A stretch of DNA of 35,992 bases. It comes from a virus. The stretch is from the IMG/VR virus record IMGVR_UViG_3300034111_000140, positions 1-35,992 of that record; one strand, 5' to 3'. The notes beneath the pieces were generated by a model. The model did no database searches, was not told the DNA's origin, and saw only the letters and a program-made list of their open reading frames with translations. A program made the position numbers and the translations under genes. Positions 1 through 35,992 of this stretch are shown in pieces. Each line of letters begins with the position of its first letter. Within the stretch, counting starts at the first letter, position 1.

Positions 1-169
1 CGGAACACCCACAGTTACATCTACCTACGCTGATGCTGGGGCTTCTGCTTGGGATATTGCAGTAACAGCCGATACGACTAATGGTGGAATAAGAGTTACC
101 TTTACAGGGCAAGCGGCAACGACTATCAGGACAGTCTGCCAAATCCGCACAACCGAAATGACTTACTAA
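1..169 (+). CDS. Tail fibre protein, C-terminal fragment (5' end outside window)
   Basis: The frame opens at base 2 and stops with TAA at 167-169, giving about 55 residues. They match the last residues of the large fibre at 32559-35651 nearly position for position: both contain TADTTNGG followed by VTFTGQAATTIRTVC, and both end EMTY. This is therefore the C-terminus of a second, paralogous fibre whose body lies upstream of the window. Like the other copy, it is followed at once by the 88-aa companion gene. The likely role is a receptor-contacting tip or a trimerisation end of the fibre. Its homology to the other fibre is seen directly; the function is inferred. Confidence 0.85.
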   Translation, partial: GTPTVTSTYADAGASAWDIAVTADTTNGGIRVTFTGQAATTIRTVCQIRTTEMTY

Positions 170-178
170 GGAGAAATC

Positions 179-445
179 ATGGCATTAAAGCTCGCAGTTC
201 AAACCCAATTTGGCGTACCAGCCCCACAAGCCTACGCTAGAATCACTAACTTCTTTGGCACTAAAGACCAAATCCAAGTCCAAGTGGCTATTCATTATGA
301 CGAGTCGGCAAGGCATGGCAATATGGCTACAGTCAAAGAAAACGCACACTACATCAATATGGAAGATTTAAAGGGCGACTTAATCCCTGCAATCTACGAG
401 GTTCTAAAGACCTATAGTGACTATGCTGATGCAGAGGATTGCTGA
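179..445 (+). CDS. Conserved 88-aa fibre-associated protein, copy 1
   Basis: Unrecognised 88-residue protein with a good ribosome binding site (AAGGAG at 168-173) nine bases after the fibre stop. It contains FGVPAPQAYARITNFFG near residues 11-27, has alternating hydrophobic residues that suggest a beta-rich N-terminal half, and ends in an acidic tail (EDC). A near-identical copy lies at 35684-35950, also directly after a fibre C-terminus. The fixed pairing suggests a fibre accessory, such as a tip protein, trimerisation chaperone or adaptor, but no sequence motif proves it. Bases 200-351 match copy 2 with one mismatch, far closer than the flanking sequence. Confidence 0.85.
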   Translation: MALKLAVQTQFGVPAPQAYARITNFFGTKDQIQVQVAIHYDESARHGNMATVKENAHYINMEDLKGDLIPAIYEVLKTYSDYADAEDC

Positions 446-446
446 T

Positions 447-599
447 ATGTCTGAAGCTGAGCTAAAACTCCTAAGTCACGAAGAAGTATGTAAAGTTCGA
501 TACGAACAGATCCATGCTAGACTAAAGAGACTAGAACAGATTCTCCTCGGTACTGCTGGATTCATTATTATAACACTATTAACTTTGGTACTTAAATGA
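447..599 (+). CDS. Small holin-like membrane protein (50 aa)
   Basis: The reading frame is open from an ATG at 417, but the ATG at 447 is the better start: it lies one base after the previous stop and has GAGGA at 434-438. The 50-aa product has an amphipathic charged N-terminus (EVCKVRYEQIHARLKRLEQ) and one C-terminal membrane segment (about residues 30-49, LLGTAGFIIITLLTLVLK). This layout resembles XhlA/haemolysin-type small holins and other one-segment phage lysis accessories. The phage also has a clearer holin at 10209-10625, so this could be a second lysis factor or an unrelated membrane peptide. The stop overlaps the next start by four bases. Confidence 0.65.
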   Translation: MSEAELKLLSHEEVCKVRYEQIHARLKRLEQILLGTAGFIIITLLTLVLK

Positions 600-946
600 G
601 TATAGCACATTCCGTAGGTAAGAACTTAGTAGCTAATACTAAGACTACTATGTTTACTGTCCCTACCAGAAGCCTTGCTAAATGGAGTTTACTCTTTGCT
701 ACAAACCACAGCACATCGTCTAAATGGTTTAGTGCTTGGTGGTACGATAAGAGTGCAAATATTGAGATTGAAGTATTGTTTCAGTATACTTTAACTGCTA
801 AAGAGTTTATCAGAATAGATGGACAGGCTTATGTAATGTTAGACGAAGGTGATGAAATCAGAGTACAGTCAGAGACAGGTTCTACAGCAACTTGTATTAT
901 TACTGTAGAGCTAGAGCAACGTAGTACAGTACAACAGTTTAACTAA
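596..946 (+). CDS. Hypothetical small structural-type protein (116 aa)
   Basis: The start ATG overlaps the preceding stop (ATGA), indicating coupled translation. The protein is rich in predicted beta strands and aromatic residues (WSLLFATNH, WFSAWWYDK), and the end reads GDEIRVQSETGSTATCIITVELEQR, a pattern typical of small phage beta-sandwich virion proteins. I do not recognise a named family. Its place between fibre and tail-tube genes suggests a minor virion component; this is inference from position and fold pattern only. Confidence 0.75.
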   Translation: MSIAHSVGKNLVANTKTTMFTVPTRSLAKWSLLFATNHSTSSKWFSAWWYDKSANIEIEVLFQYTLTAKEFIRIDGQAYVMLDEGDEIRVQSETGSTATCIITVELEQRSTVQQFN

Positions 947-955
947 GGAATAACA

Positions 956-1099
956 ATGCCACTCGCTAAAGGTAAGTCACAGAAGACAATTAGTAAGAAC
1001 ATTTCTAAAATGGTCAAAGAAGGTCGTCCTCAGAAGCAAGCAGTAGCAATTTCCCTGCGTCAAGCAGGAGTTCCTAAACCCAAAAAGAAAGGTAAGTAA
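956..1099 (+). CDS. Small basic protein (47 aa), DUF6496-like
   Basis: ATG at 956 with AAGGAAT upstream; stop TAA at 1097-1099. The product begins [19 protein letters not shown] and continues [15 protein letters not shown], a pattern I know from a small phage and bacterial family usually annotated as DUF6496. It has 14 Lys/Arg in 47 residues and ends in a lysine tail. The function is unknown; nucleic-acid binding is plausible from charge alone. It is the first of four short genes in tandem. Confidence 0.75.
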
Positions 1100-1100
1100 T

Positions 1101-1244
1101 ATGCCAATGGTAAATGATAAGAAGTTCCCCTATACAACTAAGGGTAAGAAGCAAGCTAAGACATACGCTAAGAAGACTGGTGCTAAAGTAACTACTCCAA
1201 AGGCTAAACCCATGAAGAAGGTGGGAGCTATGCGTGGCTACTAA
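1101..1244 (+). CDS. Small lysine-rich protein (47 aa)
   Basis: Starts one base after the previous stop and ends at TAA 1242-1244. The product begins MPMVNDKKFPYTTKGKKQAK and has 14 Lys/Arg in 47 residues. Its start resembles small proteins found beside head-tail genes in other podoviruses (M.xV..KKFPYT..GK..AK..AKKTG). No catalytic or zinc motif is present. Possible roles are a packaged DNA-binding peptide or minor virion protein. Its 3' end overlaps the next gene by 11 bases in another frame. Confidence 0.7.
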   Translation: MPMVNDKKFPYTTKGKKQAKTYAKKTGAKVTTPKAKPMKKVGAMRGY

Positions 1245-1386
1245 GCCTGGCTTGTATGCCAATATCGCAGCCAAGCGTCGTCGTATTAAGGCTGGATCTA
1301 GAGAGAAGATGCGTAAGGTAGGTAGTAAGGGTGCTCCTACGGCTAAAGCTTTTAAGGAAGCTGCTAAGACAGCGAAGAAGAAATGA
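1234..1386 (+). CDS. Small Lys/Arg-rich protein (50 aa), GTG start
   Basis: I choose the GTG at 1234 because GGGAG at 1223-1227 is well spaced from it and because the protein then starts MATKPGLYANI, the usual start of this small phage family. It continues with a KRRR cluster and ends GSKGAPTAKAFKEAAKTAKKK-like, with 17 Lys/Arg in 50 residues and a histone-H1-like tail. It overlaps the previous gene by 11 bases and the next by four (ATGA). The function is unknown; condensation or coating of DNA is a guess from composition. Confidence 0.75.
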   Translation: MATKPGLYANIAAKRRRIKAGSREKMRKVGSKGAPTAKAFKEAAKTAKKK

Positions 1387-1652
1387 TTAAGAAAGGTAAA
1401 GAAACCTTTGCTGGGTATAATAAACCTAAGCGTACTCCTGGACATCCTACTAAGTCCCATGCTGTATTGGCTAAGTCTGGAGATACGGAGAAGCTTATTC
1501 GTTTTGGTCAACAAGGTGTAAGCGGAGCAGGTTCAAGCCCTAAGACACCAGCAGAGAAGGCTAGGCAGAAGAGCTTCAAAGCTCGCCATGCTGCAAATAT
1601 CGCTAAAGGTAAGCTTTCTGCTGCGTACTGGGCAGATAAAGTTAAGTGGTAG
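1383..1652 (+). CDS. Conserved phage protein (89 aa), DUF6321-like
   Basis: Coupled to the preceding gene by an ATGA overlap. The sequence has KRTPGHPTKSHAVLAKSG, then KLIRFGQQGVSGAG, KSFKARHAANIAKGK and a C-terminal AAYWADKVKW. These are hallmarks of a small conserved family found in many marine and freshwater phages (DUF6321-like as I recall). It is basic, with no known enzymatic residues. It closes the run of four small genes; a promoter follows immediately. Confidence 0.8.
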   Translation: MIKKGKETFAGYNKPKRTPGHPTKSHAVLAKSGDTEKLIRFGQQGVSGAGSSPKTPAEKARQKSFKARHAANIAKGKLSAAYWADKVKW

Positions 1653-1655
1653 GTA

Positions 1656-1684
1656 TTGACTTTTAATCAATTTTATGGTATAAT
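1656..1684 (+). promoter_or_regulatory. Sigma70-type promoter with extended -10
   Basis: TTGACT at 1656-1661, a 17-base spacer, and TATAAT at 1679-1684 with TG at 1676-1677 (extended -10). It shares the 12-mer TATGGTATAATA with the promoters at 25975 and 30030. The expected transcription start, near 1691, is almost at the ATG of the adaptor gene at 1693, so that message may be leaderless. Confidence 0.8.
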
Positions 1685-1692
1685 ATATAACT

Positions 1693-2346
1693 ATGGCATC
1701 AATGAACTATATCCAACTCGTCAATGACGTACTTATCAGGCTACGTGAGCCAGAGGCTACCTCAGTTTCTGACACTAATTACGTTAAGCTTATCGCTCGT
1801 TATGTCAATGATTCTAAGAGAGTCGTCGAAGATGCTTATAATTGGAATGCTCTGTCTGAGACGCTTATAGCAACCACTACTAATGATATTTTTAACTATG
1901 TTTTGACAGGCTCAGGACAAAGATTCAGAGTTATTGATATTATAAATATCACAAGCAAAGCCTTTGTAACAATAAAATCTACAGTAGAGATGGATAATTT
2001 ATTCCTGCTGTCTGCTCAGAAGGGAACTCCTACATACGCTAACTTCAACGGTACAGATTCTAATGGAGATACGCAGGTAGACTTATACCCTACTCCTAAT
2101 GGGGCTTATACAATTCACTTTAATATTATTAAACCTCAAGAACCCTTAGTAGCTAATGCTGATGTATTATATGTTCCACCTGAACCAGTTATCTTAGGAG
2201 CACTTGCAAGAGCTCAGGCAGAGCGTGGTGAAGATGGAGGAGTACAAGCAGGGGAGACATATCAGTTAATGAAGCAAAGCTTAGCAGATGCTATAGCACT
2301 TGAATCTGGACGATATGTTGAGGAACAAGAATGGATTCCTCTCTAA
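1693..2346 (+). CDS. Head-tail adaptor / tail tube protein (217 aa)
   Basis: The alpha-helical N-terminus MNYIQLVNDVLIRLREPE is the usual beginning of podovirus portal-adaptor proteins (T7 gp11-like, or the SU10 adaptor type). These form a dodecameric ring under the portal. The middle is beta-rich (QVDLYPTPNGAYTIHF), followed by helices (EPVILGALARAQAERGEDG) ending EEQEWIPL. Its position immediately before the nozzle gene supports the assignment. Starts at 1693 (MASMNY) and 1702 (MNY) are both possible; neither has a clear Shine-Dalgarno, and the promoter -10 ends only eight bases before the first. Confidence 0.8.
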   Translation: MASMNYIQLVNDVLIRLREPEATSVSDTNYVKLIARYVNDSKRVVEDAYNWNALSETLIATTTNDIFNYVLTGSGQRFRVIDIINITSKAFVTIKSTVEMDNLFLLSAQKGTPTYANFNGTDSNGDTQVDLYPTPNGAYTIHFNIIKPQEPLVANADVLYVPPEPVILGALARAQAERGEDGGVQAGETYQLMKQSLADAIALESGRYVEEQEWIPL

Positions 2347-3972
2347 ATGGCTAGTCAACTTCAAACAGCTTCGATAGGAGCTCCTGGATTCTATGGACTT
2401 AATCTCCAAGAGTCCAGCATTACACTGTCTTCAGGGTATGCTCTGAAGGCACAGAATTGTGTGATTGATAAGTATGGTCGTATCGGTGCTCGTCGTGGAT
2501 GGACACCAGTAAACTCCTCAGTTAACACAGACTTAGGTTCTGGTAATCCAGTAGAGTTTATATTTGAAGTAGTTACTGGTGGCGGTACAGATTTACTTAG
2601 TGCTGGTAATAACAAATTATTCGTAGGCACAACTACGATGACTACTAAGACAGTACGCAATGCAACTAATAGTGGTGATGCTACATATACAATCACTGCT
2701 AATAACTGGCAAGGTGCTGCTTTATCCTACGGTGATGTAAGCGACTTTCAGCCTCATGTGTACTTAGCACAAGCTGCTCATCCTATGTTAGTGTATCATG
2801 AGTTACCTACATCTGGCGGTGCTTTTGATGCTCACGATAGCGGTACGTTTGGATACCAAAGAGTAGGAGACGCTGCTGCGTTGCCTCTTAATCACAGTAC
2901 TTCTACCTTTATGCCTAGCTGGGTACTGTCCGCTTATGGAAGAATCTGGTGTGGTGGCATAGCAGGAGATACTCAGACTGTCTACTTCAGCGACTTACTA
3001 GCTGGTACAGACTTTCAGAATGGTTCTGCTGGTTATTTAAACCTACAAGAAGTATTGCCTAATGGTGATCCAGTAGTCGCTGCTGCAGCACATAACGGAT
3101 ATATTATATTCTTTGGTAAAAAGAATACAGCTATCTATGCTAATCCCTTAGACACTGGTGGATTAGTATTAGTAGAAGTGTTAAGTAACATAGGCTGCAT
3201 AGCTCGTGACTCAGTACAGAGTATTGGTACAGATGTATTGTTCTTATCTGACGCAGGAGTTCGTAGCTTACAGAGAGTAATACAAGAGAAGTCACTACCA
3301 ATGAGAGACATCTCTAAGAATGTTCGTGATGAGTTAATATCACAGGTAGCTTCTGAGACAGACTTAACTAAGATTAAAAGTATTTATTATGAGCGTGATG
3401 CTATCTATCTCTTAACGCTTCCTACTACTAAGTTTGTGTATTGCTTTGACACAAGAGCTTCGTTACAAGACGGAGCAATGAGAGTTACAATATGGGATAG
3501 TCTAGAACCAAAAGCTTTCTTTGTTACTCAGAATAAAGATTTATATATTGGTAAGCCTGGTTATATTGGTAAATACTTTGGACACTCTGACAACGGATCT
3601 GTATATCGTTTACAATACTTTACAAACTATTTTGACTTTGATGCTGCAACAACATTAAAGATTTTAAAGAAGATTGGCTGGGTACTTATCGGAGGAACTA
3701 ACCAATCACTTGCAGTTAAGTGGGGTTTTGATTACAGCGAAGGCTATCAAGCTACCACGTATACTTTAGATACTGCTGTGGTGTACGAGTATAACATAGG
3801 TGAATATAATATTGCTGAGTATAGCTCAGGTATTGTTTTAGATCGCTTCTCAATTAATGCTGGTGGTCAAGGAACTGTAATGCAGCTTGGCTTAGAAGCA
3901 GATATTAATGGTAATCCTCTGTCAATTCAAAAGATTGACGTAGGAATTAAAAAAGGAAAGACTTTAGTTTAA
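2347..3972 (+). CDS. Tail nozzle / stabilisation protein (541 aa)
   Basis: Follows the adaptor stop directly. The protein has repeated blade-like beta segments (RIWCGGIAGDTQTVYFSD, NGYIIFFGKKNTAIY, LFLSDAGVRSL, AIYLLTLPTTKFVYCFDTR), as expected for the beta-propeller nozzle proteins of podoviruses (T7 gp12 and P22 gp10 analogues). These extend the tail tube and carry fibres. The length is intermediate between P22 gp10 and T7 gp12. The start MASQLQTASIGAPGFYGLNLQE, with its early Gly/Pro-rich strand, is typical of the family. Identification rests on pattern and on position after the adaptor. Confidence 0.78.
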   Translation: MASQLQTASIGAPGFYGLNLQESSITLSSGYALKAQNCVIDKYGRIGARRGWTPVNSSVNTDLGSGNPVEFIFEVVTGGGTDLLSAGNNKLFVGTTTMTTKTVRNATNSGDATYTITANNWQGAALSYGDVSDFQPHVYLAQAAHPMLVYHELPTSGGAFDAHDSGTFGYQRVGDAAALPLNHSTSTFMPSWVLSAYGRIWCGGIAGDTQTVYFSDLLAGTDFQNGSAGYLNLQEVLPNGDPVVAAAAHNGYIIFFGKKNTAIYANPLDTGGLVLVEVLSNIGCIARDSVQSIGTDVLFLSDAGVRSLQRVIQEKSLPMRDISKNVRDELISQVASETDLTKIKSIYYERDAIYLLTLPTTKFVYCFDTRASLQDGAMRVTIWDSLEPKAFFVTQNKDLYIGKPGYIGKYFGHSDNGSVYRLQYFTNYFDFDAATTLKILKKIGWVLIGGTNQSLAVKWGFDYSEGYQATTYTLDTAVVYEYNIGEYNIAEYSSGIVLDRFSINAGGQGTVMQLGLEADINGNPLSIQKIDVGIKKGKTLV

Positions 3973-3981
3973 GGGAAATCT

Positions 3982-4689
3982 ATGTCTAATTATGTAAAAG
4001 CAACTAACTTCACAGCTAAGGATAGTCTTCCTTCTGGTAACTCAGGCAAGATTGTTAAGGGTGCTGAGATTGATACTGAATTAACTGCTGTAGCTTCTGC
4101 TATTTCTTCTAAGGCTGACTTAAACAGTCCTGCTTTAACAGGAACTCCTACAGCTCCTACAGCTTCTGCTGGTACTAACACTACTCAGTTAGCAACCACA
4201 GCGTTTGTGCTAGCTAATGCTATTCCTAGTGGTTTAATTTCTATGTGGTCTGGTACGATTGCTAGTATCCCTTCAGGATGGGTACTATGTAACGGCTCTA
4301 ACAGCACTCCTGACTTGCGTAACAAGTTCATCATTGGTGCTCATAGCGATACTGCTGGTGTAGCATACTCCACTATTACTGGTTCTAATACTCAGTCTGG
4401 CGGTTCTAAAGACGCTACTAACGTAAGTCATACCCACACAGCAACTTCTGTAGTTACAGACCCTGGACATTTCCATACAGTTAACTTATTCTATTCTGGA
4501 TCTGGTGGAAACTACCCAGATATTGCTGGTTTTACTGGTGGTGCAGGTGTTAGTGACGAAGGTACAAACGATATCAATACCAACACTACAGGCATCACTG
4601 TAGCAACAACAAATAGTACAGAAGGTTCTAGCGGTACAAATGCTAACTTGCCTCCATACTACGCATTAGCGTTTATTATGAAGACCTAA
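3982..4689 (+). CDS. Tail-collar fibre protein (235 aa)
   Basis: Residues 48-76 carry the linker found in many fibres (SPALTGTPTAPT, TNTTQLATTAFV). Residues 84-120 form a phage tail-collar domain (GLISMWSGTIASIPSGWVLC, then PDLRNKFIIGA). The C-terminal part is Gly/Ser/Thr-rich with a His cluster (VSHTHTATS, DPGHFHTV) and ends NLPPYYALAFIMKT, the closing motif of collar-domain fibre tips. Such proteins act in host adsorption. GGGAAATCT precedes the start. It probably attaches to the nozzle encoded upstream. Confidence 0.85.
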   Translation: MSNYVKATNFTAKDSLPSGNSGKIVKGAEIDTELTAVASAISSKADLNSPALTGTPTAPTASAGTNTTQLATTAFVLANAIPSGLISMWSGTIASIPSGWVLCNGSNSTPDLRNKFIIGAHSDTAGVAYSTITGSNTQSGGSKDATNVSHTHTATSVVTDPGHFHTVNLFYSGSGGNYPDIAGFTGGAGVSDEGTNDINTNTTGITVATTNSTEGSSGTNANLPPYYALAFIMKT

Positions 4690-4690
4690 C

Positions 4691-4972
4691 ATGAAAGTAC
4701 CTGTAGTCTTAAGAGACGACTACATAATGTACTTAGAATTACACGATGCAGCTTTGTGGTTTCATACAGATGTACATAAGTGGTCGCAGGAAATAAAGAA
4801 AGATTTTATAAAAGATTTAGATACTTTGCACACCCTAGTTAGTATTCCTTTGTTAGCGTTAATAGATAATATAAAACTAGCTAAGTTTGCTGAGATAATT
4901 GGTTTTAAATATGAACAACCTTTCAAAGGTAGAGATAATGAAATATATCAGATATACAGTAGGAGCATATAA
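4691..4972 (+). CDS. Hypothetical protein (93 aa)
   Basis: Begins one base after the collar-fibre stop and overlaps the next start by one base. The C-terminal half, with DNIKLAKFAEIIGFKYEQP followed by EIYQIYSR, resembles the last helix and strand of GNAT-type acetyltransferases seen in phage tail regions. However, the protein is too short for a full GNAT fold and shows no acetyl-CoA loop. It may be a truncated or divergent virion assembly factor. I do not assign a function. Confidence 0.7.
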   Translation: MKVPVVLRDDYIMYLELHDAALWFHTDVHKWSQEIKKDFIKDLDTLHTLVSIPLLALIDNIKLAKFAEIIGFKYEQPFKGRDNEIYQIYSRSI

Positions 4973-5949
4973 TGGGTAAGTTATTTAGCAGTGTAGCCAA
5001 TATATTTACAGGAGCAGATGAAACTAGAGCTGCTGGAGAGAGAGCTGCCGCAGAACAACGTACAGCGTCTCGTGAAGGAGCTGCTGCTGCTGCGTTTAGA
5101 CCAGTAGGAATGACTACTAGGTATGGAACATCACGGTTTACTCGTCAGATAGACCCTGCTACAGGTATTCCTTATATCTCTGAAGCTGGTTATACTGCTG
5201 CTCCTGAGCTACAAGCTATTCAAAATCGTTTGTTTGGTCAACTTGATCCTTCTCTTCGATATGCTGAAGGAGTAGGTGCAGCATTAGAGCCTTTAACTCC
5301 TGCGACACAAAGACTCTTCCAGTTAGGCGAACAATATATAGCTGCTTCTCCTGAAGAAACTGCTCAGCAATATATTCAATCACGTCAGGCTCTGCTCCAG
5401 CCATTGCGTGAACAACAGTTTGCTGGTCTTCGTAGTCGTGCTTTTGCTACTGGTCGTGGTGGTTTAGGAGTTCAGACTGGTACAGGTCGTGCTCCTGCTA
5501 ATCCTGAGATGCAAGCATATTTTAATGCCTTAGCTAATCAAGATCTACAGTTAGCTGCTGAAGCTGAACAAGCAGGACAACAGCGTATTGCCTTCGGTAC
5601 TGGTCTATTCGGTACAGGTGCTAATTTATTAGGCACACAATATGGAACATATGCTCAGGCATTCCAACCATTACTAAGCACCTTAGGAGCTTCTGGTCAA
5701 GTAGAACAAATGGCAATGCAACCTTATCGATTAGGATTAGAACTCGGTACTGCTGCTCAGCCAGGTGCTACAACTGCTGCTAATCTATACACAGGTGGTC
5801 AGATACAAGCTGCACAAACACAATACGGTGCAACTGCTGCAGCCAATGCTGCTAATGCTGGCTTCTGGAGTGGTTTAATGCAAGGCGGTGCAAATATTTA
5901 TGCACGAAGTGCTGGCAACACTGGCACAAGAACTACTCCAATGGCTTAA
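4972..5949 (+). CDS. Internal virion / DNA ejection protein (325 aa)
   Basis: Ala-, Gly- and Gln-rich protein with an N-terminal helical segment (ETRAAGERAAAEQRTASREG) and a Gly-rich centre (LRSRAFATGRGGLGVQTG). The rest is long stretches of small residues, typical of ejectosome proteins that leave the capsid ahead of DNA. It is the first of three such genes in a row, as in podoviruses where gp14/15/16-type proteins are clustered. No enzymatic motif is visible. It starts at ATG 4972, with the previous gene's stop overlapping by one base. Confidence 0.7.
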   Translation: MGKLFSSVANIFTGADETRAAGERAAAEQRTASREGAAAAAFRPVGMTTRYGTSRFTRQIDPATGIPYISEAGYTAAPELQAIQNRLFGQLDPSLRYAEGVGAALEPLTPATQRLFQLGEQYIAASPEETAQQYIQSRQALLQPLREQQFAGLRSRAFATGRGGLGVQTGTGRAPANPEMQAYFNALANQDLQLAAEAEQAGQQRIAFGTGLFGTGANLLGTQYGTYAQAFQPLLSTLGASGQVEQMAMQPYRLGLELGTAAQPGATTAANLYTGGQIQAAQTQYGATAAANAANAGFWSGLMQGGANIYARSAGNTGTRTTPMA

Positions 5950-5961
5950 TAAGGAATAATC

Positions 5962-6936
5962 ATGGCAACTACATTCGCTAAAGGTTTATTTGGAGTCGAT
6001 CCTGCTGAGTACTCCATGCAGCAACAAAAGCTGTGGTCTAATCTATATGCTCAAGCTAGTTCTCCTTATGAGAAGATGGGTCTTGCTTTAGCTCAGATCG
6101 GAGGAACTGCTCTAGGATTAGATGAGACTGCAGTAGACAAGAAGATTGCTGATATCTCTAAAGTACTTAATGACATTGGAACAAAGTATCAAGTAGGAAC
6201 TGCGGAGTATTACAAAGCAGTAGCTGATGCACTACCTGCTGAGTATCCTGATGCCAAGGCTCAAGCACAAGCTGAGTATATTAAGTTTAAAGCAAACGAA
6301 ACTAAGACATATTCTGATGCTGTGACTGCAATTCAAAAGAATCCTGAAATAGTAGATACTTTTGCTGATCCTCTTAAGATAAGTGTGCTACAAAAAGCTA
6401 CTCGTAAAGGGTGGAATGAAGAAGAAACTCCAGTACCGACAACTGTTGCAGAGATGACAGACTTTGCTAAGAAATTTGGTTTGACTGCTGATCCTGATTT
6501 CCGTCGCTATACGGCTATGCAGAAAGTAGCTGAGAAAGAAAAAACAAAAGAAGCACAAGAAGAGAAAAAACGTGGTCTTGATATTGAAAATACTGAAGTA
6601 ATAATTAAAAAGAATAAAAAAGAATTATTAGAGATTGGTAATGACTTTAAACAAGGTGCTCGTTGGAACGAAGAACGTGAAGCTGCTATTAAACTTCTAA
6701 CTGCTAATGGAATTGACTGGACTAAGCCTTTAGAGCGACGAGACAGAATGAATCCTGAGCTAGTAACTGCTCAAAAATTAGCCTTACGTAATCCTTGGAC
6801 AGGTGCTGCAGCAAGTACAATTACTCCTGCTAGAGAGATTATTCCTCCTGCTCCTCGTAGAAGCACTACATCACCCGCTGCACCAGCACAATCTGGATGG
6901 TCTGCTACAGTAGTTCCCCCTCCTGCTAAGAAATAA
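5962..6936 (+). CDS. Internal virion protein (324 aa)
   Basis: Predicted mostly helical. It has a charged coiled-coil section around residues 190-225 (KVAEKEKTKEAQEEKKRG, VIIKKNKKELLEI) and a disordered Pro/Ala-rich C-terminus (REIIPPAPRRSTTSPAAPA). The N-terminus FAKGLFGVDPAEYSMQQQKL is of a type I associate with podovirus ejection proteins. It lies between two other ejection-type genes, with AAGGAAT as its ribosome binding site. No lytic transglycosylase motif is seen. Confidence 0.7.
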   Translation: MATTFAKGLFGVDPAEYSMQQQKLWSNLYAQASSPYEKMGLALAQIGGTALGLDETAVDKKIADISKVLNDIGTKYQVGTAEYYKAVADALPAEYPDAKAQAQAEYIKFKANETKTYSDAVTAIQKNPEIVDTFADPLKISVLQKATRKGWNEEETPVPTTVAEMTDFAKKFGLTADPDFRRYTAMQKVAEKEKTKEAQEEKKRGLDIENTEVIIKKNKKELLEIGNDFKQGARWNEEREAAIKLLTANGIDWTKPLERRDRMNPELVTAQKLALRNPWTGAAASTITPAREIIPPAPRRSTTSPAAPAQSGWSATVVPPPAKK

Positions 6937-6945
6937 GGAACACTC

Positions 6946-9753
6946 ATGCCTTTGTTTAGAGTAACAGCTCCTGATGGTGCTGTAATAGAAGTCAATGCTC
7001 CTGAAGGTGCTACCGAAGCACAAGCTATTGCGTACGCTCAACAGCAATACAACCCTTCTGCTAAGCAAGCTCCTGCTGTAGATCCTTTAGTAGCTGAGAC
7101 AAACAAAGCAGCTATCGATAAGATTTCTCAAGCTATCCCTGAACCAGTTAAAGAAATAGCTAGTAAGATTAGCAATGTTGTGAAGGCTGGTTATAATGCT
7201 TTACCTGAGGATGTACAAAAAGCAGGTAAATCTACTGGCAACTTCTTACTTGATTCTATCGAGATCCTTAGTCGTCCCTTCCAAGCTACTTCTACGTATT
7301 TAAAAGCCATTGGACAAACTCCTGAGTTTAAGAGTGGTGCTCCGATATGGGAGATTCTTTCTGATAAAAACTTAGCAGATGCTCAGAAGGCTGGTATTCG
7401 TGGTCTTACAGGCGAAGAAAAAGCTACATTCCAAGAAGCATTGCCTGACGACTTTCGTAGAAACAACCCTGTTAAGTCTATGTTATTTGGCTTTATGGGT
7501 GATATTTTTATTGATCCTCTTAAAGCAGGAACTGTAACTCCCTTCTTTAATACTGTTAAATCTGCTGCTAAGACAGTAGATAATTCTGTTGGTATTACTT
7601 CTCGCTTAGCAGATAATGAATTGTTCAGAGCGTTTAATATTAACACAGGTGACGTAGACAAAGCTCAGAAACTATTCAATGATTTTCGATATGTCAGAGA
7701 CAAAGCTAGAATTGAAAGTGTTCAGAATGCTAAGGCAGTAGAGAATCAAATTAAAGCATTGTCTAAGCAGACTGGTGTTCCAGTTAACGAATTAAAAGCT
7801 AAGATCGTACAAGATATCGAGACTGGTAACCTTAGTGATGATGTTATCGGAGCAATGGAGCAGAAGATCGTAGCTCGTAATCGTGAAATCTTAGAACAAC
7901 AAAGAGCTGCTGGTATTGATATTAGTGACTTAGGTGAGACTTATATGCCTCACATCTTAACTAAAGAAGCTGATGATATTTTAAATAGCAAAGGGTCTAA
8001 GAACTTCTTTGGTATTCGTGCTTCTGCAAAAACTCCACAAGCATTACAACGAGAGATAGAAGGAACAGTAGCTGAGATTAATGCTAAAAATATTTACGGC
8101 ACGTCAAAGTATTTTCAAGACGATCCTGCTATTCTGTCTGGTGTGTCTGAGTTCAATGCAGCTAATGCTATTGCTGGTAAAGGATTCTTAAATAAGGCTG
8201 CAGAGTTAGGTGTTCGTGCTGATGTAGCTCCTGCGTCTTATGTTACAGTCCCTGAAATACCAGGTGTTAAGTTTCCAAAAGAAGTAGCAGATCGTCTTAA
8301 CAGATCATATCAGACATTAACCAATAATGAAGAGATTAGTAAATTTTTCAAGGTATACGACGGTGCTCAGAATTGGTGGAAAATGTGGTCACTAGGTGCT
8401 CGTCCAGCATACCATGCTAAGAACACTGTAGGTAACTTATGGAACAACTACCTTGCTGGTGTTACTACTCCTAAGCCATACGCTGATGCTGCAGCTTTCC
8501 AAGTAAAGCTTGCTAAGAATAATATGAATGGTTCTATTGCTGGCTATAAGACAGATGAACTCTATGAAGCAATGGCTACTCGTGGTATCTTTGGTGAAGG
8601 GCAGTACTCAGGAGATATCGCTAGAACTGTAGAAGACGTATTGAAAGGCGGTTCTTCTAATCCTTTCACACTATCTACTAAGAATCCAATTCTTCGTGGT
8701 GGTTTTAAAGTAGGACAGACTATCGAAGACAATGCTCGTATTGCTTTGTTCATTGACTCCTTAAACAAAGGAAAGAACTTTGATGAGGCTGCTTCGCAAG
8801 TGCGTAAGTACCTCTTTGATTATGGTGATCTAAGTCCATTTGAGCGTAGTACTCTTAAGCGTCTCATGCCTTTCTATACATGGTCACGTAAGAACTTACC
8901 TCTGCAGTTAGAGGCTATTGTTCGTCATCCAGATAAGGTTAATAAGCTAAACTTAGCAAGGGAGAATATCCAGTTTGAGACTGAGATTCCAGACTTAGAA
9001 GATGTTCCTGATTATATCAGATCAGCTATGCCTATTTACGGTGCTGAGAAGTTCTTAGGAGAACCTGCTGTACCTGGAACTGCTAAGGCAATTACATTAC
9101 AGAACTTAATTCCCTTCTCTGATCTAACTACATTTACTAAGTTCTTAGACACAGAGACAGCACCTTCTATGATAGAGAGAGGTAAACTATCTAGTACCAT
9201 TTCTACTGCATTAGGAGGAATCTCTCCATTACTGAAAGCACCCTTAGAATTCTTCTCTAACTACGATTACTTCCGTCGTAAAAACATTCAAGAATATCCT
9301 GGACAAACAGCAGATGTAATGGGTATTGAATTACCTGTGCATGTAGCTAAGTTATTATCAAATATTGTAATGCTTAATGAGATTGATAGGGCTAATCCTG
9401 GTGGTGTATTTGGCACACGCTCAGTAGATCCAGTTACTAAGGAAGTTACTACAACTCCTGGAATCTTAGGTTTTACTCCTCGTGAGGCTCGTATTGATTT
9501 GCCTGAGGAACAACGTGAAGCACAGTACTTAACTGGTGTTCGTATATATGATATTGTCTTTGAAGATGTAGCTGAAAGAACTGAAAAGAAAATACGTAGT
9601 GATATAAAATTTTTAGAAGCTAAGATGAAAAAAGCTGATGAAGAAGAGAAAGACCGAGAATTTTATAGGGCTGAGGAAGCTTTAGAAAAGTATCTAGATG
9701 AGTTAGATCGTATCGATGAAGCACGTAAACGTCGGCAGGACAGAGAAAAATGA
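6946..9753 (+). CDS. Large internal virion / ejection protein (935 aa)
   Basis: The largest protein of the tail block. The start, MPLFRVTAPDGAVIEVNAPE then GATEAQAIAYAQQQY, is a short beta-grasp-like module that begins many phage internal virion proteins. The body is long and helical, with membrane-active-looking stretches (PVKSMLFGFMGDIFIDP, WWKMWSLGARPAYHAKNTVG, NNYLAG) and a charged coiled-coil tail (residues about 880-935, EKKIRSDIKFLEAKMKKADE). This matches the size and position of a gp16-like protein that spans the envelope during DNA entry. No transglycosylase Glu motif was recognised. Confidence 0.75.
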   Translation: MPLFRVTAPDGAVIEVNAPEGATEAQAIAYAQQQYNPSAKQAPAVDPLVAETNKAAIDKISQAIPEPVKEIASKISNVVKAGYNALPEDVQKAGKSTGNFLLDSIEILSRPFQATSTYLKAIGQTPEFKSGAPIWEILSDKNLADAQKAGIRGLTGEEKATFQEALPDDFRRNNPVKSMLFGFMGDIFIDPLKAGTVTPFFNTVKSAAKTVDNSVGITSRLADNELFRAFNINTGDVDKAQKLFNDFRYVRDKARIESVQNAKAVENQIKALSKQTGVPVNELKAKIVQDIETGNLSDDVIGAMEQKIVARNREILEQQRAAGIDISDLGETYMPHILTKEADDILNSKGSKNFFGIRASAKTPQALQREIEGTVAEINAKNIYGTSKYFQDDPAILSGVSEFNAANAIAGKGFLNKAAELGVRADVAPASYVTVPEIPGVKFPKEVADRLNRSYQTLTNNEEISKFFKVYDGAQNWWKMWSLGARPAYHAKNTVGNLWNNYLAGVTTPKPYADAAAFQVKLAKNNMNGSIAGYKTDELYEAMATRGIFGEGQYSGDIARTVEDVLKGGSSNPFTLSTKNPILRGGFKVGQTIEDNARIALFIDSLNKGKNFDEAASQVRKYLFDYGDLSPFERSTLKRLMPFYTWSRKNLPLQLEAIVRHPDKVNKLNLARENIQFETEIPDLEDVPDYIRSAMPIYGAEKFLGEPAVPGTAKAITLQNLIPFSDLTTFTKFLDTETAPSMIERGKLSSTISTALGGISPLLKAPLEFFSNYDYFRRKNIQEYPGQTADVMGIELPVHVAKLLSNIVMLNEIDRANPGGVFGTRSVDPVTKEVTTTPGILGFTPREARIDLPEEQREAQYLTGVRIYDIVFEDVAERTEKKIRSDIKFLEAKMKKADEEEKDREFYRAEEALEKYLDELDRIDEARKRRQDREK

Positions 9754-9756
9754 ATC

Positions 9757-10209
9757 ATGTCAGATCAATTTGGATTTATCGAAGGAGCAAAATCTGTAAT
9801 AAGTAGTATGGATGCTAGTCGTGAGGCTAGTAAATCCATTACTAAAAGTATTGTCGATGTACAAAAGGATGTTGCAGCAGTAGCACAGCAGAAAGACTTA
9901 GAGCGTAAGAGACAGATACGAGAAGCTCAGGTCTTTAAAGAGCAGTACTTCAAGAGAGCAATGATGGAATGGCAACGTCAAGAATCCATCCGTATCGAAG
10001 AAGCTAAAGTCAAAGCTGATTTCATAAGAAAGCATGGAGCAAAACGCTGGACTGAAATCGAATCCATTAAACAAAAGATAGAGAAACAAGACAATGAACT
10101 TACTAGAGAGTTTAAAGAAGATTTGGCAAAGGTTCGTAGAGCAATGTTCATGTGCTATGCAGTGGCTGCGGTCATTGCTTGGTATCTAACCTGGGGAGTT
10201 AAACAATAA
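9757..10209 (+). CDS. Membrane-anchored coiled-coil protein, possible spanin-like (150 aa)
   Basis: A long charged helix (residues about 20-125) is followed by a single C-terminal membrane segment, residues 130-146 (MFMCYAVAAVIAWYLTW). It lies directly before the holin and endolysin genes, so a lysis role such as an inner-membrane spanin-like protein is possible. The orientation, with the coiled coil before the membrane segment, is opposite to classical Rz, which argues against a simple spanin call. It could also be a late virion membrane protein. Its stop overlaps the holin ATG by one base. Confidence 0.7.
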   Translation: MSDQFGFIEGAKSVISSMDASREASKSITKSIVDVQKDVAAVAQQKDLERKRQIREAQVFKEQYFKRAMMEWQRQESIRIEEAKVKADFIRKHGAKRWTEIESIKQKIEKQDNELTREFKEDLAKVRRAMFMCYAVAAVIAWYLTWGVKQ

Positions 10210-10625
10210 TGTTACCATTGATGGCACTATTTGATGTTGGGATGAAAGTCCTAGATAAATTTATTCCTGATCCAGAAGCTAAGGCAAAGGCTCAGAAAGA
10301 ACTACTACAAATGCAACAAGAAGGTAAGTTAGCTGAGTTAAACGCTGACAATATCGAGGCACAAGAACTTACAAAGCGTCAAGAAGCAGACATGGCTAGT
10401 GATAGCTGGCTCTCTAAGAACATAAGACCTATGACCCTAGTGTTTATTCTCTTGGTCTACTCAGCATTCGCTACGATGTCAGCATGGGACATAGAAGTAA
10501 ACAATAACTATGTTGAACTCCTAGGTCAATGGGGTATGTTAATTATGTCATTCTACTTTGGAGGTCGTACCCTAGAGAAAATCATGGACATGAAGAAGGA
10601 TAAGAAAGATGAACCTAAGCCCTAA
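10209..10625 (+). CDS. Holin, 3TM gene-transfer-release type
   Basis: The N-terminal FIPDPEAKAKAQKELLQ (residues 18-34), then MASDSWLSKNIRPMTLVFIL, a membrane segment at about 75-92, a second at about 103-118 (ELLGQWGMLIMSFYFG), and GGRTLEKIM match the GTA_holin_3TM family. These proteins permeabilise the inner membrane to release the endolysin. Only two strong membrane segments are obvious here. The 3' end overlaps the endolysin gene by 17 bases, as is common in lysis cassettes. The start at 10209 could instead be Met5. Confidence 0.88.
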   Translation: MLPLMALFDVGMKVLDKFIPDPEAKAKAQKELLQMQQEGKLAELNADNIEAQELTKRQEADMASDSWLSKNIRPMTLVFILLVYSAFATMSAWDIEVNNNYVELLGQWGMLIMSFYFGGRTLEKIMDMKKDKKDEPKP

Positions 10626-11043
10626 CTTTACCTTAGAAGAACTAACCCACTCAGAAGTAGCTGAGCGTAAGAACTTAGACAATACCCCTAACGCTACCGA
10701 GGTTGCTAACTTAACTAGACTAGCAGCTTTGCTTGAGCAGGTTAGAACCCTCCTAAACAAGCCAATCATGATTAACTCAGGCTTTAGGTCTAAACCAGTC
10801 AATGACTCTGTCGGTAGCAAGGACACTAGCCAACATAGGATAGGTTGTGCTGCTGATATCAGAGTCCCAGGAATGACCCCTAAACAGGTCGTAGAGGCTT
10901 GCATTGCTTCGGATATACCCTTTGATCAAATCATCGAAGAATTCAGCTCCTGGACGCATATAAGCGTTCCTAACGGTACTGCTGATAAACCCAGAAGACA
11001 AGCCTTAATTATTGATAAGGCTGGTACTAGGAATTTCGTGTAA
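10609..11043 (+). CDS. Endolysin, peptidase M15-type (144 aa)
   Basis: Peptidase M15 (D-Ala-D-Ala carboxypeptidase-like) fold. The start NFTLEELTHSEVAER and MINSGFRSKPVN are typical of the family. Zinc ligands are His76 and Asp83 in SQHRIGCAADI and His117 in WTHIS; Glu110 or Glu111 just upstream is the probable catalytic acid. It cleaves peptide cross-links in peptidoglycan at lysis. There is no signal peptide, so release depends on the holin encoded immediately upstream. It is the last gene of the rightward late block. Confidence 0.93.
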   Translation: MNLSPNFTLEELTHSEVAERKNLDNTPNATEVANLTRLAALLEQVRTLLNKPIMINSGFRSKPVNDSVGSKDTSQHRIGCAADIRVPGMTPKQVVEACIASDIPFDQIIEEFSSWTHISVPNGTADKPRRQALIIDKAGTRNFV

Positions 11044-11084
11044 CATTTTGTAGGTACTTAGCAGTATTTACCTATAGTTTATAA

Positions 11085-11108
11085 CAAAAAAGCCCTCCGA
11101 AGAGGGCT
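11085..11108 (-). terminator. Rho-independent terminator of the leftward block
   Basis: Read on the minus strand, AGCCCTC-TTCG-GAGGGCT (11108-11091) forms a 7-bp stem with a UUCG tetraloop and is followed by T residues at 11090-11085. On the plus strand the bases after the stem (CTTAAG) form no T-run, so it mainly stops leftward transcription. It sits between the converging late and early/replication blocks. Confidence 0.88.
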
Positions 11109-11114
11109 CTTAAG

Positions 11115-11243
11115 TTACAACTCAAAAGAGAATAGTAGTCTAAATATTCCTACGTCTATGATTAGATGTCGACAGTCATCATACTCAGCGACGTACTCAA
11201 AGCCTACCATAAATCCAGTGAGAAAGTATAGTTCAAGACTCAT
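11115..11243 (-). CDS. Small hypothetical phage protein (42 aa)
   Basis: Starts at ATG 11243-11241, overlapping the end of the upstream gene by 11 bases, and stops with TAA at 11117-11115. The product reads MSLELYFLTGFMVGFEYVAE and ends DVGIFRLLFSFEL, a pattern found in a family of very small phage proteins (FxTGFxVGFEY). The function is unknown. It is the last gene before the leftward terminator. Confidence 0.65.
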   Translation of the reverse strand: MSLELYFLTGFMVGFEYVAEYDDCRHLIIDVGIFRLLFSFEL

Positions 11244-11394
11244 TTGATTCTTCCTTGTATTTATCAATTGCTCTGGTGATCAGGGCTTCTAAGCCAACCT
11301 GAATGAGAAGAGTCTTAGCTTCTTCGTCTAGTTCTACTTCCATATCAGCAGACCCATCCTCATTCTCAGTCAAGCATAGCAGTTCAATCTTCAT
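11233..11394 (-). CDS. Small acidic hypothetical protein (53 aa)
   Basis: The ATG overlaps the ribonucleotide reductase stop (ATGA), indicating translational coupling. The product contains NEDGSADMEVELDEEAKTLL and then GLEALITRAIDKYKEE, a small beta-strand plus helix protein resembling short conserved phage proteins near replication genes. There is no known catalytic motif, and the function is unknown. Confidence 0.7.
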   Translation of the reverse strand: MKIELLCLTENEDGSADMEVELDEEAKTLLIQVGLEALITRAIDKYKEESNES

Positions 11395-13298
11395 TTAACT
11401 GGACATGCACCACTGGCACACTCGTCCCCTCCATCAAAGTTTGCTTCATCAACCTTAGTAATCAAACGAGTCTTAGAGACTAGCTCATCATACTGCTCCT
11501 TAGTAATCTCCTCTAGAGGTGCTTGATGGAATCCATGTTCATTGTGTAGCAGGAAAGACAAGGACTTGTGGTTGTTCTTGTAATTCTTAGCAAGGTACTT
11601 CTTAATCTCAGGTAGTTCTTCCTTACGATAATACACTGTACAGGAAACACTATTGTCTGACCAATGAGCTTGTAACCATTTCACAACTTCTAACTGATCA
11701 ATCGCAGTCATCTCAGCAGCAAGCTTTGTTCCCTCTGGATAGCAGAATGGGAAGCTAACTACCATTGTACTGTGATCTTCACTGCCATCAAAGTTACGCT
11801 GATACTCCACAGGATAACCATGATCACGACAGACTTGTACTAAAGCGTGGTCTGCTGCGATGCGAATCCTACGAATCATGTGTCTAGAATACGCAGGATG
11901 GCAACCAGAAGTTACACCTGGAAGTAACGACAGAGTACCTGAAGGTTTAACAGTGGTAAGTTTTACTGACTCAGGAAAGCCATGCTTAGCACTGTACTCT
12001 TTATCGAAAGCTCGTAACTCTTCATAAGCTTCAGATAACCAGCTACGTTGTTCATCACTTGCTTGCAAGACACCAGTAACTCCGATGCCCATCCGCATAT
12101 TACTATGCACAATATCTGCAGTCTCTTCGAGATGGCAGGGTAATGCGAGACTATGCTTATTGATTCGATACAGCAGCTTACAGATGTCTACGAATTCTTC
12201 CTTACTAGTTACATTCGATAGATATATCTCAGCTAAGCAACAAGTCTCATAAGGAGCTAGGGACTGCTCAGCACAAGGATTGTAACCCATCACCTTAGGG
12301 TCAGGATACTGAGTCTCTCCCAGTCTTCCAATCTTTCTGCTAAGCTTCAGGTTAATTAAACCATAAGGCTCGCCCTTGCCTTCGTACCCATCCCAGAAAT
12401 ACTCATGTAGATCTTTGAAGTCGTTACATACTACGCTGTTATTAGACATAGCTCTCCACGAAGGGATGTTGCCCATGTCCCACCGTTTAGCCAGCAAGTA
12501 TTCAACGTCATCAGGATCACCAATAGCAATCTGAGCAGAGCGTCTTACATTACCAGCGACTACTACTGCACCGATAATATTCATGATGTCGAGGCAGTCA
12601 ATAGAGCGTAGCTGTCTACCTGCTCTCTTCTCCAAGATCTCACTGATCTTAGCAATACCCCAACATAAATCCTCAGCACCTGAAGCAGTGCCTCCAAAGC
12701 CCTTAATAGGAGAACCTTTACCTCGGACTAGTATAGTAGAATACGTAAAAGTAGTTTTACTATCGCTGAGGAAAGCTGCCTTAAGAGTCTTACCAAGCAA
12801 CTGAACCCATCCCTCACGAGAATCAGGCACGATAAAGTCAGCGTCGTTACTGTCCACACGAGTAGGAGTAGCAAAGCTGGAGTTAACAGGAGGAAGTTTT
12901 TGTATATGCTCTCTTTGAATATTGTATCCAACTCCAGATCCTAACATTAATAAGTCCATTGCCCAGGTGAAGGGACGTACTGGATGGTCTATGACAGTGA
13001 ATGCACAGTTTTGTAAACTAGCTAGACCTAAGCGACCTACTGTCTCAGTACCCATCTGCCATAAGAAGCGACCTGCTACAGTACCCTTCAATTCCATCAG
13101 ATACTTCTGTAAGCGTTTCTTCTCAGCATCAGTAAAGCCACACTTAAGCTGATCATTAGACGCTGCTACGACACGATTAACTGTGTCTTCAAACTCTTCT
13201 GTAGGACTAGCAGGATCTGCTTCGTTCAATCGACGAGCGTATGTCCTTTTGTATGTTATATATCCTACGGTGCTAAACGGTGTATTAAATTCTGTCAT
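11391..13298 (-). CDS. nrdJ: Class II (adenosylcobalamin-dependent) ribonucleotide reductase
   Basis: 635 aa, the usual size of monomeric B12-dependent RNRs. It reduces ribonucleoside triphosphates to deoxynucleotides for phage DNA synthesis. Active-site features: Cys98 in SLQNCAF and Cys353/354 in YETCCLAEI form the expected redox pair region. NPCAEQ (residues 340-345) holds the thiyl-radical Cys342 and catalytic Glu344. VKPSGTLSLLPGVTSG is the phosphate-binding loop, and the C-terminal CASGAC (Cys627, Cys632) is the thioredoxin-accessible pair. No separate small subunit or activase is present, consistent with class II. It is coupled by ATGA overlaps on both sides. Confidence 0.93.
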   Translation of the reverse strand: MTEFNTPFSTVGYITYKRTYARRLNEADPASPTEEFEDTVNRVVAASNDQLKCGFTDAEKKRLQKYLMELKGTVAGRFLWQMGTETVGRLGLASLQNCAFTVIDHPVRPFTWAMDLLMLGSGVGYNIQREHIQKLPPVNSSFATPTRVDSNDADFIVPDSREGWVQLLGKTLKAAFLSDSKTTFTYSTILVRGKGSPIKGFGGTASGAEDLCWGIAKISEILEKRAGRQLRSIDCLDIMNIIGAVVVAGNVRRSAQIAIGDPDDVEYLLAKRWDMGNIPSWRAMSNNSVVCNDFKDLHEYFWDGYEGKGEPYGLINLKLSRKIGRLGETQYPDPKVMGYNPCAEQSLAPYETCCLAEIYLSNVTSKEEFVDICKLLYRINKHSLALPCHLEETADIVHSNMRMGIGVTGVLQASDEQRSWLSEAYEELRAFDKEYSAKHGFPESVKLTTVKPSGTLSLLPGVTSGCHPAYSRHMIRRIRIAADHALVQVCRDHGYPVEYQRNFDGSEDHSTMVVSFPFCYPEGTKLAAEMTAIDQLEVVKWLQAHWSDNSVSCTVYYRKEELPEIKKYLAKNYKNNHKSLSFLLHNEHGFHQAPLEEITKEQYDELVSKTRLITKVDEANFDGGDECASGACPVK

Positions 13299-13471
13299 TC
13301 AGTTTCTTCCCAATCTACTTCTTTTAGAAGTCTGTTATAGTTGTTTTCGATAGTGTCGCTAAAAGTTTCTACTAAGTCTTCTGAAGCTATGTCGAGTAGC
13401 TCCAGAAGCATTACTTCATCTAAACTCTTCAACCGTTCTTTTAATTCTGTCAGTGTAAGAGTACGGTTCAT
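13295..13471 (-). CDS. Small hypothetical protein (58 aa)
   Basis: ATG at 13471-13469; TGA at 13297-13295 overlaps the RNR start codon (ATGA). The product is helical and acidic (LTLTELKERLKSLDEVMLLE, then ASEDLVETFSD). It resembles short phage proteins that carry a TLxELxExLxxLDE helix. No function is known. Tight coupling suggests expression together with RNR. Confidence 0.7.
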   Translation of the reverse strand: MNRTLTLTELKERLKSLDEVMLLELLDIASEDLVETFSDTIENNYNRLLKEVDWEETE

Positions 13472-13825
13472 TTATTTTTTCTTAGCAACACGCTTAGTAG
13501 CGTTAGCTTTAGCTGCCTTGGCTGGCTGCGTAGAACAGGCTGTAATAAAGTCAATCGCTTTCTGAGCAGCCTCTTGGAAAGCCTTTAGCTGGGTAACAGA
13601 TTCTTTGTAGTTCCAATCACTGCACCACCAATTAACTACATTCTTGGTATCAGACTGGATGGTTACGCTAACTTGCCAGTCATCATCCTTATCCATGCGT
13701 CCATCAACTGTTACGAATGCATTGTCGTCTGGGAAAAACTTATTAAATTTTACTGTCTTCACTGGTTTCTGCTCCTCTAAAAATTTATGTGATTCGTTAA
13801 GAATTTTTACTAATGATGTAGTCAA
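13472..13825 (-). CDS. Hypothetical protein with basic tail (117 aa)
   Basis: A beta-rich central part (NAFVTVDGRMDKDDDWQVSV) is followed by a Trp-rich stretch (VVNWWCSDWNY), a helix, and a strongly basic Ala/Lys C-terminus (AKAAKANATKRVAKKK). The tail could bind nucleic acid. It overlaps the upstream DUF3310 gene by 29 bases. I do not recognise the family. Confidence 0.75.
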   Translation of the reverse strand: MTTSLVKILNESHKFLEEQKPVKTVKFNKFFPDDNAFVTVDGRMDKDDDWQVSVTIQSDTKNVVNWWCSDWNYKESVTQLKAFQEAAQKAIDFITACSTQPAKAAKANATKRVAKKK

Positions 13826-14108
13826 GGTAGTGTCTCGCTTTCTGTAAGTCCTGCAATCCGTCTTTATGTTTCCAACGTAGCATATATTTTACCACATTTC
13901 CCTCCCAAAAGTCAAGCTCCCAGGCTTCTATAATATCCCAAGGTTGTATACCATTACCCTTGTGATAGTGTTTACCTCCTACCTGTGTATCCCTAGGAGT
14001 TAACTCAGGCTCTTCTACTTGAAGTCTACGAAAGTATTCTTCTAAGGTCAGTTCACCTGGACAATTGTCTGAGTATCCGTAGGGTCTAGGCATTGCTATT
14101 GGATTCAT
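13797..14108 (-). CDS. DUF3310 family protein (103 aa)
   Basis: Residues about 43-99 match DUF3310: VGGKHYHKGNGIQPWDIIEA, then FWEGNVVKYMLRWKHKDG and DLQKARHYLDYII. The family is widespread in phages beside nucleotide-metabolism and replication genes, and is often annotated as a putative nucleotide kinase-like protein without biochemical proof. The N-terminus (residues 1-40) is Pro-rich and variable. It is coupled to the phosphoesterase gene by a four-base overlap. Confidence 0.88.
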   Translation of the reverse strand: MNPIAMPRPYGYSDNCPGELTLEEYFRRLQVEEPELTPRDTQVGGKHYHKGNGIQPWDIIEAWELDFWEGNVVKYMLRWKHKDGLQDLQKARHYLDYIISKNS

Positions 14109-14869
14109 AAATACCTCTTCTTTAAAAAGTCTAAGGAAACAAACATCTCATCGAAGCAACCATCATGAACTTCGTGTAAGACCACAATACCTCTCCAATA
14201 GTGGTTGCCCTGAGCCCCCATGTAATCTTCGTCGTGTTCATAACAACTCCCTGCAATTATAGCCGTAAGCGTTTTGCCATCTGCTCGAATAGCGTAAGCA
14301 ACTTGTCTACCTTGTTGATGACCCACAACACACGACTGATGTTTCTTGGAGATAATTGCTGCTGCCGATCCAACAGGGCGATTAAGAGCACCTGCAGTAA
14401 CATAATGGGCATATAAAACACCATCAACAATAATTGGCTGCTCAAAAGGAATAACTTCCCAACCTGCCTCAGCATACTTCAAGTCTCCAACAGATATAGT
14501 ACCATCTAACATCGAATCGTTTTCAACTGCACGATTGATACGATGCTCATGATTCCCTAGTGTTAATACCATTCGTGGTTTATATACCTTATCTTTATTC
14601 CTCCGCTGTCTTGCTTGTAAGTCACGCAGTGGTTTTAATAAGATGTCCATTGCTTCGTGTGTTGCTGCTACATCATGCTTATATCGTCTACCCTCGAAGG
14701 ACTTCTTTCCTTTATCATAGCTTGATAATGAAGGCATGTCCGCAAAGTCCCCAATATTAACAATAACATCAGGACGCTTCTTAACAATATAGTTTCCAAT
14801 CGCTTTTAAATAATTATAATCATGACCAGGTTTCACTTGACAGTCTGGTATTATTAAGTGGGTCGGCAT
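14105..14869 (-). CDS. Calcineurin-like metallophosphoesterase (254 aa)
   Basis: Metal-binding motifs in order: PDCQVKPGH near residue 8 (DxQ instead of the usual DxH), GDFAD at about 40-44, GNHEHR at about 106-111, and GHQQGR near 194 (an altered GHxH). This is the metallophosphoesterase fold, hydrolysing phosphomono- or diesters. The substrate cannot be deduced; phage members lie in replication modules as this one does. The His-to-Gln changes in the first and last motifs are notable, but such variants occur in phage homologues. Confidence 0.85.
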   Translation of the reverse strand: MPTHLIIPDCQVKPGHDYNYLKAIGNYIVKKRPDVIVNIGDFADMPSLSSYDKGKKSFEGRRYKHDVAATHEAMDILLKPLRDLQARQRRNKDKVYKPRMVLTLGNHEHRINRAVENDSMLDGTISVGDLKYAEAGWEVIPFEQPIIVDGVLYAHYVTAGALNRPVGSAAAIISKKHQSCVVGHQQGRQVAYAIRADGKTLTAIIAGSCYEHDEDYMGAQGNHYWRGIVVLHEVHDGCFDEMFVSLDFLKKRYL

Positions 14870-15068
14870 CGTAATCCTTTATATTAATTTCATATCCGTA
14901 TATGTTTGACAAGAAGCTTAGGAACTCTCGTAACACACAGTCCCAAGACTGATCTGCTGAAAGATTAAACTCATGACGAATCTCCTTGTTGAAAGGAAAG
15001 CCATGACGTGCATCTGTCTCATCACCTTCTACGAATTCAAACGTATATCTATTTATAGGATGTTCCAT
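14820..15068 (-). CDS. Hypothetical protein (82 aa)
   Basis: The product has FEFVEGDETDARHGFPF and SWDCVLREFLSFLSNIYGYEI, the latter typical of a small conserved phage family (W..VLREFLxFLSxxYGY). The last 50 bases overlap the phosphoesterase gene in another frame, so its C-terminus past GYEINIK may be non-conserved. The function is unknown. Confidence 0.75.
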   Translation of the reverse strand: MEHPINRYTFEFVEGDETDARHGFPFNKEIRHEFNLSADQSWDCVLREFLSFLSNIYGYEINIKDYDADPLNNTRLSSETWS

Positions 15069-15172
15069 TTAGCGTCCTTCCAAAAGTAAATCCATCCTTG
15101 TTCATCCATACCAAGGACAGTGAAGTTATCTTTATCTCCAATAACTTTCCATTCTTTAATGTTAATTGCCAT
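15053..15172 (-). CDS. Small hypothetical protein (39 aa)
   Basis: ATG at 15172-15170 with AGGA six bases upstream; stop TAA at 15055-15053. The product MAINIKEWKVIGDKDNFTVL continues GMDEQGWIYFWKDAKW, a compact beta-hairpin-like protein. It overlaps its neighbours by 11 and 16 bases, as do other genes in this block. The ribosome binding site and tight packing support it; the function is unknown. Confidence 0.6.
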   Translation of the reverse strand: MAINIKEWKVIGDKDNFTVLGMDEQGWIYFWKDAKWNIL

Positions 15173-15506
15173 TTGCTTTCCTAACTAATTCAATAAAGTA
15201 TTCAGCATCTACTAAGACAAGAGGCTTACTATTGTTCTGCTTCAAGACTACGAGTGGCTCGACTAATCCATGCGTCTGAGCTTGTTCATAATCTTTGAAA
15301 ACTGCAATAGCTTTACGATTCTTGCACTCAATCTGAAAAGGAAAAAGACTACGAGCAGCCGAGCTAAGCTGAACATCCTCTCCACTCGCTCCCATGCTTG
15401 TGCTTCTGACATCATCAGTGCTCAGCGTAGGGAATCGTTGGAGTATCTGGTCTCTCACCCACTGCTGTAGCTTTCTTCCTTTTGCTTTTGCTGACTGTGG
15501 TTTCAA
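15162..15506 (-). CDS. PD-(D/E)XK endonuclease-like protein (114 aa)
   Basis: The N-terminal helix GRKLQQWVRDQIL is followed by a catalytic core: Glu43/Asp44 in ASGEDVQLS and Glu60-Cys-Lys62 in FPFQIECKNR, then a helix containing EQA. This is the PD-(D/E)XK pattern, close to small resolvase-like phage nucleases. It probably processes recombination or replication intermediates, a role filled by gp3 in T7. The first 92 bases are shared with the upstream gene in another frame. Confidence 0.82.
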   Translation of the reverse strand: MKPQSAKAKGRKLQQWVRDQILQRFPTLSTDDVRSTSMGASGEDVQLSSAARSLFPFQIECKNRKAIAVFKDYEQAQTHGLVEPLVVLKQNNSKPLVLVDAEYFIELVRKANGN

Positions 15507-15756
15507 ACTTCATTACCTTTCGTTTCTTTATCCATGCCTTAGGTATGTGTATCCTAGCGTTACTATTATCTTTAGACACTGTGGACGCAATACATATAGC
15601 ATCTTTTGTTTCACTAATCAGAAAACCTACAGTATGACAAAGATCTATTTCTGCTTTGACTTCGTCTTCCCATCCTGCGTCGGCAACTGCATCGACCCAC
15701 TGGACGTAGATAACTTTGGAGGTTTCCAGATTTCGTCTGACTGTCTTCTTATCCAT
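15415..15756 (-). CDS. Conserved phage protein (113 aa), overprinted at both ends
   Basis: The frame is open upstream, but the first Met consistent with the conserved part is at 15756 (MDKKTVRRNLETSK). The core YVQWVDAVADAGW, then LCHTVGFLISE and IHIPKAWIKKRKVMKFE, is a pattern common in phages: a small beta-barrel-like protein ending in a positively charged segment. The function is unknown. Its first 112 bases overlap the exonuclease C-terminus and its last 92 overlap the nuclease N-terminus, so about 60% is dual-coding. No strong ribosome binding site precedes 15756, so translation may be coupled. Confidence 0.72.
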   Translation of the reverse strand: MDKKTVRRNLETSKVIYVQWVDAVADAGWEDEVKAEIDLCHTVGFLISETKDAICIASTVSKDNSNARIHIPKAWIKKRKVMKFETTVSKSKRKKATAVGERPDTPTIPYAEH

Positions 15757-16388
15757 AACAATTGTCCGTTCTCCAGCACCCTTGCTTCGTCTCCTTTGTA
15801 AGCCTCCAGGACAGCAATATACATTTCGTTTTCGTCTTTGCATTCTTTGAGTATTCTTTCTGCTTTAACTTCGCCAATGCCTTTAATCCCAATAACATTG
15901 TCAACCCTATCACCAGTTAAAATCTGTTTATAAAAATTCCTAATACCTTCTTCCTCAGTTATGAAGTATCGGAGATCCTTAGTAAAGTTAAAGTGATCGC
16001 CACGAATCATGTCCAAGTCTTTATCAATTGTACAAATACAATACTCTCCAGGCTCTAGTGCATACGCTGCGATACCAATAGCGTCATCTGCTTCTTGTCC
16101 TTCAATCATCTCAAAGCCCCAGCTCTGCTGCATATACTGTCTTAGTATAGCGTAGTGCTTTGGCTTAGCTGATTTACGATTACCTTTATACGGAGCAGTT
16201 ACTGCTACTTCATTCCTGAAGTTACCACCACCTGTGAGATATCCTTTGTAATCTTCAAAGCCATTGAAGAGGATTAGGTTTTCTAGAAACTCACCACATC
16301 TAGCTATCGCTATTGACTCCTCATCTTCTTCGGATGAAAAGCCAATGCGATATACTAAGATGTCCCCGTCAATCAGGGCAGTGTGCAT
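15645..16388 (-). CDS. 5'-3' exonuclease, T7 gp6-like / FEN family (247 aa)
   Basis: Acidic metal-binding residues occur in the expected order: LIDGDILVYR at the N-terminus, GQEADDAIG near residue 98, TIDKDLDM, and TGDRVDNVIGIKGIG followed by KAERIL, which is the helix-hairpin-helix that grips DNA. Enzymes of this type remove RNA primers and degrade host DNA. The length is close to other small phage FEN-like exonucleases. The tail after WIRRQSDEIWKPP is overlapped by the next gene and is probably not conserved. The start overlaps the SSB stop by one base. Confidence 0.9.
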   Translation of the reverse strand: MHTALIDGDILVYRIGFSSEEDEESIAIARCGEFLENLILFNGFEDYKGYLTGGGNFRNEVAVTAPYKGNRKSAKPKHYAILRQYMQQSWGFEMIEGQEADDAIGIAAYALEPGEYCICTIDKDLDMIRGDHFNFTKDLRYFITEEEGIRNFYKQILTGDRVDNVIGIKGIGEVKAERILKECKDENEMYIAVLEAYKGDEARVLENGQLLWIRRQSDEIWKPPKLSTSSGSMQLPTQDGKTKSKQK

Positions 16389-16807
16389 TAAAGAGCTTCT
16401 TCCTCGATGTCTGCTAGGTTAACACCAGTAGGTTTGTACTCGATCAAATCTTTTACGATGATCTTGCTAATGCCTACTCCTACACCCTGCTTACCACCAA
16501 CATTATAGTTGTATGGTTTAATCAAAGCTACACCTTTAGATCCGTTAGCAATCTTAACATTCAAAGGACTACCCTTCTCATCTACTGCGAGGATAGGATA
16601 TAGTTTGCTCTTAGCAGTAACGAAGAAGCCTTGGTCAGGTTTCTTAGCGTCGTTCTTAACATTGATACCCATGTCCATCAAGGTCTTGATAGCATCCTTA
16701 GACAGGTTGCAAAGATCGACTTGATACTTGTCAGAGTACTTGTTCTTCTCGTTTAATGAAGCCCAGAAGAGGTCAGCTTTGATTGGTACTGGTTTTACTT
16801 GTTCCAT
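16388..16807 (-). CDS. Single-stranded DNA-binding protein, T7 gp2.5-like (139 aa)
   Basis: An OB-fold-like beta pattern (DKYQVDLCNL, GFFVTAKSKLYPILAVD, GVALIKPYNYN, GVGVGISKIIVKDLIEY) precedes a Gly-rich section and a short acidic C-terminal tail ending EEEAL. The tail is the hallmark of gp2.5-type proteins, which contact polymerase and helicase through it. It has a strong ribosome binding site (AAGGAGAAAT) and its own promoter 30 bases upstream, consistent with a need for high expression. Its neighbours are exonuclease and DNA polymerase. Confidence 0.85.
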   Translation of the reverse strand: MEQVKPVPIKADLFWASLNEKNKYSDKYQVDLCNLSKDAIKTLMDMGINVKNDAKKPDQGFFVTAKSKLYPILAVDEKGSPLNVKIANGSKGVALIKPYNYNVGGKQGVGVGISKIIVKDLIEYKPTGVNLADIEEEAL

Positions 16808-16836
16808 TTATTTCTCCTTAATAAACAACTACATAT

Positions 16837-16865
16837 ATTATACACTATTTTTAATGCAAATGCAA
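16837..16865 (-). promoter_or_regulatory. Leftward promoter for ssb and downstream genes
   Basis: On the minus strand: TTGCAT (16865-16860), a 17-base spacer, and TATAAT (16842-16837). The expected start is near 16830, giving a short leader with the AAGGAG site before ssb. The -35 and part of the spacer lie inside the 3' end of the 60-aa gene upstream. Confidence 0.7.
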
Positions 16866-17033
16866 GTTTTTATCTACATCTCCTGCATTTTCTAGTTCAA
16901 GAACATGCAAGGATCGACGTAGTAATTCGATAGTATCTTCGTTGGACATACAAGTGTAGACAGTCAAGTAACTATTGTCGTCCCCTAAGATAACTAACGG
17001 CTCTACTCCCTCAGGAATCTCTTCAATTTTCAT
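16851..17033 (-). CDS. Small hypothetical protein (60 aa)
   Basis: The ATG overlaps the preceding stop (ATGA). The product reads MKIEEIPEGVEPLVILGDDN and continues with TVYTCMSNEDTIELLRRSLH, a strand-strand-helix pattern, ending with His/Asp-rich residues. It lies between DNA polymerase and SSB, so it is likely co-expressed with replication genes. No function is known. Confidence 0.7.
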   Translation of the reverse strand: MKIEEIPEGVEPLVILGDDNSYLTVYTCMSNEDTIELLRRSLHVLELENAGDVDKNLHLH

Positions 17034-17179
17034 GGTGCAAAGTCCGCATCTTTAGTAGCTTCTAAGTATTCTTGGGCTTGATCTAGTTCTTTCTCTGCTT
17101 CACGTAGCAGTGATCTAACAGTCGATACATGGTTGCCTTGTCTTAGAAGTTTAAGTACTGCTTGTTTTATTTCATCCAT
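17030..17179 (-). CDS. Small helical protein (49 aa)
   Basis: ATG at 17179-17177, within the polymerase stop (TGATG), and TGA at 17032-17030 overlapping the next start. The product is a charged helix (MDEIKQAVLKLLRQGNH, then LLREAEKELDQAQEYLE). Tight coupling on both sides supports it as a gene. The function is unknown; a small coiled-coil partner of a replication protein is possible. Confidence 0.65.
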   Translation of the reverse strand: MDEIKQAVLKLLRQGNHVSTVRSLLREAEKELDQAQEYLEATKDADFAP

Positions 17180-18828
17180 CAGTGTGTTTCCTTCCATGAA
17201 TTTCCTACTCTATACTCGCCAGTGAGAGGGCATCGCATTTCTAATACACGACCTGCTTGCTCGATAGCTTGTACTCCTAACTTACCTACCATATCTGCGT
17301 ATGCTTCTTCTACTTCAATCTGCCATTCGTCATGCACGTTAGCTACGAACTTATAATCAACACCGAGTTTACTCAGTCGTTCATCTAAAATAACTAGTGC
17401 TTGCTTCATGACAATCGCACCCGCACCTTGGAGAAGTGTGTTGACTGCTGCATGGTCAGACCTAACGTGTAGTCTACGTCCATCAAGACCTGGTAATGAT
17501 CCCGACGACTTGCAGACTTTAGCCACGTTCTCCCTAAGTGCTCGGAGTTTCGGGGTGTTTTCCAGAAAAGAATCAATAAGTCGTTGTCCTTCTTTCGCTC
17601 CAGCACCCACAACTTTCCCGATCTTGGCAGCCCCTGCACCATAGAGGAATGCATATATAAACGTCTTTGCTTGAGCACGTGTTTCGAGTCCAGCAGCTTT
17701 CTGGTTGGCTGTATGGATATCACCTTGTGTGACCTCATAAATATACGCATCGTCTTTCATATAGTGAGCAAGCATCCTAAGCTCCAGTCCTGAAGCATCG
17801 ATACCAACTAACTTATATCCTTTCTCTACAATCCAAAGATCCCTACAGTCTTCTCCGTAGGGGCTACCACAACTAGGTACTTGTGCCATGTTAGGACTAT
17901 GATGTGTCATCCGTCCTGTCACTGCACCATTCGTTATTACTTTACCATGTACTCTACCATCAGGTTGTATCACATCTAACCATGATTTAATCTGAGCAAT
18001 TCGTTTCTGTAATAACAAGAACTCAGCAATCGCTTTAGCTTCAGGAAAATCTAAGCCTTCGAGCGTCCCTTCGTCGACGATTGGTTGACCGTTTTCTGTG
18101 AACTTCTCTGGCTTCCAGCCTTTCTCGATGAGCCTTTCACCGATTTGCTTGCGACTGCCTGGGTTGAAGACTTCGACGAGGGGCTTGAGGGGCTTTCCTG
18201 TTTTCTCTGAGACTCGTGGGGTTGTCTTGGTTGGAAAAATGTTTTGAAGCTCAGTCTCAAGAACAACCAGCTTACTTTGCAGCGTTGCCAGAAGAGTGAC
18301 AGCAGCCCTCTCATTGAGTTTAAATCCGTTTGTTTCTTGCGTAGCGATGACCGCTTGTACATTGTGCTCAAGTTTAATACTCCTCTCATCAAATTTATTT
18401 CTAGTAAGTTCAGCAGTTAAATGCTGGTACAGTTTCTCAGTTACTAAAGTATCTTGAATGCAGTACTCCTCCATCTCTTTGGAATAACCTGCATCAAAAT
18501 CTTTGAAGTCTCCCTTAGCAAAACCTAAGCGTTGACCCCATGCATCTAAGCTATGTCCTCCCTCTAGACTTGGGCTTAGGAGGCGACTTAGTACGAGCGT
18601 GTCGCACATCTGGTTCTGCTTCATCGTAATGTTCCAGTTCCTTCTCAGTACTGGGGCATCGAAGCATATTCCGTTGTGCATGATAATCAAATCGCAACTG
18701 TCCAAATACTTTTGTAATCCGCTTGCTTCCTTCCATACTGTTACATCTCCTCCTATTTCCCTAGTAACACACATCCAAATCTTATCGTGTGCTATGTTTG
18801 TTTCTATGTCGAGAATAATCTTTTTCAT
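17179..18828 (-). CDS. DNA polymerase, family A (549 aa)
   Basis: The open frame extends to 18891, but Met at 18828 places LDIET at the N-terminus as in homologues, with GGAA just upstream. 3'-5' exonuclease motifs: Asp7/Glu9 in LDIET, Asp57 in HNGICFDAP, Tyr122-x3-Asp126 in YCIQD. Polymerase motifs: A with Asp344 in VGIDASGLELR; B with Arg384 and Lys388 in RAQAKTFIYAFLYG; C with His499-Asp-Glu in NVHDEWQ. It replicates the phage genome with the primase-helicase and SSB. At 549 aa it is clearly shorter than T7 gp5 (704 aa), so an equivalent of the thioredoxin-binding insertion may be absent. Confidence 0.93.
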   Translation of the reverse strand: MKKIILDIETNIAHDKIWMCVTREIGGDVTVWKEASGLQKYLDSCDLIIMHNGICFDAPVLRRNWNITMKQNQMCDTLVLSRLLSPSLEGGHSLDAWGQRLGFAKGDFKDFDAGYSKEMEEYCIQDTLVTEKLYQHLTAELTRNKFDERSIKLEHNVQAVIATQETNGFKLNERAAVTLLATLQSKLVVLETELQNIFPTKTTPRVSEKTGKPLKPLVEVFNPGSRKQIGERLIEKGWKPEKFTENGQPIVDEGTLEGLDFPEAKAIAEFLLLQKRIAQIKSWLDVIQPDGRVHGKVITNGAVTGRMTHHSPNMAQVPSCGSPYGEDCRDLWIVEKGYKLVGIDASGLELRMLAHYMKDDAYIYEVTQGDIHTANQKAAGLETRAQAKTFIYAFLYGAGAAKIGKVVGAGAKEGQRLIDSFLENTPKLRALRENVAKVCKSSGSLPGLDGRRLHVRSDHAAVNTLLQGAGAIVMKQALVILDERLSKLGVDYKFVANVHDEWQIEVEEAYADMVGKLGVQAIEQAGRVLEMRCPLTGEYRVGNSWKETH

Positions 18829-18890
18829 TGCATTCCATTTCCAAAAGTTATTCCAATTAAATAAATTTAATGGAGGACATTTCCATATCA

Positions 18891-19112
18891 CTACACTGGT
18901 ACTCCTTGTCTAATTCGATTAGGATGTTCACGCTCTAACCAGAAGCAGCGTAACTGTCCATGCTCATCCTTTGCTACGAAGCCATCCCACTTAGAGTGCT
19001 TGGTGCTATAGTTGTTGCACTCAATGTGTTCTAACATGTGTCGGTATTCGTTACCAGCAAATCCTGCTGTCAATCCTAAACAGAAGCTTAATAATATTAT
19101 AGCATTCTTCAT
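18891..19112 (-). CDS. Small protein with N-terminal membrane or signal segment (73 aa)
   Basis: Residues 2-19 (KNAIILLSFCLGLTAGFAG) form a signal peptide or membrane anchor. The rest is polar with two Cys (HIECNNYSTKHS, QLRCFWLEREHPN) and would lie in the periplasm. The ATG overlaps the preceding stop. A 62-base gap separates it from the polymerase start. Function unknown; an envelope role such as superinfection exclusion is possible but unproven. Confidence 0.65.
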   Translation of the reverse strand: MKNAIILLSFCLGLTAGFAGNEYRHMLEHIECNNYSTKHSKWDGFVAKDEHGQLRCFWLEREHPNRIRQGVPV

Positions 19113-19582
19113 AAGATTAAATCCTCTATTGGTTTTAACTGTGCTTGTGGTAGCATATACGAAGGATGAGAATGTTCTTCATTTAATACAGCAACTTTAA
19201 ATAAATCCTCACCACTAATCCACCCACGAATTAATCCTCCTAAATCATCCACTACAGTTTGTATATAATAATCACAAGGATTTTTCTTATGATACATTGT
19301 AACATAAATGTTGCCTAGTTTATTTCGAGTAGCTTTTACATCAATTGATTTTCCTTTAATCCATAAATCAACTGGATTTTTACGCTCATTCAGTGTGAAG
19401 TCTGGCATTAAATTTAAATACTTTGCAACAATAAACTCTCCTTTAAAACCATCTATGTCCATGTCGTAGGGATTCTGTTTACTTACCTGTCGATCTACAT
19501 TGAACTGCATTGCATTCTTTCTACGCATTGTTCCGAAGTATTCACAGATAAATAATTCCTGCCTACTTAGATCGATTCTCAT
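19109..19582 (-). CDS. Putative PD-(D/E)XK nuclease-like protein (157 aa)
   Basis: GFKGEFIVAKYL (Glu near residue 49), PVDLWIKGKSIDVKATRN and NIYVTMYHKK form the core pattern of a PD-(D/E)XK nuclease: an acidic helix, a strand with Asp, then DVK (Asp80 and Lys82), and another strand. Small members of this superfamily act as Holliday-junction or restriction-type nucleases. The C-terminal half (DDLGGLIRGWISGEDLFKVA) is typical of single-domain members. It differs in sequence from the nuclease at 15162-15506, so the phage has two. The start is uncertain; Met19 is an alternative. Confidence 0.7.
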   Translation of the reverse strand: MRIDLSRQELFICEYFGTMRRKNAMQFNVDRQVSKQNPYDMDIDGFKGEFIVAKYLNLMPDFTLNERKNPVDLWIKGKSIDVKATRNKLGNIYVTMYHKKNPCDYYIQTVVDDLGGLIRGWISGEDLFKVAVLNEEHSHPSYMLPQAQLKPIEDLIL

Positions 19583-19748
19583 TTGCTTTAACTTTCTTAG
19601 CAGTAGTCTCAGCTTCTTTAACTATCACCTGCTGAGTAGCCATAACAAAAGCATCTTGTAATTCCTTGACCATCAGTTCTAACTTAGCAACCTTAGCACC
19701 CAGTTCATTGACTGAATCGATTACCTTAGGCAATTGCATTAAACTCAT
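19563..19748 (-). CDS. Small coiled-coil protein (61 aa)
   Basis: A hydrophobic-heptad helix (VIDSVNELGAKVAKLELMVK, ELQDAFVMATQQ) precedes a Lys-rich tail. The last 20 bases overlap the next gene. Coiled-coil features are clear; the family and function are not recognised. It probably forms an oligomer or binds a partner in the replication region. Confidence 0.65.
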   Translation of the reverse strand: MSLMQLPKVIDSVNELGAKVAKLELMVKELQDAFVMATQQVIVKEAETTAKKVKANENRSK

Positions 19749-19749
19749 T

Positions 19750-19989
19750 TTATAACCTCACGTTTATATAAGTGACTACTCCTGCGAAGTACAGGATTAC
19801 AGCCACAACTTCAACCAGGATCAAAGGTAGATCACGCTGCAATATACCAGCATAAGTCCACAAGCCTGATCCAACAAGTCCAAATAATATATTAAGGGGA
19901 TATACATTGAAGCTAGTTAACCCTATTCCAATTAAGCATAGTACTGTACCACTCCATTTGATACCATTATTATAACATACTTTCTCCAT
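19750..19989 (-). CDS. Small membrane protein, three predicted segments (79 aa)
   Basis: Predicted membrane segments lie at about residues 13-29 (SGTVLCLIGIGLTSFNV), 33-50 (LNILFGLVGSGLWTYAGI) and 54-75 (LPLILVEVVAVILYFAGVV). The pattern LTSFNVYPLN, then W and RDLPLI resembles a small phage inner-membrane family (DUF6552-like as I recall). Start ATG 19989, with AAGGTTGCCAAC upstream. It lies just after the primase-helicase. The role is unknown; it may alter the host membrane. Confidence 0.72.
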   Translation of the reverse strand: MEKVCYNNGIKWSGTVLCLIGIGLTSFNVYPLNILFGLVGSGLWTYAGILQRDLPLILVEVVAVILYFAGVVTYINVRL

Positions 19990-19999
19990 GTTGGCAACC

Positions 20000-21637
20000 T
20001 TATAGTTTAGTTTCTTCAGGAGGTAACTCGTTCATCCTGCCAGTATCACGACGATACAATAGGCGACAAGCTAACCCAGTTAAACCACTGAATCTATTCT
20101 TCAATACTCGGACGTAGGTAGTGTTACGCTCGATCTCATTCTCGTGTTGTCCGTTACGTTCTAATCCAATCACCATGTCTGATAGCTGAGCAATTGAACC
20201 TGAACCACGTAGCTGTGCTAGTGATGTAGCAGCTCCTTCCTCATGCCCCTTAGATTCGGGACGCTTAAGGTGAGACACCACAAACAAAGCAATGCCAGTC
20301 TCTTGCACAATGGTACGAAGCTTAGTCATGATCTCGTCTAATGCTTTTCTTTCGTCGCCATTCTCCTGAGCAGATACCACAATCGATACGTGATCAAGAA
20401 ATACATAACGACAATTGAGACCTTTTGCCATGAATCGTACTCGGTTGATAATATTGTCAATGGCGGTAGACCCAAAATGATCAAACAAAAATACACGATC
20501 AGTTCCAAGGGTAGCATCAAATGCATGTCTAAGTTCCTCCTCATCAGCGTCACAATCAGGTAAGTGTAATGGTTTATTTGCAGCAAGTGACATCAAACTC
20601 TTAGCAGTTTTCTTGACCGACTCCTCCAAGAACATAAGACCAATGTTATCCTCAGTCTTGTTCAGAATCTGCCACACAATCTCACGCATAAACTGAGACT
20701 TACCTAGTCCAGATCCTGCAGTAACTGTTACGAGTTCTCCTAAGCGAATACCATAGGTAAGGTTATTCATACCATGATACGGATACTGTACCTCAGCCTT
20801 CTCAACTGGCTGGTTTACTAAATCCCACAAGGTAGATCCTGCTACGATACCATCAGGTACATACTTCTCTGCGTTCCACCACTCCTCAACAAACTCCTTC
20901 ACCAATCCCTGGATCAGGTAATCATTAGCATCCTTGAGTTCCTGCTTAGGGAATCTAAAGATGTGTGCTTTACTGCCAAATAATTCAGCAACCTGATTCG
21001 CTGCTTGCTGTCCAGGTTCATCGTTATCAAAACAGATCACAATCTTATCAAAGGAATCTAGGTACTCGAAGCTTGCTCTGCAATCCTTCAATGCAGATGT
21101 CGCACCATTACGAATGGATACCACTGGGTAGCGAGAACCTGTCAACTGATAGCAAGCCAAGGCATCAAACTCACCCTCAGTAATCGTGATAGCCTTACCT
21201 CCTGGAGTAAACTTGTTCTGTCCGAAGAGCACTGCTTCCTTCCAGTCACCCATCACACTGAATTGTTTCTCAGTCATTGAGCGAGTCTTAGCAGCCACCA
21301 CCTTACCAGTCATATCACAATATGGAAAGTAGTAACTAGTACCATCAGAACCTGCACCAAAGAAGTGCATAGTCTGTGTAGATATACCACGCTCTACAAC
21401 TGGGGTAGCTTCTACGTTAGCCAATGCCTCTAGAACTGATTTAAACTGCTTAGGAGAAGAGTTCGTAGGTGCGGTGATGCCCTCCCTTAGGACAGCCTGA
21501 ACCATCGCCTCTGAGCCCTTCTTATACGTTCCACACTTATGACAGTACTCATGCCCATCATCATAGATACTGTTAGCATCTGAAGATCCGCAGGTACTAC
21601 AAGGTATGTGCTTTAAAAAATTACTTTCTGTTTTCAT
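20000..21637 (-). CDS. Primase-helicase, T7 gp4-like (545 aa)
   Basis: An N-terminal zinc-binding domain (Cys13, Cys16, Cys32, Cys35) recognises priming sites. A Toprim domain follows with Glu154 in TEGEFDALA and Asp204/Asp206 in CFDNDEPG. The RecA-like DnaB-type helicase has Walker A GSGLGKS (308-314), a Walker B-type VFLDHVSIVV, and the later motifs HLKRPE and LAQLRGSGSIAQLSD. It unwinds DNA as a hexameric ring and primes lagging-strand synthesis. Both domains are complete and of normal length. Its 5' end overlaps the preceding gene by 17 bases. Confidence 0.95.
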   Translation of the reverse strand: MKTESNFLKHIPCSTCGSSDANSIYDDGHEYCHKCGTYKKGSEAMVQAVLREGITAPTNSSPKQFKSVLEALANVEATPVVERGISTQTMHFFGAGSDGTSYYFPYCDMTGKVVAAKTRSMTEKQFSVMGDWKEAVLFGQNKFTPGGKAITITEGEFDALACYQLTGSRYPVVSIRNGATSALKDCRASFEYLDSFDKIVICFDNDEPGQQAANQVAELFGSKAHIFRFPKQELKDANDYLIQGLVKEFVEEWWNAEKYVPDGIVAGSTLWDLVNQPVEKAEVQYPYHGMNNLTYGIRLGELVTVTAGSGLGKSQFMREIVWQILNKTEDNIGLMFLEESVKKTAKSLMSLAANKPLHLPDCDADEEELRHAFDATLGTDRVFLFDHFGSTAIDNIINRVRFMAKGLNCRYVFLDHVSIVVSAQENGDERKALDEIMTKLRTIVQETGIALFVVSHLKRPESKGHEEGAATSLAQLRGSGSIAQLSDMVIGLERNGQHENEIERNTTYVRVLKNRFSGLTGLACRLLYRRDTGRMNELPPEETKL

Positions 21638-21803
21638 TCAATGCCTCATCGTGTTTAATAATCCACTGCAGTGCATCACGCAGTAGGTCAAAGCTTGGTG
21701 ACTCCTCATTCTTACTAGTCCATCGATAGCTTGGTTTATCTAAGACATCCCAAGTATTGTCCTTCCACTTAGCAGTGCGTTGGTGCGTTATCTCTAGGTT
21801 CAT
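21621..21803 (-). CDS. Small hypothetical protein (60 aa)
   Basis: The ATG overlaps the stop of the preceding gene by one base. The product MNLEITHQRTAKWKDNTWDV continues with SFDLLRDALQWIIKHDEAL. It looks like a short strand followed by a helix. It overlaps the primase-helicase start by 17 bases, so the two are probably translationally coupled. Function unknown. Confidence 0.7.
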   Translation of the reverse strand: MNLEITHQRTAKWKDNTWDVLDKPSYRWTSKNEESPSFDLLRDALQWIIKHDEALNENRK

Positions 21804-21964
21804 TAGTAGGTAAACTCAGCAGTGGTATCGTGTTGCTTTAGTTTACAGTTCCAGGCATCAACGATATCTTGTAGCACGACATCGATACCATAGCGACCTG
21901 CACAATCAATCATGTTTTGTATTGCAAAGTGGTAATGCATTTCTTCTTCGTAGTTATCTTCCAT
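21803..21964 (-). CDS. Small hypothetical protein (53 aa)
   Basis: ATG at 21964-21962 with AGGAG (21975-21971) seven bases upstream; stop TAA at 21805-21803. The product reads MEDNYEEEMHYHFAIQNMID and then DVVLQDIVDAWNCKLKQH, mostly helical. It is the first gene after the promoter at 22051-22079 and its repeat-containing leader, and so heads the replication operon. Function unknown; a similar small helical protein often precedes gp4-like genes in related phages, as I recall. Confidence 0.7.
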   Translation of the reverse strand: MEDNYEEEMHYHFAIQNMIDCAGRYGIDVVLQDIVDAWNCKLKQHDTTAEFTY

Positions 21965-21970
21965 AGTTTA

Positions 21971-22006
21971 CTCCTAAGTTTAGCTTCTAAGTTTAACTCC
22001 TAAGTA
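21971..22006 (-). repeat. Three tandem 13-nt repeats in the leader, each with an SD-like core
   Basis: Plus-strand copies start at 21971, 21984 and 21997 (CTCCTAAGTT, CTTCTAAGTT, CTCCTAAGTA). In the leftward RNA they read ACTTAGGAG, ACTTAGAAG, ACTTAGGAG, the last being the Shine-Dalgarno of the 53-aa gene. Related copies occur in the rightward leader at 26079-26109. Confidence 0.75.
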
Positions 22007-22054
22007 CATACTATATAAAATACTTACTATATAAATACTATTAAGTATATAGTA
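22005..22054. repeat. Direct repeats and palindrome around the start of the replication promoter
   Basis: TACATACTATATAAA (22005-22019) and TACTTACTATATAAA (22021-22035) are direct repeats with a 16-base period and one mismatch. TACTAT at 22036-22041 and ATAGTA at 22049-22054 form an inverted repeat that runs into the -10 element. This is the layout expected of an operator, but no regulator is identified. Confidence 0.55.
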
Positions 22055-22079
22055 TAGCATGCTTAGTAATCGTTGTCAA
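22051..22079 (-). promoter_or_regulatory. Leftward promoter of the replication block
   Basis: On the minus strand: TTGACA (22079-22074), a 17-base spacer, and TATACT (22056-22051) preceded by TGC (extended -10). The predicted start is near 22044, giving a leader of about 80 bases before the 53-aa gene and the primase-helicase. The -35 overlaps the last codons of the zinc-finger gene upstream. Confidence 0.85.
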
Positions 22080-22299
22080 CCCTATTATCAATGCGACTAA
22101 AAGAATCATACTCATTGTGGTCTAAGTCTTCCTCTTCGTAGTCTTCTTCATCATACAAGTCTGTTCTTTCGTATGTTAGTAAGTCATCACTTATAGTAGC
22201 GTAACATTTATTACACATGTCTAAGTATTCATTTGTATGTACACTCTTACGAGTGGCTTCAAAATCAGACAACATTTTATTACAGCAGTAGCATCTCAT
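22063..22299 (-). CDS. Small zinc-finger protein (78 aa)
   Basis: MRCYCCNKML carries one cysteine cluster and MCNKCYATI the second (Cys29, Cys32), about 25 residues apart, forming a probable zinc ribbon. The spacing and the sequence between (FEATRKSVHTNEYLD) match small phage zinc-finger proteins. The C-terminal half is very acidic (DEEDYEEEDLDHNEYD), which could mimic DNA or bind a host protein. The ATG overlaps the preceding stop. It is the last gene of the early cluster before the replication promoter. Confidence 0.8.
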   Translation of the reverse strand: MRCYCCNKMLSDFEATRKSVHTNEYLDMCNKCYATISDDLLTYERTDLYDEEDYEEEDLDHNEYDSFSRIDNRVDNDY

Positions 22300-22487
22300 A
22301 TTAGTGCATCTCCTAAAATTTTATAAGCCCAATTAAATTTATTGTCAACTGTTTTCTTCTTCTCCATCATAAGTACTTGAATCTTAAAGCTTTTATCTAG
22401 TCTTAGGAATCTCTCAGCCTCTTCCTTATAACCAAATATTCTAACAACTGAACCATCATAATCTAAAATCTTATATAGCTTTTTCAT
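22296..22487 (-). CDS. Small hypothetical protein (63 aa)
   Basis: The frame is open further upstream, but Met at 22487 has GGAG seven bases before it and an ATGA overlap with the previous gene. The product MKKLYKILDYDGSVVRIFG continues with YKEEAERFLRLDKSFKIQ, a strand-strand-helix arrangement seen in small phage proteins. Function unknown. Confidence 0.7.
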   Translation of the reverse strand: MKKLYKILDYDGSVVRIFGYKEEAERFLRLDKSFKIQVLMMEKKKTVDNKFNWAYKILGDALI

Positions 22488-22609
22488 TGCAGTACTCCGT
22501 ATAAGTAACAAGATAATTCTAACCCGATATAGTATAACACATGTCCACCAAAGTAAGCAAGTGCAAACCATAAAATATATTTAATGTACTTGTCTTCGTT
22601 GTCTATCAT
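22484..22609 (-). CDS. Small membrane protein (41 aa)
   Basis: ATG at 22609-22607 with GGAAGGGA upstream; TGA at 22486-22484 overlaps the next ATG. The product MIDNEDKYIKYILWFALAYF continues GGHVLYYIGLELSCYLYG. Residues about 9-28 form a membrane segment, with a second weaker hydrophobic stretch. Coupled starts and stops on both sides support a real gene. Function unknown. Confidence 0.62.
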   Translation of the reverse strand: MIDNEDKYIKYILWFALAYFGGHVLYYIGLELSCYLYGVLQ

Positions 22610-22680
22610 AAGTCCCTTCCAATGTAGTAAGTTAAGCATACCCAAATCAATATAATAATATCTTTATAATCAATCTCCAT
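22606..22680 (-). CDS. Very small membrane peptide (24 aa)
   Basis: ATG at 22680-22678 lies inside the last codons of the preceding gene, and TGA at 22608-22606 overlaps the next ATG. The peptide MEIDYKDIIILIWVCLTYYI ends GRDL and is almost entirely one membrane segment. There is no Shine-Dalgarno, so translation would depend on coupling. Its exact fit in an ATGA chain and its composition support it, but its size keeps confidence moderate. Confidence 0.45.
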   Translation of the reverse strand: MEIDYKDIIILIWVCLTYYIGRDL

Positions 22681-22945
22681 CGGCATAGCCTCTAGCGACA
22701 TCCCTCCAATAGTTTAGGACTTTATCCTTTACTTCCTGTGGTGCTAGATTAAATGGAATCTCCTCGAATTCAGTACCAATATAGCCTGTCTCAGATAATC
22801 CTTCATACCATTGTGCGTCATCCTTCCAATAGAATTGTCCCTCAGGATCTTCTACCATGTTATGGATACGCTCCTCAATTAATTCCTCATCGAAGTCCCC
22901 ATCCTCAGGCTCATAGTAGCTATCGTTATAGTATCCGTTATTCAT
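22670..22945 (-). CDS. Acidic hypothetical protein (91 aa)
   Basis: The first third is very acidic and Tyr-rich (YYEPEDGDFDEELIEERIHN), followed by YWKDDAQWYEG and a C-terminal helix (QEVKDKVLNYWRDVARGYADG). Its start overlaps the preceding stop by one base. The high negative charge is typical of early phage proteins that bind host factors or mimic DNA, but no family is recognised. Confidence 0.72.
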   Translation of the reverse strand: MNNGYYNDSYYEPEDGDFDEELIEERIHNMVEDPEGQFYWKDDAQWYEGLSETGYIGTEFEEIPFNLAPQEVKDKVLNYWRDVARGYADGD

Positions 22946-23127
22946 TATACATTCTCCAATATATCACGATTATATTTAACAGTTAACTGCTCATCTGTCC
23001 ATTTATTGAATCCACCTTCAGCAAAGAATTCTGTAATGTCATCAATAATAAGTTCAATAGAATCGTTATCAAAAACCCAGTACAATTCTTGTTTAGTTAA
23101 CTCTTTAATCATGTGTTCTCTATTCAT
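22945..23127 (-). CDS. Small hypothetical protein (60 aa)
   Basis: A GTG at 23166 opens the frame, but ATG at 23127 has AGGAGG five bases upstream, so that start is chosen. The product MNREHMIKELTKQELYWVFD continues NDSIELIIDDITEFFAEGG, a helical acidic protein. I recognise similar small early proteins in phages (MTKQELYW..DND) but no function is known. Confidence 0.72.
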   Translation of the reverse strand: MNREHMIKELTKQELYWVFDNDSIELIIDDITEFFAEGGFNKWTDEQLTVKYNRDILENV

Positions 23128-23152
23128 ATATTCCTCCTCAATTAATAATTGT

Positions 23153-23326
23153 TTAAGCTTGCCCACGTTCTAGATCCTCCAGGAATTCAATGACAGAATC
23201 AATACAATCTCCAACAGTAAATATTGTACCATCATTATCCTTAGGTTTGTTTTTAATCTTAGCAGATAAGACATTACGAATATCATACATGTCTAATAGT
23301 GCTGAGCTAATCATTTCTTTATTCAT
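23153..23326 (-). CDS. Small hypothetical protein (57 aa)
   Basis: The frame is open to 23353, but ATG 23326 has GGGGAGGAG close upstream and overlaps the preceding stop (TAATG). The product has MISSALLDMYDIRNVLSAKI and then FTVGDCIDSVIEFLEDLERG, mainly helical. It belongs to the run of small early genes; function unknown. Confidence 0.68.
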   Translation of the reverse strand: MNKEMISSALLDMYDIRNVLSAKIKNKPKDNDGTIFTVGDCIDSVIEFLEDLERGQA

Positions 23327-23475
23327 TACTCCTCCCCTAATTCGTACTGACAATAATCTGCTACCCCTCTATCATACCCTAATTTATATCTATGATGCAT
23401 CTCCTCATCCTCATAAGGGTTATTATAAATTCCTTCTGATCTGCCATCAAAATATCCTCTAGCGTATTCGTACAT
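23326..23475 (-). CDS. Small hypothetical protein (49 aa)
   Basis: ATG at 23475-23473 with GAGAGGA upstream; TAA at 23328-23326 overlaps the next start. The product MYEYARGYFDGRSEGIYNNP continues with MHHRYKLGYDRGVADYC, a RGYFDGR...YKxGYDRGxxDY pattern common to small phage proteins and thought to form a helical hairpin. Function unknown. Confidence 0.68.
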   Translation of the reverse strand: MYEYARGYFDGRSEGIYNNPYEDEEMHHRYKLGYDRGVADYCQYELGEE

Positions 23476-23476
23476 A

Positions 23477-23737
23477 TTATCCTCTCAAATAATCTAATCG
23501 TTGGTAAGTCTCCATATCAGTATACCCTGATTCGCTTATACGATATAGTGTACATAAGTATCGCTTAGGATCTGTCTCATCAATCCAGATATTAATATCT
23601 ATTGTACCATCCCAAGCATTCCAATAGTCTTCTAAGATAATGTCTACCTCTTCGGGTTTATGAGTGTCTTTAATTCCCTCAATCAAACCTCTAACGTATG
23701 CTTTAATCTCTTTTAATTCGTTATCGTCTATATTCAT
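23477..23737 (-). CDS. Hypothetical protein (86 aa)
   Basis: A helical N-terminus (ELKEIKAYVRGLIEGIKDTH) is followed by acidic beta-rich sequence (IILEDYWNAWDGTIDINIWI, KRYLCTLYRI) and YTDMETYQRL. It is compact, with no known catalytic motif. It is placed one base after the cysteine-protease-like gene and is probably co-translated. The family is not named. Confidence 0.72.
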   Translation of the reverse strand: MNIDDNELKEIKAYVRGLIEGIKDTHKPEEVDIILEDYWNAWDGTIDINIWIDETDPKRYLCTLYRISESGYTDMETYQRLDYLRG

Positions 23738-23738
23738 G

Positions 23739-24161
23739 TTAAGCTATCCTATAAAAATGTTTTACTCTAGCCCTTGGGTTTGGCTCGTGGTTATCATACC
23801 ATACCCCATCAATTAAAGCTAGAGCATGATTAGATTTTACCACAATATATCTACCCTTAGGGAATAGTTTAGCGAACTTCTCCAATGTCATATTCAAATA
23901 AGTAGGCATCCTCCAATTACCCCTTACTTTAATGACATCCTCCTCATTCTCTATATTGTAATCCTTCTCGGCATTCATTAGCCAATTGATAGAGCATGAC
24001 ATCATAAGAGTAGAGCATCCCCTACCATGTACCCTCCCGAATGCCTTATAGACCTTATAGACATCATAATAGGGTATATCCATTGTCAAAGCAGTAGCAT
24101 TCAAGGCACAACAATTACGATCTTCACCTTTAATATGAGCTATTTTATTCACATATTCCAC
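23739..24161 (-). CDS. Papain-like cysteine-protease-type protein (140 aa)
   Basis: The N-terminus EDRNCCALNATALTMDIPYY places a Cys (Cys17 or Cys18) at the start of a helix, as in papain-like folds. The C-terminus has GRYIVVKSNHALALIDGVWY followed by Asp/Asn (DNHEP), with His112 and Asp123/Asn124 in the expected order. This Cys-His-Asp/Asn layout and the DVYKVYKAFGR helix resemble small phage proteins that I believe are NlpC/C39-like peptidases. The substrate is unknown; its place in the early block suggests action on a host protein rather than the cell wall. Activity is inferred. Confidence 0.7.
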   Translation of the reverse strand: MEYVNKIAHIKGEDRNCCALNATALTMDIPYYDVYKVYKAFGRVHGRGCSTLMMSCSINWLMNAEKDYNIENEEDVIKVRGNWRMPTYLNMTLEKFAKLFPKGRYIVVKSNHALALIDGVWYDNHEPNPRARVKHFYRIA

Positions 24162-24173
24162 AAGTAATCCCTC

Positions 24174-24500
24174 CTAAGTATTGTATAAGTTTAATTCATT
24201 CATATGTAATTTGTCAACGATTTTCTTATAAACTTCTGCTTTACTTTTATAGTAATGGTAATCTCTATCACCTTTTCTAAAGTTTTCCCACGTATTACTT
24301 TGCTTATTGCTTAATATATCCCTTATCAAGCTAGTATCTTCATAATGAGACTTAAACCCATGAATATTGTAATGAGCGATAAACCCTGAGCATAGATAGA
24401 GATACTTATAACCCCTACTATTAAGCTTACTAATATCTGAGCATGCCTTAACTACATTTTTAACAATAAGATCCTGCTCTTTTAATGTCAATGCTTCCAT
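24174..24500 (-). CDS. Conserved hypothetical phage protein (108 aa)
   Basis: The product includes SDISKLNSRGYKYLYLCSGF then IAHYNIHGFKSHY, NTWENFRKGDRDYHYYKSKA and EVYKKIVDKL. I recognise this pattern from other phages, always without a function. It is helical and Tyr-rich, with no zinc or nuclease motif. It lies between the GP88-like and protease-like genes of the early block. A ribosome binding site (AAGGAG) precedes the ATG. Confidence 0.75.
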   Translation of the reverse strand: MEALTLKEQDLIVKNVVKACSDISKLNSRGYKYLYLCSGFIAHYNIHGFKSHYEDTSLIRDILSNKQSNTWENFRKGDRDYHYYKSKAEVYKKIVDKLHMNELNLYNT

Positions 24501-24518
24501 GTTTAGATTCTCCTTAGT

Positions 24519-25160
24519 TTATTTAGTTGCAATAATTTTAATTACTTTAGCCATCTTAACTCCATGGGCTTTATATGCTATTACTTTCACGTCCTTATCA
24601 TAGCAAGCCCGACATCCTGAGCATTTGCCTTCATGCTCATAAGCTTTACATTCTAGAGCCCCTTCGGGTACTGTATCGCTAAAAATTGTGCTAGTAGTTT
24701 GTCCGTTAATGATCTCACCTGTAACACTATCACTAGAGAATCTTACTACTACATTATCTAAAGCCATCATAGCGTCAATGGTATGCTGAAATTTAATAAA
24801 TTTATGCATGCGAGTAGGTAGCCAATGCTTAACCCATGGAGTAGCTTTCATTACTGCTAGAATCTTATTGGCTAAGCTTAGGTCATACATGTCGCCACTA
24901 TCGAACCATCTAAAATACCTACTAGAGTCTAAAGCTTTTACCATGTCATTAACCCAATCGTCCCTCTTCCAATCTTCCCTATTAAATTCCCTTGGCTTCT
25001 TTACATTAGCAAACCTGTAATTACCTGTTGTTGCATAGCAGCCTTGGCAAGCTGGTACTAGATTACCTGTACTGTCTTTAGATCCTGGGCAAGTGTCTAA
25101 AGCTTGAAGACTCCAAGATAAAATTCCATCTAGCTTGCTTGTTTTGCTTAGTTTAATCAT
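24519..25160 (-). CDS. GP88-family protein, cysteine-rich (213 aa)
   Basis: Met at 25160 has GGAGGG upstream and is preferred to the Met 15 bases earlier, which overlaps that site. The motifs LSKTSKLDGILSWSL, DTCPGS, ACQGCYATTGNYR, FRWFDSGDMYDL and HWLPTRMHKF match the GP88 family (mycobacteriophage gene product 88 type). Three Cys near the N-terminus (TCPG...CQGCYA), plus a second cluster near the C-terminus (CKAYEHEGKCSGCRACYD), could hold iron-sulfur or zinc. The biochemical role of the family is unknown to me. Its early position suggests host takeover. Confidence 0.8.
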   Translation of the reverse strand: MIKLSKTSKLDGILSWSLQALDTCPGSKDSTGNLVPACQGCYATTGNYRFANVKKPREFNREDWKRDDWVNDMVKALDSSRYFRWFDSGDMYDLSLANKILAVMKATPWVKHWLPTRMHKFIKFQHTIDAMMALDNVVVRFSSDSVTGEIINGQTTSTIFSDTVPEGALECKAYEHEGKCSGCRACYDKDVKVIAYKAHGVKMAKVIKIIATK

Positions 25161-25175
25161 TTTTAAACCCTCCAT

Positions 25176-25271
25176 TTATAGATAGACTGTAACGTATACG
25201 ATTAGACCTGTAAAGCTTGCGAGTAATAACCCTGTATTGAATAGGCTTATTAGTTTATCTGATTGTCTCAT
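25176..25271 (-). CDS. Very small membrane protein (31 aa)
   Basis: ATG at 25271-25269 with AGGAGGG seven bases upstream; TAA at 25178-25176. The product MRQSDKLISLFNTGLLLASF continues TGLIVYVTVYL, one membrane segment after a short basic N-terminus. The strong ribosome binding site favours a real gene. Function unknown. Confidence 0.58.
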   Translation of the reverse strand: MRQSDKLISLFNTGLLLASFTGLIVYVTVYL

Positions 25272-25284
25272 GGTTTAACCCTCC

Positions 25285-25476
25285 TTAGTTTATATAAATA
25301 TCAGCGTTACGAACTTCGTATTGTATCATAGTGTTTTCGTCCCAGTTCTCCATCTCACTTAATAGATCTTTTTTGACTGCTTGAAAATAGTGAGAATCAT
25401 CTCTAGTAATGTAAACACTTACGAAAACGTAAACTGCTTTTTTGATATCTTTTCTAAACTGTTTTAATGTATTCAT
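25285..25476 (-). CDS. Small hypothetical protein, first gene of leftward block (63 aa)
   Basis: AAGGAG lies about nine bases before ATG 25476. The product MNTLKQFRKDIKKAVYVFVS continues VYITRDDSHYFQAVKK and ends YEVRNADIYIN: a basic helix followed by strands. It is the first gene downstream of the early promoter at 25510-25539, so it would be made earliest after DNA entry. No family is recognised; a host-acting role is a reasonable guess. Confidence 0.72.
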   Translation of the reverse strand: MNTLKQFRKDIKKAVYVFVSVYITRDDSHYFQAVKKDLLSEMENWDENTMIQYEVRNADIYIN

Positions 25477-25509
25477 GTTTAATACTCCTTACTTGTTGAT
25501 CATGTATAC

Positions 25510-25539
25510 ACTATAACGGATCAATTCTCAGAATGTCAA
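25510..25539 (-). promoter_or_regulatory. Early leftward promoter
   Basis: On the minus strand: TTGACA (25539-25534), an 18-base spacer, and TATAGT (25515-25510). The predicted start is near 25503, about 27 bases before the first leftward gene. It is divergent from the terminase promoter at 25975-26003. Confidence 0.75.
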
Positions 25540-25974
25540 CAATTATTTTATAGGTACTTTCCCTAATGTACGGATATACAGTAGGTCTATCTAGGTCTCA
25601 TTAGTCTCATGTCTCTAGTAGGTCTCAAATATCTCTCTAGAGTGTGGCGTCTCTCCTCTTACTCTCTAGATTCTAGAATATGCATGCTTAGTTATATAGT
25701 TAGAATCTATTGAGCATGGGGGAGGGGGGTTGCTGTGTTATATTTATAATCAGAACCCTCTAAAACACCTAAAAAGTTAAATTAAGAAGTGCCTAATAAT
25801 TAAGCATATTGATTAAAAATTAAGCAACTAGTCTTCCTAGTAAAATCAAGGAGTTACCTAATAGGGACAGACTCAATAAGACCAAGAAGAAAAGGCTGCT
25901 GCGGAATACGTGCTAGTTTACTGGGTAGACCCGCATAGAAGATGTGCTCCGTAGGCATCATAGTAAAATATTAC
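25540..25974. other. Intergenic control region: candidate origin or packaging site
   Basis: No convincing gene. Contents: TCTCTAG three times (25612, 25634, 25663) mixed with AGGTCT repeats (25582, 25592, 25620); the G-run GGGGGAGGGGGG at 25718-25729; an A/T-rich part with three TTAAGCA/TTAATTAAG-like words (25780-25830); then a more GC-rich island at about 25893-25960 with nested inverted repeats. It lies between divergent promoters and just upstream of the terminase genes. Function is inferred from position. Confidence 0.5.
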
Positions 25975-26003
25975 TTGACAAAGTCTCATAAGTATGGTAT
26001 AAT
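25975..26003 (+). promoter_or_regulatory. Rightward promoter for packaging and head genes
   Basis: TTGACA (25975-25980), a 17-base spacer, and TATAAT (25998-26003) with TG at 25995-25996: a full consensus. It contains TATGGTATAATA as in the other rightward promoters. The leader to the small terminase GTG is about 150 bases long. Confidence 0.88.
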
Positions 26004-26010
26004 AGTTGTA

Positions 26011-26109
26011 CTAAGGAGAAAAAACTGCTTAGCAGTTCCTAAGTAAATACAATATAAAAATCAAATAATATAAAAACTACTTAGTATAACTTAGAAGTAA
26101 ACTTAGAAG
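26011..26109 (+). repeat. Terminase leader: hairpin and ACTTAGAAG repeats
   Basis: AACTGC-TTA-GCAGTT (26023-26037) is a perfect 6-bp hairpin just after CTAAGGAG (26011-26018), an SD-like site with no start codon behind it. ACTTAGTAT (26079-26087), ACTTAGAAG (26089-26097) and ACTTAGAAG (26101-26109) follow, with a fourth copy at 26164-26172 inside the gene start. They resemble the leader repeats at 21971-22006. Confidence 0.6.
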
Positions 26110-26159
26110 AGTAGTAATTTTTAAATGTTAGTCTCTACTTACGTAGGAAAAGGCTTAGA

Positions 26160-26555
26160 GTGGACTTAGAAGAAAAAGAAGACAATCAGGTTGTTGTGTC
26201 TATACCTCGTAGGGGTCGTCCACCTAAGGCTGTCGTAGAAGCTAAACGTAAAAGAGGCAAGGTAGGTCGTCCCCAGGGTGACACAGGAAGAATCGCTGAA
26301 TTCAAAGCTAGACTCCTGAGTACTACTGGAACTAAGGTCATAGACACTGTCTTAAGAAAAGCCTTGGACGATGAAGATAAAGATCAGGTAGCATGTCTAA
26401 AGATGTGCATGGACAGACTTCTACCTGTCTCACTCTTTGAAAAGGATGCTAAGGGTCAGCGGAATGCTGTAACCATTAACATTACTGGCTTGGGTGAGAC
26501 TAAGGTGGAAGCTGTAGAGACCATCGACATGGAAGACGAAGAAGATGAATCTTAA
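26160..26555 (+). CDS. Small terminase subunit (131 aa), GTG start
   Basis: Starts at GTG 26160 with AGGAAAAGG six bases upstream. The N-terminal region has two AT-hook-like motifs (RRGRPPK and VGRPQG) suited to binding DNA at the packaging site. The centre is helical (RIAEFKARLLSTTGTKVID, ACLKMCMDRLLPVSLFE) and the C-terminus is acidic (DMEDEEDES), a common binding site for the large subunit. It overlaps the large terminase by 11 bases. Assignment is from position and these features; the sequence itself is divergent. Confidence 0.78.
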   Translation: MDLEEKEDNQVVVSIPRRGRPPKAVVEAKRKRGKVGRPQGDTGRIAEFKARLLSTTGTKVIDTVLRKALDDEDKDQVACLKMCMDRLLPVSLFEKDAKGQRNAVTINITGLGETKVEAVETIDMEDEEDES

Positions 26556-27798
26556 CTTCGAACTCCTCCCCTGGCAAAAGAAAGTATTTAGTGACGACAC
26601 TAGGTTTAAGGTAATCGTAGCAGGTCGTCGCTGTGGAAAGAGTAGACTCTCAGCAGTAGCCCTCTTGGTGGAGGGACTGAGATGTCCTCAAGGATCAGCA
26701 GTGATGTATGTAGCCCCTACCCAAGGGCAAGCAAGACAGATTATCTGGGACTTGCTAATGGAGCTAGGTAGAGATGTAATCAGTAACAGTCATGTCAATA
26801 ACATGGATATCACACTGATCAATGGTGCTAAGATTTATGTACGAGGTAGCGATAGACCTGACACCCTTCGTGGGGTTAGCCTTACTTTTTTGGTATTGGA
26901 CGAAGTAGCGGATATTAAAAGTGAGACTTGGGAGAAAGTGCTACGTGCTGCGTTATCAGACAAAAAGGGTAAAGCACTCTTTATTGGGACTCCGAAGGGA
27001 CGCAACTGGTTCTACGATATGTATAACCTGGGGACTTCTGAAGAGGATGAGGAGTGGAAGAGCTGGCATTTCACGACCAAAGACAATCCGCTTATTGATC
27101 CGAAAGAGATTGAAGGAGCTAAAAAGACTTTATCGTCATTCAGTTTTAAGCAGGAATACGAAGCAAGCTTCGACAACGCTGGAACAGACTTATTCAAAGA
27201 ACAGTGGATAAAGTACGGAGAAGAACCCAGTGAAGGTGTTTATTACATTGCAATAGACTTAGCAGGGTTTACTAATACAAACTACTCCTCCGCAAGAGCA
27301 AAGAAATTAGATGAATCAGCTATCGCAGTAGTAAAAGTAACTGAAGATGGTGACTGGTTCATAAAGAAGATTGAGCATGGACGCTGGGATGTTAAGGATG
27401 CAGCAGCAAGGATTCTTAAGAACATCAGAGACTTTCAACCAGTAGGTGTTGGGATGGAGAGAGGGACAGTACGGAATGCTGTGTTGCCCTATCTCAGTGA
27501 TCTAATGAGAGCAAACAACGTTTACGCTAGTATACAAGATTTAACGCATGGTGGTAAACAAAAGACTGAACGAGTGGTCTGGGCATTACAAGGACGCTTC
27601 GAGCACAGTAAGGTAACACTAAATGAAGAGGAAGACTGGAGAGAGTTTGTAGACCAGCTCCTAATGTTTCCTACGGCTCAGGTACATGATGACTTAGTGG
27701 ATGCTCTAAGTTACATCGATCAGTTAGCTGTAACGTCATACTTTACAAATGACGAAGAAGAAGATTATGAACCAACCGATTTCATTGCTGGCTATTAA
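26545..27798 (+). CDS. Large terminase subunit (417 aa)
   Basis: Packaging ATPase: Walker A AGRRCGKS (26-33), a Q-rich adenine motif region near LLPWQ, Walker B FLVLDE (Asp119, Glu120), and the coupling motif FIGTPKG (147-152). RNase H-like nuclease: Asp238 in YIAIDLAG, the middle acidic residue in MERGTVRN, and Asp382/383/386 in HDDLVDALSY. It cuts concatemers and drives DNA into the prohead through the portal encoded downstream. The length is somewhat short but all motifs are present. Confidence 0.95.
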   Translation: MNLNFELLPWQKKVFSDDTRFKVIVAGRRCGKSRLSAVALLVEGLRCPQGSAVMYVAPTQGQARQIIWDLLMELGRDVISNSHVNNMDITLINGAKIYVRGSDRPDTLRGVSLTFLVLDEVADIKSETWEKVLRAALSDKKGKALFIGTPKGRNWFYDMYNLGTSEEDEEWKSWHFTTKDNPLIDPKEIEGAKKTLSSFSFKQEYEASFDNAGTDLFKEQWIKYGEEPSEGVYYIAIDLAGFTNTNYSSARAKKLDESAIAVVKVTEDGDWFIKKIEHGRWDVKDAAARILKNIRDFQPVGVGMERGTVRNAVLPYLSDLMRANNVYASIQDLTHGGKQKTERVVWALQGRFEHSKVTLNEEEDWREFVDQLLMFPTAQVHDDLVDALSYIDQLAVTSYFTNDEEEDYEPTDFIAGY

Positions 27799-27806
27799 GG
27801 AAAGAT

Positions 27807-28061
27807 ATGTACGATAAAGAATACGAGAATGAATATGTTCCTTTGAACTTTGACGAACTTAGCAAGAACCCAGCAGTATGGGAAGTAATCAAAGAAGAAA
27901 TGAACTATCTAAGCGGTGACTGCTTAATGAAGATTATCACTGCTGCGAAAGAAGAAGGACTTAAAGACGATAAAATCTTTATGCCAGCAGTAAAAGTTGT
28001 TGAGGTTGAGTTTGAAGATTTATTCAAATCATCGATTGATGACACCACTGAGGAAGACTAA
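27807..28061 (+). CDS. Small acidic hypothetical protein (84 aa)
   Basis: Between terminase and portal, with AAGGAAAG as ribosome binding site. The product is acidic and helical (EYENEYVPLNFDELSKNP, AVWEVIKEEMNYLSGDCLM, then VEVEFEDLF), ending TTEED. It may be a head-assembly or packaging accessory; no family is recognised. It is two bases from the portal start. Confidence 0.72.
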   Translation: MYDKEYENEYVPLNFDELSKNPAVWEVIKEEMNYLSGDCLMKIITAAKEEGLKDDKIFMPAVKVVEVEFEDLFKSSIDDTTEED

Positions 28062-28063
28062 GA

Positions 28064-30046
28064 ATGGCTGAGTTCAAAGAAGATACAGTTACTGAAGCTG
28101 ATCGTGAATTAGTTTCATTTATTGTTGATCACTGTAATCGTTGGAGAGATCACAGAGATGTAAACTATCTAGACAAATGGGAAGAGTATGAAAGACTTTG
28201 GAGAGGAATCTGGGATGGGGCTGACAAGACTCGTGAATCCGAGAGATCTCGTCTTATTACTCCCGCCCTCCAGCAAGCTATCGAAGGTAAGCAAGCTGAG
28301 ATTTCTGAAGCTGTCTTTGGTCGTGGTGAGTTCTTTGATATTGTTGATGATCGTCTTGATCCTGACCAACAAGATATTGCTATAGTACGTCAGCAAATGC
28401 ATGAGGACTTTAAGTTCTCTAGGATTAAGAAAGCAATTGATGATGTGATTCTCTTAGGAGAGTTATATGGTACAGGTATCGGAGAGATTATTGTAGAAGA
28501 AAAGACAGTGATGTCTCCAGCTACACAGCCTATCCCTGGCAGTGCAATGGCTGCTATCGGTGTAAAAGAACAGAAGAAGTTTATGGTAGGTCTAAACCCT
28601 ATCAACCCACGTAACTTCTTAGTTGATCCTAACGCTCGTGATGTAGAGTCTGCCTTGGGTGTTGCTATCGAAGAATACATGCCCTACTTCAAGATTGTGC
28701 AAGGCATGGTCGACGGTACGTATCGTAAAGTAGGAATTACTCCTAGCTACAACGATATGGACTTAGAACCTGTCCAAGAGATGTCTCCTAAGCAGGACGA
28801 CAAGGTAAGAGTTATTCGTTACTACGGTCTTGTTCCTAAGAGCTACTTAGAAGAATTAAAGAAGCAAGACGGAGAAGAAATAGTTGAACTCTTCCCTGAA
28901 GGTTCGATGGCTGAGGACTACCAAGACATGGTAGAAGCTCTTGTAGTGATTGCTGATGATCAGTGGCTCTTAAAGGCTGAAGAGAATCCTTACATGATGA
29001 AGGATCGTCCTATTGTCTCCTATCAAGCGGATTCCATGCCTGGTCGTTTCTGGGGTCGTGGTACTGCTGAGAAGGGCTACAACATGCAGAAGGCTATCGA
29101 CGCTCAGATCAGAGCTCACCTAGATAGTCTTGCTTTGACCACTGCTCCGATGATGGCAATGGATGCTACACGTCTACCACGTGGTGCTAAGTATGATGTA
29201 CGTCCAGGAAAGAACCTCTTAGTCAACGGTAATCCCAATGAGATCATGATGCCATTCAAGTTTGGCAACACAGATCCTCTAAATATGGGTACTGCTCAGA
29301 CTTTCCAATCAATGCTCCTCCAAGCTACAGGAACAATGGACGCTGCTGCTATGCCTAGCCAAGTAGCTGCTGGGGAAGCTTCAGGTGCTGGTCTTTCGAT
29401 GGCTCTCTCAGGCTTAATGAAGAAGAACAAGCGTACCTTGATTAACTTCCAAGAGGACTTTTTAATCCCGTTCATCACTAAATCTGCCTACAGATTCATG
29501 CAGTTTGACCCAGAGCGTTACCCAGTTAAGGACTTTGTGTTCTTGCCTGTATCTACCCTAGGAATGGTAGCTCGTGAGTACGAACAGCAGCAAATGATGG
29601 GCTTAATGTCCACTTTAGGAGGTCAATCTCCTATAATTCCAGTACTTTTACAAGGTGTAATCCAAGGTTCTAGCATTGCAAACCGTGAAGAAATCATTTC
29701 TACGCTCCAACAAATGAGTCAACCTGACCCAATGCAGCAGCAGATGCAACAGATTGCTATGGCTACGGCTGAGGCTACCCTACAGAAGACCCAAGCAGAG
29801 GCTGCTAAAGCCCTTGCAGAGGCTCAGAAAGCTGGAGCACAGGCTCAGGCTGTACCTGTTGAGGCTCAGGCTAAAGTAATCGCTGCAGCTTCTAAGAACA
29901 CTGCTGATCCTATGGCAGATGAGTTCGAGAAACGCATGAAAATCGCTGATCGTCTCATCAAAGTAGAGGATATTAAGTCCAATGAGCGTATTGCTGAGAT
30001 CCAAAGTATGGGAAAAATGCAAAAAGGGCTTGACAATTTAATGTAA
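28064..30046 (+). CDS. Portal protein (660 aa)
   Basis: An N-terminal acidic helix is followed by RLWRGIWDGADKTRESERSR, then LITPALQQAIEGKQAEISEA, typical of the large podovirus portal family. INPRNFLVDPNA and a wing region follow, then MPGRFWGRGTAEKGYNMQKA in the stem/crown area. The Gln/Ala-rich C-terminus (residues about 560-620, QPDPMQQQMQQIAMATAEAT) would form the barrel coiled coil. It makes the dodecameric ring for DNA entry and exit. Size and position right after terminase support the call. The last codons overlap the promoter at 30030. Confidence 0.9.
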   Translation: MAEFKEDTVTEADRELVSFIVDHCNRWRDHRDVNYLDKWEEYERLWRGIWDGADKTRESERSRLITPALQQAIEGKQAEISEAVFGRGEFFDIVDDRLDPDQQDIAIVRQQMHEDFKFSRIKKAIDDVILLGELYGTGIGEIIVEEKTVMSPATQPIPGSAMAAIGVKEQKKFMVGLNPINPRNFLVDPNARDVESALGVAIEEYMPYFKIVQGMVDGTYRKVGITPSYNDMDLEPVQEMSPKQDDKVRVIRYYGLVPKSYLEELKKQDGEEIVELFPEGSMAEDYQDMVEALVVIADDQWLLKAEENPYMMKDRPIVSYQADSMPGRFWGRGTAEKGYNMQKAIDAQIRAHLDSLALTTAPMMAMDATRLPRGAKYDVRPGKNLLVNGNPNEIMMPFKFGNTDPLNMGTAQTFQSMLLQATGTMDAAAMPSQVAAGEASGAGLSMALSGLMKKNKRTLINFQEDFLIPFITKSAYRFMQFDPERYPVKDFVFLPVSTLGMVAREYEQQQMMGLMSTLGGQSPIIPVLLQGVIQGSSIANREEIISTLQQMSQPDPMQQQMQQIAMATAEATLQKTQAEAAKALAEAQKAGAQAQAVPVEAQAKVIAAASKNTADPMADEFEKRMKIADRLIKVEDIKSNERIAEIQSMGKMQKGLDNLM

Positions 30047-30058
30047 ATATGGTATAAT
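30030..30058 (+). promoter_or_regulatory. Rightward promoter inside the end of the portal gene
   Basis: TTGACA (30030-30035), a 17-base spacer, and TATAAT (30053-30058) with TG at 30050-30051: a full consensus with the shared TATGGTATAATA. The -35 and half of the spacer are portal codons. It would boost transcription of scaffold and capsid genes. Confidence 0.87.
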
Positions 30059-30106
30059 ATTAGTACATAATACCACAATAAACTCTCCTTGTCAAGGAAA
30101 AAGAGT

Positions 30107-30364
30107 ATGAATAGAGAATTACAAGATTATTACGAAAACAGATTCAGCATGATGGCTACCCCAGGGTGGCAGGATCTGTTAGAAGACATAGATTTAATGC
30201 TTAGCTCCACAGACACCGTCAAAGGTGTAGACTCTGTAGAGCAACTCCACTTCAGAAAGGGAGAAGTCTCTATCATGACGTGGATCAAGAACTTAAAACA
30301 GTCTAGCGAAGAAGTATATGAGCAGCTTCAGCAGGAAGAAGACAATGCCAAGACGACTGTTTGA
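30107..30364 (+). CDS. Conserved small protein before scaffold (85 aa)
   Basis: The frame is open from a TTG at 30089, but ATG 30107 has AAGGAAAAAG upstream. The product MNRELQDYYENRFSMMATPG continues with WQDLLEDIDLM and LHFRKGEVSIMTWI, a helical family common at this place in podoviruses between portal and scaffold. Its function is unknown; a head-assembly accessory is likely. Its last 20 bases overlap the zinc-ribbon gene. Confidence 0.78.
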   Translation: MNRELQDYYENRFSMMATPGWQDLLEDIDLMLSSTDTVKGVDSVEQLHFRKGEVSIMTWIKNLKQSSEEVYEQLQQEEDNAKTTV

Positions 30365-30590
30365 ATTTGAATGTAAGAATTCACACAATACCGAAGCCTT
30401 CGTCGATGTTGACACAAAAGAAGTTTGGTGTGGTGAGTGTGGCGAGGTAGCTACTCGCATTCTTTCCTCTCCTAGGTTGGGTTTAGATCCAATCAGTGGA
30501 GATTTCCCTAGTGCTACGGCACGATGGTCAAAGATGAGAGCTGAGAAGCTGGCATTGGAAAGAAAAACAAAAGCTAATCACGGCTCGTAA
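30345..30590 (+). CDS. FmdB-like zinc-ribbon protein (81 aa)
   Basis: The start at 30345 gives MPRRLFEFECKNSHN, the usual start of FmdB-type ribbons. Cys10, Cys29 and Cys32 (VWCGECGEVATRI), with a nearby His, can bind zinc. The C-terminal SSPRLGLDPISGDFPSATAR then WSKMRAEKLA is the pattern of phage members. These small proteins are found beside head genes but have no proven function. Its 3' end forms part of a terminator-like hairpin. Confidence 0.85.
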   Translation: MPRRLFEFECKNSHNTEAFVDVDTKEVWCGECGEVATRILSSPRLGLDPISGDFPSATARWSKMRAEKLALERKTKANHGS

Positions 30591-30619
30591 ATGGACTCTT
30601 GACCACCGAGCTATTTTTT
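30582..30619 (+). terminator. Possible rho-independent terminator or attenuator before scaffold
   Basis: GGCTCG (30582-30587) pairs with CGAGCT (30607-30612, one G-U), with an inner TGG (30592-30594) pairing CCA (30603-30605). TTTTTT follows at 30614-30619. The stem is imperfect, so partial termination is more likely than a full stop. Confidence 0.5.
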
Positions 30620-30656
30620 AAATGTCCTAAAATCGCATTGCGACAGGAGAATATAC

Positions 30657-31484
30657 ATGGCTGCAAATTTTATCGAACTGCCCGAAGTAGATGCTAACGA
30701 GAAGTACACTGATCCAACACAACAACAAGAAGTAATCCCAGAACCTGCTGAAGAAATAGTAGGACAAACTGAAGAGGTTGCTCTAGAAGTACCTGAAAAG
30801 TATCGTGGTAAAGCTCTTGACGAGATTATTAAGATGCATCAAGAAGCCGAGAAGTTAATCGGACGACAGGCACAAGAGGTTGGAGAAGTACGCAAGTTAG
30901 CTGATTCGCTTCTAAAGCAACAACTCGAAACGAAGCACGACACACAGCCAAGTAAAGCACAAGAGATTGATTGGTTTGAAGACCCTGAGAAAGCAGTAAA
31001 ACAGGCTGTAGAAAATAATCCTGTTCTTAAGAAGATGCAAGAGGAGCAAGCTAAACAGGCTCAGCTCGTAGCACTGCAGACAATTGAGAAGGCACATCCT
31101 GATTTTGTAAACGTAGCACAGAGCGATGATTTCCAGCAATGGGTAACATCTTCTAAGATACGCACAAGGTTATACGAACAAGCGTCAGACTACGATGTAG
31201 ATTCAGCGTTAGAGTTACTAGATACTTACAAGTCTCTACGTAATATCAAACAACAACAGCAAGAAACAGTTAAAGCTGCTGATGAATCTCTTAAAAAAGT
31301 AGATGCTGAAACTAGAAGTAAAAACCTTAAAACTGCTGCAGTACAACAAGGTGGTACAGGGGAGTCAACAAGACCTGTTTATCGTCGTGCAGATCTTATT
31401 CGCTTAAGAATGCAAGACCCAGCTAGATACGAAAGCATGGCAGATGAAATTCTACAAGCTTACGCAGATGGTAGGGTTAAATAA
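30657..31484 (+). CDS. Scaffolding protein (275 aa)
   Basis: Placed directly before the capsid gene, with AGGAGAAT as ribosome binding site. It is highly charged and helical, with an acidic N-terminal half (PEPAEEIVGQTEEVALEVPE) and YRGKALDEIIKMHQEAEKLI GRQAQEVGEVR, a motif shared with many podovirus scaffolds. The basic C-terminal end (YRRADLIRLRMQDPARYES) is the usual capsid-binding helix. It guides prohead assembly and then leaves. Confidence 0.88.
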   Translation: MAANFIELPEVDANEKYTDPTQQQEVIPEPAEEIVGQTEEVALEVPEKYRGKALDEIIKMHQEAEKLIGRQAQEVGEVRKLADSLLKQQLETKHDTQPSKAQEIDWFEDPEKAVKQAVENNPVLKKMQEEQAKQAQLVALQTIEKAHPDFVNVAQSDDFQQWVTSSKIRTRLYEQASDYDVDSALELLDTYKSLRNIKQQQQETVKAADESLKKVDAETRSKNLKTAAVQQGGTGESTRPVYRRADLIRLRMQDPARYESMADEILQAYADGRVK

Positions 31485-31511
31485 CTTTAATTTAATTTTA
31501 GGAGATTTAAA

Positions 31512-32468
31512 ATGGCAACAGCAGCATACCCAGGTGGATCAACATCCATCGTTAACAAAACAGCAGCAGATAAATTCATTCCAGAAATTTGGTCTGATGA
31601 AGTAATCGCTGCATATCAGAAAAACCTAGTATTAGCAAACTTGGTCAATAAGATGACCATGAAGGGCAAGAAGGGCGACACGCTCCATATTCCTAAGCCA
31701 ACACGTGGTGTTGCAACAGCTAAAGCAGCTAACACTGCAGTTACTATTCAAGCTGACACCGAGACCGAAGTAAACGTCTCTATCGACCAGCACTTCGAGT
31801 ACTCACGTTTCATCGAAGACATCGTCGAAGTTCAGGCTTTGGCATCACTCCGTCGTTTCTACACAGAAGACGCTGGCTATGCTTTGGCTAAGAAAGTTGA
31901 CGACACATTGTTCCAATTAGGTAAGTCCTTTGGTAACGGTGACGCTTCTGACTGGACACATAGCACCAGCTATTTCATTGATGCATCTACTGGTTTAACT
32001 GCTTTTGCAGAAGACACTGTAACTACATCTGACGTATTCACTGACGCTGGTTTCCGTGCCTTGATCAAGCTCATGGACGATGCTGATACCCCAATGGATG
32101 GTCGTTTCTTTGCTGTTCCTCCATCATTGCGTGCAGCTATCATGGGAATTGATCGTTACAACAGCTCTGACTTCGTTGATGGTCGTGGTGTAAACAACGG
32201 TCAGATCGGTCAGCTCTATGGTATCGATATCTATGTAACCAGCAACTGCCCAGTAATCGAAACTGACGCTAACAACAGCGTTGGTGGCGATATTAAAGCA
32301 GCTATCTTGGCTCATCGTGATACAATGGTTCTTGCTGAGCAGATGTCTGTTCGTTCACAGACTCAGTACAAACAAGAGTATTTGTCTACTCTGTACACTG
32401 CTGACACCCTCTACGGTGTTAAAGTAGTACGTCCTGAGACTGGCTTTGTATTAGCAGTCAACGGCTAA
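31512..32468 (+). CDS. Major capsid protein (318 aa)
   Basis: An N-terminal arm (KTAADKFIPEIWSDEVIAAY, LVLANLVNKM) is followed by an E-loop-like stretch (GKKGDTLHIPKPTRG), a spine helix and P-domain features (YALAKKVDDTLFQLGKSFGN), PMDGRFFAVPPSLRAAIMGI and VKVVRPETGFVLAVNG at the end. These are typical of HK97-fold capsid proteins of T7-like and related podoviruses. The codons contain more C-ending forms (TTC, ATC, GAC) than neighbouring genes, as expected for the most highly expressed gene. A strong terminator follows. Confidence 0.93.
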   Translation: MATAAYPGGSTSIVNKTAADKFIPEIWSDEVIAAYQKNLVLANLVNKMTMKGKKGDTLHIPKPTRGVATAKAANTAVTIQADTETEVNVSIDQHFEYSRFIEDIVEVQALASLRRFYTEDAGYALAKKVDDTLFQLGKSFGNGDASDWTHSTSYFIDASTGLTAFAEDTVTTSDVFTDAGFRALIKLMDDADTPMDGRFFAVPPSLRAAIMGIDRYNSSDFVDGRGVNNGQIGQLYGIDIYVTSNCPVIETDANNSVGGDIKAAILAHRDTMVLAEQMSVRSQTQYKQEYLSTLYTADTLYGVKVVRPETGFVLAVNG

Positions 32469-32482
32469 TAGTAGTTCCTAAG

Positions 32483-32513
32483 ACTCTCCAGCTTCGGCTG
32501 GGGAGTTTTCTTT
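32483..32513 (+). terminator. Strong rho-independent terminator after the capsid gene
   Basis: ACTCTCCAGC (32483-32492), loop TTCG, GCTGGGGAGT (32497-32506): a 10-bp stem with one G-U pair and a UUCG tetraloop, followed by T-rich sequence to 32513. It separates head genes from the fibre gene, which then needs read-through or an unseen promoter. Confidence 0.92.
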
Positions 32514-32558
32514 AAGTGCATTCGCTGAGTGTATTTAAACAAATATAGGAGATAAATT

Positions 32559-35500
32559 TTGGCTATTTATCGTGGAGCTGGTGGTTCTGGCGATGCTGTA
32601 GAAGATTCTGCTAGTGAGGCTATATTAACAGTCCAAGCTAGAGACGCTGCTATTGCTGCACAAGCTGCTGCAGAGGTTGCTCAAACTGCTGCAGAGGCTG
32701 CCAAGACTGCTGCTGAATTAGCTGAAACAAACGCAGAGACTGCAGAGACTAATGCAGAGACTGCAGAAACTAATGCTGAAACTGCTGCAACTAACGCTGC
32801 AGCTTCTGCTAGTGCTGCTTCTACATCAGCTACTAATGCTGCTTCCTCAGCATCTTCTGCGGCTACTTCAGCAACCAACGCTGCTAATAGTTATAATAGT
32901 ACCTTAGCTATCTTTGGTGATGCTGCTGCTGTAGCTGCTGCGGTTACTGCTGCTCAAACAGCAGAGACTAACGCTGAGACTGCAGAGACTAACGCAGAGA
33001 CTGCTGCAACTAACGCTGCAAACTCTGCGTCAAATGCAAGTACTTCTGCAGCATCTGCTTCTTCTTCAGCATCTAGTGCCTCTTCCTCAGCTAGTAGTGC
33101 TTCTTCTTCAGCGTCTACTGCTACCACTCAAGCAACTAACGCAAGTAATTCTGCTTCTGCAGCGAGCACCTCTGCAACTAATGCATCTAATTCAGCATCT
33201 GCTGCAGCTACTTCAGCAACTAACGCAGCAAACAGTGCAACTGCAGCACAAACTGCAGAGACTAATGCAGAGACTGCAGAAACTAATGCTGCTGCTTCAG
33301 CAAGTTCTGCGTCAACCTCTGCAAGCAATGCCTCAACATCAGCAAGCAACGCTGCTACGTCTGCAACTAATGCAAGCAACTCAGCTAGTTCTGCTTCTAC
33401 CTCCGCTACTAATGCTTCTAACTCTGCTAGTTCCGCAGCTACTTCAGCTACTAATGCTGCAAACTCTGCTACATTAGCTGCTAGTTACACTCCTTCACAA
33501 ACTGGTAACGCAGGTAAGTATCTTAAAACTGACGGTACTAACACATCCTGGGATACACTAGATGGATCGGATATTAATTTATCTAGCCCTCCAGCTATCG
33601 GTGCTACTACCCCATCTACTGTAAACGCTACTACGATTACAGGACAGACAGCTAGGGTAAATGGTACTGGGCAGAATTTACTGTTACAGTCAAACTCTTT
33701 TACAAATGCCGCTTGGAACACAAACTCTGCATCTGTAACAGTTACTGGCGGTCAGTCTGACCCTTTTAGCGGCTCAACTGCATTTTTGGTAGTTGCAAGC
33801 GTTTCAAATACAGGACATAATTTATACGCTTCAAATTCACCTTTTAATGGTTTGGCTTTGCCATTTACTGTTAGTATTTATGTAAAAGCATCGGGCTACA
33901 CACTATTCTTTGTTTCAGATGTAGGAGCTGGAACTTTTGCTTGTACTTATGATTTAAATTCCCTAACTGTAACTCCAAGGGTGGGATGTACTGGAACAAT
34001 TACTGCGGTAACTGGAGCAACTGGGTGGTACAGAATTACATTAACTACTACAGCAGTTCAAACAGCAAACTCAAGGTTTGCTTTTGTTGGTTATCCAGTT
34101 GGTGCAACTTTAAATAATTTTGGAGCTACATTTGCTGGTGATGGAACAAGCGGTGTAGTTGTTTATGGGGCACAAGTAGAGTTTGGCTCAACAGCCAACA
34201 CCTACATCCCCACAACCACTACAGCAGTCTACGGAACTCCTACCTTATCCTTTAGTGGAGTATCTGAAATAGGTTTACTGTCTAATGGTGCATTGTATTT
34301 ACAACCAGCAGGAACAGGAGCATTACAAGCACAAGCTACTACATCTACTACAGCAGGTGGTAATGCTAGGGGTAGTTATGCAACAGATTGGCAAACATTA
34401 AGAGGTTCTGCTGGACAAGTTGCAAGTGGTTTAGGTTCTACAATAGTTGGCGGTACAAGCAATTCAGCTACTGCTAATGGTTGTATGGTTGGCGGTAGAA
34501 GCAATACTGCATCTGCTTCAGATTCTGTTGTTAGTGGTGGAAATGCAAATACAGCTAGTGGAGCATATTCAGCTATTGGCGGTGGAAATCTTAACACTGC
34601 TGCTGGATATTTTAATTTTATAGGTAGTGGATTTACAAACGCAGGTACAGCATTAGCGGCAGTAACTACTCAAAGCGGCACAATGAACGCTACTACAGCC
34701 GTAACGCTTAGTGGTTCTAACGCTAATATTAAAGTTGGGCAAATCATTACTGGCACATCAATAGCCAATGATACCTATGTAGCCGCCATAAGCGGAACAT
34801 CACTTACATTAAGCAAAGTAGCATCAGGTTCATCTACAAGCACTCTATCTTTCTTTACTCCTCATGGAGTAGTAGTAGGCGGTGGTAATAACCAAGCTAC
34901 AGGTAGTTATTCATTTATTGGTGGTGGTGGTGATGCTGGTACTGCGGCTAATAGGAATGTGGCTAGTGGGGATTGGTCTACGGTGGCTGGTGGGCAAACA
35001 AATACGGCTTCGGGTTTATATTCATCCGCAATAGGAGGAAGAACAAACACAGCGAGCGGTTCAGATGCCATTGTTGGCGGTCTTAATAATTTAGCATCAA
35101 GTACTGGAGCAATTGCATTATCTTATCAATCAACAGCAAGTGGTGTTGTTTCAGGAGTTTTTGGTGGAAGATATGGAACTACAAGAAGTATTGCTGGAAA
35201 TACGGTTTTTGCTGCTGCAAATGCTCCATTAGGTGGTGCATCAGGTTTATCTCAATCTGCCGTATTAGTTCTTGCCATCCAAACCACAGACGCAACTCCT
35301 ACTGCTCTTTGTTCAAACAACTCAGCCGCAGGAACAACAAACCAAGTAATCCTACCTAATAACTCTGCTTACTTCTTTAGAGGTGAAGTTATCTCAGGAG
35401 TTACTGGCGGTGGTAACACTAAAGGCTGGACTATTGAAGGGGTTATCAAGCGTGGTGCTAATGCGGCATCGACTGCCCTAGTAGGCACTCCTACAGTAAC

Positions 35501-35651
35501 TTCTAGCTTTGCTGATGCTGGTGCATCGACATGGACAATTGCAGTAACAGCAGACACAACTAATGGTGGATTAAGAGTTACCTTTACAGGGCAAGCTGCA
35601 ACGACTATTAGGACAGTCTGCCGCATTTCCAGCGTAGAAATGACCTACTGA
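32559..35651 (+). CDS. Large repetitive tail fibre protein (1030 aa), TTG start
   Basis: The start is TTG 32559 with AGGAG seven bases upstream; the product begins MAIYRGAGGSGDA, the attachment end used by many aquatic podovirus fibres. Residues about 30-310 are an Ala/Ser/Thr/Asn-rich repeat (AETNAET, SATNASNSASS units) forming a long shaft. A linker follows (GNAGKYLKTDGTNTSWDTLD), then a jelly-roll carbohydrate-binding-like domain at about 365-560 (FTVSIYVKAS, GWYRITLTTTA, VYGAQVEFGS, YIPTTTTA). Residues about 624-880 are YadA-head-like repeats (VGGRSNTASAS, IGGGNLNTAAG) interrupted by a small beta domain at about 697-768. The end matches the fibre fragment at 1-169. It binds the host surface. 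Confidence 0.92.
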   Translation: MAIYRGAGGSGDAVEDSASEAILTVQARDAAIAAQAAAEVAQTAAEAAKTAAELAETNAETAETNAETAETNAETAATNAAASASAASTSATNAASSASSAATSATNAANSYNSTLAIFGDAAAVAAAVTAAQTAETNAETAETNAETAATNAANSASNASTSAASASSSASSASSSASSASSSASTATTQATNASNSASAASTSATNASNSASAAATSATNAANSATAAQTAETNAETAETNAAASASSASTSASNASTSASNAATSATNASNSASSASTSATNASNSASSAATSATNAANSATLAASYTPSQTGNAGKYLKTDGTNTSWDTLDGSDINLSSPPAIGATTPSTVNATTITGQTARVNGTGQNLLLQSNSFTNAAWNTNSASVTVTGGQSDPFSGSTAFLVVASVSNTGHNLYASNSPFNGLALPFTVSIYVKASGYTLFFVSDVGAGTFACTYDLNSLTVTPRVGCTGTITAVTGATGWYRITLTTTAVQTANSRFAFVGYPVGATLNNFGATFAGDGTSGVVVYGAQVEFGSTANTYIPTTTTAVYGTPTLSFSGVSEIGLLSNGALYLQPAGTGALQAQATTSTTAGGNARGSYATDWQTLRGSAGQVASGLGSTIVGGTSNSATANGCMVGGRSNTASASDSVVSGGNANTASGAYSAIGGGNLNTAAGYFNFIGSGFTNAGTALAAVTTQSGTMNATTAVTLSGSNANIKVGQIITGTSIANDTYVAAISGTSLTLSKVASGSSTSTLSFFTPHGVVVGGGNNQATGSYSFIGGGGDAGTAANRNVASGDWSTVAGGQTNTASGLYSSAIGGRTNTASGSDAIVGGLNNLASSTGAIALSYQSTASGVVSGVFGGRYGTTRSIAGNTVFAAANAPLGGASGLSQSAVLVLAIQTTDATPTALCSNNSAAGTTNQVILPNNSAYFFRGEVISGVTGGGNTKGWTIEGVIKRGANAASTALVGTPTVTSSFADAGASTWTIAVTADTTNGGLRVTFTGQAATTIRTVCRISSVEMTY
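32718..33480 (+). repeat. Degenerate tandem repeats encoding the fibre shaft
   Basis: Short Ala/Thr/Asn codon units such as GCAGAGACTAACGCT recur at about 32725-32800, 32960-33015 and 33255-33290, between Ser/Ala-rich units of (GCA/TCT)-type codons. The repeats explain long open frames on the other strands here, which are not genes. Such arrays can change length by slippage or recombination, changing fibre length. Confidence 0.8.
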
Positions 35652-35683
35652 TTTGCATGAATTTTAAATAAAAAGGAAACATT

Positions 35684-35950
35684 ATGGCTCTCAAACTTTC
35701 TGTACAAACCCAATTTGGCGTACCAGCCCCACAAGCCTACGCTAGAATCACTAACTTCTTTGGCACTAAAGACCAAATCCAAGTCCAAGTCGCTATTCAT
35801 TATGACGAGTCGGCAAGGCATGGCAATATGGCTACAGTCAAAGAAAACGCACACTATATCAATATGGAAGATTTAAAGGGTGACTTAATCCCTGCAATCT
35901 ACGAAGTTTTAAAGACTTTTAGTGATTACGAAGGCGCAGAGGACTGCTGA
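35684..35950 (+). CDS. Conserved 88-aa fibre-associated protein, copy 2
   Basis: Same length as the gene at 179-445 and differing in only a few residues near the ends (KLSVQ for KLAVQ, FSDYEGAEDC for YSDYADAEDC). AAAAGGAAAC is the ribosome binding site. Bases 35705-35790 are identical to copy 1 and the next 65 bases after one mismatch are also identical, whereas the fibre ends upstream differ more. The gene after it is different here. It is a fibre accessory by association; the exact role is unknown. Confidence 0.85.
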   Translation: MALKLSVQTQFGVPAPQAYARITNFFGTKDQIQVQVAIHYDESARHGNMATVKENAHYINMEDLKGDLIPAIYEVLKTFSDYEGAEDC

Positions 35951-35992
35951 TGGCTTTTGCAGACCAATATGTCGTATATGGATATTGGGATA
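35950..35992 (+). CDS. Start of a further protein, truncated by the window end
   Basis: The ATG overlaps the preceding stop (TGATG) and the frame stays open to the end, giving MAFADQYVVYGYWD. Only 14 residues are visible, so no family can be named. Position after a fibre module suggests another fibre or a fibre-associated protein. It is unrelated to the holin-like gene that follows copy 1 of the 88-aa gene. Confidence 0.5.
   Translation, partial: MAFADQYVVYGYWD

Follow-up and report, generated by a model that had tools for sequence, protein, structure and literature searches.

The 14 leftward ORFs at positions 25476-22063 (minus strand) of the window, the complete 35,992-base virus record analyzed here, constitute a hypervariable accessory locus of an already known type. 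They lie behind a sigma70-like promoter, PL, and fairly probably form a leftward, likely early unit that combines a hypervariable accessory slot acting on host targets, counter-defense among them, with a fixed distal control module. Under the proposed scheme, transcription by host RNA polymerase would begin soon after entry at PL, slightly inward of the point where the two arms diverge; the region of about 25476-22606 would be the slot, into and out of which single small genes move by recombination. The variable products would most likely act on the host, in part as counter-defense, and the distal genes (22609-22063) would most likely help to control transcription and passage to the replication operon at another promoter, P3.

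Layout and reality of the genes in the leftward block

The source is a freshwater phage, seemingly lytic. The leftward arm of the record carries the block followed by primase/helicase, family A DNA polymerase, exonuclease, and B12-type ribonucleotide reductase genes, and the rightward arm opens with terminase genes followed by putative portal, scaffold, and capsid genes, assigned by gene order and by comparison with relatives. A search for the host through capsid relatives in genome bins led to unrelated taxa, which looks like bin contamination, and was discarded.

The gene run described in the initial annotation was recovered in full, with all 14 named ORFs on one strand between 25476 and 22063. 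As that description had it, most are small: 12 of the 14 encode at most 108 aa, the exceptions being GP88 (213 aa) and a peptidase-like protein (140 aa). The short overlaps it had noted are likewise real, with five junctions overlapping by 1 base (o7/o8 at 23326 and o9/o10 at 22945) or 4 bases (22606-22609, 22484-22487, and 22296-22299), and an AGGAG/GGAGG-type ribosome site, in line with the strong Shine-Dalgarno sequences it had noted, precedes most starts. The proteins singled out there, namely GP88, the cysteine-protease-like protein, the zinc finger, the acidic proteins, and three hydrophobic membrane microproteins (25176-25271, 22606-22701, and 22484-22609), are all encoded in the block. 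Eleven of the ORFs are under purifying selection (dN/dS of 0.03-0.37 against distinct homologs from related contigs) and therefore exceed chance reading frames; outside this set are o1 (with a 94% homolog), o8 (found in 19 contigs), and the homolog-less o9.

Virion components, one alternative considered initially, did not emerge: profile scans of ten block proteins gave no match to virion-type families. No window gene matched known anti-defense families in Pfam, PHROG, and NCBIfam profile searches; the NCBIfam search returned nothing useful, the PADLOC defense-protein list nothing convincing, and an Rfam search of the region no match. Assignment of the zinc finger as Cas8-type was rejected, with a PADLOC match of only 0.009 judged to be due to chance. 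Also rejected as a gene was the ORF at 21980-22060, the start codon of which lies at the P3 -10 element and which showed a dN/dS of 0.44 from few changes.

Exchangeable and fixed genes among relatives

Close relatives display high gene turnover within the block between conserved flanks, as in a hypervariable locus. In nine relatives with primases 92-99% identical to that of the window, nearly all flanking genes persist, including the small terminase gene and most of those for replication. Within the block, all nine have o12, o13, and the zinc finger, and six have GP88; o2, the peptidase candidate, o10, and o11 are found in two, o4 and o6 in one, and o1, o7, o8, and o9 in none. Relatives with primases at least 92% identical thus mostly lack ten of the 11 promoter-proximal genes or have others in their stead, and a comparison over 14 close relatives gives the same pattern of variable proximal and fixed distal genes. 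Across 23 slots, 329 genes fall into 114 families, and a rough gene call on 116 contigs of near and distant relatives yielded 261 protein families, 148 of which were seen once. Free gene swapping between nearly identical phages is a usual sign of genes countering varying host defenses. The initial annotation had treated the block as one region for anti-defense genes and proposed the gene-content comparison as a check. The comparison fits that reading for the promoter-proximal genes, which are exchangeable, but not for the conserved distal genes (22609-22063), which none of the 14 close relatives has lost; the block therefore falls into two unlike parts.

Turnover proceeds by single genes, as illustrated by the insertion of o9 and the swapping of the C-terminus of o10. 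The putative 60-aa orphan ORF o9 (22945-23127) yielded no homolog in the homolog search; the 47 bases leading into it here lead directly into the o10 homologs in relatives, indicating that o9 was inserted exactly at the o10 start. In o10 itself (22670-22945; 91 aa, net charge -19, pI 4.05), the N-terminus is conserved and is joined to different, interchangeable C-termini among relatives. The variable first gene, o1 (25285-25476; 63 aa), has no homolog in close relatives, and its 94% homolog is the first slot gene of a contig, L169, whose terminase is 67% identical to that of the window. The 57-aa o8 (23153-23326) is common to other phage contigs, with homologs in 19 of them (47-80% identity); among these, over the stretches compared, L174 alone shares another tested window protein, GP88 at 33%. 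The other variable genes encode the hydrophobic 31-aa membrane microprotein o2 (25176-25271; dN/dS 0.37 over 7 homologs), o4 (24174-24500; 108 aa, dN/dS 0.16), the acidic o6 (23477-23737; 86 aa, dN/dS 0.03), the acidic o7 (23326-23475; 49 aa, dN/dS 0.12, the weakest case, with 4 homologs only), and the membrane microprotein o11 (22606-22701; at most 31 aa, dN/dS 0.16), the true start of which may lie further inside the ORF. Variable small genes can equally be selfish or neutral cargo.

The variable part also encodes a 140-aa papain-like cysteine peptidase candidate (23739-24161; dN/dS 0.08) that matches the phrog_3754 profile (E = 7e-16). C17, H111, and D122 are invariant in 20 of 20 sequences of the candidate, corresponding to the Cys-His-Asp/Asn residues of papain-type enzymes. 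The AF2 model (pLDDT 80) had papain-like proteases among its best fold matches, at E = 0.4 or worse, and a search of the profile against sequences of solved structures gave chance-level matches only. The phrog_3754 protein annotated as "putative peptidase" in one Pseudomonas phage, a member of a different phage group from the window, is 22-29% identical to the candidate over most of the length.

GP88 (24519-25160; 213 aa, dN/dS 0.10) is kept at the level of the superfamily and swapped at that of the subfamily. The window protein matches PF17338 with E = 9e-30 (104.7 bits vs a cut-off of 24.4). A GP88-superfamily protein occupies 22 of the 23 slots, with L126 counted by the resemblance of its protein to that of L059 and with L137 lacking one. 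The position is held by a DUF7227-type protein in L020 (Pfam-tested, E = 1e-80) and in L021, L023, L050, and L100 (recognized by sequence); because the primases of the DUF7227-bearing L020, L021, and L023 are 97-99% identical to that of the window, the subfamily has been exchanged. The GP88 (PF17338), DUF7227 (PF23872), and DUF5131 families, with which the window protein has a Pfam match and conserved cysteines in common, carry no function in the libraries searched, and literature searches on DUF5131 gave nothing; in the slots compared here, the position is filled by GP88 in some genomes and by DUF7227 in others. The conserved cysteines (C24-x13-C38-x2-C41 and four C-terminal ones) are spaced unusually for a three-cysteine iron-sulfur motif. 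The predicted model (pLDDT 85) contains alternating strands and helices, and its fold matches include the radical SAM enzymes BlsE, QueE, and SkfB, weakly (E = 0.07-0.2). No radical SAM Pfam match was obtained for 34 GP88 members, nor any significant radical SAM profile or fold match, and the GP88 profile gave only chance-level matches to sequences of solved structures. The fold matches are thus no more than a lead. It seems quite doubtful that the position is an obligatory early slot for a small iron-sulfur, radical-SAM-like enzyme, needed by nearly every member of the group, whose interchangeable subfamilies would evade defenses by modifying nucleic acid or protein of the host or of the phage.

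The fixed distal module consists of the 41-aa membrane microprotein o12 (22484-22609; dN/dS 0.10), the basic 63-aa protein o13 (22296-22487; dN/dS 0.25), and the zinc-finger protein (22063-22299; dN/dS 0.09), each conserved in 14 of 14 close relatives. The zinc finger (CxxC...CxxC) is followed by an acidic tail, with a net charge of -14, and weakly matches phrog_10364. It is also found in distant relatives and in Methylophilales phages; the latter similarity is a mere hint at the host. The distal genes (22609-22063) run into a second conserved promoter, P3. A core regulatory or replication role suits these genes better than that of arms-race genes because all 14 close relatives keep them, and the presence of the zinc finger in distant relatives, together with its location just before P3, suggests a part in transcription control. 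The comparison thus points to the three as probable core genes, to be left off a list of counter-defense candidates.

Counter-defense genes in equivalent slots

Known counter-defense genes, ArdC and DNA methyltransferases, lie at the same position in relatives; profile searches found none in the window's own slot. In MW202796, the gene order is GP88 (67%), ArdC, zinc finger, and primase, and the ArdC protein matches PF08401 (E = 2e-26), PF18818 (E = 5e-47), and phrog_7245, "anti-restriction protein" (E = 2e-80); this genome also has a cytosine methyltransferase outside the slot. An ArdC-like gene is located upstream of the zinc finger and primase in L116. In L094, o12 and o13 are separated by a DNA methyltransferase gene (phrog_757, E = 1.5e-68) that overlaps each neighbor by 4 bases. 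Its homologs occupy the same site in L100 and similar sites in L065 and L067; in L094 and L100, the gene is an insertion and not a substitute for o13. The occurrence of ArdC and methyltransferases in equivalent slots, combined with the exchangeable cassette, is the strongest available argument for counter-defense here.

Comparison of small proteins cannot tell counter-defense from other forms of host takeover, and the variable genes could instead serve chiefly to take over the host or modulate its metabolism (by inhibiting transcription, division, or nucleases), with variation that tracks host species rather than defenses. Conservation of the GP88 superfamily and of the zinc finger points to such host-machinery functions, and in more distant relatives the slots also contain non-defense genes, for example for a DNA-clamp-like protein and ThyX. 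However, equivalent slots repeatedly carry ArdC and DNA methyltransferases, and genes are exchanged between phages with primases 97-99% identical, faster than change of host species would suggest, leaving this alternative a modest chance of being right. The unknown slot genes are well-grounded new counter-defense candidates because known antirestriction genes share the slot. The locus offers a bounded natural gene library, extending from the divergent promoter to the o12-o13-zinc-finger module, and many freshwater members of this phage group have been sequenced. The genes at 25476-22606 except GP88 come first on the candidate list, and GP88 is a separate question.

Promoters, timing, and comparison with known early regions

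The dedicated promoter proposed in the initial annotation is borne out by comparison. PL (25510-25539, minus strand; TTGACA-18-TATAGT, 11/12) was aligned across the divergent region in three rows, the window, L004, and L005: both hexamers are kept at the same place, with one change in the -35 element, and the spacer has diverged. In 17 genomes that are related to each other, so that the counts overstate the evidence, a site before the first gene reaches at least 11/12 in six and at least 10/12 in 12, window included, and 0.9% of shuffled controls reach 11/12. In each of these 17 genomes, the divergent promoter P+ (25975-26003, plus strand; TTGACA-17-TATAAT, extended -10), which reads toward the terminase, matches the consensus perfectly (12/12); it exceeds PL in both consensus match and conservation. 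P3 (22051-22079, minus strand; TTGACA-17-TATACT, extended -10) overlaps the zinc-finger stop codon and feeds the replication genes; it scores 11/12 in 17 of 17 genomes vs 0.7% of shuffles. In L049, P3 is displaced from the stop codon and so is not simply coding sequence. Palindromes near CTACTWAGTAG lie just after P3 in many relatives.

Promoter type cannot separate early from late expression because P+ is 12/12 in all 17 genomes and P3 is also close to consensus. Given that P+ outranks PL and that no RNA polymerase gene was recognized among the large ORFs of the window, timing is not readable from promoter class, and PL as the "first promoter" of the initial annotation is an inference. In L151, the slot reads GP88 (55%), C5 cytosine methylase, T7-type RNA polymerase, and primase; such a polymerase was encountered in distant relatives alone, L149-L151 among them. 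The T7-type RNA polymerase gene closes the early region in LUZ100, a T7-like phage (PMC10134795), and this positional homology favors early expression. The leftward unit is most likely an early transcription unit.

Alternatively, the block could be expressed throughout infection, not specifically early, with the real switch at P+ and P3, each trailed by operator-like repeats. The near-perfect consensus of both promoters in 17 of 17 genomes and the palindromes just after P3 fit such an arrangement, but the block precedes the replication genes and, in L151, also the T7-type RNA polymerase gene, which makes it unlikely. That the slot merely takes up neutral or selfish cargo, single genes, expressed or not, being inserted via short overlaps with little benefit, agrees with the clean 4-base junctions of single-gene insertions and with the orphan o9 but is very improbable considering the purifying selection on 11 ORFs (dN/dS 0.03-0.37) and the intact ribosome sites.

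A probably early accessory slot joined to a fixed distal module can be compared with several known systems. The T7-like (Autographiviridae-type) early region ends in a single-subunit RNA polymerase gene, whereas none was recognized in the window. Caudoviricetes sp. MW202796 (Manatee Spring) shares with the window the divergent terminase followed by same-strand GP88 (67%), zinc finger (51%), and primase and differs in carrying ArdC between GP88 and the zinc finger. More generally, the block resembles both the hypervariable accessory regions known from lytic phages, from which Silas et al. (PMC12373910) screened accessory genes, and the early region with which T7-like phages, LUZ100 for instance, take over the host (PMC10134795). 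In each case, small genes with high turnover cluster after a host-type promoter and ahead of the replication genes, and for the block antirestriction genes belong to the set in relatives. Unlike those regions, the block of the window adjoins a divergent terminase promoter and ends in a fixed zinc-finger module with its own downstream promoter.

Palindromes at P3 and in the terminase leader

Sequence comparison revealed a palindrome close to CTACTWAGTAG directly past the -10 element of P3, the promoter that feeds the replication genes (positions 22038-22048), and a near copy in the terminase leader (26077-26087). The P3-adjacent palindrome is perfect in twelve relatives, a count that ignores kinship among the genomes, and has two mismatches in the window. 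Within the window, no palindrome of this type was found close to PL, the sigma70-like promoter of the leftward 14-ORF block. The palindrome could be an operator.

Repeats and other elements around the terminase promoter

In the leader 5' of the small terminase gene, a 12-base repeat of the AACTTAGAAGTA type also occurs twice (26089-26112), compared to about six tandem copies in the related phage contig L087, and ACTTAGRAG repeats resembling these are located downstream of P3. At 26019-26038 lies the hairpin AACTGC-TAA-GCAGTT; on the minus strand it is trailed by T's, and it could be a stop for leftward transcription coming in from the terminase side. Upstream of the terminase promoter, the plus-strand stretch TGCGGAATACGTGCTAGTTTACTGGGTAGACCCGCA (25895-25936), for which an Rfam search returned no match, is retained by several relatives and missing from others.

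Variable genes near the primase

A gene lying between those for the polymerase and the primase (19109-19582) is missing in all nine relatives compared; its 157-aa product showed a weak match to DUF5843. Visual inspection of this protein also revealed a D...DxK-like nuclease pattern. No T7-type RNA polymerase gene was seen in the window; such a gene is located 5' of the primase gene in L149, L150, L151, L154, and L157, distant relatives with primase identity of 45-48%.
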